From positions 3,286,001 to 3,350,000 of the forward strand of contig JBBCGH010000001.1 of NCBI GenBank assembly GCA_037200445.1: a stretch of 64,000 nucleotides of DNA, read 5' to 3'. The notes under the pieces are model-generated. The model did not search any database. It saw only the letters and a program-made list of their open reading frames with translations, and was not told the DNA's origin. Below, in pieces: positions 1-64,000 of this stretch (within the stretch, counting starts at the first letter, position 1; the number at the start of each line of letters is the position of its first letter). A program made the position numbers and the translations under genes. Source of the DNA: Alphaproteobacteria bacterium (GTDB lineage Bacteria > Pseudomonadota > Alphaproteobacteria > Rhizobiales > Xanthobacteraceae).

Positions 1-1173
1 CGCAAGGGTCAGCCCGGGATCGACAAGCTCCTTTGTTGCCGTTTCAAGCCGCTCGCGTGCGGCATCGATGCGCCACAGCCGAAACCGGCTATACGCGTTC
101 ATCAGGTTGAACAGGATGGTGATCGCCATCACCAGATAGACCCAGTAGGCCGGCGACATCAAGTTGACCAGCCACGGAAAATAGCGGTCGGCGAGCTCGG
201 GCTCGCCGCTCAGGAAGAACTGATGTGCCTCGCGCGCGAGCGGGAGTGCCGTTGCCTGGCTGGTCGAACTCGGCGGGTTGCCACGGACAAAGCCGGGCAG
301 CTCTGCTGCGACCAGCATCAACAGTGCGATGCGGTCGGCGCGCGGCGCACAGGGGCTTGCGACGAGCAGGGTGTTGAGCCGCGCGACCTGCCGGTCGCCC
401 GCAGGAATATGCCGCACCAGATCGTAAAGCCCGGCCGGGATGCGCCCGAGGCCGAGCCATGGATGGCGCGCGATCAGGCCCGGCAGGTCATCCGGCGCGA
501 CGATATCGAGCCCGTTGTCGCGGATAAGCTTACGGAGGAAGTCGGCATCCTCCTGCATCACCATGGCGGCGATATCGAGCTTGCCTTGGGCAACCAGTTT
601 GGCCTGCTCGGCGAGCGGGTGAAAGGAAAGCTTGAGGTCGAGGTCGTGCAGGTCACGGTCGGTCAAAAGCTGCTGCATCAGATGCGCGGTGCCGGAGCCT
701 TCCGGTCCGATCCCGATCGTCGCCCCGCGCAAGTCCGAGAGCGTGCGGAAGTCCCGCCCCGGCTTTCCCAGCAGCAGCAACGATTCCGGCAGCGGGAGCC
801 TGCCAAGCAGCTCGAACTTCATGTCCGCCGACACGGGCGTGCCATCCTGGATCAGCGCGAACATCTCGTTGCAACGCGCCCGGTCCGCGTCGAGGCGGGT
901 CACGTTCTCGATCGAGCCGGCTGTCGGGATCACGGTCAGCGTGCCGTGCTCGCGCCGTGCCCGTTCGGAGAGCCGCGTCGCCAGCGCGTGGTACTGGCCG
1001 CCCGGCGAACCGGAAAGAATCGACGCATGCAGGTATCCGTAATCGCGCGCGATGCCGAAGGCGCCGGCGAGCGCCGCGACCGCCGCGGCAATGCAAAAGA
1101 GAAACGCGAGCCGCAGAACGCCCCTTCCGCTCAGTGCACCGGAGGAGTCTTCGTTCTGTGTCGCGCGCGGCAT
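1..1173 (-). CDS. TAXI-type solute-binding protein, membrane-tethered, 3' end beyond the window
   Basis: 391 codons are visible and the frame is still open at base 1. After a short N-terminal cytoplasmic stretch, residues about 20-42 form a hydrophobic membrane segment. A periplasmic-binding-like region follows, containing SGSPGGQYHALATRLSER and GIGPEGSGTAHL, which are typical of TAXI family TRAP solute receptors. Near residue 350 a second hydrophobic helix begins (SPAYWVYLVMAITILF), followed by a basic, probably cytoplasmic tail. Ordinary TAXI receptors are secreted and end after the binding domain; this one has a membrane helix on each side and no TRAP permease gene in view. It lies 3 bp after the holin-like gene, so co-transcription is likely. 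A sensory or scaffolding role is inference. The ATG at 1173 is the first start after the upstream stop. Confidence 0.8.
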   Translation of the reverse strand, partial: MPRATQNEDSSGALSGRGVLRLAFLFCIAAAVAALAGAFGIARDYGYLHASILSGSPGGQYHALATRLSERARREHGTLTVIPTAGSIENVTRLDADRARCNEMFALIQDGTPVSADMKFELLGRLPLPESLLLLGKPGRDFRTLSDLRGATIGIGPEGSGTAHLMQQLLTDRDLHDLDLKLSFHPLAEQAKLVAQGKLDIAAMVMQEDADFLRKLIRDNGLDIVAPDDLPGLIARHPWLGLGRIPAGLYDLVRHIPAGDRQVARLNTLLVASPCAPRADRIALLMLVAAELPGFVRGNPPSSTSQATALPLAREAHQFFLSGEPELADRYFPWLVNLMSPAYWVYLVMAITILFNLMNAYSRFRLWRIDAARERLETATKELVDPGLTLA

Positions 1174-1176
1174 CGG

Positions 1177-1674
1177 CTACCGCTTGCGGCTGATGATGAA
1201 TCCGGCCAGGGCTGCCAGCGCGAGCGTGCCGAGCAGCGAGGAGCGCGTGCCCTGCCGCACTGTTTCGCCGGCAAACTTCAGGCCTTCCTGTGCGCTCCGC
1301 GACGCGGCGCCCACAACGCTTCCGGATGCGAGGGCGCCAAGAGCAACCGCGGGTCTCACAAATTGCAACGGCGGCTGGGTGGCGAGCCGCGGCGGCCGGC
1401 CCGCGGCGGCTGCGAGCAAAAGGATCAACGCAAGCAAAAGCAGGCCGCCGCCGATTATTCCGTGTGCGATCATCGGGGTCCATTGCGCCGCAAGCCATGT
1501 GTGCAGCGCGATGAGCCCGACCACGGCCGCGCCGACGAGCGCGAAGATGCCGGCGCCGGCGAAGATCGCGATGCGCGCGGTGTAGCGAACGCGGCGGCGC
1601 GCCTCCCCTTTGGCCCAGTCCACCTGCCGGTCTATGTCCGCCTGGACCGCGCCGAACAAGGACGCGAACATCAA
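1177..1674 (-). CDS. Phage-holin-superfamily-like membrane protein (YqjE/DUF1469-like)
   Basis: 165 residues. An amphipathic N-terminus is followed by two hydrophobic helices at about residues 35-58 and 70-90, then an Ala/Gly-rich C-terminal part ending in basic SRKR. This arrangement, directly after a DUF883 gene, matches the YqjD-YqjE type pair of bacterial inner-membrane proteins that automated annotation often calls phage holin family. Nothing here indicates phage lysis. Its start overlaps the DUF883 stop by 4 bp (ATGA), so the two are probably translationally coupled. The exact cellular role of the family is unknown; ribosome or membrane stress association is known only for relatives such as YqjD. 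Confidence 0.75.
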   Translation of the reverse strand: MMFASLFGAVQADIDRQVDWAKGEARRRVRYTARIAIFAGAGIFALVGAAVVGLIALHTWLAAQWTPMIAHGIIGGGLLLLALILLLAAAAGRPPRLATQPPLQFVRPAVALGALASGSVVGAASRSAQEGLKFAGETVRQGTRSSLLGTLALAALAGFIISRKR

Positions 1675-2048
1675 CCGCGCCCTCGCGACATCATGCCGAT
1701 CACCACGCCGACCAGCACCGCGCCCGCAATCGTGCCGAGCGGATTGCGCCGCGCCATGCCTTCGAGTTCGGCGGCGAATGTCTTGGCCTGTTCGGTCGCC
1801 GACGACATGAGGTCCGCCCCTGTCTCAGTGACGCCGCTGGCGGCGTCTCCGACCTGTGCGGCTACGCTCTCCCTGACGCCGCGGATCGATTTTGCCGCCT
1901 CCCCTCCCGCCTGGGATGCGAAACGCGCGACATGATCCTTCAGGCTGGCGAACTCGCGGCGCAGTTCCGCGAGGCCATCCTGGCTCTCATTTGCAGGAGC
2001 GCCCGAAGAAGCCGCAGGATGAACCTGTGTGGGAGCATTGGAATTCAT
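1671..2048 (-). CDS. DUF883 (ElaB/YqjD-like) membrane-anchored protein
   Basis: 125 residues. A polar, Ala-rich N-terminus leads into a long helical region at about residues 25-95 (LAELRREFASLKDHVARF and following), then a C-terminal glycine-containing membrane segment (RRNPLGTIAGAVLVGVVIGM) and a basic end, SRGRG. This is the classic ElaB/YqjD/DUF883 layout: a cytoplasmic helix tethered to the inner membrane by its C-terminus. In E. coli, YqjD binds stationary-phase ribosomes; whether this protein does so is inference. The ATG at 2048 was chosen because a GAGG lies 8 bp upstream; the open frame continues much farther upstream but only antisense to other genes. It is the first gene of a three-gene minus-strand run. 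Confidence 0.8.
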   Translation of the reverse strand: MNSNAPTQVHPAASSGAPANESQDGLAELRREFASLKDHVARFASQAGGEAAKSIRGVRESVAAQVGDAASGVTETGADLMSSATEQAKTFAAELEGMARRNPLGTIAGAVLVGVVIGMMSRGRG

Positions 2049-2249
2049 GGGAATAGCCTCGCTGGTTTTGCCTCTCCGCGTCAGGCGTACGGGGTAGCTG
2101 GTACGCCCTCTGGACGCTGTGGAACATGATGGTTCTCCCTGAAAATGAACCGGGAAAAACCCCAAGGCCGGGAATTGCAATGCGGGCCGCGCCGCTCGGT
2201 TGCGGCAGCCGCGCTGGCGACCTAGGTTGAGGGAAACAAGGAGCTTCCC

Positions 2250-2924
2250 ATGGCCAAGCCGCTGACGATCGACGTTGTTTCCGACGTGGTTTGCCCCTGG
2301 TGCTTCATCGGCAAAAAGCGCCTGGAGCAAGCGCTGGAATTGCGCCCCGACATCCCAGTCGAGGTGCGCTGGCATCCGTACTTCCTCAACGACTGGGTGC
2401 CGCGCGAAGGCATCAGCCGCGACGAGTACCTGACCACCAAGTTCGGTTCGCCGGAGCGCTACAAGGGGATCGCTGGCCGCGTCGTGCAGGCCGCCAAGGG
2501 TGAAGGCCTCACGTACAATCCCGACAAGATTTCGCGGCAGCCGAACACGCTCGACTGTCACCGGCTGATCCTGTGGGCGCACAACGTCGGGGCCGACGCG
2601 AAGATGAAGCAGCGGCTGATGGAGCTTTACTTCACCGAGGGCGCCGACCTCACCGACCGCGAGGTGCTGGTCAAGGCCGCCGCCGACTGCGGGATGGATG
2701 CCAACCTGACCCGCGACCTGCTGGCGAGCGACCGCGACGTGGACCGCGTCACGCAGGAGGCCGAGCAGGCCAAGCGCGCCGGCATCGACGGCGTGCCCTG
2801 CTTTATTTTCGGCGGCGTGCTCGCGGTCTCGGGCGCGCAGGACCCCGCGCATCTGGCGGACGCGATGGCGCGCGCCGCGGAAGACGTGGAGAAGCGCGGG
2901 AGCGCCGCAACGGCTGCCGAGTAG
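2250..2924 (+). CDS. DsbA-family (FrnE-like) oxidoreductase
   Basis: 224 residues without a signal peptide, so cytoplasmic. A thioredoxin-fold start is followed by a CPWC active site at residues 15-18 (VVCPWCFIGKKRLEQAL). The helical insertion characteristic of FrnE and 2-hydroxychromene-2-carboxylate isomerase relatives follows, then the cis-proline loop GVPCFIFGG near residue 187. The two active-site cysteines favour a thiol-disulfide oxidoreductase or isomerase over the isomerase branch, which usually lacks them. An AAGGAG ribosome-binding site sits upstream of the ATG. It precedes the flavin monooxygenase gene by 12 bp and may share its transcript. The physiological substrate is unknown. 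Confidence 0.85.
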   Translation: MAKPLTIDVVSDVVCPWCFIGKKRLEQALELRPDIPVEVRWHPYFLNDWVPREGISRDEYLTTKFGSPERYKGIAGRVVQAAKGEGLTYNPDKISRQPNTLDCHRLILWAHNVGADAKMKQRLMELYFTEGADLTDREVLVKAAADCGMDANLTRDLLASDRDVDRVTQEAEQAKRAGIDGVPCFIFGGVLAVSGAQDPAHLADAMARAAEDVEKRGSAATAAE

Positions 2925-2936
2925 GCGGGGCGCCGT

Positions 2937-4694
2937 ATGAACGTCCGCGAGCGTGTGGCCGAAGCCGAGCCGCCTGGCGCGGACGTCGAGGCCTGGCTCG
3001 CGCAATTCGAGCACGCGCTCTCGCAGGGTGACGAAGCGGCGCTGCACGGCCTGTTTCAGCCGGAGAGTTACTGGCGCGATATCCTCGCGCTGAGCTGGAC
3101 CGTCCAGACGGTGAGCGGCTCCGGCGCCGTCGCGGAAGCGCTGGCTCTCGCGAGCCGCATGAAGCCGACCGGATTCGAACTCGATCGCGCGCGTACGCCG
3201 CCGCGCGTCACGACCCGCGTCGCCACGCAATCGACCGAGGCGTTTTTCGCGTTCGAGACCGCGATCGGGCGCCAAAACGGTGTGGTGCGCCTGATCGGCG
3301 GCAGGGCGTGGACGCTGTTGACTGCGCTCGACGAGATCAAAGGCCACGAGGAGCGCACCGGCAGGCGCCGCCCGACCGGACAATCGCACTCGCGCGATTT
3401 CCGTGGGCCCAACTGGCTCGACCAGCGCAAATCCGTCGCCACCTACGCCGACGCCGATCCCGTGGTGCTGGTCGTGGGCGGCGGCCACGCCGGGCTCTCG
3501 ATCGCGGCGCGGCTCACACAACTCGGCGTCGACACGCTGATCGTCGATCGCGAGAAGCGCATCGGCGACAACTGGCGCAACCGCTATCACGCGCTCACCC
3601 TGCACAATCAGGTGCAGGTCAATCACCTGCCCTACATGCCGTTTCCGCCCAGCTGGCCGACTTACATCCCGAAGGACAAGCTCGCCGGCTGGTTCGAGGC
3701 CTATGTGGAAAGTCTTGAGCTCAACTACTGGACCGGCACGGAGCTCGTCGGCGGCGTCTACGACGAAGCGGAGCAGCGCTGGCGCGTCACGCTGCGCCGT
3801 GACGGCGAAACGCGAACCATCCGCCCGCGCCATGTTGTGCTGGCGACCGGGGTCAGCGGCATTCCGAACATCCCGGACATTCCCTCGCTGAAGAATTTCG
3901 CCGGCGAGGTGCTCCACTCGAGCCAGTATCGCGACGGCGAGGACTGGAGCGCCAAGCGCGCCATCGTCATCGGCACCGGCAACAGCGGCCACGACATCGC
4001 GCAGGACCTTCATTCAAGCGGCGCGCAGGTTACGCTGGTGCAGCGCTCGCCGACGCTGATCGTGAACATCGAGCCGAGCGCGCAACTTGCCTACACGCTC
4101 TACGACGAAGGCCCGCCGCTCGACGACTGCGACCTCATCGCGGCCTCGATGCCGACGACGCTGGTGCGCAAGAGCCACCGGGCGCTGACCGAGCAGGGCA
4201 AGAAGCTCGACAAGCCGTTGCTCGACAGACTCGAACAGCGCGGCTTCAAGCTCGATTGGGGCGAGGACGGCACCGGCTGGCAATTCAAGTACCTGACCCG
4301 CGGCGGCGGCTACTACTTCAATGTCGGCTGCTCCGATCTCGTCGCCGAGGGCAAGGTCGCGCTCGCGCAGTTTGTAGACATCGAACGCTTCATCGCCGAT
4401 GGCGCGCGCATGCGCGACGGGTCGCTGACCTCGGCCGACCTCGTGATCCTCGCGACCGGCTACAAGGGCCAGGAGCACCTTGTCGCCAAGCTGTTCGGCG
4501 ATGAAGTTGCGTCGCGTGTCGGACCGATCTGGGGCTTCGGCGGTGGGCAGGAACTGCGCAACATGTTCGTGCGCACGCCGCAGCCGGGCCTGTGGTTCAT
4601 CGGCGGCAGCCTCGCGCAATGCCGTATCTATTCGAAATACCTCGGCCTGCAGATCAAGGCGATCGAGGAAGGCCTGCTGGCGAAGCAGGTCTAG
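2937..4694 (+). CDS. FAD/NAD(P)-dependent flavin monooxygenase with N-terminal SnoaL-like domain
   Basis: 585 residues. The first ~140 residues look like a SnoaL/NTF2-type domain. A flavin-dependent monooxygenase core follows, with an FAD Rossmann motif GGGHAGLSIAARL near residue 178 and an NAD(P)H-binding motif GTGNSGHDIAQDL near residue 344. A late ATGYKGQ motif is the conserved C-terminal ATG-type signature of flavin-containing monooxygenases. The enzyme should use NAD(P)H and O2 to oxygenate an organic substrate, which cannot be named from sequence. It starts 12 bp after the DsbA-like gene. The N-terminal fusion is common in soil proteobacterial homologues. Confidence 0.85.
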   Translation: MNVRERVAEAEPPGADVEAWLAQFEHALSQGDEAALHGLFQPESYWRDILALSWTVQTVSGSGAVAEALALASRMKPTGFELDRARTPPRVTTRVATQSTEAFFAFETAIGRQNGVVRLIGGRAWTLLTALDEIKGHEERTGRRRPTGQSHSRDFRGPNWLDQRKSVATYADADPVVLVVGGGHAGLSIAARLTQLGVDTLIVDREKRIGDNWRNRYHALTLHNQVQVNHLPYMPFPPSWPTYIPKDKLAGWFEAYVESLELNYWTGTELVGGVYDEAEQRWRVTLRRDGETRTIRPRHVVLATGVSGIPNIPDIPSLKNFAGEVLHSSQYRDGEDWSAKRAIVIGTGNSGHDIAQDLHSSGAQVTLVQRSPTLIVNIEPSAQLAYTLYDEGPPLDDCDLIAASMPTTLVRKSHRALTEQGKKLDKPLLDRLEQRGFKLDWGEDGTGWQFKYLTRGGGYYFNVGCSDLVAEGKVALAQFVDIERFIADGARMRDGSLTSADLVILATGYKGQEHLVAKLFGDEVASRVGPIWGFGGGQELRNMFVRTPQPGLWFIGGSLAQCRIYSKYLGLQIKAIEEGLLAKQV

Positions 4695-4706
4695 TTCGGG
4701 GCCAGC

Positions 4707-5318
4707 TTGCCGGACGATCTGGACATAGCGCTCGATTTCGCCCCCGTGCAGCAGGCGGCCGAGCACGTGCGCGACATGCTGCTCGGCCTGCGCAGGCGCC
4801 ATGACCTTGCGCGCTTCGAATACACCAAAGAGGTGCGGATCGCTCCGACCGAGATTCCGCACAGCCATCCCAAGCTGACCCTGAATACCTGGGTCGGCGA
4901 CGATCTCTCATTGCTCTCGACTTATCTGCACGAGCAGATGCATTGGTACCTGACGTGGTATTCGCACGCCCGCGCCGAACAGTGGCAGGAGCTGTTCCGG
5001 CTTCTGCGCGAGAGATACCCCGAGGTCCCGGACAGTGCCGAAGGCGGCGCGCAGGATGAGTTCTCGACCTACCTGCATCTGATCGTGAACTGGCTCGAGA
5101 TCGAATCCGCGAGCCAGTTCGCGGAACGCGAGCGGGTCGTTGCCCTCGCGGCGGGCCGGCCGTTCTATCGCTGGCCGTACCGGACCGTTATCGCCGACTG
5201 GGAGCCGCTCGGCGCGCTCTATGCGGCGCAGGGCCTCGTGCCGTTCCGCCTTGCGACGGACATGTCGGCTGATGAACTGAGGCTGGCCGGCCAGCCTGAC
5301 GAAGCGCCGGTCGGCTAG
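4707..5318 (+). CDS. Uncharacterised small protein with an HExxH motif
   Basis: 203 residues, not a family I recognise. Residues 75-79 read HEQMH in the context LSTYLHEQMHWYL, a perfect HExxH zinc-metallopeptidase signature inside a predicted helix. A second acidic helix (LIVNWLEIESASQF) lies about 55 residues downstream and could supply a third ligand. There is no signal peptide or membrane segment, so it is probably cytoplasmic. The start is uncertain: an in-frame stop at 4692-4694 leaves TTG 4707 or GTG 4746 as the likeliest starts. It follows the monooxygenase gene by 12 bp and overlaps the convergent methyltransferase gene by 4 bp. Peptidase activity is inference. Confidence 0.65.
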   Translation: MPDDLDIALDFAPVQQAAEHVRDMLLGLRRRHDLARFEYTKEVRIAPTEIPHSHPKLTLNTWVGDDLSLLSTYLHEQMHWYLTWYSHARAEQWQELFRLLRERYPEVPDSAEGGAQDEFSTYLHLIVNWLEIESASQFAERERVVALAAGRPFYRWPYRTVIADWEPLGALYAAQGLVPFRLATDMSADELRLAGQPDEAPVG

Positions 5319-6073
5319 CGCGGCAGCAATTCGAAAATGATCAGCGACTCGACCACCAGCGAATATTCTTTGATCTTGCGCTGGCTGAACCCCGCTTTCG
5401 CAATAAGCGAGGCAAAGAGTTCCTGGTCCGTGTCGGACGACAACATCAGGTAGATGCGGCCATCCGGCTTGAGCCGGTCGCGCGCCTGATCGAACAAGGC
5501 CTTGATATCGCGATACTCGGGTCCCGCATGCCAGCCGCGATCGGTGAGGTCCTTCGGTTCGCCGGCATGCTTCGGCGGGCTCGAAAGGATCACGTCGAAC
5601 AGCGGCCGCGGCGCGAGCGCCGCCATCAGGTTGGTGCACAAGCCCGTCACACGGTCACCGAGACCGTTCGCGTGCGCATTCTCGTTGGCGGAGAGCGACG
5701 CATTCGGATTGATGTCGGTCGCGACCACGTTGGCCGCGCCGGAGCGCGCCGCCGCGAGCGCGAGGATGCCGGTGCCGGTGCCGATCTCGCAGACGCGCTT
5801 GCCGGTGAAATCGAGCGTGCCGATGAACTCGGCGAACCGTTCGCTGCTGATGAAATATTTCGGATGAAACACGGTCGGCCGAACCAGCAGACGAAAGCCC
5901 GCCACGTAGGTCTCGCGAATATCCCGCCGCGACAGGATGAATTTGTACGAGAGGAAATGGACGACCGAGCGGAAGGCACGGCGGAAAATCCCCTGACGGG
6001 TTCCCCGGCGATCGGCGGCAGAGCTGGTGTTCCACGCAGCTTTGGCCGCGCTCGCTTGGGTCACGTCATCCAT
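5315..6073 (-). CDS. Class I SAM-dependent methyltransferase
   Basis: 252 residues. The SAM-binding motif VCEIGTGTGILALAAARSG lies near residues 92-110, followed by the acidic ribose-binding loop ATDINPNA and an SSPPKH motif near residue 162. The latter corresponds to the (N/D/S)PPY-type active-site loop of small-methyltransferase (MTS/HemK-like) enzymes that modify N atoms in nucleic acids or proteins. The N-terminal ~85 residues are helical and basic. Its 3' end overlaps the convergent HExxH gene by 4 bp. The substrate cannot be named. Confidence 0.75.
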   Translation of the reverse strand: MDDVTQASAAKAAWNTSSAADRRGTRQGIFRRAFRSVVHFLSYKFILSRRDIRETYVAGFRLLVRPTVFHPKYFISSERFAEFIGTLDFTGKRVCEIGTGTGILALAAARSGAANVVATDINPNASLSANENAHANGLGDRVTGLCTNLMAALAPRPLFDVILSSPPKHAGEPKDLTDRGWHAGPEYRDIKALFDQARDRLKPDGRIYLMLSSDTDQELFASLIAKAGFSQRKIKEYSLVVESLIIFELLPR

Positions 6074-6199
6074 GCAGGGTTCTAAAGGCCTTCCGATGTC
6101 TTTGCTGTTTCAGGGAAAAGCTGCAGTGCTCGCTGCACCATAGCGGTTTTGCCGCCCTCAACAAGGCCCCGGGGCCGTTTTCGGTTCCATCGTACCGCT

Positions 6200-6706
6200 C
6201 TACCGGACAAACCGCAGCGCGAGCACCAGGATGGCACTGGCGGCGATCCACGAGCCGACGATGCGGATGCCAATGCGCTGCCAGCCATGCTGCGCCTTCA
6301 TTGCCACCAACGCCACGAGACCGAGTGCCGCAAGCGCGGCAATGCCGGTGCCGAATTGCGCCGCCGCGGCGGCGGGAATCGTCACCGCCTGCGGCGGTGC
6401 ATCGAGCGCGAGCGCGGCGCCGGCTGCGAAGGAGAGCGCGTGTCTGATGAGGACCGGGATCGGTTGCGCGCACGCCACGATCAGGCCGGCGATCGTCGCA
6501 AGCACCAGCAGGGCGATTGGCGCGGGCGGGTCGCGCAGCGCGAGCGCAATGAGGAGCGCGCCCGCCAGCAAACCGGCGGCGAACGAGGCGAGCATCAGGC
6601 GTGATGTCTCACGCGCGCCTTGGCCGGTGAGCAGCCCCAGCGCCACGAGTGCGAGCAAATTGGCCGGCAGGAGAATTTGCGCCGCGCCGTCCAACACGGC
6701 CGTCAT
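6200..6706 (-). CDS. HupE/UreJ-like multispanning membrane protein (second of a pair)
   Basis: 168 residues, almost entirely hydrophobic, with five to six predicted helices and no signal peptide. It lacks the HPxxGxDH motif of true HupE/UreJ proteins but has the same size and Ala/Leu-rich character as the downstream half of the family. Its ATG overlaps the stop of the HupE gene by 4 bp (ATGA), so the two products are probably made together and may form one membrane complex. No urease or hydrogenase genes lie nearby. The open frame extends upstream inside hupE in a different frame, but that part is a shadow. Confidence 0.6.
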   Translation of the reverse strand: MTAVLDGAAQILLPANLLALVALGLLTGQGARETSRLMLASFAAGLLAGALLIALALRDPPAPIALLVLATIAGLIVACAQPIPVLIRHALSFAAGAALALDAPPQAVTIPAAAAAQFGTGIAALAALGLVALVAMKAQHGWQRIGIRIVGSWIAASAILVLALRFVR

Positions 6707-7281
6707 GCAAGCCCGCTGAGATAGCCGAGACCCGCGAGCGCGATGGCGCCCCCTGCCCCGCGTACCGCCAGTCGTCCCGCGGGCCAGTGTGCCAGCTGGC
6801 CGAACGCGATGCCGGTGAGATGCAACGCGCCGGTCGCGATCACGAAACCCGCCGAGTAGGCGAGCGCGTTGGCATCGTCCGGCAATTCCTTGCCGTGCGC
6901 ATAGCCATGGAAGATCGCAAACGCACCGACGAGGACCGCGGCGATCCAGAGTGGCGGGCGTGCCGCAAGCGCGACCATCAGCCCGAGCACGATTGCCGAG
7001 GCTGCGATGCCGGTCTCGACTGCGGGCAGCGGAACGCCGGCGATCCCGACCACGCCGCCGAATGCCATCACCAGCGGAAATACGATCGGCAAGAGCCAGA
7101 GCGCGGGGGCCCCGAAGAACACGCCCCACATCCCGACTGCGACCATCGCGATGACGTGGTCGGGGCCGAAGACCGGATGCGCGAGGCCGGAGAGAAAGCC
7201 GCCCGCGCCTTCGCCGGTGTGGGCGAGCGCGGGGGTGGCTAAGATTAGAGCTAATAATGCAGTGAGAACGCGCCGGAACAT
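6703..7281 (-). CDS. HupE/UreJ family nickel/cobalt-type permease
   Basis: 192 residues. A cleavable-looking signal sequence (residues 1-20, ending ATPALA) precedes a mature N-terminus beginning HTGEG. The family signature HPVFGPDH occupies residues 35-42, and a second histidine-containing helix (FAIFHGYAHGKE) follows. These are the metal-binding features of HupE/UreJ secondary transporters, which carry Ni2+ or Co2+ for hydrogenase and urease. No metalloenzyme cluster is visible in this window, so the metal and its client enzyme are unknown. It is translationally coupled to the smaller membrane protein downstream. Confidence 0.85.
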   Translation of the reverse strand: MFRRVLTALLALILATPALAHTGEGAGGFLSGLAHPVFGPDHVIAMVAVGMWGVFFGAPALWLLPIVFPLVMAFGGVVGIAGVPLPAVETGIAASAIVLGLMVALAARPPLWIAAVLVGAFAIFHGYAHGKELPDDANALAYSAGFVIATGALHLTGIAFGQLAHWPAGRLAVRGAGGAIALAGLGYLSGLA

Positions 7282-7308
7282 CGAAGAATGCTAGCAGCGC
7301 GGCGGGCG

Positions 7309-7345
7309 GCTTGTCCCTCGCCCCGCGAAACGGGGAGAGGTGAAA
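7309..7345. repeat. Fragment of an intergenic palindromic repeat
   Basis: The segment contains CTCGCCCCGC-GAAAC-GGGGAGAGG, an imperfect hairpin resembling the CCTCCCC/GGGGAGG intergenic palindromes found in full at 23.6 and 52.2 kb. It separates the convergently read end of mfd from the hupE promoter region. It carries no coding signal. Confidence 0.4.
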
Positions 7346-7352
7346 AGAAGAA

Positions 7353-10300
7353 CTACGCCGCCTTCTTCTGCTCCGCGATTCCCACCAGCCGCCGCAGGAT
7401 CAGGTTGGCGCCCTTGAGCCGCTGCTCGGGCCGCGGCCAGTCGTCGAAGAACACGACCTTCATGTCAGGCCGCACGCGCGCCGCCGGGCCCTCGTCGCGG
7501 ATGTAGGCGACAAGCCCGTCCGGGTTGGAGAACTCGTTGTTGCGGAACGACAGCACCGCGCCCTTGGGGCCGGTCTCGACCTTCTCGACGTTGGCGCGGC
7601 GGCACAGCGCCTTGATGGCGACGATGCGCAGCAGGTGCTGCACCTCCTCGGGCAACGGCCCGAAGCGGTCGGCAAGCTCCGCGCCGAAGGCATCGATCTC
7701 GCGCTCGTCCTCGATATCGGCGAGCCGCCGGTAGAGGCCGAGCCGCACCGAGAGGTCGGCGACGTATTCCTCCGGGATCAGCACCGGCATGCCGATGGTG
7801 ATCTGCGGCGACCAGCGGTCCGGCGCGGGCTCGACCAGCCCGGCCTTCATGCTCATCACGGCCTCTTCCAGCATCTGCTGGTAGAGCTCGAAGCCGACCT
7901 CCTTGATGTGGCCGGACTGTTCCTCGCCCAGCAGATTGCCGGCGCCGCGGATATCGAGGTCGTGCGAGGCAAGCTGGAAACCCGCGCCGAGCGTGTCGAG
8001 CGATTGCAGGACTTTCAGCCGCCGCTCCGCCTGCGCGGTGATGCGCTTGTTCGCCGGCAGGGTGAACAGCGCGTAGGCGCGCGTCTTCGACCGGCCCACC
8101 CTGCCCCGCAATTGATAAAGCTGCGACAAGCCGAACATGTCGGCGCGGTGCACGATCAGCGTGTTGGCGGTCGGGATGTCGAGGCCGGATTCGACGATCG
8201 TGGTCGAGAGCAGCACGTCGTACTTGCCGTCGTAGAAGGCCGACATGATGTCTTCGAGGATACCCGCCGGCATCTGCCCGTGCGCGACCGCGACGCGCGC
8301 CTCCGGCACGGTCTGGTCGAGATAGGCCTTCACCTCGGCGAGGTCCTCGATGCGCGGCGAGACGTAGAACGCCTGCCCGCCACGGTAGCGCTCGCGCAGC
8401 AGCGCCTCGCGCACCGTGATGGGGTCGAACGGCGCGATGAAGGTGCGCACCGCGAGGCGATCCACCGGCGCGGAGGCGATGATCGAGAGATCGCGCACGC
8501 CGGTCAGCGCAAGCTGCAAGGTGCGGGGGATCGGCGTCGCGGTCAATGTGAGGACATGCACCTCGGCGCGCATCTGCTTGATCTTTTCCTTGTGCGCGAC
8601 GCCGAAGTGCTGCTCCTCGTCGACCACCAGCAGGCCGAGATCCTTGAACTTGATTGCTTTGCCGAGCAGCGCATGCGTGCCGATCACGATGTCGACGGTG
8701 CCGTCGGCAAGGCCCTGCTTGGTCGCCTTGAGGTCGGCGCTCGCGACAAGTCGCGAGGCCTGCGCCACCTTCAAGGGGAAGCCGCGGAAGCGCTCGCTGA
8801 AGGTCTTGAAGTGCTGGCGCGCCAAGAGCGTCGTCGGCACCACAACCGCGACCTGCTTGCCGTTCATCGCCGCAATGAAAGCGGCGCGCAACGCGACCTC
8901 GGTCTTGCCGAACCCGACGTCGCCGCACACGAGACGATCCATCGGCTTGCCCGAGCCGAGATCGTCGAGCACGCGGTCGATCACGGCTTCCTGGTCCTCG
9001 GTCTCGTCGTAGGGGAAGCCGGCGCAGAACTCCTCGTACATGCCATGCGCGACGGTGAGCTTCGCGCCTTCGCGGAGCTGGCGCGCGGCCGCGATCTTGA
9101 TCAGTTCGCCCGCCATCTCGCGGATGCGGTTCTTCAGGCGCGCTTTCCGGGTCTGCCAGCCGACGCCGCCCAGCTTGTCGAGTTGGACGTTGGTGTCTTC
9201 GGAGCCGTAACGCGACAAAAGCTCGATGTTCTCGACCGGCAAATAGAGCTTGGCGCCTTCCGCGTAGTGCAGTTCGAGGCAGTCGTGGGGCGCGCCGGCG
9301 GCTTCGATCGTCTGCAGGCCCGCGAAACGGCCGATGCCATGATCGACATGAACGACAAGATCGCCGGCATCGAGGCTGGTCACCTCCGCGATGAAGTCCT
9401 CCGGCCGCTTCGAGGCACGTCGGCGGCGCACCAGCCGGTCGCCGAGAATGTCCTGCTCGGCGATGACGGCGAGGTCGGCGGTCTCGAAACCGGATTCGAG
9501 ACCAAGCACGGCCAGCGAAACCTCGACATTCGGGCGCCGGAGCACGTCCGGAAAGCTCGCGACATTCGTCAGATTGACCAAGCCATGGTCGGAGAGCACG
9601 TGGCTCATACGCTCGCGCGAGCCATCACTCCACATCGCGATCACGACGCTCTTGCCGTCCGCCTGGAGGGCATGGACGTGCTTGGTGACCGCGTCGAAGA
9701 CATTCCGCTCCGCTTCGGCGCGTTCCGGCGCGAAGTTGCGTCCGGCGTGGGTGCCGGCATCGCCAATGCTGGGGTCGGGATCTGCAAAGGGTGTCAGCCG
9801 CGCCACTGCGTGTTCACCCAAGAGGGATCTCCAGCTGTCTTCGCCCAAATACAGCCGGTCCGGCGGCAGCGGCTTGTAGACCGAGTTGGCGCGGTCGGCG
9901 TCGAGCGCCTGGCGCCGCGCCTCGTAGTAGTCGGCGATCTGCGCAAACCGCTCATGGGCGGCGTCCTCGGCGAGCGGTTCCAGCACCACCGCCGCGCCTG
10001 GCACGTAATCGAACAGGGTATCCAGCTTGGCGTGAAACAGCGGCAGCCAGTGCTCCATGCCGGGATGGCGGCGGCCTTCAGACACCGCCTCGTAGAGCGG
10101 ATCGCTCGCCGAGGTGCCGAACGACTCCACATAGCCCTGGCGGAAGCGGCGCATGGTCTCGCTGGTGAGCTGAAATTCGGCGACCGGGACCAGATCGAGT
10201 GCGCGCAGGGTGTCCTGCGACCGCTGCGTCTCGGCATCGAACGAACGGATCGACTCCAGTGTGTCGCCGAAGAAATCGAGTCGCACGGGATCGCCCGCTC

Positions 10301-10853
10301 CGGGCGGATAGAGATCGACGATGCCGCCGCGCACCGCGTAATCGCCCGCCTCGCGCACCGTCGAAGTGCGATTGTAGCCGTTGAGCTCGAGCCACTTCGT
10401 GACCCCGTCCATCGCCAGCATGTTGCCGGCCGCAGCCGAGAGGGACTGCGTCGCGATCGCCGATTTCGCGGGCACGCGCTGCAGCGCCGCGTTGACCGTG
10501 GTGAGTACCACGCCCGGCTTCTCGCGGCCTTGCAGGCGCGCGAGGCGCGACAGCGTGGTCATGCGCTGCGCGACGATCCCCGAATGCGGCGAGACACGGT
10601 CATAGGGGAGGCAATCCCAGGCCGGAAACTCGTTGATCTCGATCTCAGGCGCGAAGAACGCGAGCGCGCGGGCAAGCTGCGCCATGCGCGGCCCGTCGCG
10701 GCAGATCACCACGAGGCTGGTCGCGGGCGCGTTCGGCTTTGCCGCGACTGCACGCGCCAGATCGGCGACGATCAGCCCTTCGGCGCCGTCGGCGACACCC
10801 GAGAGTGTCAAGGCACGGCCGGGAACGAGGAGCTCAGCGGGCGACTTCGCCAT
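7353..10853 (-). CDS. mfd: Transcription-repair coupling factor Mfd
   Basis: 1166 residues, the normal length for the family. The UvrB-homology region at the N-terminus is followed by the RNA-polymerase-interacting domain (GDLVVHVDHGIGRF). The RecG-like translocase has Walker A GDVGFGKTEVALR near residue 641 and DEEQH near residue 743, then TATPIPRTL and QLRGRVGR. The TRCF C-terminal domain closes the protein. Mfd removes RNA polymerase stalled at DNA lesions and recruits UvrA; uvrA itself lies at 62.75 kb. Its ATG shares one base with the stop of sdhE (TGATG), so the two are coupled. A long open frame on the opposite strand across this gene is a composition artefact. Confidence 0.98.
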   Translation of the reverse strand: MAKSPAELLVPGRALTLSGVADGAEGLIVADLARAVAAKPNAPATSLVVICRDGPRMAQLARALAFFAPEIEINEFPAWDCLPYDRVSPHSGIVAQRMTTLSRLARLQGREKPGVVLTTVNAALQRVPAKSAIATQSLSAAAGNMLAMDGVTKWLELNGYNRTSTVREAGDYAVRGGIVDLYPPGAGDPVRLDFFGDTLESIRSFDAETQRSQDTLRALDLVPVAEFQLTSETMRRFRQGYVESFGTSASDPLYEAVSEGRRHPGMEHWLPLFHAKLDTLFDYVPGAAVVLEPLAEDAAHERFAQIADYYEARRQALDADRANSVYKPLPPDRLYLGEDSWRSLLGEHAVARLTPFADPDPSIGDAGTHAGRNFAPERAEAERNVFDAVTKHVHALQADGKSVVIAMWSDGSRERMSHVLSDHGLVNLTNVASFPDVLRRPNVEVSLAVLGLESGFETADLAVIAEQDILGDRLVRRRRASKRPEDFIAEVTSLDAGDLVVHVDHGIGRFAGLQTIEAAGAPHDCLELHYAEGAKLYLPVENIELLSRYGSEDTNVQLDKLGGVGWQTRKARLKNRIREMAGELIKIAAARQLREGAKLTVAHGMYEEFCAGFPYDETEDQEAVIDRVLDDLGSGKPMDRLVCGDVGFGKTEVALRAAFIAAMNGKQVAVVVPTTLLARQHFKTFSERFRGFPLKVAQASRLVASADLKATKQGLADGTVDIVIGTHALLGKAIKFKDLGLLVVDEEQHFGVAHKEKIKQMRAEVHVLTLTATPIPRTLQLALTGVRDLSIIASAPVDRLAVRTFIAPFDPITVREALLRERYRGGQAFYVSPRIEDLAEVKAYLDQTVPEARVAVAHGQMPAGILEDIMSAFYDGKYDVLLSTTIVESGLDIPTANTLIVHRADMFGLSQLYQLRGRVGRSKTRAYALFTLPANKRITAQAERRLKVLQSLDTLGAGFQLASHDLDIRGAGNLLGEEQSGHIKEVGFELYQQMLEEAVMSMKAGLVEPAPDRWSPQITIGMPVLIPEEYVADLSVRLGLYRRLADIEDEREIDAFGAELADRFGPLPEEVQHLLRIVAIKALCRRANVEKVETGPKGAVLSFRNNEFSNPDGLVAYIRDEGPAARVRPDMKVVFFDDWPRPEQRLKGANLILRRLVGIAEQKKAA

Positions 10854-11134
10854 CAGGCGGCCCCGCGGAAATCGCGCATCTTGCGAAACAGGGGCGTGTC
10901 GAAGGCCATCGGCACCGGCTCCTGTCCCATGACCCAGGCGAGCAGCTCGGGCTCCGGCACATCCATCAGCCGCTCGAACTCATAGACTTCGGATTCGGTG
11001 AGCGTTGCAAGATGCGCGTCGGCAAAAGGCCCGGTGATCAGGTCGACCTCGCGCATGCCGCGGTGCCAGGCGCGGAACAGCAATCGGCGCCGCCGCTCAT
11101 CCAGCCCCTCGCTCGAAATCGTCGTTCCGCTCAT
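10853..11134 (-). CDS. sdhE: FAD assembly factor SdhE (succinate dehydrogenase assembly factor 2)
   Basis: 93 residues, the family's usual size. The RGxxE motif (HRGMREVD, residues about 25-32) is the hallmark used to insert FAD covalently into the flavoprotein subunit of succinate dehydrogenase. The rest is the small helical YgfY/Sdh5 fold (LTESEVYEFERLMDVPEPEL). It acts in the cytoplasm and is located immediately upstream of mfd, with which it overlaps by one base. The divergent neighbour is a hotdog thioesterase then recG. ATG 11134 was chosen by family length; an in-frame GTG/TTG lies slightly upstream. Confidence 0.92.
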   Translation of the reverse strand: MSGTTISSEGLDERRRRLLFRAWHRGMREVDLITGPFADAHLATLTESEVYEFERLMDVPEPELLAWVMGQEPVPMAFDTPLFRKMRDFRGAA

Positions 11135-11239
11135 GTCCAGAATGGCTCGCAACACGAAAAGCCCGGACGTGCCGGGCGAGGGTGATATAGCGAGCCCGGG
11201 CGCCAATGTCAGCGGCGGGACGCGCCGTTTGATGCGATA

Positions 11240-11704
11240 ATGGCCGCGGCAATCCGGAATCACATGATGAGTGATGCAAATCCGCCGCCCGGCTTCGAGC
11301 CCTTGTTCCGCACCAGCCCGTTCCTCGAAACGGTGGGCCCATTGTTCTATCGCCGCGACCCGGAGCGCGGGCTCGTCATCGGCCTGCGCATTGCCGAGAA
11401 GCACGCCAATGCGCGCGGCATCGCCCATGGCGGGCTGCTGGTCACGCTCGCCGACATCGCGCTCGGTTACCAGACCGCGTTCGGGCAGGACCCGCCCGCA
11501 GGCTTGATCACCGCGAACTTGACCGCCGATTTTGCCGGCGCCGCCAAGATCGGCGACTGGGTCGAGGCCCATGTCGATGTGCAGAAGCTTGGCAGCCGGC
11601 TCGCCTTCGCGAATGCGTTTCTGGTGGTGGATGGCGAGCGGATCGTGCGCGCGAGTGCGGTGTTTACGCGCGCGGCACCACTGTCCGATCCGCCACAATC
11701 GTAG
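11240..11704 (+). CDS. PaaI-type hotdog-fold acyl-CoA thioesterase
   Basis: 154 residues with a single hotdog fold. The family motif ARGIAHGGLLVTLADIALGY, with its HGG-x(n)-D/A pattern, is centred near residues 60-80, and strands such as GLITANLTADFAGAAKIGD follow. Enzymes of this family hydrolyse small or aromatic acyl-CoA thioesters; the substrate is not evident. Three in-frame ATG codons (11240, 11264, 11267) make the first few residues uncertain. It ends 2 bp before the recG start, so it is probably co-transcribed with recG, an arrangement of convenience rather than of shared pathway. Confidence 0.8.
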   Translation: MAAAIRNHMMSDANPPPGFEPLFRTSPFLETVGPLFYRRDPERGLVIGLRIAEKHANARGIAHGGLLVTLADIALGYQTAFGQDPPAGLITANLTADFAGAAKIGDWVEAHVDVQKLGSRLAFANAFLVVDGERIVRASAVFTRAAPLSDPPQS

Positions 11705-11706
11705 CC

Positions 11707-13803
11707 ATGCGCCCTGCCCTGCTCGACCCGCTGTTCGCCTCGCTGACGACCCTTCCGGGGATTGGGCCGAAGCTTGCAAAGCTGTTCGCCCGGCTGACCG
11801 ATCATGACCCGCCGCGTGTGCTCGATATCCTGTTTCACCTGCCAAGCGGCACGATCGATCGCCGCGCGCGGCCGAAGTTGCGCGACGTTGTGCCCGACAC
11901 TGTCGCAACTGTGCTGGTGGCGGTCGATCGCCATCGTCCGCCGCCGCCGAACCGTCCGCGCGCGCCCTATCAGATCTACGCGAGCGACGAGACCGGCGAC
12001 ATCACCCTCACGTACTTCAACGCGCGCAAGGATTTCCTGGAGAAGCTGCTGCCGGTTGGCGAGCGGCGCTACTTGTCCGGCACAACCGCGTTCTACGACG
12101 GAATGCTCCAGATGGTGCATCCGGACCACGTGGTCTCGGAAGCCGACGTCGCCAAACTGCCTTTGATTCAACCGGTCTATCCGCTGACCGAGGGCCTCGG
12201 CCCGAACGTCGTGCGCAAGGCGGCGGAGAACGCGCTATCGCGGGTCCAGGCGCTGCCGGAGTGGCAGGACGAAGCCTGGCTGCGCCAGCAAGGATGGCCG
12301 GCGTTCCGCGAGGCGTTCGCAGCCCTGCATCATCCGGACGATCTCGGCGCCGCCACGCCCGGAACCGAAGGGTGGTCGCGGCTCGCCTATGACGAATTGC
12401 TTGCCGGGCAACTCGCTCTGATGCTGGTGCGTGCGAGCCAGAAGCGGGTGGCCGGACGGCCGAGCAGTGGCGATGGGCGGTCGGCGAAAAAAATTGTCGC
12501 AGCACTTCCCTATTCGCTCACGCCTTCCCAGACGCAGGCGGTCTCGGAAATCAACGCCGACCTCGCGAAACCCGAGCGCATGCTCCGCCTCCTCCAGGGT
12601 GATGTCGGCTCGGGCAAAACCGTGGTGGCGCTGCTCGCCGCGGCCACCGTCATCGAGGCGGGGCGGCAGGCTGCCTTGATGGCACCAACCGAAATTTTGG
12701 CGCGCCAGCACCACAAGACGATTGTCCCGCTCGCCGAATCCGCAGGCCTGCGCGTCGCCATCCTCACCGGCCGGGAGCGCGGGCGTGAGCGCGCCGATAT
12801 CCTGTCGCGCCTCGAAGCAGGCGACCTCGACCTGCTGGTCGGCACCCATGCGCTGTTCCAGGACGAGGTCGAATTCCGCGACCTCGCACTGGCGATCGTG
12901 GACGAACAGCATCGCTTCGGCGTGCACCAGCGCCTCGCGCTCACGCGCAAGGGCGACGCGGTCGATGTGCTGGTACTCACCGCCACGCCGATCCCGCGCA
13001 CGCTGGTGCTCACCTATTTTGGCGACATGGACGTCTCGCAGCTGCGCGAGAAGCCGGCCGGCCGCCGGCCGATCGACACGCGCGCCTTGCCGCTCTCCCG
13101 CATCAACGAGGTGGTCGAGGCGGTCGGGCGCGCACTCGAGCGCGGCGAGCGGGTCTATTGGGTCTGCCCGCTGGTCGCGGAGTCAGAGGTCAGCGATCTC
13201 GCCGCCGCCGAGCAACGCTTCGCCGAACTGCAGCAGCACTTCGACGAGGCCGTCGACCTCGTGCACGGCAGGATGAAAGGCGCCGACAAGGACGCCGCGA
13301 TGGCGCGTTTCGCTTCGGGAGAATCGCAATTGCTGGTCGCCACGACCGTAATCGAGGTTGGCGTGGACGTGCCGGAGGCAACCGTGATGGTGATCGAGCA
13401 TGCCGAGCGCTTCGGGCTCGCGCAAATACACCAGTTGCGCGGCCGCGTCGGGCGCGGATCGCAGCGCTCGACCTGCCTCCTGCTCTACCGCGCGCCGCTC
13501 GGGGAGACCGCCAAGGCGCGCATCGAGATCCTGCGCGAGACCGAGGACGGCTTCCGCATCGCCGAGGAGGACTTGCGCCTGCGCGGCGAAGGCGATGTGC
13601 TCGGGGTCCGGCAATCCGGCATGCCAGGCTTCCGCGTTGCCCGCATCGAGGTGCATGGAGCGCTGCTCGAGCCCGCGCGCAAGGACGCGCAGCTCATCCT
13701 CTCGCGCGATCCGGAGTTGACCTCGCCGCGCGGCGGGGCGTTGCGTCATCTGCTGTATTTGTTCGAGCGGGACGAGGCGATCCGGCTGCTGCGCGCGGGA
13801 TAG
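11707..13803 (+). CDS. recG: ATP-dependent DNA helicase RecG
   Basis: 698 residues, full length. The N-terminal wedge/OB region starts with the helix-hairpin-like LTTLPGIGPKLAKLFARL. The helicase core has Walker A GDVGSGKTVVALL near residue 298, DEQH near residue 398, TATPIPRTL and the QLRGRVGRG motif VI. RecG reverses stalled replication forks and processes Holliday junctions and R-loops in the cytoplasm. It follows the thioesterase gene by 2 bp. It converges exactly on the DUF502 gene, whose stop starts at the next base. Confidence 0.97.
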   Translation: MRPALLDPLFASLTTLPGIGPKLAKLFARLTDHDPPRVLDILFHLPSGTIDRRARPKLRDVVPDTVATVLVAVDRHRPPPPNRPRAPYQIYASDETGDITLTYFNARKDFLEKLLPVGERRYLSGTTAFYDGMLQMVHPDHVVSEADVAKLPLIQPVYPLTEGLGPNVVRKAAENALSRVQALPEWQDEAWLRQQGWPAFREAFAALHHPDDLGAATPGTEGWSRLAYDELLAGQLALMLVRASQKRVAGRPSSGDGRSAKKIVAALPYSLTPSQTQAVSEINADLAKPERMLRLLQGDVGSGKTVVALLAAATVIEAGRQAALMAPTEILARQHHKTIVPLAESAGLRVAILTGRERGRERADILSRLEAGDLDLLVGTHALFQDEVEFRDLALAIVDEQHRFGVHQRLALTRKGDAVDVLVLTATPIPRTLVLTYFGDMDVSQLREKPAGRRPIDTRALPLSRINEVVEAVGRALERGERVYWVCPLVAESEVSDLAAAEQRFAELQQHFDEAVDLVHGRMKGADKDAAMARFASGESQLLVATTVIEVGVDVPEATVMVIEHAERFGLAQIHQLRGRVGRGSQRSTCLLLYRAPLGETAKARIEILRETEDGFRIAEEDLRLRGEGDVLGVRQSGMPGFRVARIEVHGALLEPARKDAQLILSRDPELTSPRGGALRHLLYLFERDEAIRLLRAG

Positions 13804-14547
13804 TTACTCCGCCGCTGCGTTTTCACGCACGATGCGGGCGGCGCGGGCTGTCTCAGCCATCGCGGCGAGCTTTTTCTGCTGCTCGGGACCGCCGCCGGGC
13901 TGGATCATGCCGGCGCTCATGAGGAGTTTCGCCGCATCCTCAACCGAAATCGTCAGTTCGATGACATCCCGTCGCAGCACATAGAAGAAAAAGCCCGTGG
14001 TCGGGTTGGGCGTACAGGGCATGAAAGCCGACACATACTCATCGTCGCTCGGCAACGTCGCGGTGATGTCCGCACCCGGCGGCGTTGAGAGAAACACCAG
14101 CGACCACATGCGCGGCGCGGGAAACTCGACCAGGCCGACCGTGCGGAACGACGAGCCAGACTTCGAGAACAGCGTCTCGAACACCTGCTTCAGGCCGCGG
14201 TAGATCGGCCGCACGATCGGCACGCGCTCGAGGATCATCTCGCCGATCTCGACGAAGGTTCGCCCCACCAGGTTGGCGGTGAGGAAGCCGAGCAGGGTGA
14301 GCGCCAGAAACGCGATGATGAGGCCGAGGCCCGGCACCTTGACCGGCAGATAGGCCTCCGGCCGGTAGGCGAAGGGGATGAACGGCCGCACCAGATCGTC
14401 CACCCAGGTGACGAACGACCAGACCAGCCAGATCGTGATTGCGACCGGGCCGGCGACGATCAGGCCGGTAAGGAAATAGGTGCGGATACGGCTGGCGACA
14501 CCGTGGTGCACCGGCTCCGGAACTCCGGAACTTTCGGGGTTGCTCAT
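13804..14547 (-). CDS. DUF502 family integral membrane protein
   Basis: 247 residues. Two strongly hydrophobic helices at about residues 24-48 and 75-97 are separated by a short periplasmic loop. A conserved cytoplasmic domain follows, containing the family pattern VPIVRPIYRGLKQVFETLF and a TPNPTTGFFFYV motif. DUF502 proteins are widespread in proteobacteria; a bacterial role has not been clearly defined, though plant relatives act in membrane trafficking (COV/LCV). It abuts recG convergently and is followed by glmS on the same strand 102 bp away. Confidence 0.88.
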   Translation of the reverse strand: MSNPESSGVPEPVHHGVASRIRTYFLTGLIVAGPVAITIWLVWSFVTWVDDLVRPFIPFAYRPEAYLPVKVPGLGLIIAFLALTLLGFLTANLVGRTFVEIGEMILERVPIVRPIYRGLKQVFETLFSKSGSSFRTVGLVEFPAPRMWSLVFLSTPPGADITATLPSDDEYVSAFMPCTPNPTTGFFFYVLRRDVIELTISVEDAAKLLMSAGMIQPGGGPEQQKKLAAMAETARAARIVRENAAAE

Positions 14548-14649
14548 CGAATCGTGCGGCCTTGTCTGCCCGGCGGCATCTGGCCGCCATTATATGAAAA
14601 AGTGGTGGCAGGCCACTATCAGCTCAAGGCAGGCCAAATGCCGCGGCCG

Positions 14650-16473
14650 CTACTCGACCGTCACCGATTTCGCGAGATTGCGCGGCTGATCGACGTCCGT
14701 GCCCATCATCACCGCCGTGTGATAGGCGATGAGTTGCACCGGAATGGCATAAACGAGCGGCGTCACGGTCGCGGGCATCTGCGGCAACGTCAGCGTTTCC
14801 ATCGAGTTGACCGTCGCCTCGGCCGCTCCCTTCGGGTCGGTCACCAGGATGATGCGGCCGCCGCGCGCGGCGACCTCCTGCATGTTGGAAACGGTCTTTT
14901 CGAAGACGCGGTCGTAGGGTGCGATCACCACCACCGGCATGGTCTCGTCGATCAGCGCGATCGGTCCGTGCTTGAGTTCGCCCGCCGCATAACCTTCGGC
15001 GTGGATATAGGAGATTTCCTTCAGCTTCAGCGCGCCTTCGAGCGCGATCGGGTACGACGTGCCGCGGCCGAGATAGAGCACGTCGCGGCTATGCGCGAGC
15101 GTGTGCGCGAGCTGTTCGATCCGCGGCTCGAGCGCGAGCGCCTCCGTCATCAGGCGCGGAACCTCGATCAGCGCACGCACCAGCTTCCGCTCGTCGTCTT
15201 CAGACAGAATACCCCGCGCCCGTCCGGCATGGATCGCGAGGCAGCACAGTGCCGCGAGCTGACAGGTGAAGGCTTTGGTGGAGGCTACGCCGATCTCCGG
15301 CCCGGCAAGGGTCGGCATCACGCAATCGCTTTCGCGCGCAATGGTCGAGCTCGGCACGTTCACCACAGAGAGAATGTGCTGCTTTTGCTCCCTGGCATAG
15401 CGCAGCGTCGCGAGCGTGTCGGCGGTCTCCCCTGACTGCGAGACGAACACCGCAAGCCCGCCGGGCGCGAACGGCGCCTCACGATAACGGAATTCGGAGG
15501 CGACATCGATTTCGACCGGAAGCCGCGCGAAACGCTCGAACCAGTATTTGGCGATCAGCCCCGCGTAATAGGCGGTGCCGCAGGCCGAGATCGCGATACG
15601 GTTGATCTTTGCGAAGTCGAACGGCAGCGCCGGCATGCGCACGCGCTCGACCGACATATCGAGATAGTGGGCGAGCGTGTGGCCGACGACCTCGGGCTGC
15701 TCGAAGATCTCCTTCGCCATGAAATGACGATGGTTGCCCTTGTCGATCAGCAGCGCCGAGGCGTTCGATTTCTGCACCGGCCGCTCCACCTTGCGGCCGC
15801 GCACATCGTGCACCTCTACGCCCTTGCGGTTCAAAACCGCCCAGTCGCCCTCTTCCAGATAGCTGATCGTGTCGGTGAACGGTGCAAGCGCGATCGCATC
15901 CGAGCCGAGATACATCTCGCCGTCGCCGTAGCCGACCGCGAGCGGCGAGCCCTTGCGCGCTCCGACGAGCAGGTCGTCCTCGCCCTCGAACAGAAAGGCT
16001 AGCGCGAATGCGCCGCGCAGTTTCGGCAGCGCAGCCGCGACGGCCTGCGCAGGGCTGCGTCCCTGCTTCATCTCGTCGGTCACAAGGTGCGCAACGACCT
16101 CGCTGTCGGTCTCAGTCGCGAATTTATGGCCCTTCTTCTGCAGTTCTTCGCGCAGCTCGCGGAAATTCTCGATGATGCCGTTGTGCACGACCGCGACCTT
16201 GTCGGTCGCGTGCGGATGCGCATTGACCTCATTCGGCTTGCCATGGGTCGCCCAGCGGGTGTGCCCGATGCCGGTGTGGCCGCCGAGCGGCTCGCTCATC
16301 AGACGCTTTTCGAGGTTCTTGAGCTTGCCTTCGGCGCGACGCCGCGTGAGGTGGCCATCTTCGAGCGTCGCAACGCCTGCCGAGTCATAGCCGCGGTACT
16401 CGAGGCGCTTGAGCGCCTCCACGATTTCCTCGGCGACCGGCTCGCGCCCGAGTATTCCGACGATCCCGCACAT
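14650..16473 (-). CDS. glmS: Glutamine--fructose-6-phosphate aminotransferase (isomerizing)
   Basis: 607 residues. The start MCGIVGILGR exposes the catalytic cysteine as residue 2 (Cys1 after Met removal), the N-terminal glutaminase nucleophile. EYRGYDSAG follows, and two SIS isomerase domains carry SQSGETADTLATLRYA and a closing LAKSVTVE. The enzyme makes glucosamine-6-phosphate from fructose-6-phosphate and glutamine, the first step to UDP-GlcNAc for peptidoglycan and LPS. It lies 124 bp downstream of glmU on the same strand, so the two pathway enzymes may be co-expressed. No glmS ribozyme sequence is evident in the spacer. Confidence 0.98.
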   Translation of the reverse strand: MCGIVGILGREPVAEEIVEALKRLEYRGYDSAGVATLEDGHLTRRRAEGKLKNLEKRLMSEPLGGHTGIGHTRWATHGKPNEVNAHPHATDKVAVVHNGIIENFRELREELQKKGHKFATETDSEVVAHLVTDEMKQGRSPAQAVAAALPKLRGAFALAFLFEGEDDLLVGARKGSPLAVGYGDGEMYLGSDAIALAPFTDTISYLEEGDWAVLNRKGVEVHDVRGRKVERPVQKSNASALLIDKGNHRHFMAKEIFEQPEVVGHTLAHYLDMSVERVRMPALPFDFAKINRIAISACGTAYYAGLIAKYWFERFARLPVEIDVASEFRYREAPFAPGGLAVFVSQSGETADTLATLRYAREQKQHILSVVNVPSSTIARESDCVMPTLAGPEIGVASTKAFTCQLAALCCLAIHAGRARGILSEDDERKLVRALIEVPRLMTEALALEPRIEQLAHTLAHSRDVLYLGRGTSYPIALEGALKLKEISYIHAEGYAAGELKHGPIALIDETMPVVVIAPYDRVFEKTVSNMQEVAARGGRIILVTDPKGAAEATVNSMETLTLPQMPATVTPLVYAIPVQLIAYHTAVMMGTDVDQPRNLAKSVTVE

Positions 16474-16597
16474 GCGCCGAATAGTCCCCTAGTTAACCCA
16501 GAACAATGCCCGAATCCGGTTTAAACGCTGCTAATAGCGGCCAGAAATCACAAAGCTTCTCGCTGTGTGACAGGCCGGCGCTCGACGCGGTAAATCG

Positions 16598-17980
16598 TTA
16601 ACGCTTTTTCTTCGCCTTCGGCTTCTTCGGCGCGGCCTTTTTAGCGGTTTTCTTGGCGGCGCCCGCCCTCGACTTCCAACCTGCCTTGTTCACTTGCCGC
16701 CCGCGCCCCAGCGCCAGTGCACCGGCCGGAACGTCGTCGGTGATGACCGAACCCGAACCCACATAGGCGTTCGCCCCGACCTTCACGGGCGCGACCAGCG
16801 CGGAGTTCGAGCCGATGAAGGCGCCCTTGCCGACCTCGGTGCGGTGCTTGTTCTTGCCGTCGTAATTGCAGAAGATCGTGCCGGCGCCGATGGTAGCGCC
16901 CTCGCCGACGCGGCCGTCGCCGATATAGGCGAGGTGGTTTGCTTTGGCGCCCTCCCCGAGTTCGGCGGCCTTTACTTCCACGAAGTTGCCGACGCGGGAT
17001 TTTGCCCCAAGCTTCGCGCCCGGCCTCAATCGCGCGAACGGCCCAACCGAGACGCCCTTGCCGACATGCGCGCCTTCGAGATGGCAAAACGCATGGATCA
17101 CGGCGTTGTCCTCCACGACGCACCCCGGTCCGAACACGACATTCGGCTCGACCGTCACGTCGCGGCCGAACTTGGTGTCAGCCGACAGGAACACGGTTTC
17201 GGGTGCGATCAGCGTCACTCCGGCTTCCATCGCGGCATCGCGCAACCGCCATTGCATCACATCCTCGGCGTCGGCGAGCTGTGCCTTGGTGTTGATCCCG
17301 TGCACTTCGTCCTCCGTGGTCTCGAGCGCGACCGCTTCCAGCGCCATGCCGTCGGCCACCGCCACGGCGTCGGTCAGATAGAATTCGCCCTTCGCGTTCT
17401 TGTCCTCGATGCGGTCGAGGATTTCGAGCGCGACATCGCCGCGCAAGGCCATGAGCCCGCCGTTGCAAAGGCCGATCTTGCGCTCGGCCGCGCTCGCGTC
17501 CTTTTCTTCGCGGATATCGACAAGCCGGTGACCGGCCATGATCAGGCGGCCGTATCCGGTCGGGTTCTGCGGGCGGAACCCAAGCACCGCGACGCTCGCG
17601 TGATGATCGATCGCGCCGCGCAAGCGCTTGAGCGTGTCGGCGCTGACCAGCGGCGTATCGCCGAAAATGACGAGAATATCGTTTGCGCCCTTCGCAATCG
17701 CCTTGCGCGCGCAAAGCACGGCATGCGCGGTACCGCGCCGTTCAGCCTGGACGAAGATCTCGGCTTTCGGCAACGCACGCCCTGCCTCCTCGGCGACGGC
17801 GTCTGCCTCCGGCCCGACCACGACCGCTACCTGCTCGGTGCCGGCCGCGCGGACCGCCGCGAGCACATGAGAAAGCAGCGAACGTCCGGCCACGGCGTGC
17901 AGCACCTTCGGCCGGGCCGAGCGCATGCGCGTGCCTTCGCCGGCGGCGAGCACGATTGCGAGGCAGGTTCGTTTGCTCAT
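16598..17980 (-). CDS. glmU: Bifunctional UDP-GlcNAc pyrophosphorylase / glucosamine-1-phosphate acetyltransferase
   Basis: 460 residues. The N-terminal nucleotidyltransferase has [18 protein letters not shown] near residue 10 and GDTPLVS near residue 105. The C-terminal half is a left-handed beta-helix of hexapeptide repeats. It performs the last two steps of UDP-GlcNAc synthesis. The final ~20 residues are a lysine/alanine/proline tail ([18 protein letters not shown]) resembling histone H1-like tails and not part of the catalytic fold. MSKRTCL at 17980 was chosen as the start because it matches the family and has an AAGG upstream; an earlier in-frame ATG adds ten residues. It precedes glmS. 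Confidence 0.97.
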
Positions 17981-18126
17981 GGGCAACCTTGGGGAAGCTC
18001 GCGCCGTCATACTCAGGCGCGACTCTCAAGGAAAGGTGCATAGCGGGGATGAACGCTCCGATCTACGGCGAGAATCGCCGGATTCTGCTACCGTTTGTAG
18101 CGCCTTTGATTCGCGCGGAGCTTTCC

Positions 18127-18888
18127 ATGACGGCGGTGCGCCGCACGCAACTTGCCCGGCTCGGCGCATGGATCAGCCTCGCGACGCTCGCCGTGATCGT
18201 GGTGACCTTCGTGGCGCGGACCGAGTCCGGACTCCGCCGCATTGCAACGCTGCTGGCGCCCGCCGAGGCCGCGCGGACCTCGAAAGCGCCGCAGCTTGCC
18301 AACCGGCCGCCCGACCAGGAAGTGGAACAGCGCCGCCTTGCCGAGGCTGTCCGCAATCTGACCGCCGACCGCGACCGGCTGGCCGCCCGCCTCACGGTGC
18401 TGGAGCGCAACCTCGATGAGGTGACCGGCTCAATCCCGCCTGCGGCCGCAAAGGCGGCCCCGGTTCCAGTACCGAGCGTCGCGGCGTCGCCGCTTCCGCC
18501 ACCCGCAGCGCCCCCCGCCCAGGCGAGCCAGACCGCCCCGGCCGGCCAGGCGCGGATCGCCGCAGGTCATCTGGCGACCGGCACCAACCCCGCCGACTCA
18601 GTCGCCACCAAGACCGAGTTCGGCGTCGATATCGGCGGCAATACCTCGATCGAGGGACTGCGGTCGCTGTGGAGCACATTGAAATCGGGCCAACCGGCGC
18701 TGTTCGACGGCTTGCGCCCGGTCATCGCGGTCCGCGAAGGGCAGAAGCCGGGCGCGATCGAGCTGCGGCTGATCGCAGGACCGCTGCCCAACGCCAGCAT
18801 CGCGGCGCGGCTCTGCGCGGCGCTTGCCGCCGCCAACCAGCCCTGCCAGCCCGCCGTGTTCGACGGGCAGCGGCTGGCGCTGCAGTAG
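18127..18888 (+). CDS. Single-pass membrane protein with SPOR-like C-terminal domain
   Basis: 253 residues. A short basic N-terminus (RRTQLAR) precedes one membrane helix (about residues 12-32). A coiled-coil stretch follows (about 60-95, QEVEQRRLAEAVRNLTADRD), then a Pro/Ala-rich linker. A compact C-terminal domain (about 160-253) has the order and spacing of a SPOR-like domain, including RLIAGPLPNASIAARLCAAL and two cysteines near AAANQPCQP. Such proteins project a peptidoglycan-binding domain into the periplasm, often at division sites. ATG 18127 has a GGAG at good spacing; ATG 18049 in frame would add 26 residues. The function is inferred from layout only. Confidence 0.7.
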   Translation: MTAVRRTQLARLGAWISLATLAVIVVTFVARTESGLRRIATLLAPAEAARTSKAPQLANRPPDQEVEQRRLAEAVRNLTADRDRLAARLTVLERNLDEVTGSIPPAAAKAAPVPVPSVAASPLPPPAAPPAQASQTAPAGQARIAAGHLATGTNPADSVATKTEFGVDIGGNTSIEGLRSLWSTLKSGQPALFDGLRPVIAVREGQKPGAIELRLIAGPLPNASIAARLCAALAAANQPCQPAVFDGQRLALQ

Positions 18889-18894
18889 CTATTT

Positions 18895-18964
18895 GCGCAT
18901 CATCTTTTCCGAAAACCGGTACCCATCCCGGATCGCGTCCGGGACGTGCTTTTCGGAATGACGC
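18895..18964. repeat. Interspersed extragenic repeat (TTCCGAAAACCGGT family)
   Basis: GCGCATCATCTTTTCCGAAAACCGGTaCCCA is followed by an internal palindrome TCCCGGATCGCGTCCGGGA and a closing TTTTCGGAA. The same core occurs inverted at 47.94 kb. It fills the space between two convergently read genes and can fold into a stem, so it may also act as a transcription terminator. Confidence 0.7.
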
Positions 18965-18965
18965 G

Positions 18966-20132
18966 TTACTTCGGCATCGCGGTTTCGACGAGCCGCGCCC
19001 AGAACGAGATGCCGGCCGGGATCGCGTCATCGTTGAAGTCATAGGCCGGGTGATGCAGCCCGGCGGTATCGCCGTTGCCGATGAAGATGAAGGCGCCGGG
19101 GCGCGCTTCCAGCATGAAAGAGAAGTCCTCCCCGCCCATCAGCGGCGGCGTGTTGGCATCGACCGCGTCGGGTCCCGCGACGCCGGTCGCAATTGCTGCC
19201 GCAAATTCGGTTTCCCGTTCGTGGTTCCTGGTCACCGGGTAATGGCGGCCATAGGTGAGTGTTGCCCGCGCGCCATAAGCCTTGGCGGTCCCCTCCACGA
19301 TCTCACGCAGGCGGTTCTCCAGCGTGTCGCGCACCTCTGGCAGCAGGCTGCGGGCGGTCCCACGCAGCGTCGCGGTCTGCGGGATGACGTTGTCGGCGGA
19401 GCCCGCGTGGAACTGGCAGATCGAAATCAGGCCGGATTTGATCGGGTCAACGCTGCGGGAGACGATCGTCTGCGCCAGATTGACGATCTGTGCCCCGACG
19501 ACGACGGGGTCTACCCCCATATGCGGTTTTGCGGCGTGCGACCCCAATCCTTCGATCTCGATCACGATGCGATCTGCCGCCGCGAGCAGCGGACCTGACC
19601 GGATCGCAAAGTGGCCGGGCGGAATGCCCGGCATGTTGTGCATGCCGTAGACCTCCTGGATGCCGAACCGCTCCATCATGCCTTCCTGGACCATCTCGCG
19701 ACCGCCGCCGCCGCCCTCCTCGGCGGGCTGGAAGATCACCACCGCGGTGCCGGAGAAGTTGCGCGTTTCGGCCAGATATTTTGCCCCGCCGAGCAGCATC
19801 GCGGTGTGCCCGTCATGGCCGCATGCGTGCATCTTGCCGGGGTTCTTCGAGCGGTAGGGAAGGTTGGTCTGCTCATCCATCGGCAGCGCGTCCATGTCGG
19901 CGCGCAGCCCGATCACCTTGCGCGGACCGTTGCCTTTGCCGTGGATCACGCCGACCACGCCGGTCTTGCCGATGCCGGTCACCACCTCGTCGCAGCCGAA
20001 GGCTTTGAGCTTGTCGGCAACACTTCCCGCGGTGCGGTGCACGTCGAACAGGATTTCCGGATATTCGTGAATATCGCGCCGCCATGCGGCGACCTCCGCC
20101 TTCATCTCGGCGATACGGCTGGCAATGGGCAT
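18966..20132 (-). CDS. M20-family amidohydrolase (hippurate hydrolase/peptidase-like)
   Basis: 388 residues. The metal-binding pattern of M20D amidohydrolases is clear: GLRADMDALPM, the HACGHDGHTAMLLGGA motif, the catalytic glutamates in QPAEEGGGGG, a later GLGSHAAKPH, and MGGEDFSFML near the C-terminus. The family hydrolyses N-acyl amino acids, often hippurate or N-acetyl-amino acids, using two metal ions in the cytoplasm. ATG 20132 has a GGAG upstream and fits the family N-terminus (MPIASRIAEMKAEVAAWRRDIHEYPE). It is divergent from the peptide ABC operon, so the pair may serve peptide or acyl-amino-acid catabolism; this link is inference. Confidence 0.92.
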   Translation of the reverse strand: MPIASRIAEMKAEVAAWRRDIHEYPEILFDVHRTAGSVADKLKAFGCDEVVTGIGKTGVVGVIHGKGNGPRKVIGLRADMDALPMDEQTNLPYRSKNPGKMHACGHDGHTAMLLGGAKYLAETRNFSGTAVVIFQPAEEGGGGGREMVQEGMMERFGIQEVYGMHNMPGIPPGHFAIRSGPLLAAADRIVIEIEGLGSHAAKPHMGVDPVVVGAQIVNLAQTIVSRSVDPIKSGLISICQFHAGSADNVIPQTATLRGTARSLLPEVRDTLENRLREIVEGTAKAYGARATLTYGRHYPVTRNHERETEFAAAIATGVAGPDAVDANTPPLMGGEDFSFMLEARPGAFIFIGNGDTAGLHHPAYDFNDDAIPAGISFWARLVETAMPK

Positions 20133-20341
20133 TGAGGGCTCCGGGCGCAGCAGACGCTGCGGCAATCTCAGGATCAGGAAACTGGACGGCGGGTCGAAGT
20201 TGGATCGGATATGTCAGGATTGCGTCACAAAGTCGATGCTCTGGACCGGGCCCGCTGTGCACAGGTAAGGTCCGCCGCAATTGCCGCCTCGCAGCGGCAT
20301 TTTCGACGCAATAACAATCACGTTCACCACCGGGAGGGCAC

Positions 20342-21928
20342 ATGAAGTTCAGGACTTTTGCGTTGGCGCTTGGAATAGCGGCGGCCTCCTTTGTCTCGGC
20401 GCAGGCCGCGACGCTGCGCTTCGCCTTTCAGGGCGAATTCAAATCGCTCGATCCCTATTCGCTCAATGAGAGCTTCACGCTCGGAATGCTCGGCAACGTC
20501 TATGAGGGACTGACCAAGCGCGACAAGGACCTCAAGATCATCCCCGGTCTCGCCGAGCGCTGGGAGCAACTCGAACCGACCCGCTGGCGCTTCTATCTGC
20601 GCAAGGGCGTGAAATTCCAGAACGGCGAGGACTTCACCGCCGACGACGTGGTGTTCTCGGCGGAGCGCTCCTTCCACCAGAACTCGGACATCAAGAGCCG
20701 CATCCAGCCGCCCGGCACCAAGGCGGTGAAGGTCGACGACCACACGGTCGACTTCATCCTCCCCTCGCCCAATCCCATTCTCCACTACGAGTGGGACACC
20801 TGGTACATCATGTCCAAGAAGTGGGCGGAGGCGAACAATTCGGCGACCGTCCAGTCCGCCACCGGCACGCAGATGAGCTACGCGGCCCTGCACACCAACG
20901 GCACCGGGCCGTTCGTGATCACCGAGCACCAGGCCGGCGTGAAGACCATCTTCAAGAAGAACCCGAACTGGTGGGGCAAGGTCGAGCACAATATCGACGA
21001 GGCGATCTTCACGACGATCTCGAACGACGCGACGCGCGTCGCGGCGCTGTTGTCGGGCGACGTCGACTTCGTCGATCCGGTACCGCTGCAGGACGTGCAA
21101 CGCATCAATTCGAGCGGCGTCGCCGAGGTTCTGCAGGGTCCGGAGCTGCGCACGATCTTCCTCGGCTTCGACCAGATGCGCCCGGAGCTGCGATCGTCAA
21201 GCGTGAAGGGCAAGAACCCGTTCAAGGACGTGCGCGTGCGGCAGGCGTTCTATCTGGCGATCGACGAGAACGCGATTGCCAAGCGCGTGATGCGCGACGC
21301 CGCGACCGCGACGCCGCTGATGATCTCGCCGTTGCTGTTCGACAAATCGAATGACTTCAAGCGACCGGCAACCAATCCGGATCAGGCCAAGAAGCTGCTC
21401 GCGGATGCCGGCTACCCGAACGGCTTCGAGGTCGAGATGGATTGCCCGACCGACCGCTACGTCAATGACGAGGCGATCTGCCAGGCCGCCACCGCGATGC
21501 TCGCCCGCATCGGAATCAAGATCAATCTCAACGCCCAGCCGAAGAGCAAGTACTTCGCCAAGGTGTTGCAGTCGGGCGGCTACGATACGTCATTCTATTT
21601 GCTCGGATGGACGCCCGGATCGTTCGATAGCTGGAACGTGCTCGCCAACATGTACCGCTGCCGCGACGAGAAGGGGAAAGGCGGCAACATGAACCTCGGC
21701 GGCTACTGCAATCAGAAGGTCGACGATCTGGCCGAGAAGATTCTTGTGGAGCCGGACAAGGCCAAGCGCGACGGCTTGATTGTTGAGGCTTACAAGATCG
21801 CCCAGGAACAGGATTGGGGCTACATCCCGCTGCACCAGCAGGCGCTCGCCTGGGGCGTATCGAAGAAGGTGAAGCTCGCGCAGCGGGCCGACAATCAGAT
21901 CCTGCTCTACTGGTTCAACAAGGAATGA
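20342..21928 (+). CDS. Peptide-type ABC transporter substrate-binding protein (copy 1)
   Basis: 528 residues. A signal peptide (MKFRTFALALGIAAASFVSA, cleavage near QAA) is followed by a family 5 extracellular solute-binding fold with GEFKSLDPYSLNES, the FxxDDVVFSAER signature, and a C-terminal QEQDWGYIPLHQQ. It should bind oligopeptides or similar ligands in the periplasm and hand them to the permeases downstream. A GGGAGG lies just upstream of the ATG. The next gene encodes a near-duplicate of the same length; differences cluster in the ligand-side segment around residues 160-180 and in the C-terminal lobe. Confidence 0.93.
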   Translation: MKFRTFALALGIAAASFVSAQAATLRFAFQGEFKSLDPYSLNESFTLGMLGNVYEGLTKRDKDLKIIPGLAERWEQLEPTRWRFYLRKGVKFQNGEDFTADDVVFSAERSFHQNSDIKSRIQPPGTKAVKVDDHTVDFILPSPNPILHYEWDTWYIMSKKWAEANNSATVQSATGTQMSYAALHTNGTGPFVITEHQAGVKTIFKKNPNWWGKVEHNIDEAIFTTISNDATRVAALLSGDVDFVDPVPLQDVQRINSSGVAEVLQGPELRTIFLGFDQMRPELRSSSVKGKNPFKDVRVRQAFYLAIDENAIAKRVMRDAATATPLMISPLLFDKSNDFKRPATNPDQAKKLLADAGYPNGFEVEMDCPTDRYVNDEAICQAATAMLARIGIKINLNAQPKSKYFAKVLQSGGYDTSFYLLGWTPGSFDSWNVLANMYRCRDEKGKGGNMNLGGYCNQKVDDLAEKILVEPDKAKRDGLIVEAYKIAQEQDWGYIPLHQQALAWGVSKKVKLAQRADNQILLYWFNKE

Positions 21929-21987
21929 ACTAGAGGACACACGACACGACGCGATGCCGCCCGCGCATCGCGATGAGGGAGAATTCA

Positions 21988-23574
21988 ATGAAGTTGAAGA
22001 CATGGCTGCTCGCTGCCGCATTCGCGGCGGCGGCGCTGACCACTGCGTCGGCCGCGACCTTCCGGTTCGCGTTCCAGGGCGATCTCAAGTCGCTCGACCC
22101 CTATTCGCTCAACGAAACGTTCACCCACGGCGTGCTCGGCAACGTGTATGAAGGGCTCACCAAGCGCGACAAGGAACTCAAGATCGTTCCGGGCCTGGCC
22201 GAGCGCTGGGAAATCATCGAGCCGACGCGCTGGCGCTTCTATCTGCGCAAGGGCGTGAAATTCCAGAACGGCGAGGATTTCACCGCCGACGATGTGGTGT
22301 TCTCCGCTGAGCGTTCGTTCAAGCCGGCCTCCGACATCAAGACGCGTATCCAGCCGGCCGGCACCAAGGCCGTGAAGGTCGACGACCATACGGTCGACTT
22401 CATCCTGCCGAGCCCGAATCCCATTCTGCATTACGAATGGGACACCTGGTACATCATGTCGAAGAAATGGGCCGAGGCGAACGGCTCGGTCGAACCGCAG
22501 CCGCAGGCGGGCCAGCAGATGAGCTACGCGGCGCTGCACGCCAACGGCACCGGGCCTTTCATCATCACCGAGCATCAGGCCGGCGTGAAGACCGTGTTCA
22601 AGCCGAACCCCAACTGGTGGGGCAAGCCGGAGCACAATCTAGACGAGGTGATCTTCACCACCATCAGCAACGACGCGACGCGTGTTGCCGCGCTGCTGTC
22701 CGGCGACGTCGATTTCGCCGATCCCATCCCGCTCCAGGACGTCGACCGCGTCAATGCCAGTTCGAACGCGCACGTGCTGCAGGGGCCGGAGCTGCGCACC
22801 ATCTTTCTCGGCTTTGACCAGTATCGAGACGAGCTGAAGTCCTCGAACGTCAAGGGCAAGAACCCGTTCAAGGACGTGCGGGTGCGCAAGGCGTTCTACT
22901 TGGCGATCGACGAGAACGCGATCGCCGACAAGGTCATGCGCAAGGCGGCTGTCCCGTCCGCGCTGATGATCTCGCCGCTGCTGTTTCCGCTGGCGAAGGA
23001 CTTCACCCGTCCGAAAACCGATCCGAACGAGGCGAAGAAGCTGCTCGCCGAGGCCGGCTATCCGAACGGCTTCGAGGTGACGATGGACTGTCCGAACGAT
23101 CGCTACGTCAATGACGAGGCGATATGCCAGGCCGTCACCGCGATGCTGGCGCGCATCGGCGTCAAGGTGAACCTGCTGGCGCAGCCGAAGGCGAAATACT
23201 TCGCCAAGATCTTGGTGTCGGGCGGCTACGACTCGTCGTTCTACCTGCTCGGCTGGACTCCTGGCTCATTCGATAGCTGGAACGTGCTCGCCAACATGTA
23301 CCGCTGCCGCGACGAGAAAGGCGCCGGCGGCAACAACAACGTCGGCAACTATTGCAACCCGAAGATGGAGGACATGATCAAGCAGATCCTCGTCGAGAAC
23401 GACGCCGCCAAGCGCGACCAGCTGATCAAGACGGCCTATCAGCTCGGGCAGGAGCAGGACTGGGGCTATGTGCCCTTGCACCAGCAGGCGCTGGCCTGGG
23501 GCGCCTCGAAGAAAATGAAGATCGTGCAGCGCGCCGACAACCAGATCCTGTTCTACTGGTTCCGCAAGGAGTAG
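21988..23574 (+). CDS. Peptide-type ABC transporter substrate-binding protein (copy 2)
   Basis: 528 residues, the same length as the preceding gene and colinear with it without gaps, so a tandem duplication. Signal peptide MKLKTWLLAAAFAAAALTTASA. It shares FQGDLKSLDPYSLNE, the DDVVFSAERSF signature and QEQDWGYVPLHQQ. The start was set at ATG 21988, which has a GAGGGAG 7 bp upstream, rather than at an in-frame ATG 15 bp earlier. Sequence divergence from copy 1 is spread through the protein, so both copies are probably retained for somewhat different ligands. Confidence 0.93.
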   Translation: MKLKTWLLAAAFAAAALTTASAATFRFAFQGDLKSLDPYSLNETFTHGVLGNVYEGLTKRDKELKIVPGLAERWEIIEPTRWRFYLRKGVKFQNGEDFTADDVVFSAERSFKPASDIKTRIQPAGTKAVKVDDHTVDFILPSPNPILHYEWDTWYIMSKKWAEANGSVEPQPQAGQQMSYAALHANGTGPFIITEHQAGVKTVFKPNPNWWGKPEHNLDEVIFTTISNDATRVAALLSGDVDFADPIPLQDVDRVNASSNAHVLQGPELRTIFLGFDQYRDELKSSNVKGKNPFKDVRVRKAFYLAIDENAIADKVMRKAAVPSALMISPLLFPLAKDFTRPKTDPNEAKKLLAEAGYPNGFEVTMDCPNDRYVNDEAICQAVTAMLARIGVKVNLLAQPKAKYFAKILVSGGYDSSFYLLGWTPGSFDSWNVLANMYRCRDEKGAGGNNNVGNYCNPKMEDMIKQILVENDAAKRDQLIKTAYQLGQEQDWGYVPLHQQALAWGASKKMKIVQRADNQILFYWFRKE

Positions 23575-23602
23575 AGCCGCGGCGGCGCGGCGAACTCGGT
23601 GG

Positions 23603-23720
23603 TTACCCTCCCCCTTGCGAGGAGGGTCGACCGCCGAAGGCGGCCGGGGTGGGGGTCGCGAGAATTTCCTCCAATCTCTCGACCCCCACCCCTAACCCCT
23701 CCCCGCAAGGGGGAGGGGAA
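23603..23720. repeat. Intergenic palindromic repeat pair (CCCTCCCCC/GGGGGAGGG)
   Basis: Two facing hairpins: CCTCCCCCTTGCGAGGAGGGTCGACCGCC...GGGGTGGGGGTC and, inverted, GACCCCCACCCC...CCCCTCCCCGCAAGGGGGAGGGG. The element sits between the second binding protein and the first permease of the operon and has a closely related copy at 52.16-52.26 kb. Such elements are common between genes in this bacterial order. Here it may attenuate transcription, so that binding proteins exceed permeases. Confidence 0.75.
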
Positions 23721-23821
23721 CAGAGCCGCGATTGCGGCTCACCGGTCGCACAATCCTTCGATTGCAGCACACGCACACCGGCGTGTACCTTGCCGCGCAT
23801 GTCCGTCAAGACGCGTACCTG

Positions 23822-24802
23822 ATGCTTGCCTTCATAATCCGCCGCCTGTTGCAGGCCATCGTGGTGATGCTCACGGTGGCGCTGATCGCGTTCACGCTGT
23901 TCCGCTTCGTCGGCGATCCCGTGAATATGATGGTCGGCATCGAGACGACCGCCGAGGAGCGCGCGCAGCTGCGCCAGGACCTCGGCCTCAACGACGCGAT
24001 TCCGGTCCAGTTCGCGCGGTTTGTCGCGAACGCCGCAAGGCTCAACTTCGGAAACTCCTACCAGTTCAAGACCCCGGTCATCGACCTGATCGCCGACCGG
24101 TTTCCCGCTACCCTGGAGCTTGCGATCGCGTCGGCCATCTTCTCGCTGCTGATCGGCATTCCGATGGGAGTCTACACGGCGCTGCACCGGCGCTCGTGGC
24201 TCTCCAATATCTTCCTCGCGGCTTCGCTCGTCGGCATTTCGCTGCCGACCTTCCTGATCGGCATCCTGCTGATCTTCCTGTTTCCGGTCACGCTCGGCGT
24301 ATTGCCCTCCTTCGGACGGGGCGATGTCGTGCGTATCGGCTTCTGGACCACCGGGCTTTTGACCGCATCCGGCCTCAAGGCGCTGATCCTGCCGGCGATC
24401 ACGCTCGGACTGTTCCAGATGACCTTGATCATGCGGCTGGTGCGCGGCGAGATGCTCGAGGTGCTGCGCACCGACTACATCAAGTTCGCGCGCGCCCGCG
24501 GGCTCACCGACCGTGCGGTCAACTTCGGCCATGCGCTGAAGAACACGCTGGTGCCGGTGATGACCATCGCAGGGCTGCAGCTCGGCTCGATCATCGCCTT
24601 CGCGCTGATCACCGAGAGCGTGTTCCAGTGGCCAGGTATGGGTCTCTTGTTCCTCAAGGCCGTGCAGAACGTCGACATCCCCATCATGTCCGCCTACCTG
24701 CTGCTGGTCGCCTTCATCTTCGTGACCATCAACCTGATCGTCGACATCCTCTACGCGGTGGTCGATCCGCGCATCCGCATCGACGCGCGGGCGACCGCAT
24801 GA
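23822..24802 (+). CDS. Peptide-type ABC transporter permease (DppB/OppB-like)
   Basis: 326 residues with six predicted helices. The N-terminus MLAFIIRRLLQAIVVMLTVALIAF is typical of DppB-type permeases. The EAA loop that contacts the ATPase reads DYIKFARARGLTDRAVNFGHALKNTLVPV. The start was placed at ATG 23822 because the earlier in-frame ATG would add 30 non-homologous residues reaching into the repeat element. Its stop overlaps the next permease start by 4 bp (ATGA). Confidence 0.93.
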   Translation: MLAFIIRRLLQAIVVMLTVALIAFTLFRFVGDPVNMMVGIETTAEERAQLRQDLGLNDAIPVQFARFVANAARLNFGNSYQFKTPVIDLIADRFPATLELAIASAIFSLLIGIPMGVYTALHRRSWLSNIFLAASLVGISLPTFLIGILLIFLFPVTLGVLPSFGRGDVVRIGFWTTGLLTASGLKALILPAITLGLFQMTLIMRLVRGEMLEVLRTDYIKFARARGLTDRAVNFGHALKNTLVPVMTIAGLQLGSIIAFALITESVFQWPGMGLLFLKAVQNVDIPIMSAYLLLVAFIFVTINLIVDILYAVVDPRIRIDARATA

Positions 24803-25755
24803 GCGCCACAGCCCAAACGCCGCCCGAAGTCCTGATGCGCCGCCCGTCGCGGCTCAAGGCGATCATCGACAGCGACCTCGTCTATTCGTTCCTCCATTCG
24901 AAGGTCACTATCGCGGCCGCGGTGGTGACGGTGATGATCGTGCTTGCCGCGGTGCTGGCGACATGGATCGCGCCGCACGACCCTTACGACCTGAGTCAGC
25001 TCAGCCTGCTCGACTCGCACAATCCGCCCGCATGGCTCGAGGGCGGCGACAAGCGATTCCTGCTCGGCACCGACGACCAGGGCCGCGACGTGTTCTCGAC
25101 CATCCTCTACGGCTCGCGCCAGTCGATCGCGATCGGCGTGATGGCGACCCTGTTCGCCGGCCTGCTCGGCATCTCGCTGGGGCTGATCGCCGGCTATGCG
25201 GGCGGCACCATCGACTCGATCATCATGCGCGCCGCCGACATCCAGAGCACCTTCCCGGCGATCCTGATCGCCATGCTGATCGACGGGACCTCGCGCGCGC
25301 TGTTCGGCGAGCAGCGCAACGAGCAGGTCGTGTTCTGGGTGATGGTGCTCTCGATCGGCCTTTCCTTCTGGGTGCAATACGCGCGCACCGTGCGCGGCTC
25401 GACCCTGGTCGAGAAGAGCAAGGACTACGTGCTCGCCGCGCGGCTGATCGGCATCCGGCCGGTCAAGATCCTGTTCCGCCACGTGCTGCCGAACGTGGTC
25501 GGGCCGGTGCTGGTGATCGCGACCATCAATCTCGCGCTCGCGATCATCACCGAGGCGACGCTGTCGTTCCTCGGCCTCGGACTCCCGTCGACCCAGCCCT
25601 CGCTCGGCACGCTGATCCAGATCGGGCAGAAATACCTGTTCGCCGGCGAATGGTGGATTGCGATCTTCCCCGGCATTACGCTCGCCGCGCTGGTGCTCGC
25701 CGTGAACCTGCTCGGCGACTGGCTGCGCGACGCGCTCAATCCGAAACTGCGATGA
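24799..25755 (+). CDS. Peptide-type ABC transporter permease (DppC/OppC-like)
   Basis: 318 residues with an N-terminal OppC_N-type helix followed by the permease domain. FLLGTDDQGRDVFSTILYGSRQS is the hallmark of the DppC branch, and the EAA loop reads DYVLAARLIGIRPVKILFRHVLPNV. It pairs with the preceding permease to form the membrane channel. Its start overlaps that permease's stop, and its own stop overlaps the start of the small secreted protein gene by 4 bp. Confidence 0.94.
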   Translation: MSATAQTPPEVLMRRPSRLKAIIDSDLVYSFLHSKVTIAAAVVTVMIVLAAVLATWIAPHDPYDLSQLSLLDSHNPPAWLEGGDKRFLLGTDDQGRDVFSTILYGSRQSIAIGVMATLFAGLLGISLGLIAGYAGGTIDSIIMRAADIQSTFPAILIAMLIDGTSRALFGEQRNEQVVFWVMVLSIGLSFWVQYARTVRGSTLVEKSKDYVLAARLIGIRPVKILFRHVLPNVVGPVLVIATINLALAIITEATLSFLGLGLPSTQPSLGTLIQIGQKYLFAGEWWIAIFPGITLAALVLAVNLLGDWLRDALNPKLR

Positions 25756-26207
25756 GAGTCGTATTGCTCAAATGGGCGTTCAGCTTGTCGAGCATTCTTC
25801 TGCTCACTATGCCGGCACACGCGCAAGCACCGGCTGTGCCCGAGCCGGACCCGCATGGGGCCGTGCTCTGCTCCTGGCACATCTATCTTATGATGAAGAA
25901 CTGGGGTGACACGTGCTTTCCCAGCGAGCGAACTGAATTCAAACTCGCTTTGAGCGAAGCAATCGAGAAAATAGAGGCGTTCATCATGGCGAGCAGCCCC
26001 GCCACACAGAGGGACATCGAAAGGGCGCGATCTAAGATGTCTTCCGACACCGCCGCATCGCGGAGACGACTCGGGAGGGATGCCTGTACCGCTCTCGACA
26101 AGGAGCGATATCGCTACTCTGAGGCTCAAGGAGCTTCGGCGATCCGCGACGACATCACGAAATTGCTTGCGGTTCCGCGCAAGCCCGTCATGAACCCGTG
26201 TCTCTAG
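25752..26207 (+). CDS. Small secreted four-cysteine protein inside the ABC operon
   Basis: 151 residues; no family recognised. A signal peptide (residues 1-24, ending MPAHA) gives a mature protein of about 127 residues with cysteines at 40, 55, 112 and 150, enough for two disulfides in the periplasm. The centre (residues ~60-110) is a charged helical region (EFKLALSEAIEKIEAFIMA). It overlaps the DppC-like stop by 4 bp (ATGA) and ends 4 bp before the first ATPase gene, so it is embedded in the operon. Its composition is less GC-skewed at third positions than the flanking transporter genes, which suggests later insertion. A transporter-associated role is inference. Confidence 0.7.
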   Translation: MRVVLLKWAFSLSSILLLTMPAHAQAPAVPEPDPHGAVLCSWHIYLMMKNWGDTCFPSERTEFKLALSEAIEKIEAFIMASSPATQRDIERARSKMSSDTAASRRRLGRDACTALDKERYRYSEAQGASAIRDDITKLLAVPRKPVMNPCL

Positions 26208-26211
26208 TTCG

Positions 26212-27201
26212 ATGACCGCGCCCGTCCTTTCCGTCCGCAATCTCAAGGTCGAGTTTCCGACCCGGCGCGGCGTGCTGACCGCGATCGACGATATCTCGTT
26301 CGACATCGCCCCCGGCGAAGTGCTGGGCGTGGTCGGGGAGTCCGGTGCCGGCAAGTCGATCACCGGCACGGCAATCATCGGCCTGATCGAGCCGCCCGGC
26401 CGCATCGCCGGCGGTCAGGTGCTGCTGCGTGGCGAGCGCATCGACAACCTTCCGCCGGAGGACATGCGCAAGATCCGCGGCAAGCGCATCGGCATGGTGT
26501 TCCAGGACCCGCTCACCAGCCTCAACCCGCTCTACCGCATCGGCGAGCAGCTGATCGAGACCATCCGCACGCACACGACACTGTCGGAATCCGCCGCGCG
26601 CAAGAAGGCGCTTTCGTTGCTGGAGGAAGTCGGCATCCCGGCACCGGACACGCGCATCGACGCCTACCCGCATCAATTCTCGGGCGGCATGCGCCAGCGC
26701 GTCGTGCTGGCCCTGGCACTGGCTGCGGAGCCCGAGCTTGTCATCGCCGACGAACCGACCACCGCGCTCGATGTCTCGGTGCAGGCGCAGATCATCGCGC
26801 TGCTGAAGCGGCTGTGCGCACAGCACGGCGCGGCCGTCATGCTCATTACCCACGACATGGGCGTGATCGCCGAGACCGCCGACCGTGTCGCCGTGATGTA
26901 TGCGGGCCGTATCGCCGAGATCGGCCCGGTGCGCGACGTCATCAAGCAGCCGCTGCATCCTTACACGCGCGGCCTGATGGGCTCGATCCCCTCGCTCGCG
27001 CACGACAGCGATCGCCTGGTGCAGATTCCCGGCTCGATGCCGCGGCTGACCGCCATTCCGTCCGGCTGTCCGTTCCACCCCCGCTGCCCGCGCGCGTTCA
27101 CCCCCTGCCCGACGTTCCGGCCCGAACTGGCGCCGGAGCAGAACTCGCAGGTCGCGTGCTGGCTCTACACTCCGTTCCCGGTTACGGCGGTCGCATCATG
27201 A
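26212..27201 (+). CDS. Peptide ABC transporter ATP-binding protein (DppD/OppD-like)
   Basis: 329 residues. Walker [12 protein letters not shown] lies near residue 43, a Q-loop in [12 protein letters not shown] near 99, the signature FSGGMRQRV near 156 and Walker [10 protein letters not shown] near 178. The C-terminal oligopeptide/dipeptide extension includes [15 protein letters not shown], a cysteine cluster that in related proteins binds a 4Fe-4S cluster. It forms an ATPase heterodimer with the next gene product, whose ATG overlaps its stop by 4 bp. Confidence 0.94.
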
Positions 27202-28232
27202 GCGTGACCGCGCCGGCGCCGGACGTCGTTCCCGCTACCGCGAAGCCGCTGGTCGAGGTGAAAGGTCTCGGCCGGGTGTTCGATGTCTCGAAGCCCTGGC
27301 TCAATCGCGTCACGGAAAGGCTGCCGCGCCGCCTGCTCACCGCTGCGGCCGACGTGACGTTCTCGATCGGCAGACGCGAGACCTTTGCGCTGGTCGGCGA
27401 ATCCGGCTCCGGCAAATCGACCGTCGCCAAGATGGTCGTCGGACTGATCGCGCCGACCACGGGCGAAGTCGTCATCGACGGCGTCTCGATGAGCGACCGC
27501 CGCCACGACTCCGAGCGCCGCCGCCTGCGCCGGCGCATCCAGATGATCTTCCAGGATCCTTACGCCAGCCTCAATCCGCGCTGGCGCGCCCTCGACATCA
27601 TCGCCGAACCGCTGCGCGCCTTCGGAATCGCGCAAAGCGCGGCGCAGATCGCGCAGCAGGTCGGCGACCTGCTGAAGCTGGTCGGGCTCGACCCCGCCGA
27701 CGGCACGAAATACCCGCACGAATTCTCCGGCGGCCAGCGCCAGCGTATCGCGATCGCTCGCGCCCTCGCCTGCAATCCCGAATTCATCGTGTGCGACGAG
27801 CCGACCTCGGCGCTCGACGTGTCGGTACAGGCTCAGATCCTCAACCTGATGCGCGACCTGCAGGACCGCTTCGGTCTCACCTACCTCTTCATCAGCCACA
27901 ATCTCGCGGTCGTGCGCCACATGGCGAACCGCATCGGCGTGATGTACCTCGGCCGCCTCGTCGAGGTGGCGCCTGCGCGCGAGATGTTTGCGAGGCCGAG
28001 GCATCCCTACACGCGCATGCTGCTCGACGCGGTGCCCGACCTCGATCTCACCGGACGCAAGCGCAAGCCGGTCGAGGGCGAGGTGCCCAACCCGATCGAT
28101 CCGCCGCCCGGCTGCCCGTTCCATCCGCGCTGTCCCTTCGCGTTCGAGCGTTGCCGGGCGGAGGTGCCGCTCCCGATCAAGGCGGGCGCCGCCGCGGTGC
28201 GCTGTCATGCGGTCGAGGAAAGGCGCATCTGA
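27198..28232 (+). CDS. Peptide ABC transporter ATP-binding protein (DppF/OppF-like)
   Basis: 344 residues. Walker [13 protein letters not shown] near residue 67, Q-loop [12 protein letters not shown], signature [15 protein letters not shown] and Walker [10 protein letters not shown] are all intact. The C-terminal [14 protein letters not shown] cysteine cluster matches its partner. ATG 27198 was chosen from the 4-bp overlap with the DppD-like stop. This is the last gene of the operon; a tRNA-Lys follows after about 50 bp. A long antisense frame across this gene and the tRNA is not coding. Confidence 0.94.
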
Positions 28233-28242
28233 GGGCCTGGGG

Positions 28243-28271
28243 TTGACCCCTTCGGCTGCGGCCCGTACATC
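28243..28271 (+). promoter_or_regulatory. Probable sigma-70 promoter of tRNA-Lys
   Basis: TTGACC (28243-28248) is separated by 17 bp from TACATC (28266-28271), and the mature tRNA begins 10 bp later. The spacing is ideal and both boxes are close to consensus, so this is the likely tRNA promoter. Confidence 0.55.
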
Positions 28272-28280
28272 CGCGACCGA

Positions 28281-28356
28281 GAGCGCGTAGCTCAGTCGGT
28301 AGAGCATTTGACTTTTAATCAAAGGGTCCCGGGTTCGAGTCCCGGCGCGCTCACCA
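28281..28356 (+). tRNA. tRNA-Lys (anticodon TTT)
   Basis: 76 nt including an encoded CCA. The acceptor arm GAGCGCG pairs perfectly with CGCGCTC. The D-arm contains GTAGCTCAGTCGGTAGAGC, the anticodon stem TTGA/TCAA encloses loop CTTTTAA with anticodon TTT at 28314-28316, and the T-arm has GGGTTCGAGTCCC. It reads AAA/AAG lysine codons. A degraded methyltransferase gene begins just beyond its 3' end. Confidence 0.98.
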
Positions 28357-28440
28357 AATTTCCCCTTTGAAATCAGCACTTCTCGGGCGCCGCCACGGCG
28401 CGCCGGGAAGGCCGGTTGCCAAACCCCTCTTGCGGAGCCG

Positions 28441-28690
28441 TTCGCACCGCGACGGTTGCGCCGGCACAAATCCAGCGTCCATAGACCCACCCAGCTCCAC
28501 AATGGTGAAGCCGTCCTGCGATGTGCACTCGATGCTGTGTAGAAGTGCGAAATATTCACGGGCCTCGGCATGACCAGAGTCATTTGGAATTGGAATGTCG
28601 ATAACGACCTTGCCGTCGAGCAGGCCGATCGCTGAATCGATCGCCTGCGGGCTACGAAACGCCAGATTGTTGGCGGCGGGCGGGCCATGC
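28441..28690 (-). pseudogene. Remnant of a FkbM-type methyltransferase
   Basis: On the minus strand a protein-like frame runs AFRSPQAIDSAIGLLDG, then VVIDIPIPNDSGHAEAREYF and SQDGFTIVELGG. The last part resembles the SAM-binding loop of FkbM-type enzymes. The expected continuation VYGRWICAGATVAVR appears one frame over; adding one G to the GGG run near 28488 restores it. There is no start codon (a stop lies at about 28691) and similarity ends near 28441. The gene therefore lacks both ends as well as carrying the frameshift. It lies beside the tRNA-Lys 3' end. The family assignment rests on a short motif and is tentative. Confidence 0.5.
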
Positions 28691-28725
28691 TAAGGCCCTT
28701 TGTTCGGTCACTAGGTCATGACGAT

Positions 28726-29517
28726 ATGAGTAAGTTCTCGGTGGACCGGATCGCGCGTGGTGTCCACTACAGAATTGGCCGCTACCTTGCGAAGCGGGAT
28801 GCCGACGCAGCGGCTCGCACCGCCCTCATACCGACCAGGATCAATGTTGGTTGCGGACAGGACAAACGGCCGGGCTATCTGAACATCGATGTGGACCCGG
28901 CGAGCCGGGCCGACATCCTGATCGTCGACAACGACGACTCGATGATCCCACGGAACTACTTCGAGGAAGTGCTGGCCCACGACGTCCTCGAGCACATACC
29001 GCGTGCCAAAAGTCTTAGCGCGCTTCTCGACTGGTCAGACTATCTGGTCGACGGAGGAAAGCTGGTTCTGGAAACAAGCAGCATTTTGGGCGTGGCCGAA
29101 AAACTCCAGCAATCTCCCCTTTACGAACAACACCACGGTTGGACGACGTGCCTCTTTGGCAATCAAGTTCATTCAGGAGACTATCACCTCACTGGATTTA
29201 CTGAACTGACGCTGAAGGTTCATTTGCTCGCCGCCGGATTCAGAATCGACCGTCTCGGCCTGCGCGATGACTGGCTGCTGACTGCGGAGGCCACAAAGGT
29301 CGACGATTGGGTCGCGTCATGCGACCCCACCATCAAGAGTGACGCCGAATTCACGCGAGAAGCCTATCGGCAGGCCCTCTTCAGGGATGTCAAGGGCGAG
29401 GAACTCGAAGCGGCAACGAGAGGATTGAGGATGGCGGCTTCGCGCAAGGTCGCGCTGAAGGCAATTTACGCCTCGCCCGAGAGGCTGTTCCGCATCGCCA
29501 CGCGCAACGGTCTGTGA
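28726..29517 (+). CDS. SAM-dependent methyltransferase with DUF4214-like C-terminus
   Basis: 263 residues from ATG 28726; an in-frame ATG at 28687 would add 13. The SAM-binding motif INVGCGQDKRPGYLNIDVDP, the acidic loop and HDVLEHIP mark a type-11/12 methyltransferase of the kind found in polysaccharide clusters. The last ~50 residues (FTREAYRQALFRDVKGEEL to SRKVALKAIYASPE) resemble a DUF4214 repeat, a helical module often attached to surface-glycan enzymes. Third-position GC is lower than in the surrounding housekeeping genes, and it sits just downstream of a tRNA and a gene remnant, suggesting acquisition. The acceptor is unknown. Confidence 0.75.
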   Translation: MSKFSVDRIARGVHYRIGRYLAKRDADAAARTALIPTRINVGCGQDKRPGYLNIDVDPASRADILIVDNDDSMIPRNYFEEVLAHDVLEHIPRAKSLSALLDWSDYLVDGGKLVLETSSILGVAEKLQQSPLYEQHHGWTTCLFGNQVHSGDYHLTGFTELTLKVHLLAAGFRIDRLGLRDDWLLTAEATKVDDWVASCDPTIKSDAEFTREAYRQALFRDVKGEELEAATRGLRMAASRKVALKAIYASPERLFRIATRNGL

Positions 29518-29580
29518 CCCGCGGTCGCGTCAGTGAACGATCGCAGACGTCGAACGCGCGAGTTCAACGCCCGCACGGTA

Positions 29581-29721
29581 TCAACTTGACGGCGGCGCGC
29601 TCGGTTTCGCGCACTCGGCGGCCGGTGGCTTGGGTTCAGCGTAAAGACTTGCGGCGAAATGCGGCACCAGAAATACGGCCGTAATCGCCGCAAAGATAAA
29701 CGCCACCTTGACCGCACCCAT
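29581..29721 (-). CDS. Small membrane or secreted protein, 46 residues
   Basis: ATG 29721 to TGA 29583-29581 encodes MGAVKVAFIFAAITAVFLVP followed by HFAASLYAEPKPPAAECAKP and a short Pro/Ser end. The first ~30 residues are a basic-then-hydrophobic segment that could be a signal peptide or single anchor, and the tail is proline-rich with one cysteine. A G-rich stretch upstream could act as a ribosome-binding site. No family is recognised; the compact, sensible layout is the only evidence that it is real. Confidence 0.45.
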   Translation of the reverse strand: MGAVKVAFIFAAITAVFLVPHFAASLYAEPKPPAAECAKPSAPPSS

Positions 29722-29822
29722 GATTGCCCCCGCGCCCGGGCGTCCTGCCCGCTCCGGCTATTGTGCCGAACCACTCGCGTCCTGTGAATCATGACGTGCG
29801 CGGTGGTACGAGGCCACCAAGA

Positions 29823-30014
29823 TCAGTCGCGTTCGGTCGTTCGCTTTTCGACGGAGAAGACCTGTTGCGCGGCACACAACTGGCACTCGAACGTTTTCAG
29901 CTCTTGCGCGGATTGCGTTGGATGCGGCTCGAGGCTTGCGAGGTTCATCGGCCCGCCGCAGTCGCATACCGGCAGCAGGAACGGGTCGCGCACCTTGTGC
30001 TGTAAGACAGGCAT
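29823..30014 (-). CDS. Small zinc-ribbon-like protein
   Basis: 63 residues. Two cysteine pairs, CDCG near residue 17 and CQLC near residue 44, frame a core with LASLEPHP and LKTFECQLC, a pattern I associate with short rhizobial proteins of unknown function that have one treble-clef or ribbon zinc site. The ribosome-binding site GGGGAG lies 6 bp before the ATG, which supports the start. No DNA-binding or enzymatic domain is attached. Function unknown. Confidence 0.65.
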   Translation of the reverse strand: MPVLQHKVRDPFLLPVCDCGGPMNLASLEPHPTQSAQELKTFECQLCAAQQVFSVEKRTTERD

Positions 30015-30344
30015 TTCGTTCTCCCCTCGCGGGTCCGAATCAAGCGCCTGTGGATTCTAACGCAAATCATTGATGCCGTTTCGAAATTGTCGCTGCCGCT
30101 TGGGCAGCCTGCGTGCCAGGCGCAACTTGACGGTGGCGTTGTCCTCACTCTTCGCCCGAATTTGTGGCGATTGCGCCACAGGTACGGCCAAATCGCGGCC
30201 GGTTCCCGCTTCCGCATTTGAACCGTTAACCATGCCCGACTAGCGTGCGAATCCGTTCCGCGCCGCGTGCTCCTGGCGCAACCACAGAACAATGGGACTG
30301 CGCGCCCCTCAGACGCGCGACGACTCCAGCGATTGGGGGGAGTT
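30015..30344. other. 330-bp intergenic region with a short dyad and a possible promoter
   Basis: No convincing gene. A perfect dyad TGTGGCG-ATTG-CGCCACA lies at 30163-30180 and could bind a dimeric regulator. A possible promoter for the downstream plus-strand gene is TTGAAC (30218-30223), a 17-bp spacer and TAGCGT (30241-30246). The leftmost part holds the start region of the minus-strand zinc-ribbon gene. Confidence 0.35.
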
Positions 30345-30779
30345 ATGCGGAAATATCTACTCGGCCTGACGATGGCCATTGCGGCATTCGGCGGTCTGGT
30401 CGCACAAAGCGGCAAGGCGAACGCCTTCCTGCTTACGAACCGTAGCCCGAACGTGCTGGCTGGCCAGATCGTTGTGGGTGCCGGCATGGCGGCGGTCTAC
30501 TGGACGCAGATTTGCCACCACAACTTCCATCACTGCGCCAACTTCACCAGCGCCAAGGCGCTGAAGTGGTACGGCATCACCACGGTCGGCTGCATGGCGT
30601 TGAGCCCGATCGTTGCCGGCCTCCTCGTCAGCTACAACGAGCGTCGCGAGCTCCGCTCGAACGAAGTCCTCGGGATGGCCGCGGACTGCGTGCTTCCGTT
30701 CATCGGCGGCTGGATCATGCAAGCGGCGTTCGACGCGCACCCGGAGTGGAACGCCGGCACGGGCCGCCCGCGTCCGTAA
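30345..30779 (+). CDS. Secreted or membrane protein of unknown function
   Basis: 144 residues. The N-terminus MRKYLLGLTMAIAAFGGLVA forms a signal-like segment, followed by two further hydrophobic stretches (VLAGQIVVGAGMAAVYW and MALSPIVAGLLVSY). A histidine/cysteine-rich patch ICHHNFHHC near residues 58-66 could bind a metal. GGGGGGAG directly before the ATG decides the start. A strong intrinsic terminator follows 28 bp after the stop, so the gene is probably monocistronic and well expressed. No family recognised. Confidence 0.7.
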   Translation: MRKYLLGLTMAIAAFGGLVAQSGKANAFLLTNRSPNVLAGQIVVGAGMAAVYWTQICHHNFHHCANFTSAKALKWYGITTVGCMALSPIVAGLLVSYNERRELRSNEVLGMAADCVLPFIGGWIMQAAFDAHPEWNAGTGRPRP

Positions 30780-30806
30780 GCGCTGCACCACAGACAATCA
30801 GCGAAG

Positions 30807-30840
30807 CCGCCGGGCCCCGCGCCCGGCGGTTTTGCTTTTT
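30807..30840 (+). terminator. Rho-independent terminator
   Basis: A perfect 9-bp stem CCGCCGGGC / GCCCGGCGG with loop CCCGC is followed by TTTTGCTTTTT. It terminates the secreted-protein gene immediately upstream. Confidence 0.9.
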
Positions 30841-31018
30841 GCGCGCAAGAGTCAGCGTCACGGGGGCTGCATCGCGTCATTGTGATTTGGTTGGCGTTTG
30901 AGTGAAAATTTCCGCGAACGCGCTTCACGAAACCTTCATTCGACGGCCATTCTCACGCCGCATAACCTTGGTGTGTGGGATGGGAGAGGGGTCAATCTCC
31001 AGCCAAGGAGACTTCGCC

Positions 31019-31231
31019 ATGACGCTGCAAGGTATGATCGGGAAGTGTCAGGCACGGGCGGTGCGGCTGCCGGCTTGCCCGCAGTGCGGAGACCTGTTGC
31101 TTGCGCCACTGCTCGCCCAGCATGTGAGTGCTGGTCTCGTGCAAAATCACTGGGTCTGCGAATCGTGCGGCCATTCCTTCCACAAGACGCACGAATTCGA
31201 GGCGACCGTGTTCGACGAGGCGCTTGCCTGA
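31019..31231 (+). CDS. Small zinc-ribbon protein, 70 residues
   Basis: CPQCG near residue 20 and CESCGHSF near residue 47 form a four-cysteine zinc ribbon; the C-terminus is acidic (EFEATVFDEALA). AAGGAG 9 bp before ATG 31019 fixes the start although the frame opens earlier. It ends 4 bp from the convergent corA gene. Such short ribbons are often nucleic-acid or protein adaptors, but no specific role can be assigned. Confidence 0.65.
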   Translation: MTLQGMIGKCQARAVRLPACPQCGDLLLAPLLAQHVSAGLVQNHWVCESCGHSFHKTHEFEATVFDEALA

Positions 31232-31235
31232 GCCG

Positions 31236-32204
31236 CTAGAGCCAGCCCGCGCGGCGGAAGCGATAGAACAGATAGCCGCACAACCCGAACATGAGCGCCA
31301 TCACGATCGGATAGCCGAGGGGCTGTTCGAGTTCGGGCATGTTCTTGAAATTCATCCCATAGATCGAGGCAATCGCCAGCGGAATGGACAGGATCGCGGC
31401 CCAGCCGGTGAGCGTCTTGGTCACCTGGTTCTGCGCCAGCGAAACCAGCAACAGATTGGCTTCCAGCGCCGCATTCAAAAGGTCGCGCAGATTGTCGATG
31501 CCTTCCACGACCCGGATCACGTGATCCTGAACGTCGCGGAAATAGTCGTTCATCGCGTGATCGATCAGCGGCACGTCGTAGCGCATGATGCGATTGCAAA
31601 CCTCCTGCAGCGGCTGCACGGCGCGGCGCAGCAGCAGCAATTCGTGACGCAGCTCGTAGATGCGCTCGACGTCGGTCGGATCGCTGCGGTGAGCAAACAC
31701 TTCCTCTTCCAGCCCGTCGGCCTCGGCTTCGAGCTCGTGCAGCACCGGGAAGTAGTTGTCGACGATGAAGTCGATGATCGAATAGACGACGAAGCTCTCG
31801 CCTTTCGCCAGCATCTTCGGCGCGCTTTCGGCGCGCGCGCGTACTTCGCGATAACCCGTGGTCGAGCCGTGGCGCACCGTCACCACATAGGCGGGTCCGG
31901 CGAAGATATGCGTCTCGCCGAACTGGATCTTCTTGTCGATGAGCTGCGCGGTGCGCAACGCGACGAAGATCGAGTCGCCGTAGATTTCGAGCTTGGGGCG
32001 CTGATGCGCGAGCAGCGCGTCCTCGATGGCGAGGTCGTGCAGATTGAAGCGCTGCTGCACGGTCTTGAGCAGATCCTTGTCCGGCTCATGCAGCCCAACC
32101 CAGATGAAGCTGCCGTCCTTGTCGGGGCAGCGCGCCTCAGCGAGCGCGACCTCGGCGTGGCGCAGTCCCCCTTCGTACGAAACGCAATTGATGACGGTGC
32201 TCAT
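31236..32204 (-). CDS. corA: CorA-family magnesium/cobalt transporter
   Basis: 322 residues. A large cytoplasmic N-terminal domain with a long helix (EAEADGLEEEVFAHRSDPTD onward) leads to two C-terminal membrane helices, the first ending in YGMNFKNMPE. The GMN motif is the CorA selectivity signature. The protein forms a pentameric Mg2+ (or Co2+/Zn2+) channel in the inner membrane. ATG 32204 has GGGAGG about 6 bp upstream; a longer in-frame start is unsupported. No Mg2+-sensing leader is evident. Confidence 0.93.
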   Translation of the reverse strand: MSTVINCVSYEGGLRHAEVALAEARCPDKDGSFIWVGLHEPDKDLLKTVQQRFNLHDLAIEDALLAHQRPKLEIYGDSIFVALRTAQLIDKKIQFGETHIFAGPAYVVTVRHGSTTGYREVRARAESAPKMLAKGESFVVYSIIDFIVDNYFPVLHELEAEADGLEEEVFAHRSDPTDVERIYELRHELLLLRRAVQPLQEVCNRIMRYDVPLIDHAMNDYFRDVQDHVIRVVEGIDNLRDLLNAALEANLLLVSLAQNQVTKTLTGWAAILSIPLAIASIYGMNFKNMPELEQPLGYPIVMALMFGLCGYLFYRFRRAGWL

Positions 32205-32278
32205 GGGGGCCTCCCTAGCCGTTGCGGCTATACGACGCACTCATGACACTGCGCCGACACGGCGGAGGCAAGGCCTAG

Positions 32279-32350
32279 TGGAGCGGATTTGACATTTGCT
32301 ACCCACCCAGCCGCAAGCTCGCCAAGCGAATGTCCAATCCAAAGCTCCAC
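32279..32350. repeat. Imperfect inverted repeat (GTGGAGC...GATTTGACATT)
   Basis: GTGGAGCGGATTTGACATT at the left faces AATGTCCAATCCAAAGCTCCAC at the right, an imperfect palindrome of about 20-bp arms around a 31-bp centre. It resembles interspersed palindromes of Hyphomicrobiales. It lies upstream of corA and may be followed by a second dyad. Confidence 0.6.
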
Positions 32351-32370
32351 CAGGACGTAATACTTGCCAG

Positions 32371-32438
32371 TGGTCCTTTGGTTCTAACATTCGCAACAGA
32401 GCGCGCCGCACAGGAATGCGAATGTTAGAACCGGACCA
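32371..32438. repeat. Long inverted repeat (GGTTCTAACATTCGCA arms)
   Basis: TGGTCC(TTT)GGTTCTAACATTCGCA and TGCGAATGTTAGAACCGGACCA match perfectly over 16 bp, and over 22 bp if a 3-base bulge is allowed, with a 21-bp loop. No U-tract follows on either side. It lies just past the stop of the molybdenum hydroxylase gene and could stabilise that mRNA's 3' end. Confidence 0.75.
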
Positions 32439-32444
32439 TCAGGT

Positions 32445-34652
32445 TCAGGCAAGCACGGCTTTCACGCGCTCCGGATGGAACGGCAAATCGCGGATGCGCT
32501 TGCCGGTCGCGTGCGCGAAGGCGTTGGCAATGGCGGCAGCAGCCGGCCCTTGCGAGGCCTCCCCTGCGCCGAGCGCGCGTTCGTCCGGCCGGTTGATCAG
32601 CGCCACCTCGACGCTCGGCACCTCCGACATGGTGAGGATCGGATACTCCGACCAGTCGCGCGACAGGATGCCGTGCTTGTCGAACTTGACCTCCTCGTGC
32701 AGCGTCCAGCTTGTCGACTGGATGATGCCGCCCTCGATCTGGTTCGACAGCCCGTCCGGATTGATGACGATCCCGGCATCCGCCGCCGACCAGGCGTGGA
32801 TCACGCGCACGCGGCCGCTCGCGCGGTCGACCTCGACGTCAGCGATCACCGCGCAATAGCAGGCGAGGTTCTTGTACTTGGCAAAGCCGATCCCACGCCC
32901 GCGCGCCAGATCGCCTTTCTCGCCGCCTTTCCAGCCGGCCATCGCCGCCACCTTCTCGATCACGGCTTTGGCGCGCGGGTCCTTCAGGTGCGCCAGCCTG
33001 AAAGCAACCGGGTCAGCACCGGCCGCGAGCGCCAGCTCGTCCATGAAGGATTCGGAGGCGAACACATTGGCGTAGGCGCCCAGTGTCCGCAAAGCGGACA
33101 CCCGGATCGGCATCGGCTGCACGAAATTATGCACCACCCGCTGGTTCGGGAAGTCGTAGAGCGGGACGGAATTGCGATCGCCGCCGCCGGCCGGCTGCGG
33201 CGGCGAGGTCGGGGGTCCCATCTGCTGTGGCTCGGCCATGTACCAGGCGGCGAGCACGTTTCCCCCGCTCGTTGACTGCGGGCGGGTCGAATGGCTGTTG
33301 CTCCACAGCTCGTAATTCCAGTCGACGACGCGCCCTTCCCCATCAAGCGAAGCCTTGGCGTGCATCGCCATCGCCGGCCCATAGGGTTCCCAGGCGAATT
33401 CATCGTCGCGCATCCACTGTACCCGGACTGGCCTCCCCGGCACCGCGCGCGCCAGCAGCGCGGCGTCGAGTGCGACGTCGTCCGCGCCGTTATGACCGTA
33501 GCAACCCGAACCTTCGACGTGGATGCAGCGCACCGACGCGGGCGTGGCCTTCAGCGTCTTCGCCAGCTCGGCGCGCAACGGGAACACCCCCTGCGCATGG
33601 GTCCAGACCGTATATTTGTCGTCCTTGAACTCGGCGGTGGCCGCCGACGGCCCGATCGAGGCATGGGCCATATATGGCTTGGTATAGTTTGCCTCGATCG
33701 TTTTGGGCGCGCTCGCAAGCAGCGGCGCCTGCTTCACGCCGATCACCTCCACCTTGGCGGGAAGCGATTTGAGATGGGCGAAGAGATTGGCGGGATCGGG
33801 CAGATCCGGCCCCGGTGCCCATTTGGCGCCTTCGGCGAGCGCCTCGCGCGCCTTGACGGCTTGCTCCTCACGCGCGGCGATCACACCCAGGAACGAGCCG
33901 TCCCGCACCACAGTCAGAACGCCCGGGATCGCCTTCGCCTTGCTGTCGTCGAGCGAGACGAGCGTCGCGCCGTATTGCGGCGGGCGCACCACGCGGCCGT
34001 GCACCATGCCGGGCAGGCGGATGTCCTGCACGTACATCGCCTTGCCGGTCACCTTGCCGGGGATGTCGAAGCGTTTGATCGACTGCCCGACGATCTTGTG
34101 TATGCCGGCGGGTTTCGGGCGCACGCTCCCCGTCGCCTCGCGCTTCAGGTCGAGAGTGGCAGCCAACTCTCCGTATGTGATGGTCTTCCCGTTGACCGCG
34201 TAGAGGACACCGTCCCGCGCAGTCAGCTCGCCCGCATGTGCTTCAAGCTTCGGCGCGGCGAGTTCACGCATGATTTGCACGACCTCGGCTGCGGCCAGCC
34301 GCAACGCTACGCCGGAGTTTTCAATCGACTGCGAGCCCGAGGTGAAGCCCTCGTTCGGCGTGCGGCCGGTATCGGCCTGGATGATCGTGACCCGCGTCAG
34401 CGGCAGTTCGAGCTCTTCGGCGGCGATCTGGGCGAGAGCGGTCACCGCCCCCTGCCCCAGCTCCACCTTGCCAGTGAAAACGGTCGCGCTGCCGTCGGCG
34501 TTGATGCGGATCCAGGCATCCAGCATGCGGTTGCCGTTCAGGCTGCCCGGCAGCCGCTTCTGTTCCTGTGCGAGCGCCGGTTCGAGCGTGAAGGCGAGTA
34601 CGATGCTGCCGAGGCCCTTCGCGAAATCGCGGCGATTGACGGAGACGGTCAT
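32445..34652 (-). CDS. Molybdopterin-binding subunit of a xanthine-oxidase-family dehydrogenase (IorB-like)
   Basis: 735 residues. The N-terminus (NRRDFAKGLGSIVLAFTLEPALA) looks like a Tat-type signal or a remnant of one. The molybdopterin domains include GKVELGQGAVTALAQIAAEEL, GSGCYGHNGADDVALDAALLA and the C-terminal ALGAGEASQGPAAAAIANA; the late Glu in GAGEA is the expected catalytic base. This organisation matches isoquinoline 1-oxidoreductase beta subunits and relatives acting on aldehydes or N-heterocycles. The small [2Fe-2S] subunit gene precedes it with a 1-bp overlap. No FAD subunit is present, consistent with the two-subunit IorAB class that passes electrons to a cytochrome. Confidence 0.9.
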   Translation of the reverse strand: MTVSVNRRDFAKGLGSIVLAFTLEPALAQEQKRLPGSLNGNRMLDAWIRINADGSATVFTGKVELGQGAVTALAQIAAEELELPLTRVTIIQADTGRTPNEGFTSGSQSIENSGVALRLAAAEVVQIMRELAAPKLEAHAGELTARDGVLYAVNGKTITYGELAATLDLKREATGSVRPKPAGIHKIVGQSIKRFDIPGKVTGKAMYVQDIRLPGMVHGRVVRPPQYGATLVSLDDSKAKAIPGVLTVVRDGSFLGVIAAREEQAVKAREALAEGAKWAPGPDLPDPANLFAHLKSLPAKVEVIGVKQAPLLASAPKTIEANYTKPYMAHASIGPSAATAEFKDDKYTVWTHAQGVFPLRAELAKTLKATPASVRCIHVEGSGCYGHNGADDVALDAALLARAVPGRPVRVQWMRDDEFAWEPYGPAMAMHAKASLDGEGRVVDWNYELWSNSHSTRPQSTSGGNVLAAWYMAEPQQMGPPTSPPQPAGGGDRNSVPLYDFPNQRVVHNFVQPMPIRVSALRTLGAYANVFASESFMDELALAAGADPVAFRLAHLKDPRAKAVIEKVAAMAGWKGGEKGDLARGRGIGFAKYKNLACYCAVIADVEVDRASGRVRVIHAWSAADAGIVINPDGLSNQIEGGIIQSTSWTLHEEVKFDKHGILSRDWSEYPILTMSEVPSVEVALINRPDERALGAGEASQGPAAAAIANAFAHATGKRIRDLPFHPERVKAVLA

Positions 34653-35119
34653 CAGGTCCTCCCCATCTCGTTGGCGGCGCGCAGCACAGCGCGGACGATC
34701 CGGTTATGCGTTCCGCAGCGGCACAGGTTCGCGGCGAGCGCCTGGCGCACATCGTTCTCGGTCGGCTTTGGGATGCGGTCGAGCAGTGCCTTCGCGCTCA
34801 TGATCATGCCGTTGATGCAGTAGCCGCATTGCGCGGCCTGCTCTTCGATGAAGGCACGCTGCAGGGGGTGCGGCCTGTCGATGGTGCCGAGGCCCTCCAA
34901 CGTGGTGATCTCGGCGTTCGCCAGCGACCCGATGTCGGTGACGCAGGAGCGCACCGCCTTGCCGTCGATCAGGACCGTGCAGGCGCCGCACTGCGCCATG
35001 CCGCAGCCGAACTTCGCGCCGTTGAGCTCCAGGTCGTTGCGCAGCACATAAAGAAGCGGCGTATCTGGCTCGGCCGGTACGGAGCGCGTCGCGCCGTTCA
35101 CTTTCAGGCTGATCGCCAT
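34652..35119 (-). CDS. [2Fe-2S] subunit of a xanthine-oxidase-family dehydrogenase (IorA-like)
   Basis: 155 residues. The plant-type ferredoxin cluster motif GCGMAQCGACTVLIDG lies near residues 38-53 with the fourth Cys in VRSC. The second cluster sits in CGYCINGMIM and LCRCGTHNRI. All eight cluster cysteines are present. It transfers electrons from the molybdenum subunit encoded next to it. The first gene of a two-gene unit. Confidence 0.93.
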   Translation of the reverse strand: MAISLKVNGATRSVPAEPDTPLLYVLRNDLELNGAKFGCGMAQCGACTVLIDGKAVRSCVTDIGSLANAEITTLEGLGTIDRPHPLQRAFIEEQAAQCGYCINGMIMSAKALLDRIPKPTENDVRQALAANLCRCGTHNRIVRAVLRAANEMGRT

Positions 35120-35214
35120 CGCGATGCCTCCCTGGATATTCGGCGCATATCGCCGCTGGTTGCGGGCATTCTAGTGCCCAGCGAGGCAGCGTCGAGGGGT
35201 GCGCGGACGATTGA

Positions 35215-36348
35215 TCAGCGAGGCGGGATATCGCCGCGGTCCCACGCCGCACGGGTCGCAGCTCGGAAATCCGCGAACGACCCCGCGCGGATCGCAGCGC
35301 GCATGCCCGCCATCAGTTCCTGGTAATAGGCCAGGTTGATCTCCGACAGGAGCATCGCGCCGAGCATCTCGTTGGCGCGTGTGAGGTGGTTGAGATAGGC
35401 GCGCGAGTAAATGCGCGTCGCCTCGCAGGAGCTTGCCTCGTCGAGCGGGCGCGGATCGTCGGCATGGCGCGCATTGCGCAGATTGATCGCGCCGTAGCGC
35501 GTGAAGGCGAGCCCGTGACGGCCGTTGCGGGTGGGCATCACGCAATCGAACATGTCGATGCCGCGGCCGACCGCTTCCAGCAGATCCTCGGGCGTGCCGA
35601 CGCCCATCAGGTAGCGCGGTTTGTCGGCTGGCAGCGCCGGCCCGGTCTCGTCGATCACCTTGAGCATCACGGCCTGCGGCTCGCCGACCGCAAGCCCCCC
35701 GATCGCGTAACCGGGAAAGCCGATGGCGACGAGCGCGCGCGCGTTCTCGATGCGCAGCGCCGCATCGTCGCCGCCCTGCACGATGGCGAACAGCGCGCGG
35801 CCCGGCGCCGCACCCTCGAACGCGCGCTTGCAGCGCTCCGCCCAGCGCAGCGAGAGCCGCATCGCGCGTTCCATTTCGGCACGCGTTGCCGGCAGCTTCA
35901 GGCATTCGTCGAGCTGCATCACAATGTCGCTACCGAGAAGATTCTGGATTTCAACGGCGCGCTCCGGCGAGAGCGCGACCATTGCGCCATCGATGTGCGA
36001 GCGGAACGTGACGCCGTTCTCGTCGAGCGTGCGCAACTGCGCGAGCGACATCACCTGGAATCCACCCGAGTCGGTCAGGATCGGGTGCGGCCAGTTCATG
36101 AAGTTGTGCAACCCGCCGAGCGCCGCGATGCGCTCTGCGCCCGGCCGCAGCATCAGGTGATAGGTATTGCCGAGAATGATGTCGGCGCCGGAGCCGCGCA
36201 CGGCCGCGGTATGCAGGCCCTTGATCGTGCCTTGCGTGCCGACCGGCATGAAGGCGGGCGTGCGCACCGAGCCGTGCGCGGTCGCAATTGTACCGAGGCG
36301 CGCAGCGCCGTCGGTTGCCGTCAGTGTGAAGCCGAAGTCTGGTGCCAT
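35215..36348 (-). CDS. tgt: tRNA-guanine transglycosylase with degenerate zinc site
   Basis: 377 residues. Core motifs of bacterial Tgt are intact: [16 protein letters not shown], the aspartate nucleophile regions [14 protein letters not shown] and [17 protein letters not shown]. The enzyme inserts preQ1 at position 34 of GUN tRNAs. The C-terminal zinc site is unusual: the canonical CxCxxC...H reads SSCEAT...I, leaving only Cys308 of four ligands. The start [19 protein letters not shown] fits the family. A perfect 10-bp hairpin ends one base before the ATG. It is downstream of queA, with one small gene in between. Confidence 0.96.
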
Positions 36349-36349
36349 T

Positions 36350-36374
36350 CGCGGCCTGAGGATGTCAGGCCGCG
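36350..36374. promoter_or_regulatory. Perfect hairpin abutting the tgt start codon
   Basis: On the tgt strand, CGCGGCCTGA-CATCC-TCAGGCCGCG ends 1 bp before ATG 36348. The region where a Shine-Dalgarno sequence should be lies inside the stem. It could limit tgt initiation or mark leader-dependent control; it does not match known preQ1 riboswitch sequences. There is no U-tract, so it is not a typical terminator. Confidence 0.7.
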
Positions 36375-36407
36375 AGGCATATCATGAAAACAGGCGGCGC
36401 AAGGCCG

Positions 36408-36635
36408 TTACGACTTTATGCCCGCCACGGCCTCCTCGACCGCCTTGCTGAAGGTCGACATCATCCGCGCGCGCTGCAGGATGTAGAGCCGCTCTTCCGG
36501 CGTCAGCCGGCCGACCGCCTCCTTGATCTCGAGTGCCTTCGGCACGTGCGGGTGCAGTTTCTCGGACATCGAAATGTAGATGCGCGAGGGAAACAAGAGA
36601 GCCATAGGATCGATTGCTGCGTATTCGTGAATCAT
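36408..36635 (-). CDS. Small hypothetical protein between queA and tgt
   Basis: 75 residues, MIHEYAAIDPMALLFPSRIYISM and then a helical charged half (ALEIKEAVGRLTPEERLYILQ). AAGGAG 8 bp upstream fixes the start at ATG 36635 rather than at an earlier in-frame ATG. There is no signal or membrane segment. Its position within the queuosine gene pair suggests co-transcription, but no sequence feature ties it to tRNA modification. Unrecognised family. Confidence 0.6.
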   Translation of the reverse strand: MIHEYAAIDPMALLFPSRIYISMSEKLHPHVPKALEIKEAVGRLTPEERLYILQRARMMSTFSKAVEEAVAGIKS

Positions 36636-36743
36636 CGGAATTCTCCTTCCACCTTGTTCTGCCCATGCCCCCTGGAGTGGCGACACGTTTGCCGAAGGCG
36701 AATTTCCGCTGCGTTATTTCGTAGGCGTGGATTCGATTCAAAC

Positions 36744-37814
36744 TTACTCGCGCAAAAGAAGGCAGGCATCGCCGTAAGAGTAAAAGCGGTAACCGGCTGC
36801 TATCGCATGCGCATACGCGGCCTTCATGCTGTCGAGGCCGGAGAATGCGGCGACCAGCATGAACAATGTCGAGCGCGGCAGATGAAAGTTCGTCAGCATC
36901 GCGTCGACGGCACGAAACCGATAGCCGGGCGTGATGAAGATGGAGGTGTCGCCGGCGAAGGGGTGGATAGCGCCCGACTCATCGGCCGCGCTTTCGAGCA
37001 GACGCAGCGAGGTCGAACCGACCGCGACGATGCGCCCCCCGGCGCGGCGCGCGTCGTTGAGCGCGTGAGCGGTCGCTTCGCTGACGACGCCATACTCGGC
37101 ATGCATCCGGTGATCTTCGACATCATCGCTCTTCACCGGCAGGAATGTTCCGGCGCCGACATGCAGCGTCACGGCATGCAGGCCGACGCCGCGCGCTCTC
37201 AGACGCGCCACAAGATCATCCGTGAAATGGAGGCCCGCGGTCGGTGCTGCGACCGAGCCCTCGTCGTGGGCGAACAGCGTCTGATAGTCGGCCCGGTCCT
37301 CGTCGTCCGGCGCGCGGCGGGAGGCGATGTAGGGTGGCAGCGGCATGTTGCCGCGCTCGGTAATCGCCTGATCGAGTACGGGACCGTGAAACGAAAACGC
37401 GAAGGTGACGTCGCCGCCCTCGCCTTTCGCCTCGACGCTGGCATCGAGCTGGCCGAGAAAACACACCCTGCCCTCGTCGCCGAAACGCACCGTGTCGCCC
37501 ACGGCAAGCCGTTTCGCCGGCTTAACGAAGGCACTCCAGCGCGACCCGTCGAGCCGCTTGATGAGATTGGCCTCGATCGGCGTTTCGGGGCCGCGTCCGA
37601 TGCGCCGCCCGTGAAGGCTCGCCGGGATCACCCGCGTGTCGTTCACAACAAGCTGGTCGCCCGACCGCAGCCGGTCCGGAAGATCGCGCACGACACGATC
37701 CTCAAGCGGTGCACCGGGCCGTACCACGAGCAGGCGCGCGGCATCGCGCGGCCGTGCGGGGCGCAATGCGATCCGCTCCGGCGGCAGATCAAAGTCGAAC
37801 AGGTCGGTGCGCAT
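36744..37814 (-). CDS. queA: S-adenosylmethionine:tRNA ribosyltransferase-isomerase
   Basis: 356 residues. [34 protein letters not shown], and the late [20 protein letters not shown] with [16 protein letters not shown] are characteristic of QueA. It converts preQ1-tRNA to epoxyqueuosine using the ribosyl group of SAM. The start was set at ATG 37814; the earlier in-frame ATG 37871 would draw on the repeat element. It is transcribed with the small gene and tgt downstream, giving sequential queuosine steps in reverse pathway order (Tgt acts before QueA). Confidence 0.97.
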
Positions 37815-37829
37815 CTCTTCATCGTCGTC

Positions 37830-37966
37830 ACCCGCGAATGCGGGCGACCCAGTAACCACGGAATGACGCAATTGGCACTACCTCGCGACCCATGTAATGC
37901 GGTGTCTACTGGATGCCCGCTCCCCGCCTTCGCGGGGACATGCTTGGCTGGGCATGACGTGAGCGT
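37830..37966. repeat. Intergenic palindromic repeat (GTCACCCGCGAATGCGGGCGAC family)
   Basis: Facing half-elements: CACCCGCGAATGCGGGCGACCCAGTAA and its counterpart TACTGGATGCCCGCTCCCCGCCTTCGCGGGGACATGC. This is the same general family as the elements at 43.19 and 51.24 kb (CCAGTAA...TTTACTGGAT). It lies in the divergent space between queA and the GT9 gene. Confidence 0.7.
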
Positions 37967-37968
37967 GC

Positions 37969-38958
37969 ATGGCCTCCACCGCCGTCATTCAGGTCAAACA
38001 AGGTATCGGCGACGTCATCTGGCATCTGCCGTTCATCCGCGCGATCGCGGCGAAAACGCCCGAAGGCAAGGTGACGTTCCTGACGCTACCCTCGACGCGC
38101 GCGCAGGAGCTGCTGCAGGCCGAGCCTTGCATCGACCGGGTGATCTATTTCGAGCACCAGGGCTCCGAGTTCAAACGCGCGGTCAACCTTGCGGTGCTGA
38201 CCGCGCTCCTGCGTGCGCGGAAATTCGAGCGCGTGTGGATTCTCGACCGCACCGTCCGGCCCGCACTTGCGGCGAAGCTTGCCGGCATTCCGGAGCGCAT
38301 CGGCCCCGGCGATGCGGCGCAGCGCTGGCTCCTCACCAACGAGGGCATCGCGCCGCATCATTTCCGCGCCGTCGTGACCGACTGGCTGCGCGTGTTCGTG
38401 GAATCGATGGGCGTGCCGGTGGCGACGACCGAGCCGGACCTGAAGCTACCGGACGCACCGCTCGCCGCGGTCCGCGAGCGATACGCCGCAGCGGCCCGCC
38501 CATGGATCGTGCTCGGGCTCGGCGGGTCGCACATGCAAAAGGACTGGCCCGACGACAATTGGGCTGCCTTCCTCGATACGCTGCGGCGGCGGGCGGGCGG
38601 CACGGTCGTTCTGATCGGCGGCCCGGACAACACGGCGCGCGCCGATGCGCTGATATCACGCTCGACCGGCGCACCCGCGATCAATGCCTGCGATCTTGCG
38701 ATTGTCGAGGCGGCTGCGCTGTTGCGGCTTGCCGATCTGTTCGTCGGCCCGGACTCAGGGCCGATGAATCTCGCGGCAGCCGGCGCGACGCCGGCATTCG
38801 GGCTGTTCGGCTCGACGCCGGTCCTGAGCTACTCGAAATACATCCACGCCATCGAGCCCGACGGCGGCCCCTCGGCCGACGGCATGCGCCGCATCACGCC
38901 CACGCAGGTGATGGCGAGAATCGAGCCGTATCTCGAAGTTAAGCCACCCGCGCCTTGA
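37969..38958 (+). CDS. Glycosyltransferase family 9 (heptosyltransferase-like)
   Basis: 329 residues. The N-terminal Rossmann domain starts VIQVKQGIGDVIWHLPFIRAI, a GT9 hallmark. The C-terminal donor-binding part has WIVLGLGGSHMQKDWPDDNWA and GPDSGPMNLAAAGATP. It probably adds heptose or a related sugar to LPS core or another glycan at the cytoplasmic face of the membrane. It runs against the flanking minus-strand genes and overlaps the cyclophilin gene convergently by 20 bp, so it looks inserted into the coaD-ppi-queA-tgt block. Confidence 0.85.
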   Translation: MASTAVIQVKQGIGDVIWHLPFIRAIAAKTPEGKVTFLTLPSTRAQELLQAEPCIDRVIYFEHQGSEFKRAVNLAVLTALLRARKFERVWILDRTVRPALAAKLAGIPERIGPGDAAQRWLLTNEGIAPHHFRAVVTDWLRVFVESMGVPVATTEPDLKLPDAPLAAVRERYAAAARPWIVLGLGGSHMQKDWPDDNWAAFLDTLRRRAGGTVVLIGGPDNTARADALISRSTGAPAINACDLAIVEAAALLRLADLFVGPDSGPMNLAAAGATPAFGLFGSTPVLSYSKYIHAIEPDGGPSADGMRRITPTQVMARIEPYLEVKPPAP

Positions 38959-39391
38959 TGATCTTGTCCGGATCGCGCACCGGCTCGCCGCGCTTGATCT
39001 TGTCGACGTACTCCATGCCTTCGATCACTTTGCCCCAGACGGTGTACTGCTTGTCGAGGAAGCGGGCGTCATCGAAGCAGATGAAGAACTGGCTGTTGGC
39101 GCTGTTCGGGGCCTGCGCACGCGCCATCGAGGCGGTGCCGCGCACATGCGGCTCCGCGCTGAACTCGGCCGGCAGGTTCGGATAATCCGAACCACCCGTG
39201 CCGGTGCCCTGCGGGCATCCGGTCTGCGCCATGAAGCCCTCGATCACGCGATGGAACACGATGCCGTCGTAGAAGCCTTCGTTCGCGAGCGTCTTGATCC
39301 GCTCGACGTGCTTGGGCGCGAGGTCGGGCCGCAGCTCGATCACGACATTGCCCTTGTTGGTCTCGAGCGTCAGCTTTTCTCTCTCGGCCAT
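38939..39391 (-). CDS. Cytoplasmic cyclophilin-type peptidyl-prolyl isomerase
   Basis: 150 residues without signal peptide. Cyclophilin motifs FHRVIEGFMAQTGCPQGTGTGG and NSANSQFFICFDDARFLD include the catalytic Arg and Phe of the family. It accelerates proline cis/trans isomerisation in the cytoplasm. It is one of two cyclophilins in this locus, the other being secreted. Its 5' end overlaps the preceding gene by 22 bp and its 3' end overlaps the convergent GT9 gene by 20 bp. Confidence 0.95.
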   Translation of the reverse strand: MAEREKLTLETNKGNVVIELRPDLAPKHVERIKTLANEGFYDGIVFHRVIEGFMAQTGCPQGTGTGGSDYPNLPAEFSAEPHVRGTASMARAQAPNSANSQFFICFDDARFLDKQYTVWGKVIEGMEYVDKIKRGEPVRDPDKIIKARVA

Positions 39392-39837
39392 TGCTTTTCA
39401 GCCCTTCTGCTGTTTCGTCTGTCCAAAAAATTGACCCGGAATGGGCGGCCCGCGACCGCGGCGCCCATCGATTCCGTGAACGGCATCTTCGCGCAGCGAT
39501 CGACCGCCTCGGCGACCGCCGTGTAGTAGCCCCGCCGCTCCTCGTCGGTGACCGCGCGCGCAAAGGAAATCGCACGCGGCTTGCCGAAAAGTTCGCCGGA
39601 GCGCTTGAAGCTCACCTGAAAGGTCAGGTCAACCGGCCCGCGCGAGTCATCGGCCGGCGGCGGCACCCAGCATCCGGCGAACGCCGCCATCAGTTCCTGC
39701 AAATTCCCGACGGATCCCATAGGCCCGTGGGGCCGTGCATTGGAGCGCGTGATCTCGATGGTCAGGATCGTCGCCTGCGCGAGCGCGGCGCCCGCCGTGA
39801 CAGCCAGGGCAAACGCCGCCAGCGCAGCGCGCCTCAT
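39370..39837 (-). CDS. Secreted hypothetical protein between two cyclophilins
   Basis: 155 residues. Signal peptide MRRALALAAFALAV-like (residues 1-22, ending GAALA) precedes a globular part with NLQELMAAFAGCWVPPPADD and DLTFQVSFKRSGELFG, which looks like a TonB-C-like or periplasmic beta domain found in several rhizobial proteins. Two cysteines (CW and RC) could form a disulfide. Its ATG overlaps the stop of the secreted cyclophilin by 4 bp, so expression is likely coupled. Function unknown. Confidence 0.7.
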   Translation of the reverse strand: MRRAALAAFALAVTAGAALAQATILTIEITRSNARPHGPMGSVGNLQELMAAFAGCWVPPPADDSRGPVDLTFQVSFKRSGELFGKPRAISFARAVTDEERRGYYTAVAEAVDRCAKMPFTESMGAAVAGRPFRVNFLDRRNSRRAEKQWPREKS

Positions 39838-40388
39838 TTTGCGTCGGCCGCGACCTGGACCTTGACCATCTTGTCCGGGTTCTGCACCGGCTCGCCCTTC
39901 TTGATCTTGTCGACCACGTCCATGCCGGACAGCACTTCGCCGATGACGGTGTACTGGCCGTTCAGGGACGAGCCATCCGCGAACATGATGAACCACTGGC
40001 TGTTAGCGCTGTCGTTGCTGTTGCCCTTGCGCGCCATGCCGACGACACCGCGCTTGAACGGCACTTGTGAGAACTCGGCCTTGAGGTCCGGATACTTCGA
40101 GCCGCCGGTGCCGTTGCCGTACTGGCCGTCGCCGGTCTGCGCCATGAAGCCGCCGATCACGCGATGGAACGGCACGCCGTTGTAGAAGCCCTCGCGCGCG
40201 AGCTGCTTGAGCCGCTCCGCGTGCCCGGGCGCGATGTCGTTGCGCAACTTGATCACGATACGGCCCTGCGTGGTGTCGACGATGAGCGTGTTTTGCGGGT
40301 CGGCGCCGGCCGGCAGGCCCTTCGGAGCCTGAGCCAGAGCCGGCACGGCGAGCACCAGCGCGGCCACGAAGGCGAGCAAACGGATCAT
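39834..40388 (-). CDS. Periplasmic cyclophilin-type peptidyl-prolyl isomerase
   Basis: 184 residues. A signal peptide (MIRLLAFVAALVLAVPALA) precedes a cyclophilin domain with VPFHRVIGGFMAQTGDGQYG and ANSQWFIMFADGSSLNGQYT. It should act on exported proteins in the periplasm, in contrast to the cytoplasmic paralogue 0.4 kb downstream. It lies 14 bp after coaD. The start ATG 40388 follows from the signal peptide; the frame opens farther inside coaD only by chance. Confidence 0.95.
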   Translation of the reverse strand: MIRLLAFVAALVLAVPALAQAPKGLPAGADPQNTLIVDTTQGRIVIKLRNDIAPGHAERLKQLAREGFYNGVPFHRVIGGFMAQTGDGQYGNGTGGSKYPDLKAEFSQVPFKRGVVGMARKGNSNDSANSQWFIMFADGSSLNGQYTVIGEVLSGMDVVDKIKKGEPVQNPDKMVKVQVAADAK

Positions 40389-40402
40389 GTGAACTCCCGG
40401 TT

Positions 40403-40912
40403 CTAAGGCGCAGGCTTTGCTGCGAATTTCGATTTGAGCCGCGCCGCGACCGGCGCCGGTACGAAGGCGGTGACATCGCCCCCCATCCGGGCGATCTGGC
40501 GCACCAAAGTGGCGGTGATCGGGCGAACCGCGGGGCTCGCGGGCAGAAAGACCGTCTGGACCGCAGGCGCCATCGCGCCGTTCATGCCGGCCATCTGCAT
40601 TTCGTAGTCGAAATCGGTGGAGTCGCGCAGGCCCCGGATCAGCAGGGTCGCGCCTTCGCGCTTGGCGAGATCGACCACGAGGCCATCGAAGGCCGTGCAG
40701 GCGAGTTCGGCGCCCGCCGCCTTGGCGATGGGCCCGCACGTCTCGGTGAGCATCGCGAGCCGCTCCTCGAAGGCAAACATCGGCGTTTTGCCCGGATGCA
40801 CCCCGATCGCCAGCACCAGCCGGTCGGCGAGCCGCACCGCCTGCCGCACCACATCGAGGTGCCCGTTGGTGACGGGGTCGAACGACCCGGCATAGAGCGC
40901 AATCCGCGGCAT
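40403..40912 (-). CDS. coaD: Phosphopantetheine adenylyltransferase
   Basis: 169 residues. The nucleotidyltransferase motif [16 protein letters not shown] near residue 8 contains the TxGH-type adenylyl-transfer signature, and [19 protein letters not shown] is the substrate-binding segment of bacterial CoaD. It makes dephospho-CoA from 4'-phosphopantetheine and ATP. It heads the minus-strand group that continues with the cyclophilins. gyrA lies about 2.4 kb upstream on the same strand. Confidence 0.97.
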
Positions 40913-41066
40913 TCGGCGGGTCTAGCCCGCGTGACCCGTGACCCGCAAGGCCATCACGGCGGGATCGAGAAATCGTGCATTTTTCGCTGAACCTTTCTCC
41001 TCTCTGGCGCGTCTAACTCAGTGAAGGGCCCCGGCGGGACAATAATTTCGGGGACAGGGTGGCAGA

Positions 41067-41333
41067 ATGTTCAAGATTTACAGCATCATAGCTGCGGCCG
41101 CGCTCGTCGCGGGCGCGCTCGTGATGGCGCCGAGCCTCAACCCGGTGTCGGCGACGACCCGTGGAGCCGTCACCCAGACGACCTCCGGCAAGGGCGACCG
41201 CCTCGATATCGAAGCGCGTACCGCCTGCCGCCAGCAGTCCTGGCCCTATCTCGAGCGTTCTTGCATCCGCGACATGCGCACGGAATCCGGCTCAGCCCGG
41301 AAGGTGCGGACGGTGTCGGCGGACCGCAAGTAA
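41067..41333 (+). CDS. Small secreted protein of unknown function
   Basis: 88 residues. The N-terminal segment MFKIYSIIAAAALVAGALVM is a signal peptide or anchor; the mature part is Thr/Arg-rich with two cysteines (TACRQQ, RSCIRD) that could pair. A strong terminator lies 78 bp after the stop. Similar short secreted proteins occur in related genomes, but I can name no function. Confidence 0.65.
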   Translation: MFKIYSIIAAAALVAGALVMAPSLNPVSATTRGAVTQTTSGKGDRLDIEARTACRQQSWPYLERSCIRDMRTESGSARKVRTVSADRK

Positions 41334-41410
41334 ACCTGTTGAGAGGCGAAAGCCTTTCACCACCGGGGGATGATGCCCATCCCCCACCCCAAGTGACCCC
41401 AAACACTTCG

Positions 41411-41440
41411 CCCCGGCCTCACCGCCGGGGCTTTTTCTTT
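41411..41440 (+). terminator. Rho-independent terminator
   Basis: Stem CCCCGGC / GCCGGGG with loop CTCACC followed by CTTTTTCTTT. It ends the small secreted-protein transcript and lies 13 bp before the ankyrin gene start, so that gene probably has to rely on readthrough or on a promoter overlapping this region. Confidence 0.9.
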
Positions 41441-41452
41441 GTAGGCTGTACG

Positions 41453-42130
41453 ATGCGTTTCTGTCTGCTGATCGCCGCCCTGCTCTTCGTTCTGCCCGCC
41501 GCCGCGCAGATCCCTCCAAGCGCCACGGAGGTTGCCGACTATCGCGGCCTCCATGTCGCTGCCACGACGGACGATGCCGCCCAGATCGCGCGCCTGATCG
41601 GGGCCGGCGGAAGGACCGATGCGGTGGACGCCCATCGCCGCACGCCGCTGCATGTCGCCGCGCATTTGGGTCACCACGCGGCCGCACAGGCGCTACTCAA
41701 AGGCGGCGCCAACCCGAACGCGCTCGATGCGCAGCAATACGACATCGTCACCATCGCGGCGGTGAACAACGATCTGCCGATGCTCAGGCTCGCGCTCGCG
41801 GGCGGCTGCGATCCGAAAGCAATCACCAGCCCGTATCAGGGCACGGCGCTGATCGCCGCCGCGCATCTCGGCCACGCCGAGGTGGTGCGCGTTCTGATCG
41901 CGGCCGGCGCACCACTCGATCACGTCAACAATCTCGGCTGGACCGCGCTGATCGAGTCGATCGTGCTCGGCAATGGCGGACCCAATCACACCGACACGCT
42001 GGAAGCGCTGGTGAAGGCCGGCGCCAACGTCAATCTCGCAGACCGCGCGGGCGCAACCCCGCTCACGCTCGCCAAGACGCGCGGCTATTCCGAGATGGTG
42101 CGGATTTTGGAAGCGGCGGGAGCGAAGTAG
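41453..42130 (+). CDS. Secreted ankyrin-repeat protein
   Basis: 225 residues. A signal peptide (MRFCLLIAALLFVLPAAA) precedes about five ankyrin repeats, including TPLHVAAHLGHHAAAQALLK, TALIAAAHLGHAEVVRVLIA and TPLTLAKTRGYSEMVRILEA. These helical repeats mediate protein-protein contacts, here probably in the periplasm. The start at 41453 follows the upstream terminator closely. No catalytic domain is attached. Confidence 0.88.
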   Translation: MRFCLLIAALLFVLPAAAQIPPSATEVADYRGLHVAATTDDAAQIARLIGAGGRTDAVDAHRRTPLHVAAHLGHHAAAQALLKGGANPNALDAQQYDIVTIAAVNNDLPMLRLALAGGCDPKAITSPYQGTALIAAAHLGHAEVVRVLIAAGAPLDHVNNLGWTALIESIVLGNGGPNHTDTLEALVKAGANVNLADRAGATPLTLAKTRGYSEMVRILEAAGAK

Positions 42131-42133
42131 CCG

Positions 42134-42541
42134 CTAGCGTTTCGGCAGCCGCTCGAAGGCGGGCAAGCCGTCCGGGATCACGTGGAACGGCTGCTTGTCC
42201 ACGGTGTAGATCGCGAGCTTCGGGCCGCCGAATTGGCCGGGATCGTCGAGGGTCCCGATTTTCACCACGACAAGAGGCAGGTCCGGCAGCCGTGTCACCA
42301 GGTGCGTGCCACATTCAGGGCAGAACTCCCGCGTTACGGCGCGCTCAAGATCGCTGCGCGTGAACTGCTTGGGCGCGCCTTTGGCGTAAGTGAAGCCACC
42401 GGCCGGCATCAGCATGAACATGTTCGGCGCGCCGCCCGAGATGTATTGGCATTCGCGGCAATGGCATTGCGCCTGCATGGCCGGCTCACCCTCCGCGATA
42501 TAGCGCACCGCGCCGCAGTAGCATCCGCCTTCCAGCTTCAT
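42134..42541 (-). CDS. GFA-family (glutathione-dependent formaldehyde-activating-like) zinc protein
   Basis: 135 residues. CYCGAVRY near residue 7, CHCRECQ near residue 26 and CPECGTHL near residue 94 make the three cysteine clusters of the GFA/CENP-V fold, which binds two zinc ions. Most members have no proven role in formaldehyde detoxification. It lies 10 bp downstream of the LysE-type gene on the same strand and converges on the ankyrin gene with a 3-bp gap. Confidence 0.88.
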   Translation of the reverse strand: MKLEGGCYCGAVRYIAEGEPAMQAQCHCRECQYISGGAPNMFMLMPAGGFTYAKGAPKQFTRSDLERAVTREFCPECGTHLVTRLPDLPLVVVKIGTLDDPGQFGGPKLAIYTVDKQPFHVIPDGLPAFERLPKR

Positions 42542-42551
42542 GGCATCCTCC

Positions 42552-43169
42552 CTATCGCCGGCTCGCAGCCAGCAGCACGCCTGCGCCGGCGATCAGGATG
42601 CCGCCGGAGACGCGGTCCGCTATCAGCTGCGCGCGGCCCGACACCATGGCCTTGAGCCGCGACGCACACAGCACCCAGATCAGGTCGCCGGCGACCGTGA
42701 TGACCCAGAACGTCGCCGCGAGCAGCCAAAGCTGTGCCTGCCGGCCCTCGCCGTCGGTCAGGAACTGCGGCAGGAACGCCGCCTGGAAAATCAGGGTCTT
42801 CGGATTGGCGAATGCCACCGCCAGCCCGCGCCCGAAGGCGCGGTTCGCCGAGAGCGGTGCGACCGGCGCACCGGCCACTGCGCCGCGCGATTTCCACAAG
42901 GTCTGGATGCCGAGAAACAACAGGTAGGCGGCGCCGACGAAGCGGATCGTGTCGAAGTTCTTGGCGAACAATTCGACGATCCAGGAGAGTCCGGCGGCCA
43001 CCACGACAAGCTGCACCATGACGCCCAGGTTGACGCCGGCCATCGCGATCAGGCCGGTGCGCGCGCCATGCGTCAGGCCGGTGCCGACGATCAGCGCGAC
43101 GTTGGGCCCCGGCGTCGCGATCAGGATCGCGGTCGCCACGACGAAGACGAGGTAGAGTTCGAGAGACAT
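42552..43169 (-). CDS. LysE/RhtB-family amino acid exporter
   Basis: 205 residues with six predicted membrane helices. MSLELYLVFVVATAILIATPGPNVALI carries the TPGPN motif that marks LysE/RhtB exporters. It should export an amino acid or homoserine-lactone-like compound. ATG 43169 was chosen because family members start at the first helix; the extra in-frame upstream ATG lies in a repeat element. Confidence 0.88.
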   Translation of the reverse strand: MSLELYLVFVVATAILIATPGPNVALIVGTGLTHGARTGLIAMAGVNLGVMVQLVVVAAGLSWIVELFAKNFDTIRFVGAAYLLFLGIQTLWKSRGAVAGAPVAPLSANRAFGRGLAVAFANPKTLIFQAAFLPQFLTDGEGRQAQLWLLAATFWVITVAGDLIWVLCASRLKAMVSGRAQLIADRVSGGILIAGAGVLLAASRR

Positions 43170-43185
43170 AGCACCAACTCCGATC

Positions 43186-43318
43186 ATTCCCGCGAAACCG
43201 GGAATCCAGTTCTTGGCCAAAGCACTGGGTCCCCGCTTTCCGCCTTCGCTGAAGCTTCGGCGGACTGAAACCTAACCCACCGAAGCCTCGTGCGTAGGCG
43301 GGTCGCGGGGACGCGCGG
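43186..43318. repeat. Intergenic palindromic repeat between LysE gene and gyrA
   Basis: TCATTCCCGCGAAACCGGGAATCCAG is followed by CTGGGTCCCCGC and, at the right end, GGGTCGCGGGGACGCGCGGCC. It is an imperfect, partly degraded element related to those at 37.8 and 51.2 kb. Confidence 0.55.
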
Positions 43319-43328
43319 CCAGCCCGCG

Positions 43329-46106
<2,778 letters not shown>

Positions 46107-46404
46107 GGGGTGATTCCAGGCGATTCAGTGTGAAATTCATATAGGTGATTTGTCCGCGTGAGGCCACTTCAAAAGGACGGTTTTGCGCAGAAAATTATCA
46201 TGATATTTCAATCGATTACGGCGCCATCGCAAACGCCGCCGAGGCCGTCTGAACATGCGCGCAAACAGCGCATTTTCGCGACGTTCGAATGCTGTGGGCC
46301 GGCGACAAGATTCAGCAGGTCAAAACTGGCGTGAGGTCGTGTTGCGGTAGTATGCATCCCCTGCCCCTCGCGCGGGATGCGGCCGATCATTTGGGTGAGA
46401 CGCT
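46107..46404. promoter_or_regulatory. Divergent gyrA / FkbM intergenic region
   Basis: 298 bp with a short AT-rich patch (AAATTATCATGATATTTCAATCGATTA) near 46190 that is the most promoter-like stretch. It contains no clear gene. Supercoiling-sensitive expression of gyrA is known in other bacteria but no specific element can be assigned here. Confidence 0.35.
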
Positions 46405-47178
46405 TTGCAGAACAATCAAGACGAAGATCTTGTGACGCCCGCCTTCGCGGTCGCGCGAGCGATGCGCGCCCTGCACCACGGCATTGTTATCCCCAACTAC
46501 GAAGGGCTCCTGACGCACGGGTATGGACGATTTCTCACCAACGGATCGATCTCTGTTGATGTGGGAGCCAACCTCGGGTTCCACACCCAGGTTCTCTCCG
46601 GCTATTCGCGGGTCATCGCCTTTGAGCCGATTCCGGACCATGCAGCGCGGCTGCGTTCCCAGTTCGCCGATCGGCCAAATGTGGAAATTCGGGAAATTGC
46701 ACTCGGGCGAACCGCCGGCAAACAAAGCTTTCACCACTTCCCGGTCGGTCACGGCATGTCCGGGCTTCGACAGCGCAGCGATCAAACCGAAGCGGCCCAA
46801 TTGATCCGGGTGCGCGTTGACACGATGGACAGCCAACTCGCCGGGCTCGAGCGGCTGGACTACGTCAAGATCGATATTGAGGGCGGCGAGATCGACTGCC
46901 TGCTTGGCGGGCGTGAAACGATCATGCGGCATCGTCCATTCATCAGCGTGGAATACGGGCGCCCCGGATACACGCCATATGGCAACCAAGCCGACACGTT
47001 ATTCGTTACGGCGCAGAGCCTCGATTACGTCATTTCGGATCTGTTCGGGAACCTGATCCAATCGCGCGACGAATGGCTGAAAATCTGCGATCTCTCCTTT
47101 TGGGACTACTTCCTGGTCCCACGCGAGAAGCGGCAATTCTGGCGCGCGATCTTTGCCAAGGACGTCGGAGTTTCCTGA
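46405..47178 (+). CDS. FkbM-family methyltransferase
   Basis: 257 residues from TTG 46405; GTG 46432 is an alternative start. The SAM-binding loop SVDVGANLGFHTQVLSGY and acidic AFEPIPDHAARL are followed by the FkbM motif LDYVKIDIEGGEIDCLLGG and ISVEYGRPGY. Such enzymes O-methylate sugars in glycans or lipooligosaccharides. Codon use is more relaxed than in gyrA, suggesting accessory origin. No other glycan genes lie adjacent. Confidence 0.85.
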   Translation: MQNNQDEDLVTPAFAVARAMRALHHGIVIPNYEGLLTHGYGRFLTNGSISVDVGANLGFHTQVLSGYSRVIAFEPIPDHAARLRSQFADRPNVEIREIALGRTAGKQSFHHFPVGHGMSGLRQRSDQTEAAQLIRVRVDTMDSQLAGLERLDYVKIDIEGGEIDCLLGGRETIMRHRPFISVEYGRPGYTPYGNQADTLFVTAQSLDYVISDLFGNLIQSRDEWLKICDLSFWDYFLVPREKRQFWRAIFAKDVGVS

Positions 47179-47306
47179 GACCAGCTGATCGGGCCATGTG
47201 CCGACAGGCTGGCATCTTCGGATTCCATCGCCGCGTAGCCGTCGCCGCCACGTGCTGAGGCGTGGTACTGATGCGCCTCGCCACAGCCCAGCTTCGGGCC
47301 TAGCCA

Positions 47307-47939
47307 ATGACGTTTCCGCTCGATTTCCTGATCTCGGCGCTGGTGACGCTGCTGGTCGTGGTCGATCCGATCGGGCTGATCCCCGCCTTCCTCGGCATCA
47401 CGGCCGGGCTGCCGCCTCATGCCCGGCGTAGCGTCGCGATTCGCGCCTGCCTGATTGCGTTCGCGATCCTCACCGGCGCGGCGCTTGCCGGCGACTGGCT
47501 GTTGCGCACGCTCTCGATCTCGCTGCCTGCCTTCCGCATCGCCGGCGGCCTTTTGTTGTTCTCGATCGCCAGCGAAATGGCGTTCGGCGTGCGCAGCACG
47601 CGCCAAACCGAGACTGCCGGCAAAGCCGTGGAAGAACATGTGCGCGACATCGCGGCGTTCCCGCTGGCGATCCCGCTGATGGCCGGCCCCGGCGCGATCA
47701 CCGCGACCGTGCTGCTCTCGGGCCGCGCCGGCGGCGATCTGGTGCGCCTGCCATTGTTGATCGCCACCATCGCCGCCGTGATGGTGGCGTGCCTGCTTGT
47801 CTTCTTCGCCGCGGCCAGGATCGAGCGGGTGCTCGGCAAGACCGGCAATACCGTACTCTCGCGCCTGCTCGGCGTGATCCTCGCCGCGATGGCGGTGCAG
47901 TTCGTGGTCGACGGCGTGAAAGCGCTGCTGGCCGCATGA
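47307..47939 (+). CDS. MarC-family integral membrane protein
   Basis: 210 residues with six predicted helices, starting MTFPLDFLISALVTLLVVVDPIGLIPAF, a MarC hallmark, and containing FPLAIPLMAGPGAITATVLL. The family was once tied to antibiotic resistance but its transport substrate is unknown. It ends directly at an extragenic repeat. Confidence 0.9.
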   Translation: MTFPLDFLISALVTLLVVVDPIGLIPAFLGITAGLPPHARRSVAIRACLIAFAILTGAALAGDWLLRTLSISLPAFRIAGGLLLFSIASEMAFGVRSTRQTETAGKAVEEHVRDIAAFPLAIPLMAGPGAITATVLLSGRAGGDLVRLPLLIATIAAVMVACLLVFFAAARIERVLGKTGNTVLSRLLGVILAAMAVQFVVDGVKALLAA

Positions 47940-47985
47940 TTCCGAAAAGTGGGAACCGGTTTTCGGAATCAGATCATGCGCAAAA
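47940..47985. repeat. Interspersed extragenic repeat (inverted copy of the 18.9-kb element)
   Basis: ATTCCGAAAAGTGGGAACCGGTTTTCGGAATCAGATCATGCGC forms a hairpin with TTCCGAAAA/TTTTCGGAA arms. Its reverse complement shares GCGCATGATCT-TTCCGAAAACCGGT-CCCA with the element at 18895. It sits between convergent genes and could terminate both. Confidence 0.75.
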
Positions 47986-48384
47986 TCAGTTCCCGAACGC
48001 AACCGCATGCATGATGCGGCCCGGCAGGAACGTGAATGCCCCCGCGATCACCAGCGCGCCAAGAAAGATCGAGATCATCGCTTTTCGATGCTCCATTACG
48101 CGATGCCTATGCGCATGCAGCACCGCGAGTGGGAGCATCACCAGTGTGAAGATCGACAGCAGATGGATTGGGCTGAACGGTCCAACCAGCCTGATTTCGT
48201 GAATCCAGAACGAGCTGAGGGCAATCATGGCCATCAGCGCCACCCAGATGAAGCCGATGGTCCGGTGCGGCAGAGTGCCCTTGGGCGCCGCGAACTGAAC
48301 GAGCCCGAGCGCGAACACCGCCATGGCGGCGAACGCGTGGACCTGTATTACGGGCGAAGCATTCAAGAGCGGTGCGAGCGACAT
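47986..48384 (-). CDS. DUF2306-like four-helix membrane protein
   Basis: 132 residues with four predicted helices. Histidines occupy conserved-looking positions: VIQVHAFAAMAV, LPHRTIGFIW, FWIHEIRLVGPFSPIHLLS and LHAHRHRVMEHRKAM. This pattern matches DUF2306 proteins, which resemble b-type cytochromes. The start MSLAPLLNASPVIQ at 48384 fits. Haem or quinone function is inference. Confidence 0.7.
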   Translation of the reverse strand: MSLAPLLNASPVIQVHAFAAMAVFALGLVQFAAPKGTLPHRTIGFIWVALMAMIALSSFWIHEIRLVGPFSPIHLLSIFTLVMLPLAVLHAHRHRVMEHRKAMISIFLGALVIAGAFTFLPGRIMHAVAFGN

Positions 48385-48419
48385 GACGGCCCCCGACGAA
48401 ATGTCGTGCGGACTGTAGC

Positions 48420-49493
48420 TTAGCCCGAGCCGCCGCGCAGCTTGCCGACGATCCCGGTCGGGAAGAAATACACCGACAGGATGAACAGGACGCCAAGCCA
48501 CAGCAGCCAGCGGTCCGGGTGAAAGAGCTGCGGCAGGACAGGAATGCCGGCCTCGCCTGCCGCGGCCGAGACCGTTCCCATCAGGGTCTGCAGATAGTTC
48601 TGCGCCAGGATGTAGAGCGTGCCGCCGATCACCGCGCCGTAGAGCGTACCCATGCCGCCGATCACCACGATCAGCAGTATGTCGAGCATGATGTTGAACG
48701 AAAGTGAGGTATCCGGGCCGGTGTAGCGCAGCCACAGCGCGTTGAGTGCGCCGACAGCAGCGGCAGCAGCAGCAGCAATGCAGTTTGCGAGCGTGCGATG
48801 CACCACCGTGCGGTAGCCGAGCGCCTCGGCGCGGAACGGGTTCTCGCGGATCGCCTGCAGCACGCGGCCGAACGGCGAGTTGACGACGCGAAGAAGGAGG
48901 AGGAACAAGAGCACGCAGCAGACCAACACCAGATAGTAGGTGAGCGTCCGGCCCGTGACGGCGATGCCCAGCACATCGCGCGGAATGAACACGGTGCCGG
49001 GCTGCAGCAGCTCGGGCACGCGGAAGCTGCGCCCGTCCTCGCCGCCGGTGAGCCAGGAGAGCTGAGAGGCGAGCACCGCGAAGGCGGACGCCACCGCGAG
49101 CGTGATCATCGCGAAAAAGATCGTCTGCACCCGCAGCGAGAACAGGCCGATCACCAGCGCCAGCAGTGCGGCAAGCGGCAGCGCGATCAAGAGCCCCAGC
49201 CCGACCGCATCCCAGCGCGCGCCCAGCGAATAGAGCGACATCGCGATGCCGTAGCTGCCGATGCCGTAAAACATCGTGTGGGCAAACGAGACGACGCCGG
49301 TGTAGCCGAGCAGCAGATCGTACGATGCCGCGAGCGCGATGAAGATGCAGATCTTCGCAGCCACGTTGAGCGGCTTGGCGCCGGGAAACAGGAACGGCGC
49401 CAGCGCGAGCACCAGCACGATCAGGATCAGCGCAACGCTGAGCACCTTGCTGCCCGGCGGGTCGCCCGACAGCGGCATGAAACGGCTTGTCAT
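48420..49493 (-). CDS. Branched-chain amino-acid type ABC transporter permease (LivM-like)
   Basis: 357 residues with about nine helices. The LivM pattern LLLGYTGVVSFAHTMFYGIGSYG and the ATPase-contact loop AIRENPFRAEALGY are present. ATG 49493 overlaps the LivH stop by 4 bp. This is the last gene of a five-gene minus-strand operon. Confidence 0.92.
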   Translation of the reverse strand: MTSRFMPLSGDPPGSKVLSVALILIVLVLALAPFLFPGAKPLNVAAKICIFIALAASYDLLLGYTGVVSFAHTMFYGIGSYGIAMSLYSLGARWDAVGLGLLIALPLAALLALVIGLFSLRVQTIFFAMITLAVASAFAVLASQLSWLTGGEDGRSFRVPELLQPGTVFIPRDVLGIAVTGRTLTYYLVLVCCVLLFLLLLRVVNSPFGRVLQAIRENPFRAEALGYRTVVHRTLANCIAAAAAAAVGALNALWLRYTGPDTSLSFNIMLDILLIVVIGGMGTLYGAVIGGTLYILAQNYLQTLMGTVSAAAGEAGIPVLPQLFHPDRWLLWLGVLFILSVYFFPTGIVGKLRGGSG

Positions 49494-50506
49494 CGGCTGG
49501 TCACCGGATAAAGCCCGCGCGGACGCCAGAGCAGGATCACCACCATCAACAGGATGTCGGTGACGAGCGCGGCCTTGGGAACGAGGAAGCCCACGTAATT
49601 TGTGGCAAGCGCCACGAGCAGCGCGCCGATGAAGCACCCGGTGACGGAGCCGAGCCCGCCAATGATCACCACGATGAACACGAGCACCAGCAGTTCGCCG
49701 CCCATCGCGGCGTTCACCTGTTCGCGATAGAGCCCCCACATCACGCCGCCGAGGCCGGCGAGCGCAGAGCCCGCCATGAACACGCCCACGAACAGGCGCG
49801 TGATGCGGTAGCCGAGCGCTTCGACCATCTCGCTGTTCTCGACCCCGGCGCGGATCAGGAGGCCGATCCTGGTGCGGTTGAGGATCGCGAGCATACCGAG
49901 GAAGACGACGAGCCCGACCAGCACGCAGACCACGCGATATTTCTCGACCGCCGCCTCCCCGAGCATGAACGAACCGCGCAGGCTCGCGGGCAGCGGGAGC
50001 GGAATCTGCTGCGGGCCGAAGAACGCGTAGAGGACCTGCTCGGCGACGATCATGCCGCCCATAGTGATCAGGATCTGCTTCAGGTGCTGGCCGTAGACCG
50101 GCGCGATCACGACGCGCTCGAAGGCGAGGCCGAGCGCGCCGGTCACGGCCATGGCGAACAGCACCGCCGGAATGACGGCGGCAAGGTTGAGCCAGATCGA
50201 GTCCGCCTGCATCCAGTTCCCGAGCGGGACGAGCACCAGCGTCGCCATGTAGGCGCCGATCGCGATGAACGCGCCGTGGCCGAAATTGAGCACGTCCATC
50301 AGCCCGAAGATCAGCGTCAGGCCGGACGCCATCACGAAGATCATCATGCCCATTGCGAGCCCGGCGATGGTCAGCGTCACCCAGGTCGAGCCGGACGGGA
50401 TGAACGGCAGCGCCGCGAGCGCCAGCACCACCGGCAGCAATAGCGGCAGGTAATCCGCGCGCACCTTCGGCAGCGCCGCGCCGACATCGGTGTCCGTTGC
50501 GCTCAT
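49490..50506 (-). CDS. Branched-chain amino-acid type ABC transporter permease (LivH-like)
   Basis: 338 residues, hydrophobic throughout. LTLIFGLMDVLNFGHGAFIAIGAY is the LivH signature, and GVENSEMVEALGY is the coupling loop. It forms a heterodimeric channel with the LivM-like protein. Its ATG overlaps the upstream ATPase stop by 4 bp, and its own stop overlaps the LivM start. Confidence 0.92.
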   Translation of the reverse strand: MSATDTDVGAALPKVRADYLPLLLPVVLALAALPFIPSGSTWVTLTIAGLAMGMMIFVMASGLTLIFGLMDVLNFGHGAFIAIGAYMATLVLVPLGNWMQADSIWLNLAAVIPAVLFAMAVTGALGLAFERVVIAPVYGQHLKQILITMGGMIVAEQVLYAFFGPQQIPLPLPASLRGSFMLGEAAVEKYRVVCVLVGLVVFLGMLAILNRTRIGLLIRAGVENSEMVEALGYRITRLFVGVFMAGSALAGLGGVMWGLYREQVNAAMGGELLVLVFIVVIIGGLGSVTGCFIGALLVALATNYVGFLVPKAALVTDILLMVVILLWRPRGLYPVTSR

Positions 50507-51225
50507 TGGTGGGTATCCAGGCTCAATCCCAGCAGCCGGTGCTGGAGTTGCTCGTCGGCGGCGAGTGCCGCCATCGTGCCGGAGTGAACGACGCTGCCGT
50601 TGTCCATCACGCTCACGGTGTCGCCGATCTCCTGCGCGACGCGGAAATTCTGCTCCACCAGGAGGATGGTGGCGCCGCGGCGCTTCACTTCCTTCAGGCA
50701 ATCGATCAGCGCGCCGATGATCGCCGGTGCCAGCCCTTTCGTAGGCTCGTCGATCAGCAGCAACCGGCGCTCCTCGATCAGGGAGCGCGCGAACGAAAGC
50801 ATCTGCTTCTGCCCGCCCGAGAGCGTGCCGGCGCGCGAGAGCCAGAACTTCTTCAGCGGCGGGAAGAAGCCGAAAATCCAGTCGAGACGCGTCTCATCCA
50901 TTTCGCCGGCGCGCGCCGCAAGCACGAGGTTCTCGCGCACCGTAAGATCGGAGAACACCGCCATCGTCTCGGGCACATAGCCGATGCCGGCGCGCGCGAT
51001 GTCCGGCGTGCCCAGCGCCTCGATGCGCGTCTCCCCAAGCCGGATCTCGCCGGCGGAGGCGCGCCAGAGCCCCATGATGGTGCGCAACGTCGTGGTCTTG
51101 CCCGCGCCGTTGCGGCCGAGCAGCATGGCGGTCTTGCCCTCCGGCACGGCGAGCGCGACGCCGTGCAGGATGTGATAGCGCCCGATATGCGTCTCGACGC
51201 CCGAAAGGGTGAGCAAATCGCTCAT
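50503..51225 (-). CDS. Branched-chain amino-acid type ABC transporter ATPase (LivF-like)
   Basis: 240 residues. Walker A GRNGAGKTTTLRTI near residue 38, signature LSGGQKQMLSFARSL, and Walker B LLIDEPTKGLAP are intact. The size and TKGLAP motif mark the LivF branch. A palindromic repeat of ~120 bp separates it from the LivG-like gene. Confidence 0.94.
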   Translation of the reverse strand: MSDLLTLSGVETHIGRYHILHGVALAVPEGKTAMLLGRNGAGKTTTLRTIMGLWRASAGEIRLGETRIEALGTPDIARAGIGYVPETMAVFSDLTVRENLVLAARAGEMDETRLDWIFGFFPPLKKFWLSRAGTLSGGQKQMLSFARSLIEERRLLLIDEPTKGLAPAIIGALIDCLKEVKRRGATILLVEQNFRVAQEIGDTVSVMDNGSVVHSGTMAALAADEQLQHRLLGLSLDTHQ

Positions 51226-51242
51226 GCGAAGAAAACTCGATT

Positions 51243-51361
51243 GTCATCCCGGAAGCCGCCGCAGGCGGCTATCCGGGACCCAGTAAACACCGCCGGCGCG
51301 ATGTCGCACGGACTGTGTTTACTGGATCCCGGCTCTCGCTGCGCTCGGCCGGGATGACGAC
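51243..51361. repeat. Intergenic palindromic repeat (GTCATCCCGG...CCGGGATGAC)
   Basis: TCATCCCGGAAGCCGCC-GCAGGCGGCTATCCGGGACCCAGTAAACACC faces GTGTTTACTGGATCCCGGCTCTCGCTGCGCTCGGCCGGGATGAC. Two hairpins in mirror order separate the two ATPase genes of the operon, which may tune their relative expression. It is the best-preserved of three elements of this family in the window. Confidence 0.8.
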
Positions 51362-51370
51362 GGTATGTGC

Positions 51371-52132
51371 TCATGCGGCCTTCTCGCCGAACGAGCCGAG
51401 GTAAGCCTCCTGCACCAACGGCGAGGCGATCACCTCGGCGGGCTTGCCGTCGGCGACCAGCTTGCCGTTGTGCAGCACGATGATGCGGTCGGCGAGCGAG
51501 CGCACCACGTCCATCTTGTGCTCGACCAGCAGGATGATTTTCGACGTGTCGCGCTTCAATTGCGCGATCAGGTCGAGCACGACGGGCACCTCGTCGACGC
51601 TCATCCCGGCGGTCGGCTCGTCGAACATGAAGATCTTGGGCTCGAGAGCGATCATCAGCGCAACCTCGAGCTTGCGCTGATCGCCATGCGACAGCGCCGC
51701 GGCCGGGACGTCGCACCGAGCGCTGAGCGCGACGCGTTCGAGCACGGCATCTGCGCGCGCGATCAGCCCGGTATGGCGCATCCAGGGGCGGAGCATGTCG
51801 TAATGCACGCCGGCGGCCGATTGCACGGCGAGGCGCACGTTCTCGGCAACGGAGAGCCGCGGGAAGAGATTGGTGAGCTGGAACGCGCGGCCGAGGCCCG
51901 CGCGTGTGCGCGCCGGCGCGGGAAGCCGCGTGATGTTGCGCCCGTCGAGCAGCACTTCACCCGCGCTCGCCGCGAGCTGACCGGAGATCAGGTTGAAATA
52001 GGTGGTCTTGCCTGCGCCATTCGGGCCGACGATGGCGGTCAGTTCACCCGGGCGAAACACGCAGCTCACGCCATCGACCGCGACATGGCCGCCGAAGCGG
52101 ATGGTGAGCGAGCGGGTTTCGAGGGAGGTCAT
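51371..52132 (-). CDS. Branched-chain amino-acid type ABC transporter ATPase (LivG-like)
   Basis: 253 residues. Walker A GPNGAGKTTYFNLISG near residue 36, the LivG-type insertion ITRLPAPARTRAGLGRAFQ, signature LSHGDQRKLEVAL and Walker B MFDEPTAGMS are clear. ATG 52132 was chosen on family start (MTSLETRSLTIRFGG); the earlier ATG lies in the repeat element. It pairs with the LivF-like ATPase. Confidence 0.94.
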   Translation of the reverse strand: MTSLETRSLTIRFGGHVAVDGVSCVFRPGELTAIVGPNGAGKTTYFNLISGQLAASAGEVLLDGRNITRLPAPARTRAGLGRAFQLTNLFPRLSVAENVRLAVQSAAGVHYDMLRPWMRHTGLIARADAVLERVALSARCDVPAAALSHGDQRKLEVALMIALEPKIFMFDEPTAGMSVDEVPVVLDLIAQLKRDTSKIILLVEHKMDVVRSLADRIIVLHNGKLVADGKPAEVIASPLVQEAYLGSFGEKAA

Positions 52133-52156
52133 GCGGTGGTCGCCCCAGGCCCGCTG

Positions 52157-52262
52157 CCATACCTCCCCCTGCAAGGGGGAGGTCGACGGGCAAGGCGCGT
52201 CGGGTGGGGGTCATCTTCCGCCGCAGACCCCCACCCCAACCCTCCCCCTTTCAGGGGGAGGG
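52157..52262. repeat. Intergenic palindromic repeat pair (second copy of the 23.6-kb family)
   Basis: CCTCCCCCTGCAAGGGGGAGGTCGAC...GGGTGGGGGTC and the facing GACCCCCACCCCAACCCTCCCCCTTTCAGGGGGAGGG. The layout and both hairpins match the element at 23603-23720. It lies between the binding-protein and LivG-like genes, the same relative position as in the peptide operon (binding protein, then repeat, then the rest). Confidence 0.8.
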
Positions 52263-52292
52263 AGTCGACGGAGCTCGCGGCCGCAGCGTCCA

Positions 52293-53465
52293 TCACCGCT
52301 TGTTCTGAATCGGAACCTGCATGTCCTCGATCTTGAGCTCGCGCACGAGTTCCGGAATGCCCCAGGCGACCGCCGGGTTGGCCTTGATCTTGAAGTGATA
52401 CATGCTTTGGAGCGCCTGATGGTCCTCCTTGCGGAACACCATCTTGCCCTTCGGGGTATCGAACTCGAGGCCCTCCATCGCGGCGATCAGCTTGTCGGTG
52501 TCGAGCGACTTCGCTTTGTTCACCGCGGCGACCGCCGCCATCGCGGCGGCAAAGCCGCCTGCGGTGAAGAAGTCCGGCGGCGCATTGAAACGCTTCTGAT
52601 GCTCGGTCACGAGCCAGTCGTTCACCGGGTTCTTCGGGATGTCGTAGTAATAATAGGTCGCGCCTTCCATGCCGGGCAGCGTCTTGTAGGCTGCCATCGC
52701 GGGCAGGATGTTGCCGCCGCTCGAAAGCTCGATGCCATAGCGGCCCGGGTTCATGTCCTGCAGCTTGGTGAGCGGCGTCGGGCCGGCCCAGATCACCCAG
52801 ATGTACTTCTTGCCCGGCTTGTCCTTGAGCGCATCGAAGAGGCGCTGCGCGGCCGCGGTGAAATCCGTCGTCGCGGCCGGAGCATATTCCTCCGCCGCGA
52901 GCGTCGCGCCGGTTTTCGCCAGCGCTGACTTGAACGCTGCCACGCCGTCGCGCCCGAAGGCATTGTCCTGTGCGAGCGTCGCGACCGTCACGCCCTGCTT
53001 GCCGATCGCGACCGCGTTCGAAATCGCATCCTGCGAGGAATTACGCGCGGTGCGAAAAATGTAACGGTTCCACTTGTCGCCGGTAATGGAGTCGGCGACC
53101 GCCGGCTCGACCAGCAGGATCTTCTTGTTCTCCTCGGCGACGGGGAGCATCGCGAGCGCAGCCGGCGACGCGGTCGTGCCAATGGCGAGCGCGACGCCGT
53201 CATCGGCGTAAGCTTCGGCGAGCGCGGACTTCGCCAGATCGGGCTTGCCCTGGTCGTCTTTGGTGATGATGACGATCTTGCGGCCGTCGACCGTCATGGT
53301 GCCCTTGGTGGCGTACTCGAAACCCATGCGCAGGCCGGTCTCGGTCTGCTTGGCGTAGGCCTCGAGCGGGCCGGTCTTGCCGTAGATCAGCGCAATCTTG
53401 AGGTCTTCGGCTGATGCCCCACTCGCCAGAAGGCCAATCGCTGCCGCAATAACAATCCGTCGCAC
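52293..53465 (-). CDS. Branched-chain amino-acid type ABC transporter substrate-binding protein (LivK-like)
   Basis: 390 residues. A signal peptide (MRRIVIAAAIGLLASGASA) precedes a periplasmic-binding fold type I with DLKIALIYGKTGPLEAYAKQ, IGTTASPAALAMLPVAEENK and a C-terminal GKMVFRKEDHQALQSM. It captures an amino acid or related small ligand; aromatic or amide ligands are also common for this subfamily. It is the first gene of the operon with the LivGFHM-like genes downstream. Confidence 0.93.
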   Translation of the reverse strand: MRRIVIAAAIGLLASGASAEDLKIALIYGKTGPLEAYAKQTETGLRMGFEYATKGTMTVDGRKIVIITKDDQGKPDLAKSALAEAYADDGVALAIGTTASPAALAMLPVAEENKKILLVEPAVADSITGDKWNRYIFRTARNSSQDAISNAVAIGKQGVTVATLAQDNAFGRDGVAAFKSALAKTGATLAAEEYAPAATTDFTAAAQRLFDALKDKPGKKYIWVIWAGPTPLTKLQDMNPGRYGIELSSGGNILPAMAAYKTLPGMEGATYYYYDIPKNPVNDWLVTEHQKRFNAPPDFFTAGGFAAAMAAVAAVNKAKSLDTDKLIAAMEGLEFDTPKGKMVFRKEDHQALQSMYHFKIKANPAVAWGIPELVRELKIEDMQVPIQNKR

Positions 53466-53570
53466 GCTTTCCTCCCGTGAAATCCGTCGGAAGTCCCTAC
53501 CAAGGTGCAGTGCACAAAGGCAATGGGGAGTTCCTGCCGGAAGCGGGTTACGCCCTACGTGGCCGAAATA

Positions 53571-54155
53571 TCAGCCTTGGCGCCGCTCCAGCGATGTATC
53601 CCGATAGAGTTCGGCGAGGGTGCAACGCAGGCCAAAGTCTTCAAGCACGAGCTCTTCCTCGAGCTTTGTCAGGTGTTGCTCCGTCCAGCCGTTTCTGCCG
53701 AGAATTGAAAGGCTGACTTGAACACGATGCTGTTCAATCACGAGCACGCAACGGCAATCCGGATGCCGCTTATAGACGTCGCGCTTGTTTTCAACTGTTC
53801 TCTTGTCGCTCGCGGAGACGATCTCCGCCGCGAGATAAAAACGGTCGGAATATCGATCGTCCGGTCCGGGCGGGTCCGCATCGACCACCACGACGTCCGG
53901 TTCGGGGTCGTAATCCGGCGTGACTGGCGACAGGTTCAATCCCACACTTTGATAGGATGTCCACTCTGATCGATACTTTTTGAGTGCATCGCGGAGCAGG
54001 CTGTCCAGATTGGCCACAATGCGCTGATGCGCTTTCGTGGGGGACGCCATCATCATGGGAACACCGGCGATAAGCTCCCAGTGTTCGCGATCCGGGCGCG
54101 AGTCCAGCCAGGAGCGAAACGCCTCGATCGACAAAGGAGCTGAAATTCCGGCCAC
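53571..54155 (-). CDS. Uma2-family (DUF820) restriction-endonuclease-like protein
   Basis: 194 residues from GTG 54155, which has GGGAG 6 bp upstream; GTG 54221 in frame would add 22. The PD-(D/E)xK-type core is visible: HWELIAGVPMMM, DPEPDVVVVD and LAAEIVSASDKRTVENKRDVYKRH provide the acidic and lysine positions of a nuclease-like fold. Uma2 proteins are abundant in cyanobacteria and some proteobacteria; their substrate is unknown. It follows ssb by 2 to 68 bp on the same strand, so it may be expressed with the SOS-controlled ssb. Confidence 0.75.
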   Translation of the reverse strand: MAGISAPLSIEAFRSWLDSRPDREHWELIAGVPMMMASPTKAHQRIVANLDSLLRDALKKYRSEWTSYQSVGLNLSPVTPDYDPEPDVVVVDADPPGPDDRYSDRFYLAAEIVSASDKRTVENKRDVYKRHPDCRCVLVIEQHRVQVSLSILGRNGWTEQHLTKLEEELVLEDFGLRCTLAELYRDTSLERRQG

Positions 54156-54223
54156 GCCGTTCTCCCGCTCGTTATCGGCATTCGAGGGTATCACGGCTCC
54201 GGTCTCACGGAACAGCCGCACGC

Positions 54224-54718
54224 TCAGAACGGAATCTCATCATCCAGATCGCCGCGCTTGCCGCCGCCGCCCGCCATCGCGGGCGCCCGTTCGCGTGCGG
54301 CCGGACGCGACGAGCCGAAATCGCTGCCTCCGCTCTCGCCATAATCGCCGCCGCCACCGCCGCCACCGGCCCGATCGAGCATGGTCAACGCCGAGTTGAA
54401 GCCCTGCAGCACCACTTCGGTCGAATATTTCTCGACCCCCTGCTGATCGGTCCACTTGCGCGTCTGCAGTGCCCCCTCGAGGTAAACCTTGGAGCCTTTC
54501 TTGAGATACTGTTCGGCGATCTTGGCGAGGCCCTCGTTGAAGATCACCACGCGATGCCACTCGGTCTTTTCCTTGCGCTCGCCGGTCGCCTTGTCCCGCC
54601 AGCTTTCCGAGGTCGCGACGCTCATGTTCACGACCGGCCGGCCGTCCTGCATGCGCCGCACCTCCGGGTCCTTGCCCAGATTGCCGACCAGAATGACCTT
54701 GTTGACTGAACCCGCCAT
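54224..54718 (-). CDS. ssb: Single-stranded DNA-binding protein
   Basis: 164 residues. The OB-fold starts [22 protein letters not shown] and contains [21 protein letters not shown] glycine-rich linker ([19 protein letters not shown]) leads to the acidic tip [12 protein letters not shown], which recruits repair partners. A LexA box (54830-54844) lies 112 bp upstream. In relatives the neighbour across this promoter is usually uvrA; here uvrA is 8 kb away. The start at 54718 matches the family (MAGSVNK). Confidence 0.97.
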
Positions 54719-54829
54719 TGATGCCTCCACAAACCTTCGAAATTCACCCTACGCGCTTGTTCGTCGGGTCGCCCGCCTGCCGACCACTTGTCCACGCCAA
54801 TATGGGGTGCGGGCACGCTATTCACATGT

Positions 54830-54844
54830 GTTCTCTTTTTGTTC
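54830..54844. promoter_or_regulatory. LexA (SOS) box upstream of ssb
   Basis: GTTC-TCTTTTT-GTTC is an exact match to the alphaproteobacterial LexA motif GTTC-N7-GTTC (read GAAC-N7-GAAC on the ssb strand). Position 112 bp before the ssb ATG makes it a plausible operator. Confidence 0.8.
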
Positions 54845-54892
54845 TAGCATTCCCTCAACGCTGCCGCAAGGCGATTTGGCGGGTTTTCCGGA

Positions 54893-55795
54893 CTACAGCG
54901 CGCCTTCGAGGAACAAGAGCGCCTTCGGCCCCGCATAGGCACCGAAGCCCTCGTCGACCGGATCGACCGACCAGAAATGCCCGGCGCCCGGCACCACGAT
55001 GCTGCGCACGAAGAACCCGGCCTGCCGCAGCGCCTTGGAGAACGGCTCGGACTGGGTCTTCGGGTCGGCGATGTCGTCCTCGTGGCCGTAGATCAGCAGG
55101 AAGCGGGGGCCGTTCTTGTCCACGGTCGCATAGCTCATCGGCGAGGCATCGAAATAGACCTTGCGGTTCACCATAGGCGCACCGCCAAGAAGCTTCTCCA
55201 CGATGTTGTCGCGCGGGCGCGTGACGAGATCGTGCTCCCACTGCGCCGCCATGTCGTAGACGCCATAGAAGCCGATGACGGTCTTCACTTTCGCCGACAC
55301 GGCGGCATGCGGATCAGACTTGTATTCGGTCGAGAACAGCGGCTCGTCACCAGCGAGCGCAACCAGCGAGGAGAGATGCGCTCCGGCGCTGTCGCCGATC
55401 ATCCCGATCCGCTCGGGATCGACGCCGAGCTGGCTTGCATTGGCCCGCACGTATTGCACCGCAGCCTTCGTGTCATAGACCGCGCCGGGCCAAGTCTTCA
55501 CGCCGGGCTTCATCAGCCGGTATTCGATGGCGAAGACCGCATAGCCGTTCCTGGCGAGATACGTGCCCCAGTTTTTGTAGAACTTGCGATCGCCGATCTG
55601 CCAGCCGCCGCCATGCACCCCGACCAGCACCGGCGCCTTCTCGACCCCTTTCGGCAGATAGAGATCGCCGAGCAGCTTCGTGCCGTCGTGCTCGGCGAAC
55701 ACGATGTCGTTGCGGACCGTCACCTCGTATTCGCGCGCGTTCGCTGTCGTCATCATCATCACCGCCGCGAGCGCGGCGCCCCACAGTTTGAGCAT
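54893..55795 (-). CDS. Secreted alpha/beta-hydrolase (carboxylesterase-like)
   Basis: 300 residues. A signal peptide (MLKLWGAALAAVMMMTTANA) is followed by a hormone-sensitive-lipase-like core: the oxyanion-hole motif HGGGW in VGVHGGGWQIGDRK near residue 65, nucleophile elbow GDSAGAH near residue 143, and a late GAGHFW containing the catalytic His. It should hydrolyse an ester in the periplasm; the substrate is unknown. It ends near the ssb control region. Confidence 0.85.
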   Translation of the reverse strand: MLKLWGAALAAVMMMTTANAREYEVTVRNDIVFAEHDGTKLLGDLYLPKGVEKAPVLVGVHGGGWQIGDRKFYKNWGTYLARNGYAVFAIEYRLMKPGVKTWPGAVYDTKAAVQYVRANASQLGVDPERIGMIGDSAGAHLSSLVALAGDEPLFSTEYKSDPHAAVSAKVKTVIGFYGVYDMAAQWEHDLVTRPRDNIVEKLLGGAPMVNRKVYFDASPMSYATVDKNGPRFLLIYGHEDDIADPKTQSEPFSKALRQAGFFVRSIVVPGAGHFWSVDPVDEGFGAYAGPKALLFLEGAL

Positions 55796-56055
55796 GGATC
55801 TCCTCCCGCGCCGCCCGTGTTCTGGCGAGGCTTGGGCGGAATGGTAGCGCGGGGCGCAGATCATCGGCTCCCCGCCGGACGCGGAGCCGCCCTGCGCCTG
55901 GAGGCGAGCGGTTTCGGCCCCGACCTTGCCTTGAGCCGGGGTCCCATCGCAGAAAAAAAGCCGCGGCCATGTCGAGAACGGCCGTTCCCGAACGTCGTGG
56001 GAGTGAAGGGCCCCGCAGGGTCGAACGCACGGGTCAACTCAGGAGGGCGGGCGCC

Positions 56056-57264
56056 ATGAGTCGCTCCTATCGCTGGATCATCGTTGCGGCGGGTGGCCTG
56101 CTCGGCTGCGTCGCGATCGGCGCGATGTTCTCGCTGCCGGTATTCCTGGGCGCCATCACCCGCGACACCGGCTGGTCCGTCACCGGCGTGTCGAGCGCGA
56201 TGACCATCGCGTTTCTCGCGATGGCATCGACCAGCATGGCCTGGGGCAATCTGTCGGACCGCTATGGGACGCGCTTCGTCGTCCTGACCGGCTCCGTGAT
56301 CCTCGCCGTGAGCCTCGCGCTCGCCAGCCAGACGACTTCGCTGCTCGCGTTTCAGCTCACCTTCGGCCTGTTCATCGGCGGCAGCATCTCGGCGATCTTC
56401 GCGCCGATGATGGCTTGCGTCACCGGCTGGTTCGACACGCACCGCAGCCTTGCCGTCTCGCTCGTCTCCGCCGGCATGGGCATGGCGCCGATGACCATGT
56501 CGCCGCTCGCCGCATGGCTCGTCTCGGTCCACGACTGGCGGACCTCGATGCTGATCATCGCGGGCATCGTCGCGGCGGTGATGATCCCGGTGGCGTTCCT
56601 GGTGCGCCGCCCGCCGGCTCTGGAACGCGGAAACGCCGTACCTGTGCCGGGCGATGCGGATACCGGGATGTCGGTCGCGCAGGCATTGAAGTCGCCCCAG
56701 TTCATCACGTTGCTGCTGACCAACTTCTTCTGCTGCGCGACGCATTCCGGCCCGATCATCCACACGGTGAACTATGCGGTGAGCTGCGGCATCCCGCTGA
56801 TCATGGCGGTCTCGATCTACAGCGTGGAAGGGTTCGCGGGCCTCGGCGGCCGCATCGGCTTTGGCCTCGCCGGGGACAAATTCGGCGCAAAGCGAGTTCT
56901 GGTCATCGGCCTGCTGGTCCAGGCGCTGGGCGCGCTTGGCTATCTGGCGGCGCGCGATCTTTCCACGTTCTATGCGGCTGCGGCGCTCTTCGGCTTCGTC
57001 TATGCCGGCACCATGCCGCTCTACGCGGCGATCGCGCGAGAGAACTTTCCCCTGCGCATGATGGGAACGGTCATCGGCGGCATCGCGATGGCGGGCAGCC
57101 TTGGCATGGCGACAGGACCGGTCGCGGGCGGGCTGATCTACGACTCGTTCGCGAGCTACACGTGGCTCTATCTCGGATCGTTCGGCATGGGGATTGGTGC
57201 GTTCCTGATCGCCATGACGTTCAGGCCGTTCCCGAAGGGCCAGGCGGTGCCGGCGGCCGCGTGA
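56056..57264 (+). CDS. Major facilitator superfamily transporter (OFA/MCT-like)
   Basis: 402 residues with 12 predicted helices. MSRSYRWIIVAAGGLLGCVAIGAMFSLPVF, the loop GNLSDRYGTRFV and the second-half FGLAGDKFGAKRV are typical of MFS antiporters of the oxalate/formate-monocarboxylate branch. AGGAGGGCGG upstream of ATG 56056 decides the start. The substrate is likely a small carboxylate; this is inference. Confidence 0.85.
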   Translation: MSRSYRWIIVAAGGLLGCVAIGAMFSLPVFLGAITRDTGWSVTGVSSAMTIAFLAMASTSMAWGNLSDRYGTRFVVLTGSVILAVSLALASQTTSLLAFQLTFGLFIGGSISAIFAPMMACVTGWFDTHRSLAVSLVSAGMGMAPMTMSPLAAWLVSVHDWRTSMLIIAGIVAAVMIPVAFLVRRPPALERGNAVPVPGDADTGMSVAQALKSPQFITLLLTNFFCCATHSGPIIHTVNYAVSCGIPLIMAVSIYSVEGFAGLGGRIGFGLAGDKFGAKRVLVIGLLVQALGALGYLAARDLSTFYAAAALFGFVYAGTMPLYAAIARENFPLRMMGTVIGGIAMAGSLGMATGPVAGGLIYDSFASYTWLYLGSFGMGIGAFLIAMTFRPFPKGQAVPAAA

Positions 57265-57287
57265 GCGTGGGTCGGACACTAACCGCG

Positions 57288-57739
57288 TTAGAATGGAATT
57301 TCGTCGTCTGAGTCGCCCCTTTTCTTAGGTACGCGCGGCGGCTCTATTCGCTTCGGTGTTGTGGGGGGCGGGAGTCGTTTGGTTTCCTGATCCCTCTTCG
57401 AACCCCAAATCACTCGGGCGATGGCGTTAAGGACGTCGAGTACTTTCTTTTCTCAACGGACTCTCCGACTACACCTGCGGCTTCAACCGCCAATGCTGCA
57501 TAGACATCGAAGCGTGTTCGGTCACGGTCGACCTCATGCTGTAGTTCAGTGAGCTTGTTGAAGAGTGAATCGCGCTTGTCTTGCTCGATCTCCAGTTTCC
57601 CGAAAATCTCTCGCAGTTGCTCGATGTGGTGTTGGACCTTGAGCTTGGTCGTGGCATCGAACTGAACCGAATAGCCTTGGACCCGCCGACCTCGCAGATT
57701 CTCATAGATGTCGGCCTCGGATTGCCCAAAATCTCCCAT
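57288..57739 (-). pseudogene. Frameshifted coiled-coil protein with an SSB-type C-terminal tip
   Basis: From ATG 57739 (GGAGG 5 bp upstream) the frame encodes a helical protein, including LKVQHHIEQLREIFGKLEIE and EVDRDRTRFDVYAALAVEAA, and then runs into the stop at 57410. One frame over, the protein continues naturally as KKVLDVLNAIARVIWGSK, a Pro-rich linker, and PKKRGDSDDEIPF followed by TAA at 57290-57288. One added A in the AAAA run near 57450 joins both parts into about 150 residues. The last residues match the acidic tip of this window's SSB ([11 protein letters not shown]). Codon use (AGA, TTA, AAA) differs from neighbours, suggesting transfer. It may be intact if the indel is a sequencing error. 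Confidence 0.65.
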
Positions 57740-57844
57740 CTCGACCTCCGTGTAGGCCTAAACGTAGAGATCACGCCCCTAGGAGGGAAGGACGTTCCCG
57801 CAGGCAATAGTAGCTATTCACACGCTGATATTCATTCGACACGC

Positions 57845-58654
57845 TCAATGCCCAATATCCACCAGTGACCCGCCATCCACCGGCAACTGCACGCCGGTAA
57901 TGAAATTCGCCTCGTCCGAGGCGAGGAACAGCGCGGCGTTCGCCACGTCCCAGGCGGTGCCCATCTTGCGGCGTAGCGGCACGCGCGCGTCGCGCATCGC
58001 CGCGACTTCCGCGCGCGGCTTGCCGGTGTGGCGGGCCCGCGTGTCGACCGCCATCGGCGTGTCCATCAGGCCGGGCAGGATCACGTTGCAGCGGATGCCG
58101 TATTCGGCGTTCTGGATCGCGATCTGCTGGCAGTAGGCGACCATCGCGGACTTCGAGGCCTTGTAGGCGACGTACGGATATTTCTCCCACGCGGCGAGCG
58201 AGGAGATGCCGAGGATCACGCCGGACTTCTGCGCGCGCATGATCGGCAGCACGTGCTTCACCGCCATCACCATGCCGCGCAGGTTCACGGTCAGAACGCG
58301 GTCGAAGGCCTCCTCGGTGATCTCTGTCGGCGGCGCATCGCCGCCCGCGATCGAGAAGCCGACATTGTAGTGCAGGATGTCGATGCGGCCCCACTTCGCC
58401 TTGCAGGCGTCGATCATCTGTTTCATCGAGGCTTCGCGCGTGACGTCCGCCTCGAACGCCTCGCATTCGCCGGCATTGGTCTCCTTCGCGGCCATCGCGG
58501 CGGTTTCTTCCGCCGACTTCACGTCCTTGTCGACACACAGCACCTTCGCGCCTTCCTGCGCGAAGCGGATGACGGTCGCCCGCCCGTTGCCCATGCCGGT
58601 TCCGGGCCCTTGGCCCGCGCCGACCACGATCGCGATCTTGTCTTGAAGGCGCAT
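57845..58654 (-). CDS. Short-chain dehydrogenase/reductase
   Basis: 269 residues. The cofactor loop is VGAGQGPGTGMGNGRA, a variant of TGxxxGxG with an insertion; the catalytic Ser is in ISSLAAWEKY and YxxxK in VAYKASKSAM near residue 160; the C-terminus is VDGGSLVDIG. Probably NAD(P)-dependent oxidation or reduction of an alcohol/ketone, substrate unknown. AAGGAAG upstream of ATG 58654 supports the start. Confidence 0.88.
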   Translation of the reverse strand: MRLQDKIAIVVGAGQGPGTGMGNGRATVIRFAQEGAKVLCVDKDVKSAEETAAMAAKETNAGECEAFEADVTREASMKQMIDACKAKWGRIDILHYNVGFSIAGGDAPPTEITEEAFDRVLTVNLRGMVMAVKHVLPIMRAQKSGVILGISSLAAWEKYPYVAYKASKSAMVAYCQQIAIQNAEYGIRCNVILPGLMDTPMAVDTRARHTGKPRAEVAAMRDARVPLRRKMGTAWDVANAALFLASDEANFITGVQLPVDGGSLVDIGH

Positions 58655-58752
58655 TGTCCGATCTTCCTTGTCAGGTACCCCAAAACGGCACCTTTTCGTT
58701 ATCCGCAATGCGGGTCGCCCCGCCAGCCCCAACCTGGCATGGCTGGCCTCTC

Positions 58753-59274
58753 TCACACGGCGCGTGCGATCCATACCAGACCGCGCCAGTCCCCAAATCC
58801 GTCGTAGTGAGCGGTGAAGTCGCGTGCGGGATCGCGTTCCAGGCGCAGCCGCTCCATCACGGCCTGCGACCTGACATTGTCGGGCGCCGTGTAGGCGAAC
58901 ACCTCTCTTAGTCCGGCTCGCGTGAAGGCGTCGCGGAGCGCAGCGCGCGCCGCCTCTGTGGCGTAGCCGTGGCCCCACGCGCTGCGCATGAGCCGCCAGC
59001 CGACTTCCACGTGCGGTCCGAGCGGGTGTCCGGCCGCCGCCGGCATGACGCCCGCATAACCAAGGAACTGGCCGTCCGAACACTCCAGGGCCCACCGGCA
59101 AAAGCCATACCGGTCGAAAGCTGCCGCATAGCGGTCAAATTTCGCGTCGCTGCGCGCGCGGTCCAATGGACCGCCCAGATCCCAAGTGACCTCGGGATCG
59201 GCGTTCAACGCCGCAAATGCGTCCCGGTCCGCCTCGCACCAGCGGCGCAGGCGCATGCGACCCGTATCGATCAC
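58753..59274 (-). CDS. GNAT-family acetyltransferase (RimJ/RimL type)
   Basis: 173 residues from GTG 59274, whose GTGA overlaps the stop of the preceding GNAT gene; ATG 59256 would drop six residues. TGRMRLRRWCEADRDAFAAL, the acetyl-CoA pyrophosphate-binding region MRSAWGHGYATEAARA and NVRSQAVMERLRL are RimJ/RimL-like. It transfers acetyl from acetyl-CoA to an amine, substrate unknown. Confidence 0.85.
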   Translation of the reverse strand: MIDTGRMRLRRWCEADRDAFAALNADPEVTWDLGGPLDRARSDAKFDRYAAAFDRYGFCRWALECSDGQFLGYAGVMPAAAGHPLGPHVEVGWRLMRSAWGHGYATEAARAALRDAFTRAGLREVFAYTAPDNVRSQAVMERLRLERDPARDFTAHYDGFGDWRGLVWIARAV

Positions 59275-59746
59275 CCCTCGCTCCTGTCCGACCGAAAACG
59301 CAAGGTGACCATGCCGGCTTCCTCGATGCGGTCCTGCAAGGAGACGCCAGCGGCCGCAATCGCCGCAGTCCAGAACGCGTCGGCTTTCACATTGCGCCTG
59401 AAGAACGCGATTTCCCAACGGCCGTAATGGTCTTGTAGAATCTGACGGGCCGCGGACGAACCGTATCCGCGCCGCCGCGCTCGCGGTTCGATGAAAAACT
59501 CCGCGATCGAGAAATCGGTCTCGCGCCCCGACGGGGACCATCGATTGACCAGCGCAAACCCGATAACATCCCGCCAGCCTCGATGGCATAGGGCCACCTG
59601 CCGGGATCGGTCCAATACGCCTCGAAGTGCTGGGACGCTTCCTCGCCCGCACCAGGTCCGGACAACTCGTCGAGATACTGTCGCATTTGCGCTCGAAGGA
59701 CCGGTTTTGCACCGATCCCGGCAGTTCGAATTCGAACGGGCATCAT
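59271..59746 (-). pseudogene. GNAT acetyltransferase gene with a single-base frameshift
   Basis: The N-terminal part MMPVRIRTAGIGAKPVLRAQ to GRWPYAIEAGG is in one frame, and the C-terminal part DVIGFALVNRWSPSGRETDF with FIEPRARRRGYGSSAARQIL (acetyl-CoA-binding helix) is in another. Adding one G to the GGG near 59574 joins them as AGGDVIGF and yields a normal 158-residue GNAT. Either a recent pseudogene or a base-calling error. Its stop overlaps the next GNAT start. Confidence 0.75.
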
Positions 59747-59896
59747 CCTGGGCGTTCGCCAAAACCGTGCCCGGTGCTGTCCCCGGCTGTGCTCTGGTTT
59801 CCGAATGCGTACCGGACGGCTATCTTGTGGACGGAACCTTGGCGCATGCCCGCTTTGCAGTCGAATACAAGGTATGTTGGGCCCCGCCTTTGCTTT

Positions 59897-59938
59897 AGAC
59901 TGCTTTCGCGAGACTGCTTTTGCGAGACTGCTTTCGCG
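59897..59938. repeat. Three tandem 14-bp repeats
   Basis: AGACTGCTTTCGCG occurs three times in a row (59897-59910, 59911-59924 with one C-to-T change, 59925-59938), directly upstream of the radical SAM gene. The unit is not a multiple of three and the array sits in the leader, suggesting slippage in non-coding DNA. Confidence 0.85.
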
Positions 59939-59966
59939 TTCCATGGGACGCGGCACGGGGCACGTG

Positions 59967-61727
59967 ATGCCGACCCAGGCTTTCAAGGCGATCCTGATCA
60001 AGCCGTCGCATTATGACGACGATGGCTACGTGATCCAGTGGCGGCGGTCGCTCGTTCCGTCCAACAGCCTCGCCAGCGTTCACGGCCTCCTCACCGACTG
60101 CAAGACCGCGCAGGTGCTCGGCCCCGACGTGGACATCCAGGTCGAGGCGGTCGACGAGTGCAACACCGTCATCCGGGTCAAAACGATCATCAAGTCGATC
60201 CGCGAAGCCGGCGCAGGTTTCGTCGGGCTGGTCGGCGTGCAGTCGAACCAGTTCCCGCGCGCGCTCGATCTCGCGCGCCAGATCCGCGCCGCCGGCATTC
60301 CGGTGGTGCTCGGCGGATTCCATGTCAGCGGCTGCCTCGCGATGCTGCCGGAGCTGCCCGCCGATATCAAGGAAGCGGTGGACCTCGGCGTCGTCCTCTA
60401 TGCCGGTGAAGGTGAAGGCCGCCTCGAGGAACTGCTGCGCGACCTGCACGCCGGCACGCCCAAGGCGATCTACAACTACCTCTCCGCCATGCCGGACATG
60501 GCGCGGGCCACGCTCCCGATCCTGCCGCGCGAGACCGTGACGCGCGTTGCGGGTCACTACACGAGCTTCGACGCTGGCCGCGGCTGCCCGTTCCAGTGCT
60601 CGTTCTGCACGATCATCAACGTGCAGGGCCGCAAGTCGCGCTACCGCACGCCGGACGACGTCGAGGAAATCGTCCGCACCAATGCCAAGCAGGGCATCAC
60701 GCGCTTTTTCGTGACCGACGACAATTTCGCCCGCAACAAGAACTGGGAAGCCATCATCGATCGCCTGATCGAGTTACGCGAACGGCATGGTTTCAAGATC
60801 CGCCTGCTGTTGCAGGTCGACACGCTGTGCCACCGCATCCCCGGCTTCATCGAGAAGTGTGCGCGCGCCGGCTGCACCGCCGTGTTCATCGGGCTGGAGA
60901 ACATCAATCCCGAATCCCTGATGGGGACCAAGAAGCGGCAGAACAAGATCTGGGAATACCGCGAGATGCTGCAGGCGTGGCGCCGGCACAAGGTGATGAC
61001 CTATGCGGGCTACATCCTCGGCTTCCCGACCGACACGCCGGAATCGATCGCGCGCGACATCGAGATCATCAAGCAGGAGCTGCCGGTCGACATCCTCGAG
61101 TTCTTCTTCCTGACGCCCCTGCCCGGCTCGGAAGATCACAAGCGGCTGCTGACGAACGGGGTGGCGATGGACCCCGACATGAACAAGTACGACCTTGAGC
61201 ACGCCTGCACCGGCCATGCCCGCATGTCGAAAGCCGAATGGGAGGGCGTCTATCGGGATGCTTGGCTTCGCTACTACACCGACGAGCACGTCGAGACGAT
61301 CATGCGGCGCGCCGTCGTGTCCGGCATCAACCGCACGAAGGTGCTCGACTCGTTGGTCGGCTTCTCTGGCGCGTCCCTGATCGAGGGGGTGCACCCGCTG
61401 CAATTCGGCTTCGTGCGGCGCAAGGTGCGGACGCAGCGCCGCTCCGGCCTGCCGATCGTCAATCCGCTGATCTTCTACCCGTGGAGGATCATGGACGGCC
61501 TCACGGTGGCGGCGAGGTGGACCAGGCGGATCGTGCGCTATCGCCGCATGATGAAGCGCGTGAAGAACGATCCGGCCGCGATGTCCTACACCGACCTCGC
61601 GCTCACGCCGGCGGTACAGGGCGCCGAGGATCATTTCGTGCAGTACTACGCCGACAAGCTTCCGCACACCCACGGCGCGCCGGTGAAACGCGACGAAGCC
61701 GCGCACGAGGTCGTGGCGGCTGAGTAG
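59967..61727 (+). CDS. B12-binding-type radical SAM enzyme
   Basis: 586 residues from ATG 59967 (GGGG 7 bp upstream); an in-frame ATG at 59943 is possible. An N-terminal cobalamin-binding-like Rossmann region (to about residue 190; VGLVGVQSNQFPRALDLARQ, VVLGGFHVSG) precedes the radical SAM core with Cys207, Cys211 and Cys214 in RGCPFQCSFC. The SAM-binding GLENINPESLMG and a long C-terminal extension follow. Such enzymes methylate or rearrange unactivated carbons; relatives act in hopanoid, bacteriochlorophyll or natural-product pathways. No dedicated partner genes adjoin, so the substrate is open. Confidence 0.85.
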   Translation: MPTQAFKAILIKPSHYDDDGYVIQWRRSLVPSNSLASVHGLLTDCKTAQVLGPDVDIQVEAVDECNTVIRVKTIIKSIREAGAGFVGLVGVQSNQFPRALDLARQIRAAGIPVVLGGFHVSGCLAMLPELPADIKEAVDLGVVLYAGEGEGRLEELLRDLHAGTPKAIYNYLSAMPDMARATLPILPRETVTRVAGHYTSFDAGRGCPFQCSFCTIINVQGRKSRYRTPDDVEEIVRTNAKQGITRFFVTDDNFARNKNWEAIIDRLIELRERHGFKIRLLLQVDTLCHRIPGFIEKCARAGCTAVFIGLENINPESLMGTKKRQNKIWEYREMLQAWRRHKVMTYAGYILGFPTDTPESIARDIEIIKQELPVDILEFFFLTPLPGSEDHKRLLTNGVAMDPDMNKYDLEHACTGHARMSKAEWEGVYRDAWLRYYTDEHVETIMRRAVVSGINRTKVLDSLVGFSGASLIEGVHPLQFGFVRRKVRTQRRSGLPIVNPLIFYPWRIMDGLTVAARWTRRIVRYRRMMKRVKNDPAAMSYTDLALTPAVQGAEDHFVQYYADKLPHTHGAPVKRDEAAHEVVAAE

Positions 61728-61740
61728 CGGCGCATCGGGC

Positions 61741-61956
61741 CCCAGCCGCGCGCTTGCGGATCTCCGCGAGGCTGCCTTCGAAGTAAAAGGCCGCGACGGA
61801 CAAGTCGTCGCACTCCCCGTCGAGGATCGCCCGGCAACCGTCGAGCGCATCGCCAAGGCTCACGTAACTTCCCGGCCGCTTGGTCCAGGGCTCGGCGTAG
61901 AAGAACGGCTGGCCGAAGAAATTCTGCAGCTTACGGGCGCGCGCCAGCGTCACATC
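61741..61956 (-). pseudogene. C-terminal fragment of an F1-ATPase beta-like protein
   Basis: On the minus strand, TLARARKLQNFFGQPFFYAE, then RPGSYVSLGDALDGCRAILD and ECDDLSVAAFYFEGSLAEIR align in order with the C-terminal helical domain of F-type ATP synthase beta subunits (RARKLQ-FF-QPFFVAE ... LxGCRxILDGE.DDLPE-AFY..G). The N-terminal nucleotide-binding domain is absent. The open frame upstream reaches VNVHMVQRMG at 62109, which adjoins the sigma-factor remnant. No other ATP synthase genes are near. Confidence 0.65.
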
Positions 61957-62097
61957 CGTGGTGTCGGCGTTGGCGAAGCCGTTCGCCGCCCACTGTCGCC
62001 AGCGGCGACGGGCCGGCGAGCAGCGGCACGATCTGGTCGAAGGCAAGCCCCGTGATCGGCGCCACGCTGGTCCGGCGCTGCCCATGCGCTGGACCAT

Positions 62098-62502
62098 GTG
62101 AACGTTGACCGCGTGCGGCGGTTTGCTTCGTCGCTGACGGCGAATGTCCGGCGCTGCGCGAGGTCACGACGCTGTTCTTCGTGCACGAGTGCTCGGCCGC
62201 AGGCGCCTCGCTCGCCACGGCTTCGGCGTCCGCCAATAGGAATCCCTGCGGCGTCTTGCGCCGTAGCACCCGGAACGCCTGGTGCCGCACAGCCAGCCGG
62301 GAAATGCCGCGGGTTCGGCAAGACTTGGCATTCCGGCCCACGCGGCGACAAAGGCCTCCTGCACCACGTCCTCGGCCGCCTGGAAGTCGCGGACCAATGT
62401 CAGGGCCGAGCCGTAAACGGCGTGCTGGAAGCGCCGCGTCAGCTCGACGATGGCCTTCACGTCGCCGCCGCGGGCCTGATTGAGCGGTGCTTCCAGTTCC
62501 AT
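62098..62502 (-). pseudogene. Broken ECF-type sigma factor N-terminus
   Basis: From ATG 62502 the frame encodes MELEAPLNQARGGDVKAIVE, LTRRFQHAVYGSALTLVRDF and EDVVQEAFVAAWAGMPSL, a good sigma-70 region 2. Near 62290 the frame breaks (GWLCGT instead of an expected GWLRGIVRHQAF); RHQAFRVLRRK continues in the next frame. Region 4 is lost: a piece reading ALREVTTLFFVHECS appears on the opposite strand at 62151-62195, as if inverted. Remnants AVSDEANRR and VNVHMVQRMG follow. The gene cannot make a working sigma factor. Confidence 0.7.
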
Positions 62503-62730
62503 CGCCGTACCCTCACCGGAAGGTGCCAGGAAGTGGGCGTGGCCTTTAGGGTCGCGCGAACTTCTTTATCTGGGTTGGGGTGACGAGCCGACCTTTTCGA
62601 CCTTGTTTTCGTGTCCTCGGGGCCTATTTTTCGGGCGTCGGTGCCCTGATCGGCACCGATTTCGTTATCCACAGCGCGTCTCGTCCTGCCGGTCCGGCCA
62701 TGCAAAAAGCTGGGCTGGCGAAAAACTCGT

Positions 62731-62745
62731 GTTCTCATTATGTTC
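62731..62745. promoter_or_regulatory. LexA (SOS) box upstream of uvrA
   Basis: GTTC-TCATTAT-GTTC matches GTTC-N7-GTTC exactly and ends 8 bp before the uvrA ATG. The position over the translation start region implies either a short leader or a block to elongation. Confidence 0.8.
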
Positions 62746-62753
62746 CGGGACTC

Positions 62754-64000
62754 ATGAACGACCTGTTCGACCAGAGTCGCCCGCGCCGTAACCTCGACGG
62801 CGGCCGCGTGATCACGATTCGCGGCGCGCGCGAGCACAATCTCAAGAACGTGGACGTGGAGATCCCGCGCGACCAGCTCGTGGTGTTCACGGGCCTGTCC
62901 GGCTCGGGCAAGTCCTCGCTCGCCTTCGACACGATCTACGCCGAGGGCCAGCGCCGCTACGTCGAGAGCCTCTCGGCCTACGCGCGCCAGTTCCTCGAGA
63001 TGATGCAGAAGCCGGACGTCGACCAGATCGATGGTCTCTCGCCCGCCATCTCGATCGAGCAGAAGACCACCTCGCGCAACCCGCGCTCGACGGTCGGCAC
63101 CGTCACCGAGATCTACGACTACATGCGGCTCCTCTGGGCGCGGGTCGGCGTGCCGTACTCGCCCGCCACCGGCCTGCCGATCGAGAGCCAGACGGTGAGC
63201 CAGATGGTCGACCGCATCCTGGCGCTGCCTGAGGGCACGCGGCTCTATCTGCTGGCGCCGGTGGTGCGCGGCCGCAAGGGCGAGTACCGCAAGGAATTGG
63301 CCGAGTACCTCAAGAAGGGCTACCAGCGCGTCAAGGTCGACGGGAAGTTCTACGAGATCCAGGCGGTCCCGGCGCTCGACAAGAAATTCACCCACGACAT
63401 CGACGTGGTGATCGACCGCATCATGGTGCGGCCGGATATCGGCACGCGGCTTGCGGACTCGCTTGAGCAGGCGCTCAAGCTCGCCGACGGGCTGGCGATT
63501 GCCGAGATGGCGGACGGCGGCGCGGTCGAAGGCGCGAAGGCGAACAAGCAGCGCAACGAAACCGCCGAACGCCTGATCTTCTCGGAGAAATTCGCCTGCC
63601 CGGTATCGGGCTTCACCATTCCGGAGATCGAGCCGCGGCTGTTCTCGTTCAACAACCCGTTCGGCGCCTGCCCGAAGTGCGGCGGCCTCGGCGTGGAGCA
63701 GCACATCGACCCGGAGCTCGTCATCGACAAGGATCGCACGCTGAAATCCGGCGCGATTCTGCCTTGGGCGAAATCATCGAGCCCCTATTACACGCAGACG
63801 CTGCAGGCGCTGGGCAAATTCTACAAGTTCACGCTCGACACCAAGTGGAAGGACCTGCCGAAGCGCGCGCAAAACGCGATCCTCGACGGCTCGGGCGAGG
63901 ACGAGATCCGCTTCGCCTATGACGACGGCATGCGCTCCTACGAAACGAAGAAGCCGTTCGAGGGCGTGGTGACCAACCTCGAACGGCGCTGGCGCGAGAC
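62754..64000 (+). CDS. uvrA: Excinuclease ABC subunit A, 5' part (continues beyond the window)
   Basis: 415 codons visible. The first ABC ATPase half has Walker [21 protein letters not shown] near residue 45, the Q-loop region [15 protein letters not shown] and the zinc module CPVSGF...CPKCGG near residues 280-308. UvrA detects bulky lesions with UvrB and is the recruit of Mfd. ATG 62754 fits the family ([16 protein letters not shown] starts ~20 residues later). A LexA box is adjacent. The C-terminal half is outside the window. Confidence 0.97.

Follow-up and report, generated by a model that had tools for sequence, protein, structure and literature searches.

An unnamed alphaproteobacterial protein family with a predicted helical body and an SSB-type C-terminal tip, and its decayed copy near a host ssb gene

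Proteins that read the C-terminus of the bacterial single-stranded DNA-binding protein (SSB) include RecG, RecO, PriA and RecQ. SSB itself (PF00436; SSB-Ct in E. coli) terminates in an acidic tip, Ile/Val-Pro-Phe being its last residues, which is preceded by a disordered linker of low conservation, and in the excerpt of PMC10164576 that deals with the receiving pockets, the C-terminal Phe sits in a hydrophobic pocket, the carboxylate on a basic lip and the Asp on a basic ridge, with the ssb-113 change hitting the tip Pro. The family described here resembles SSB in its linker and tip; unlike SSB, it has a helical body predicted to be without an OB fold and is a sporadic accessory gene, whereas SSB is a core gene. 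RecG, RecO, RadD, PriA, ExoI and DinG carry the pocket whereas the family carries the peptide, and they would share a docking network. A further parallel, by description, is DdrB of Deinococcus, which is structurally distinct from SSB and has a disordered C-terminus with a purported SSB-like motif, yet is an ssDNA-binding and annealing protein for which the motif is dispensable in radioresistance, according to the passages of PMC3834827 concerned with it. Certain phage proteins (phrog_16 helicases, a phrog_21866 primase and a phrog_743 SSB) likewise place the same terminal tip on unrelated bodies, but these are replication enzymes or ssDNA binders, whereas the body of the family contains no recognised domain.

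The window, that is, the whole stretch of 64,000 nucleotides that was analysed, belongs to a genome assembled as a single contig of 5,835,850 bases; judging by the homologues, the source is an alphaproteobacterium, probably one of the Hyphomicrobiales. The initial annotation had placed an SSB-like tail on a non-SSB gene at 57288–57739 of the minus strand, and the C-terminal tail KKRGDSDDEIPF is indeed encoded there, 3 kb from a host ssb gene with a similar tip. DDEIPF followed by a stop codon occurs at exactly two sites in the 5.8-Mb genome, ssb and the window gene; the pattern read backwards, which served as the control, gave 0 matches in 21 genomes. The features of the locus are as follows.

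54224–54730, minus strand: host ssb (Pfam SSB, 4.1e-38), whose acidic tip is resembled by the tail of the window gene.
55969–57264, plus strand: MFS transporter gene adjoining the family gene, missing from the corresponding stretch of two same-genus genomes.
57288–57739, minus strand: decayed family gene, lacking about 80 first residues and with its frame broken near 57450, as judged from frames, profile matches and comparison with L046 and L047.
57410–57739, minus strand: N-terminal open frame of 109 aa, matching residues 82–191 of L046, the second helical bundle.
57288–57452, minus strand: C-terminal frame of 54 residues, comprising the end of the helical body, a Pro-rich basic linker and the SSB-type tip.
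57288–57308, minus strand: DDEIPF and stop codons, one of the two such sites in the genome.
57845–59101, minus strand: short-chain dehydrogenase (SDR) gene on the other flank, present in both same-genus genomes, with its true start inside the open frame.

The broken frame that had been described at this locus is borne out, as 57410–57739 is open for 109 codons and the tail lies in another frame, 57288–57452, which reads EKKVLDVLNAIARVIWGSKRDQETKRLPPPTTPKRIEPPRVPKKRGDSDDEIPF. The family profile, of 232 positions, matches the window copy in these two frames at positions 95–181 and 185–232. The proposal that a single A would restore the reading frame was correct as to the break but not as to the loss of one base, since comparison with the two closest relatives, L046 and L047, at both the protein and the DNA level gives a net gap of 4 bases. 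Nor is there support for a gene of about 150 residues broken by one base only, as had been supposed, because some 80 N-terminal residues present in the homologues, and with them the first helical domain, are also gone; a one-base slip as the whole of the damage was rejected. One alignment pairs the residues IYENL of the window copy with the N-terminus of the homologues, whereas a second one pairs them with the beginning of the second bundle, so that an internal deletion and a 5' truncation are indistinguishable. From these comparisons we regard the window copy as a remnant of a family gene. Since the first helical domain is missing and there is a 4-base gap, any function belongs to the intact relatives.

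In G+C content the window gene, at 53.8%, is below both the window as a whole (65.1%) and the flanking genes (66.6–66.7%); a value so low occurs in one sliding window out of 1271. Gene orders in the two same-genus genomes, read by eye, are uvrA, SDR, an acetyltransferase-like gene and the hydrolase of 54893–55864 in one (G001), and uvrA, SDR, one small gene and ssb in the other (G002); neither the family gene nor the MFS gene was found in the SDR-side stretch of either, and no family match was obtained among 60 relatives. Low G+C together with absence from relatives fits gain of the window gene by transfer, loss in the relatives being the alternative. In all 25 loci compared, moreover, the family gene is lower in G+C than its locus. 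We therefore infer horizontal origin and movement of the family gene, and in doing so retain a proposal first made from codon use on other grounds, namely the G+C content (53.8% versus 65.1%) and the comparison of same-genus flanks.

Intact homologues make up an unnamed family of proteins of approximately 210–260 residues, occurring sporadically in the Alphaproteobacteria; the 25 members compared have 200–259 residues, with starts chosen by us. A search with the N-terminal part gave matches in 9 of 397 genomes of the order, and a profile built from nine full-length homologues gave matches in 11 of 385 genomes of the class, the source genome being included in each case. Among 299 genomes of the phylum nine exceeded the cut-off, of which four, all from Alphaproteobacteria, were accepted; the five weak matches (G146, G856, G878, G933 and G1010, E 3e-5 to 5e-4) were set aside as noise after inspection of their frames and of their ends, the latter read for four of them. 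Named genome contigs account for nine loci, including those of Mesorhizobium, Ensifer, Methylopila, Bradyrhizobium and Acidisphaera. The N-terminal part of the window gene, used in tblastn, found one match among plasmids, on a 22-kb Methylosinus plasmid, and none among phages, and viral contigs searched with family peptides yielded no confirmed member; the one member from a viral collection (L373) was found solely through its tip. The copy in G514 (L039) is frame-split like that of the window and retains the tip DDDIPF; decay of this kind is the norm for copies of a mobile gene that is not essential. The family itself is genuine and as yet unnamed. The open-access literature yielded no report of it, nor of bodies of this kind with a conserved SSB tip, which is weak evidence of novelty.

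No neighbouring gene family recurs across the 27 loci, of which 26 contain a family frame of sufficient length for clustering. Those groups that do recur are ABC-type ATP-binding genes (7 loci), short-chain dehydrogenases (3 loci), pairs and antisense frames; the first two, typed from the members that lie in the window, are not regular immediate neighbours, and all were taken as background and not as a partner gene. Individual surroundings are varied. One member is upstream of a retron type I-C (RT-Toprim; L034, 9695–12593), at a distance of about 430 bases, and the serine recombinase gene beside the viral-collection member (L373, 376–5417) appears to interrupt a GTA_TIM (gene-transfer-agent) tail gene. 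Another member is located beside selB (L035), and a tip-less one lies between ruvA and ruvB on the same strand (L038, from G664, 9692–10408).

Among members found by homology of the body, 17 of 24 end in Pro-Phe preceded by acidic residues and seven do not. The count excludes the window copy, L047 (whose tail starts DDEI and then diverges), the frame-split L039, the fragment L041 (no tip), L043 and L045 (the same loci as L032 and L025) and L373. The tip is mostly DD[DE]IPF, and its variants include DDEVPF, DDKIPF, DEDIPF, DNEVPF and DDEENPF. When the 17 are taken together with L373, the 18 tip-bearing members have a mean pairwise identity of 30%; identity is 5–14% in columns −40 to −9, 26 and 33% at −8 and −7, and then 78, 69, 42, 69, 100 and 100% from −6 to −1. 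The 100% at the last two columns is partly by definition, as members were sorted by their PF end, but the acidic and Ile/Val columns are independent of the sorting. A tip conserved on so divergent a linker is, judging from these alignments, very probably a selected short motif with which a free linker terminates. The SSB-domain proteins of the family genomes have a tip of the same kind, 20 of the 23 read ending in IPF or VPF, in 16 of the 18 genomes searched; no SSB-domain match was obtained in G383 and G732, two genomes whose family members are tip-less, perhaps through a gap in assembly or search. Repeated loss or gain of the tip is indicated by the tree, on which its presence or absence requires five changes; 66 of 500 shuffles gave a figure as low, so that clustering is not clear. 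The seven members without a PF end indicate that it is not indispensable to the body. Three of these seven (L030, L031 and L038) end in an acidic string.

Neither Pfam SSB (PF00436), absent from the families matched by nine members at E up to 0.1, nor the Pfam, NCBIfam, PADLOC and PHROGs profiles as a whole revealed a convincing domain in these members, the matches being almost all weak and confined to a single member. The best PADLOC result was one weak match, at 4.3e-4, to the candidate PDC-M55C, others being 0.0077 or weaker. A model of the Mesorhizobium member built from nine sequences, of middling confidence (pLDDT 74, pTM 0.53), has helices spanning residues 3–201 with just two strands of three residues each, and residues 205–241 fall nearly all below pLDDT 50. 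The body is accordingly predicted, from model and sequence, not to be an OB fold, and the linker and tail are probably disordered. That the protein is not an SSB, as had been proposed, thus agrees both with the unmatched SSB profile in nine members and with the all-helical prediction for one full-length member, on which an SSB relic was rejected. The homologue search that had been called for showed the tip conserved in proteins predicted to lack an OB fold (17 of 24 intact homologues). Each of the three outcomes that had been named as counting against the proposal, a lack of intact homologues, an unconserved tail and an OB fold upstream of it, failed to occur.

A Foldseek search of the PDB with the family model found nothing convincing (best E 0.52), and neither did a search against the sequences of solved structures, where the best match, at E 0.024, was to a chemotaxis protein. 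VIA-align returned generic helical bundles, among them the HEPN toxin 7ae6 (residues 10–102, Z 7.2, rmsd 3.7 over 93 residues), a score within the range of common helical arrangements. HEPN ribonuclease toxins have the motif R-x(4–6)-H with a conserved His. The family weakly resembles their small helical bundle in the model, but no His conserved in at least 60% of the 25 family rows was found among columns with at most eight gaps, and with so generic a Z score the HEPN toxin reading was left aside.

The same tip is present on other proteins that are not SSB. The source genome and 20 relatives contain 19 DDEIPF-stop sites, every one of which was read: 15 belong to SSB proteins and the other four to the window gene, to a TIR protein of CAP12 type, to an RHH-like protein and to a short frame, the SSB and RHH calls being made by eye. 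Across the class, a DD[DE]IPF-stop site occurs in 219 of 289 genomes, with 0 for the backward control; 28 stretches were taken from genomes with more than one site among those listed, a choice that favours non-SSB proteins, and three more were taken for the non-SSB sites just named. Ten non-SSB tip proteins were scanned and seven have a Pfam domain: DUF736 (two), DUF87 (HerA-type), IS1595 transposase, DUF3127, Abi_C and CAP12 TIR. The HerA-type ATPase, IS1595 transposase, Abi_C protein and CAP12-type TIR protein (L147, L148, L162 and L164), all from alphaproteobacteria, end in DDEIPF; the two DUF736 proteins (L146 and L158) are divergent, and DUF736 is perhaps an ssDNA-related family. The IMG/VR collection holds at least 240 tip-ending frames, of which, among the matches listed, 63 match the bacterial SSB profile and 177 do not, though many of these at least 177 are probably other ssDNA-binding proteins, so that the figure is no count of non-SSB proteins. 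Ten of the IMG/VR tip proteins were scanned with PHROGs, which gave two helicases, a primase, a single-strand DNA-binding protein, two of a family of unknown function and one whose family bears the label porphyrin biosynthesis (with weaker matches to ATPases), three being unmatched. Among phage proteins, helicases, a primase and a protein related to ATPases (L259, L214, L346 and L350) have DDDIPF or DDEIPF as their last residues. For the TIR protein that bears the tip, all eight open frames read from its relatives lacked it; in other proteins, then, the tip can be a local oddity, which counts against a general rule. A plasmid relative of the RHH-like protein was looked for and was not found.

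Our current working hypothesis, which we put at roughly 55%, is that the intact protein is an accessory protein that docks through its SSB-type tip and whose body modulates the docked enzyme. The protein would consist of two helical bundles (residues about 1–102 and 109–203) and a variable Pro-rich linker, with the SSB-type tip in most members, and the tip would plug into the pockets by which SSB partners read the SSB C-terminus. Docking would place the helical body at sites of replication or repair, or on the enzymes themselves, with no ssDNA binding of its own, and the body might then, at a guess, modulate or block the docked enzyme, as a modulator of repair or replication in the service of the mobile gene or of the host against invading DNA. 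The protein may, as had been proposed at the outset, compete for or redirect SSB partners as a decoy, repair adaptor or defence factor. The free C-terminal Phe, the preceding Pro, the acidic residues and the flexible linker are all present, in the tip-bearing members only, and the conserved Pro-Phe and acidic residues are what SSB-tip pockets read, which fits docking; the low confidence of residues 205–241 is what would be expected of a free linker. On these sequence features the tip is probably a docking peptide, and its occurrence on other non-SSB proteins that handle DNA or are mobile fits a portable one. A broader proposal, which we offer only tentatively, is that the SSB tip is a portable tag which mobile, defence and phage proteins of unrelated build have acquired repeatedly in order to use the pockets of SSB partners. 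The helical family would then be a clear bacterial example of such a tag kept throughout a divergent family, and may itself be a lone factor of immunity or anti-repair working at ssDNA or at stalled forks.

A different use of the same pockets can also be envisaged, in which the protein acts as a decoy or inhibitor that saturates them and so suppresses host repair or the phage replisome during transfer or infection. The gene is sporadic and G+C-poor, with copies beside a retron type I-C, on a 22-kb plasmid and beside a serine recombinase in a viral-collection contig, as a decoy might be; however, one tip per chain would compete weakly with tetrameric SSB unless the protein were oligomeric or abundant, and some copies adjoin ordinary chromosomal genes (selB in L035; ruvA and ruvB in L038), so that we consider this role unlikely. 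Rather more doubtful is an autoinhibitory tail, in which the acidic tip would fold back on a basic face of the body instead of onto SSB partners. The second bundle does offer basic residues conserved in 60–80% of the 25 members (K114, R125, K137, R154 and R156), the three PF-less members named above still end acidic, and the acidic C-termini of the RNA chaperone Hfq provide a precedent. Nevertheless, charge by itself would not account for a Pro-Phe that persists in 17 of 24 members while the linker is random, the body, taken as everything except the last 35 residues, is itself net acidic in 22 of the 25, with a mean of −6, and the family end matches the SSB tips of the same genomes.

That acidic body also weighs against an alternative ssDNA-binding protein with a helical body that would use its tip as SSB does, as does the lack of a convincing structural or sequence match to any ssDNA-binding protein; such a protein seems improbable to us, even though phrog_743, an ssDNA-binding family outside PF00436, includes at least one phage protein with the tip, and part of the family has a basic RRRK segment ahead of a YSV strand. 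Coincidence, a chance tail on a junk frame, might be suggested by the broken window copy but is made very unlikely by the 17 of 24 homologues that carry the tip and by backward controls of 0 in both 21 and 289 genomes.

SSB-tip docking has been treated as a system of one peptide-bearing hub and many pocket-bearing partners. If docking by the helical family is true, then a family that is not SSB, together with Abi_C, HerA-type, TIR and transposase proteins, would plug into the sockets that serve that hub, and the tip would become a sequence signature by which accessory or immune proteins acting at ssDNA could be found.
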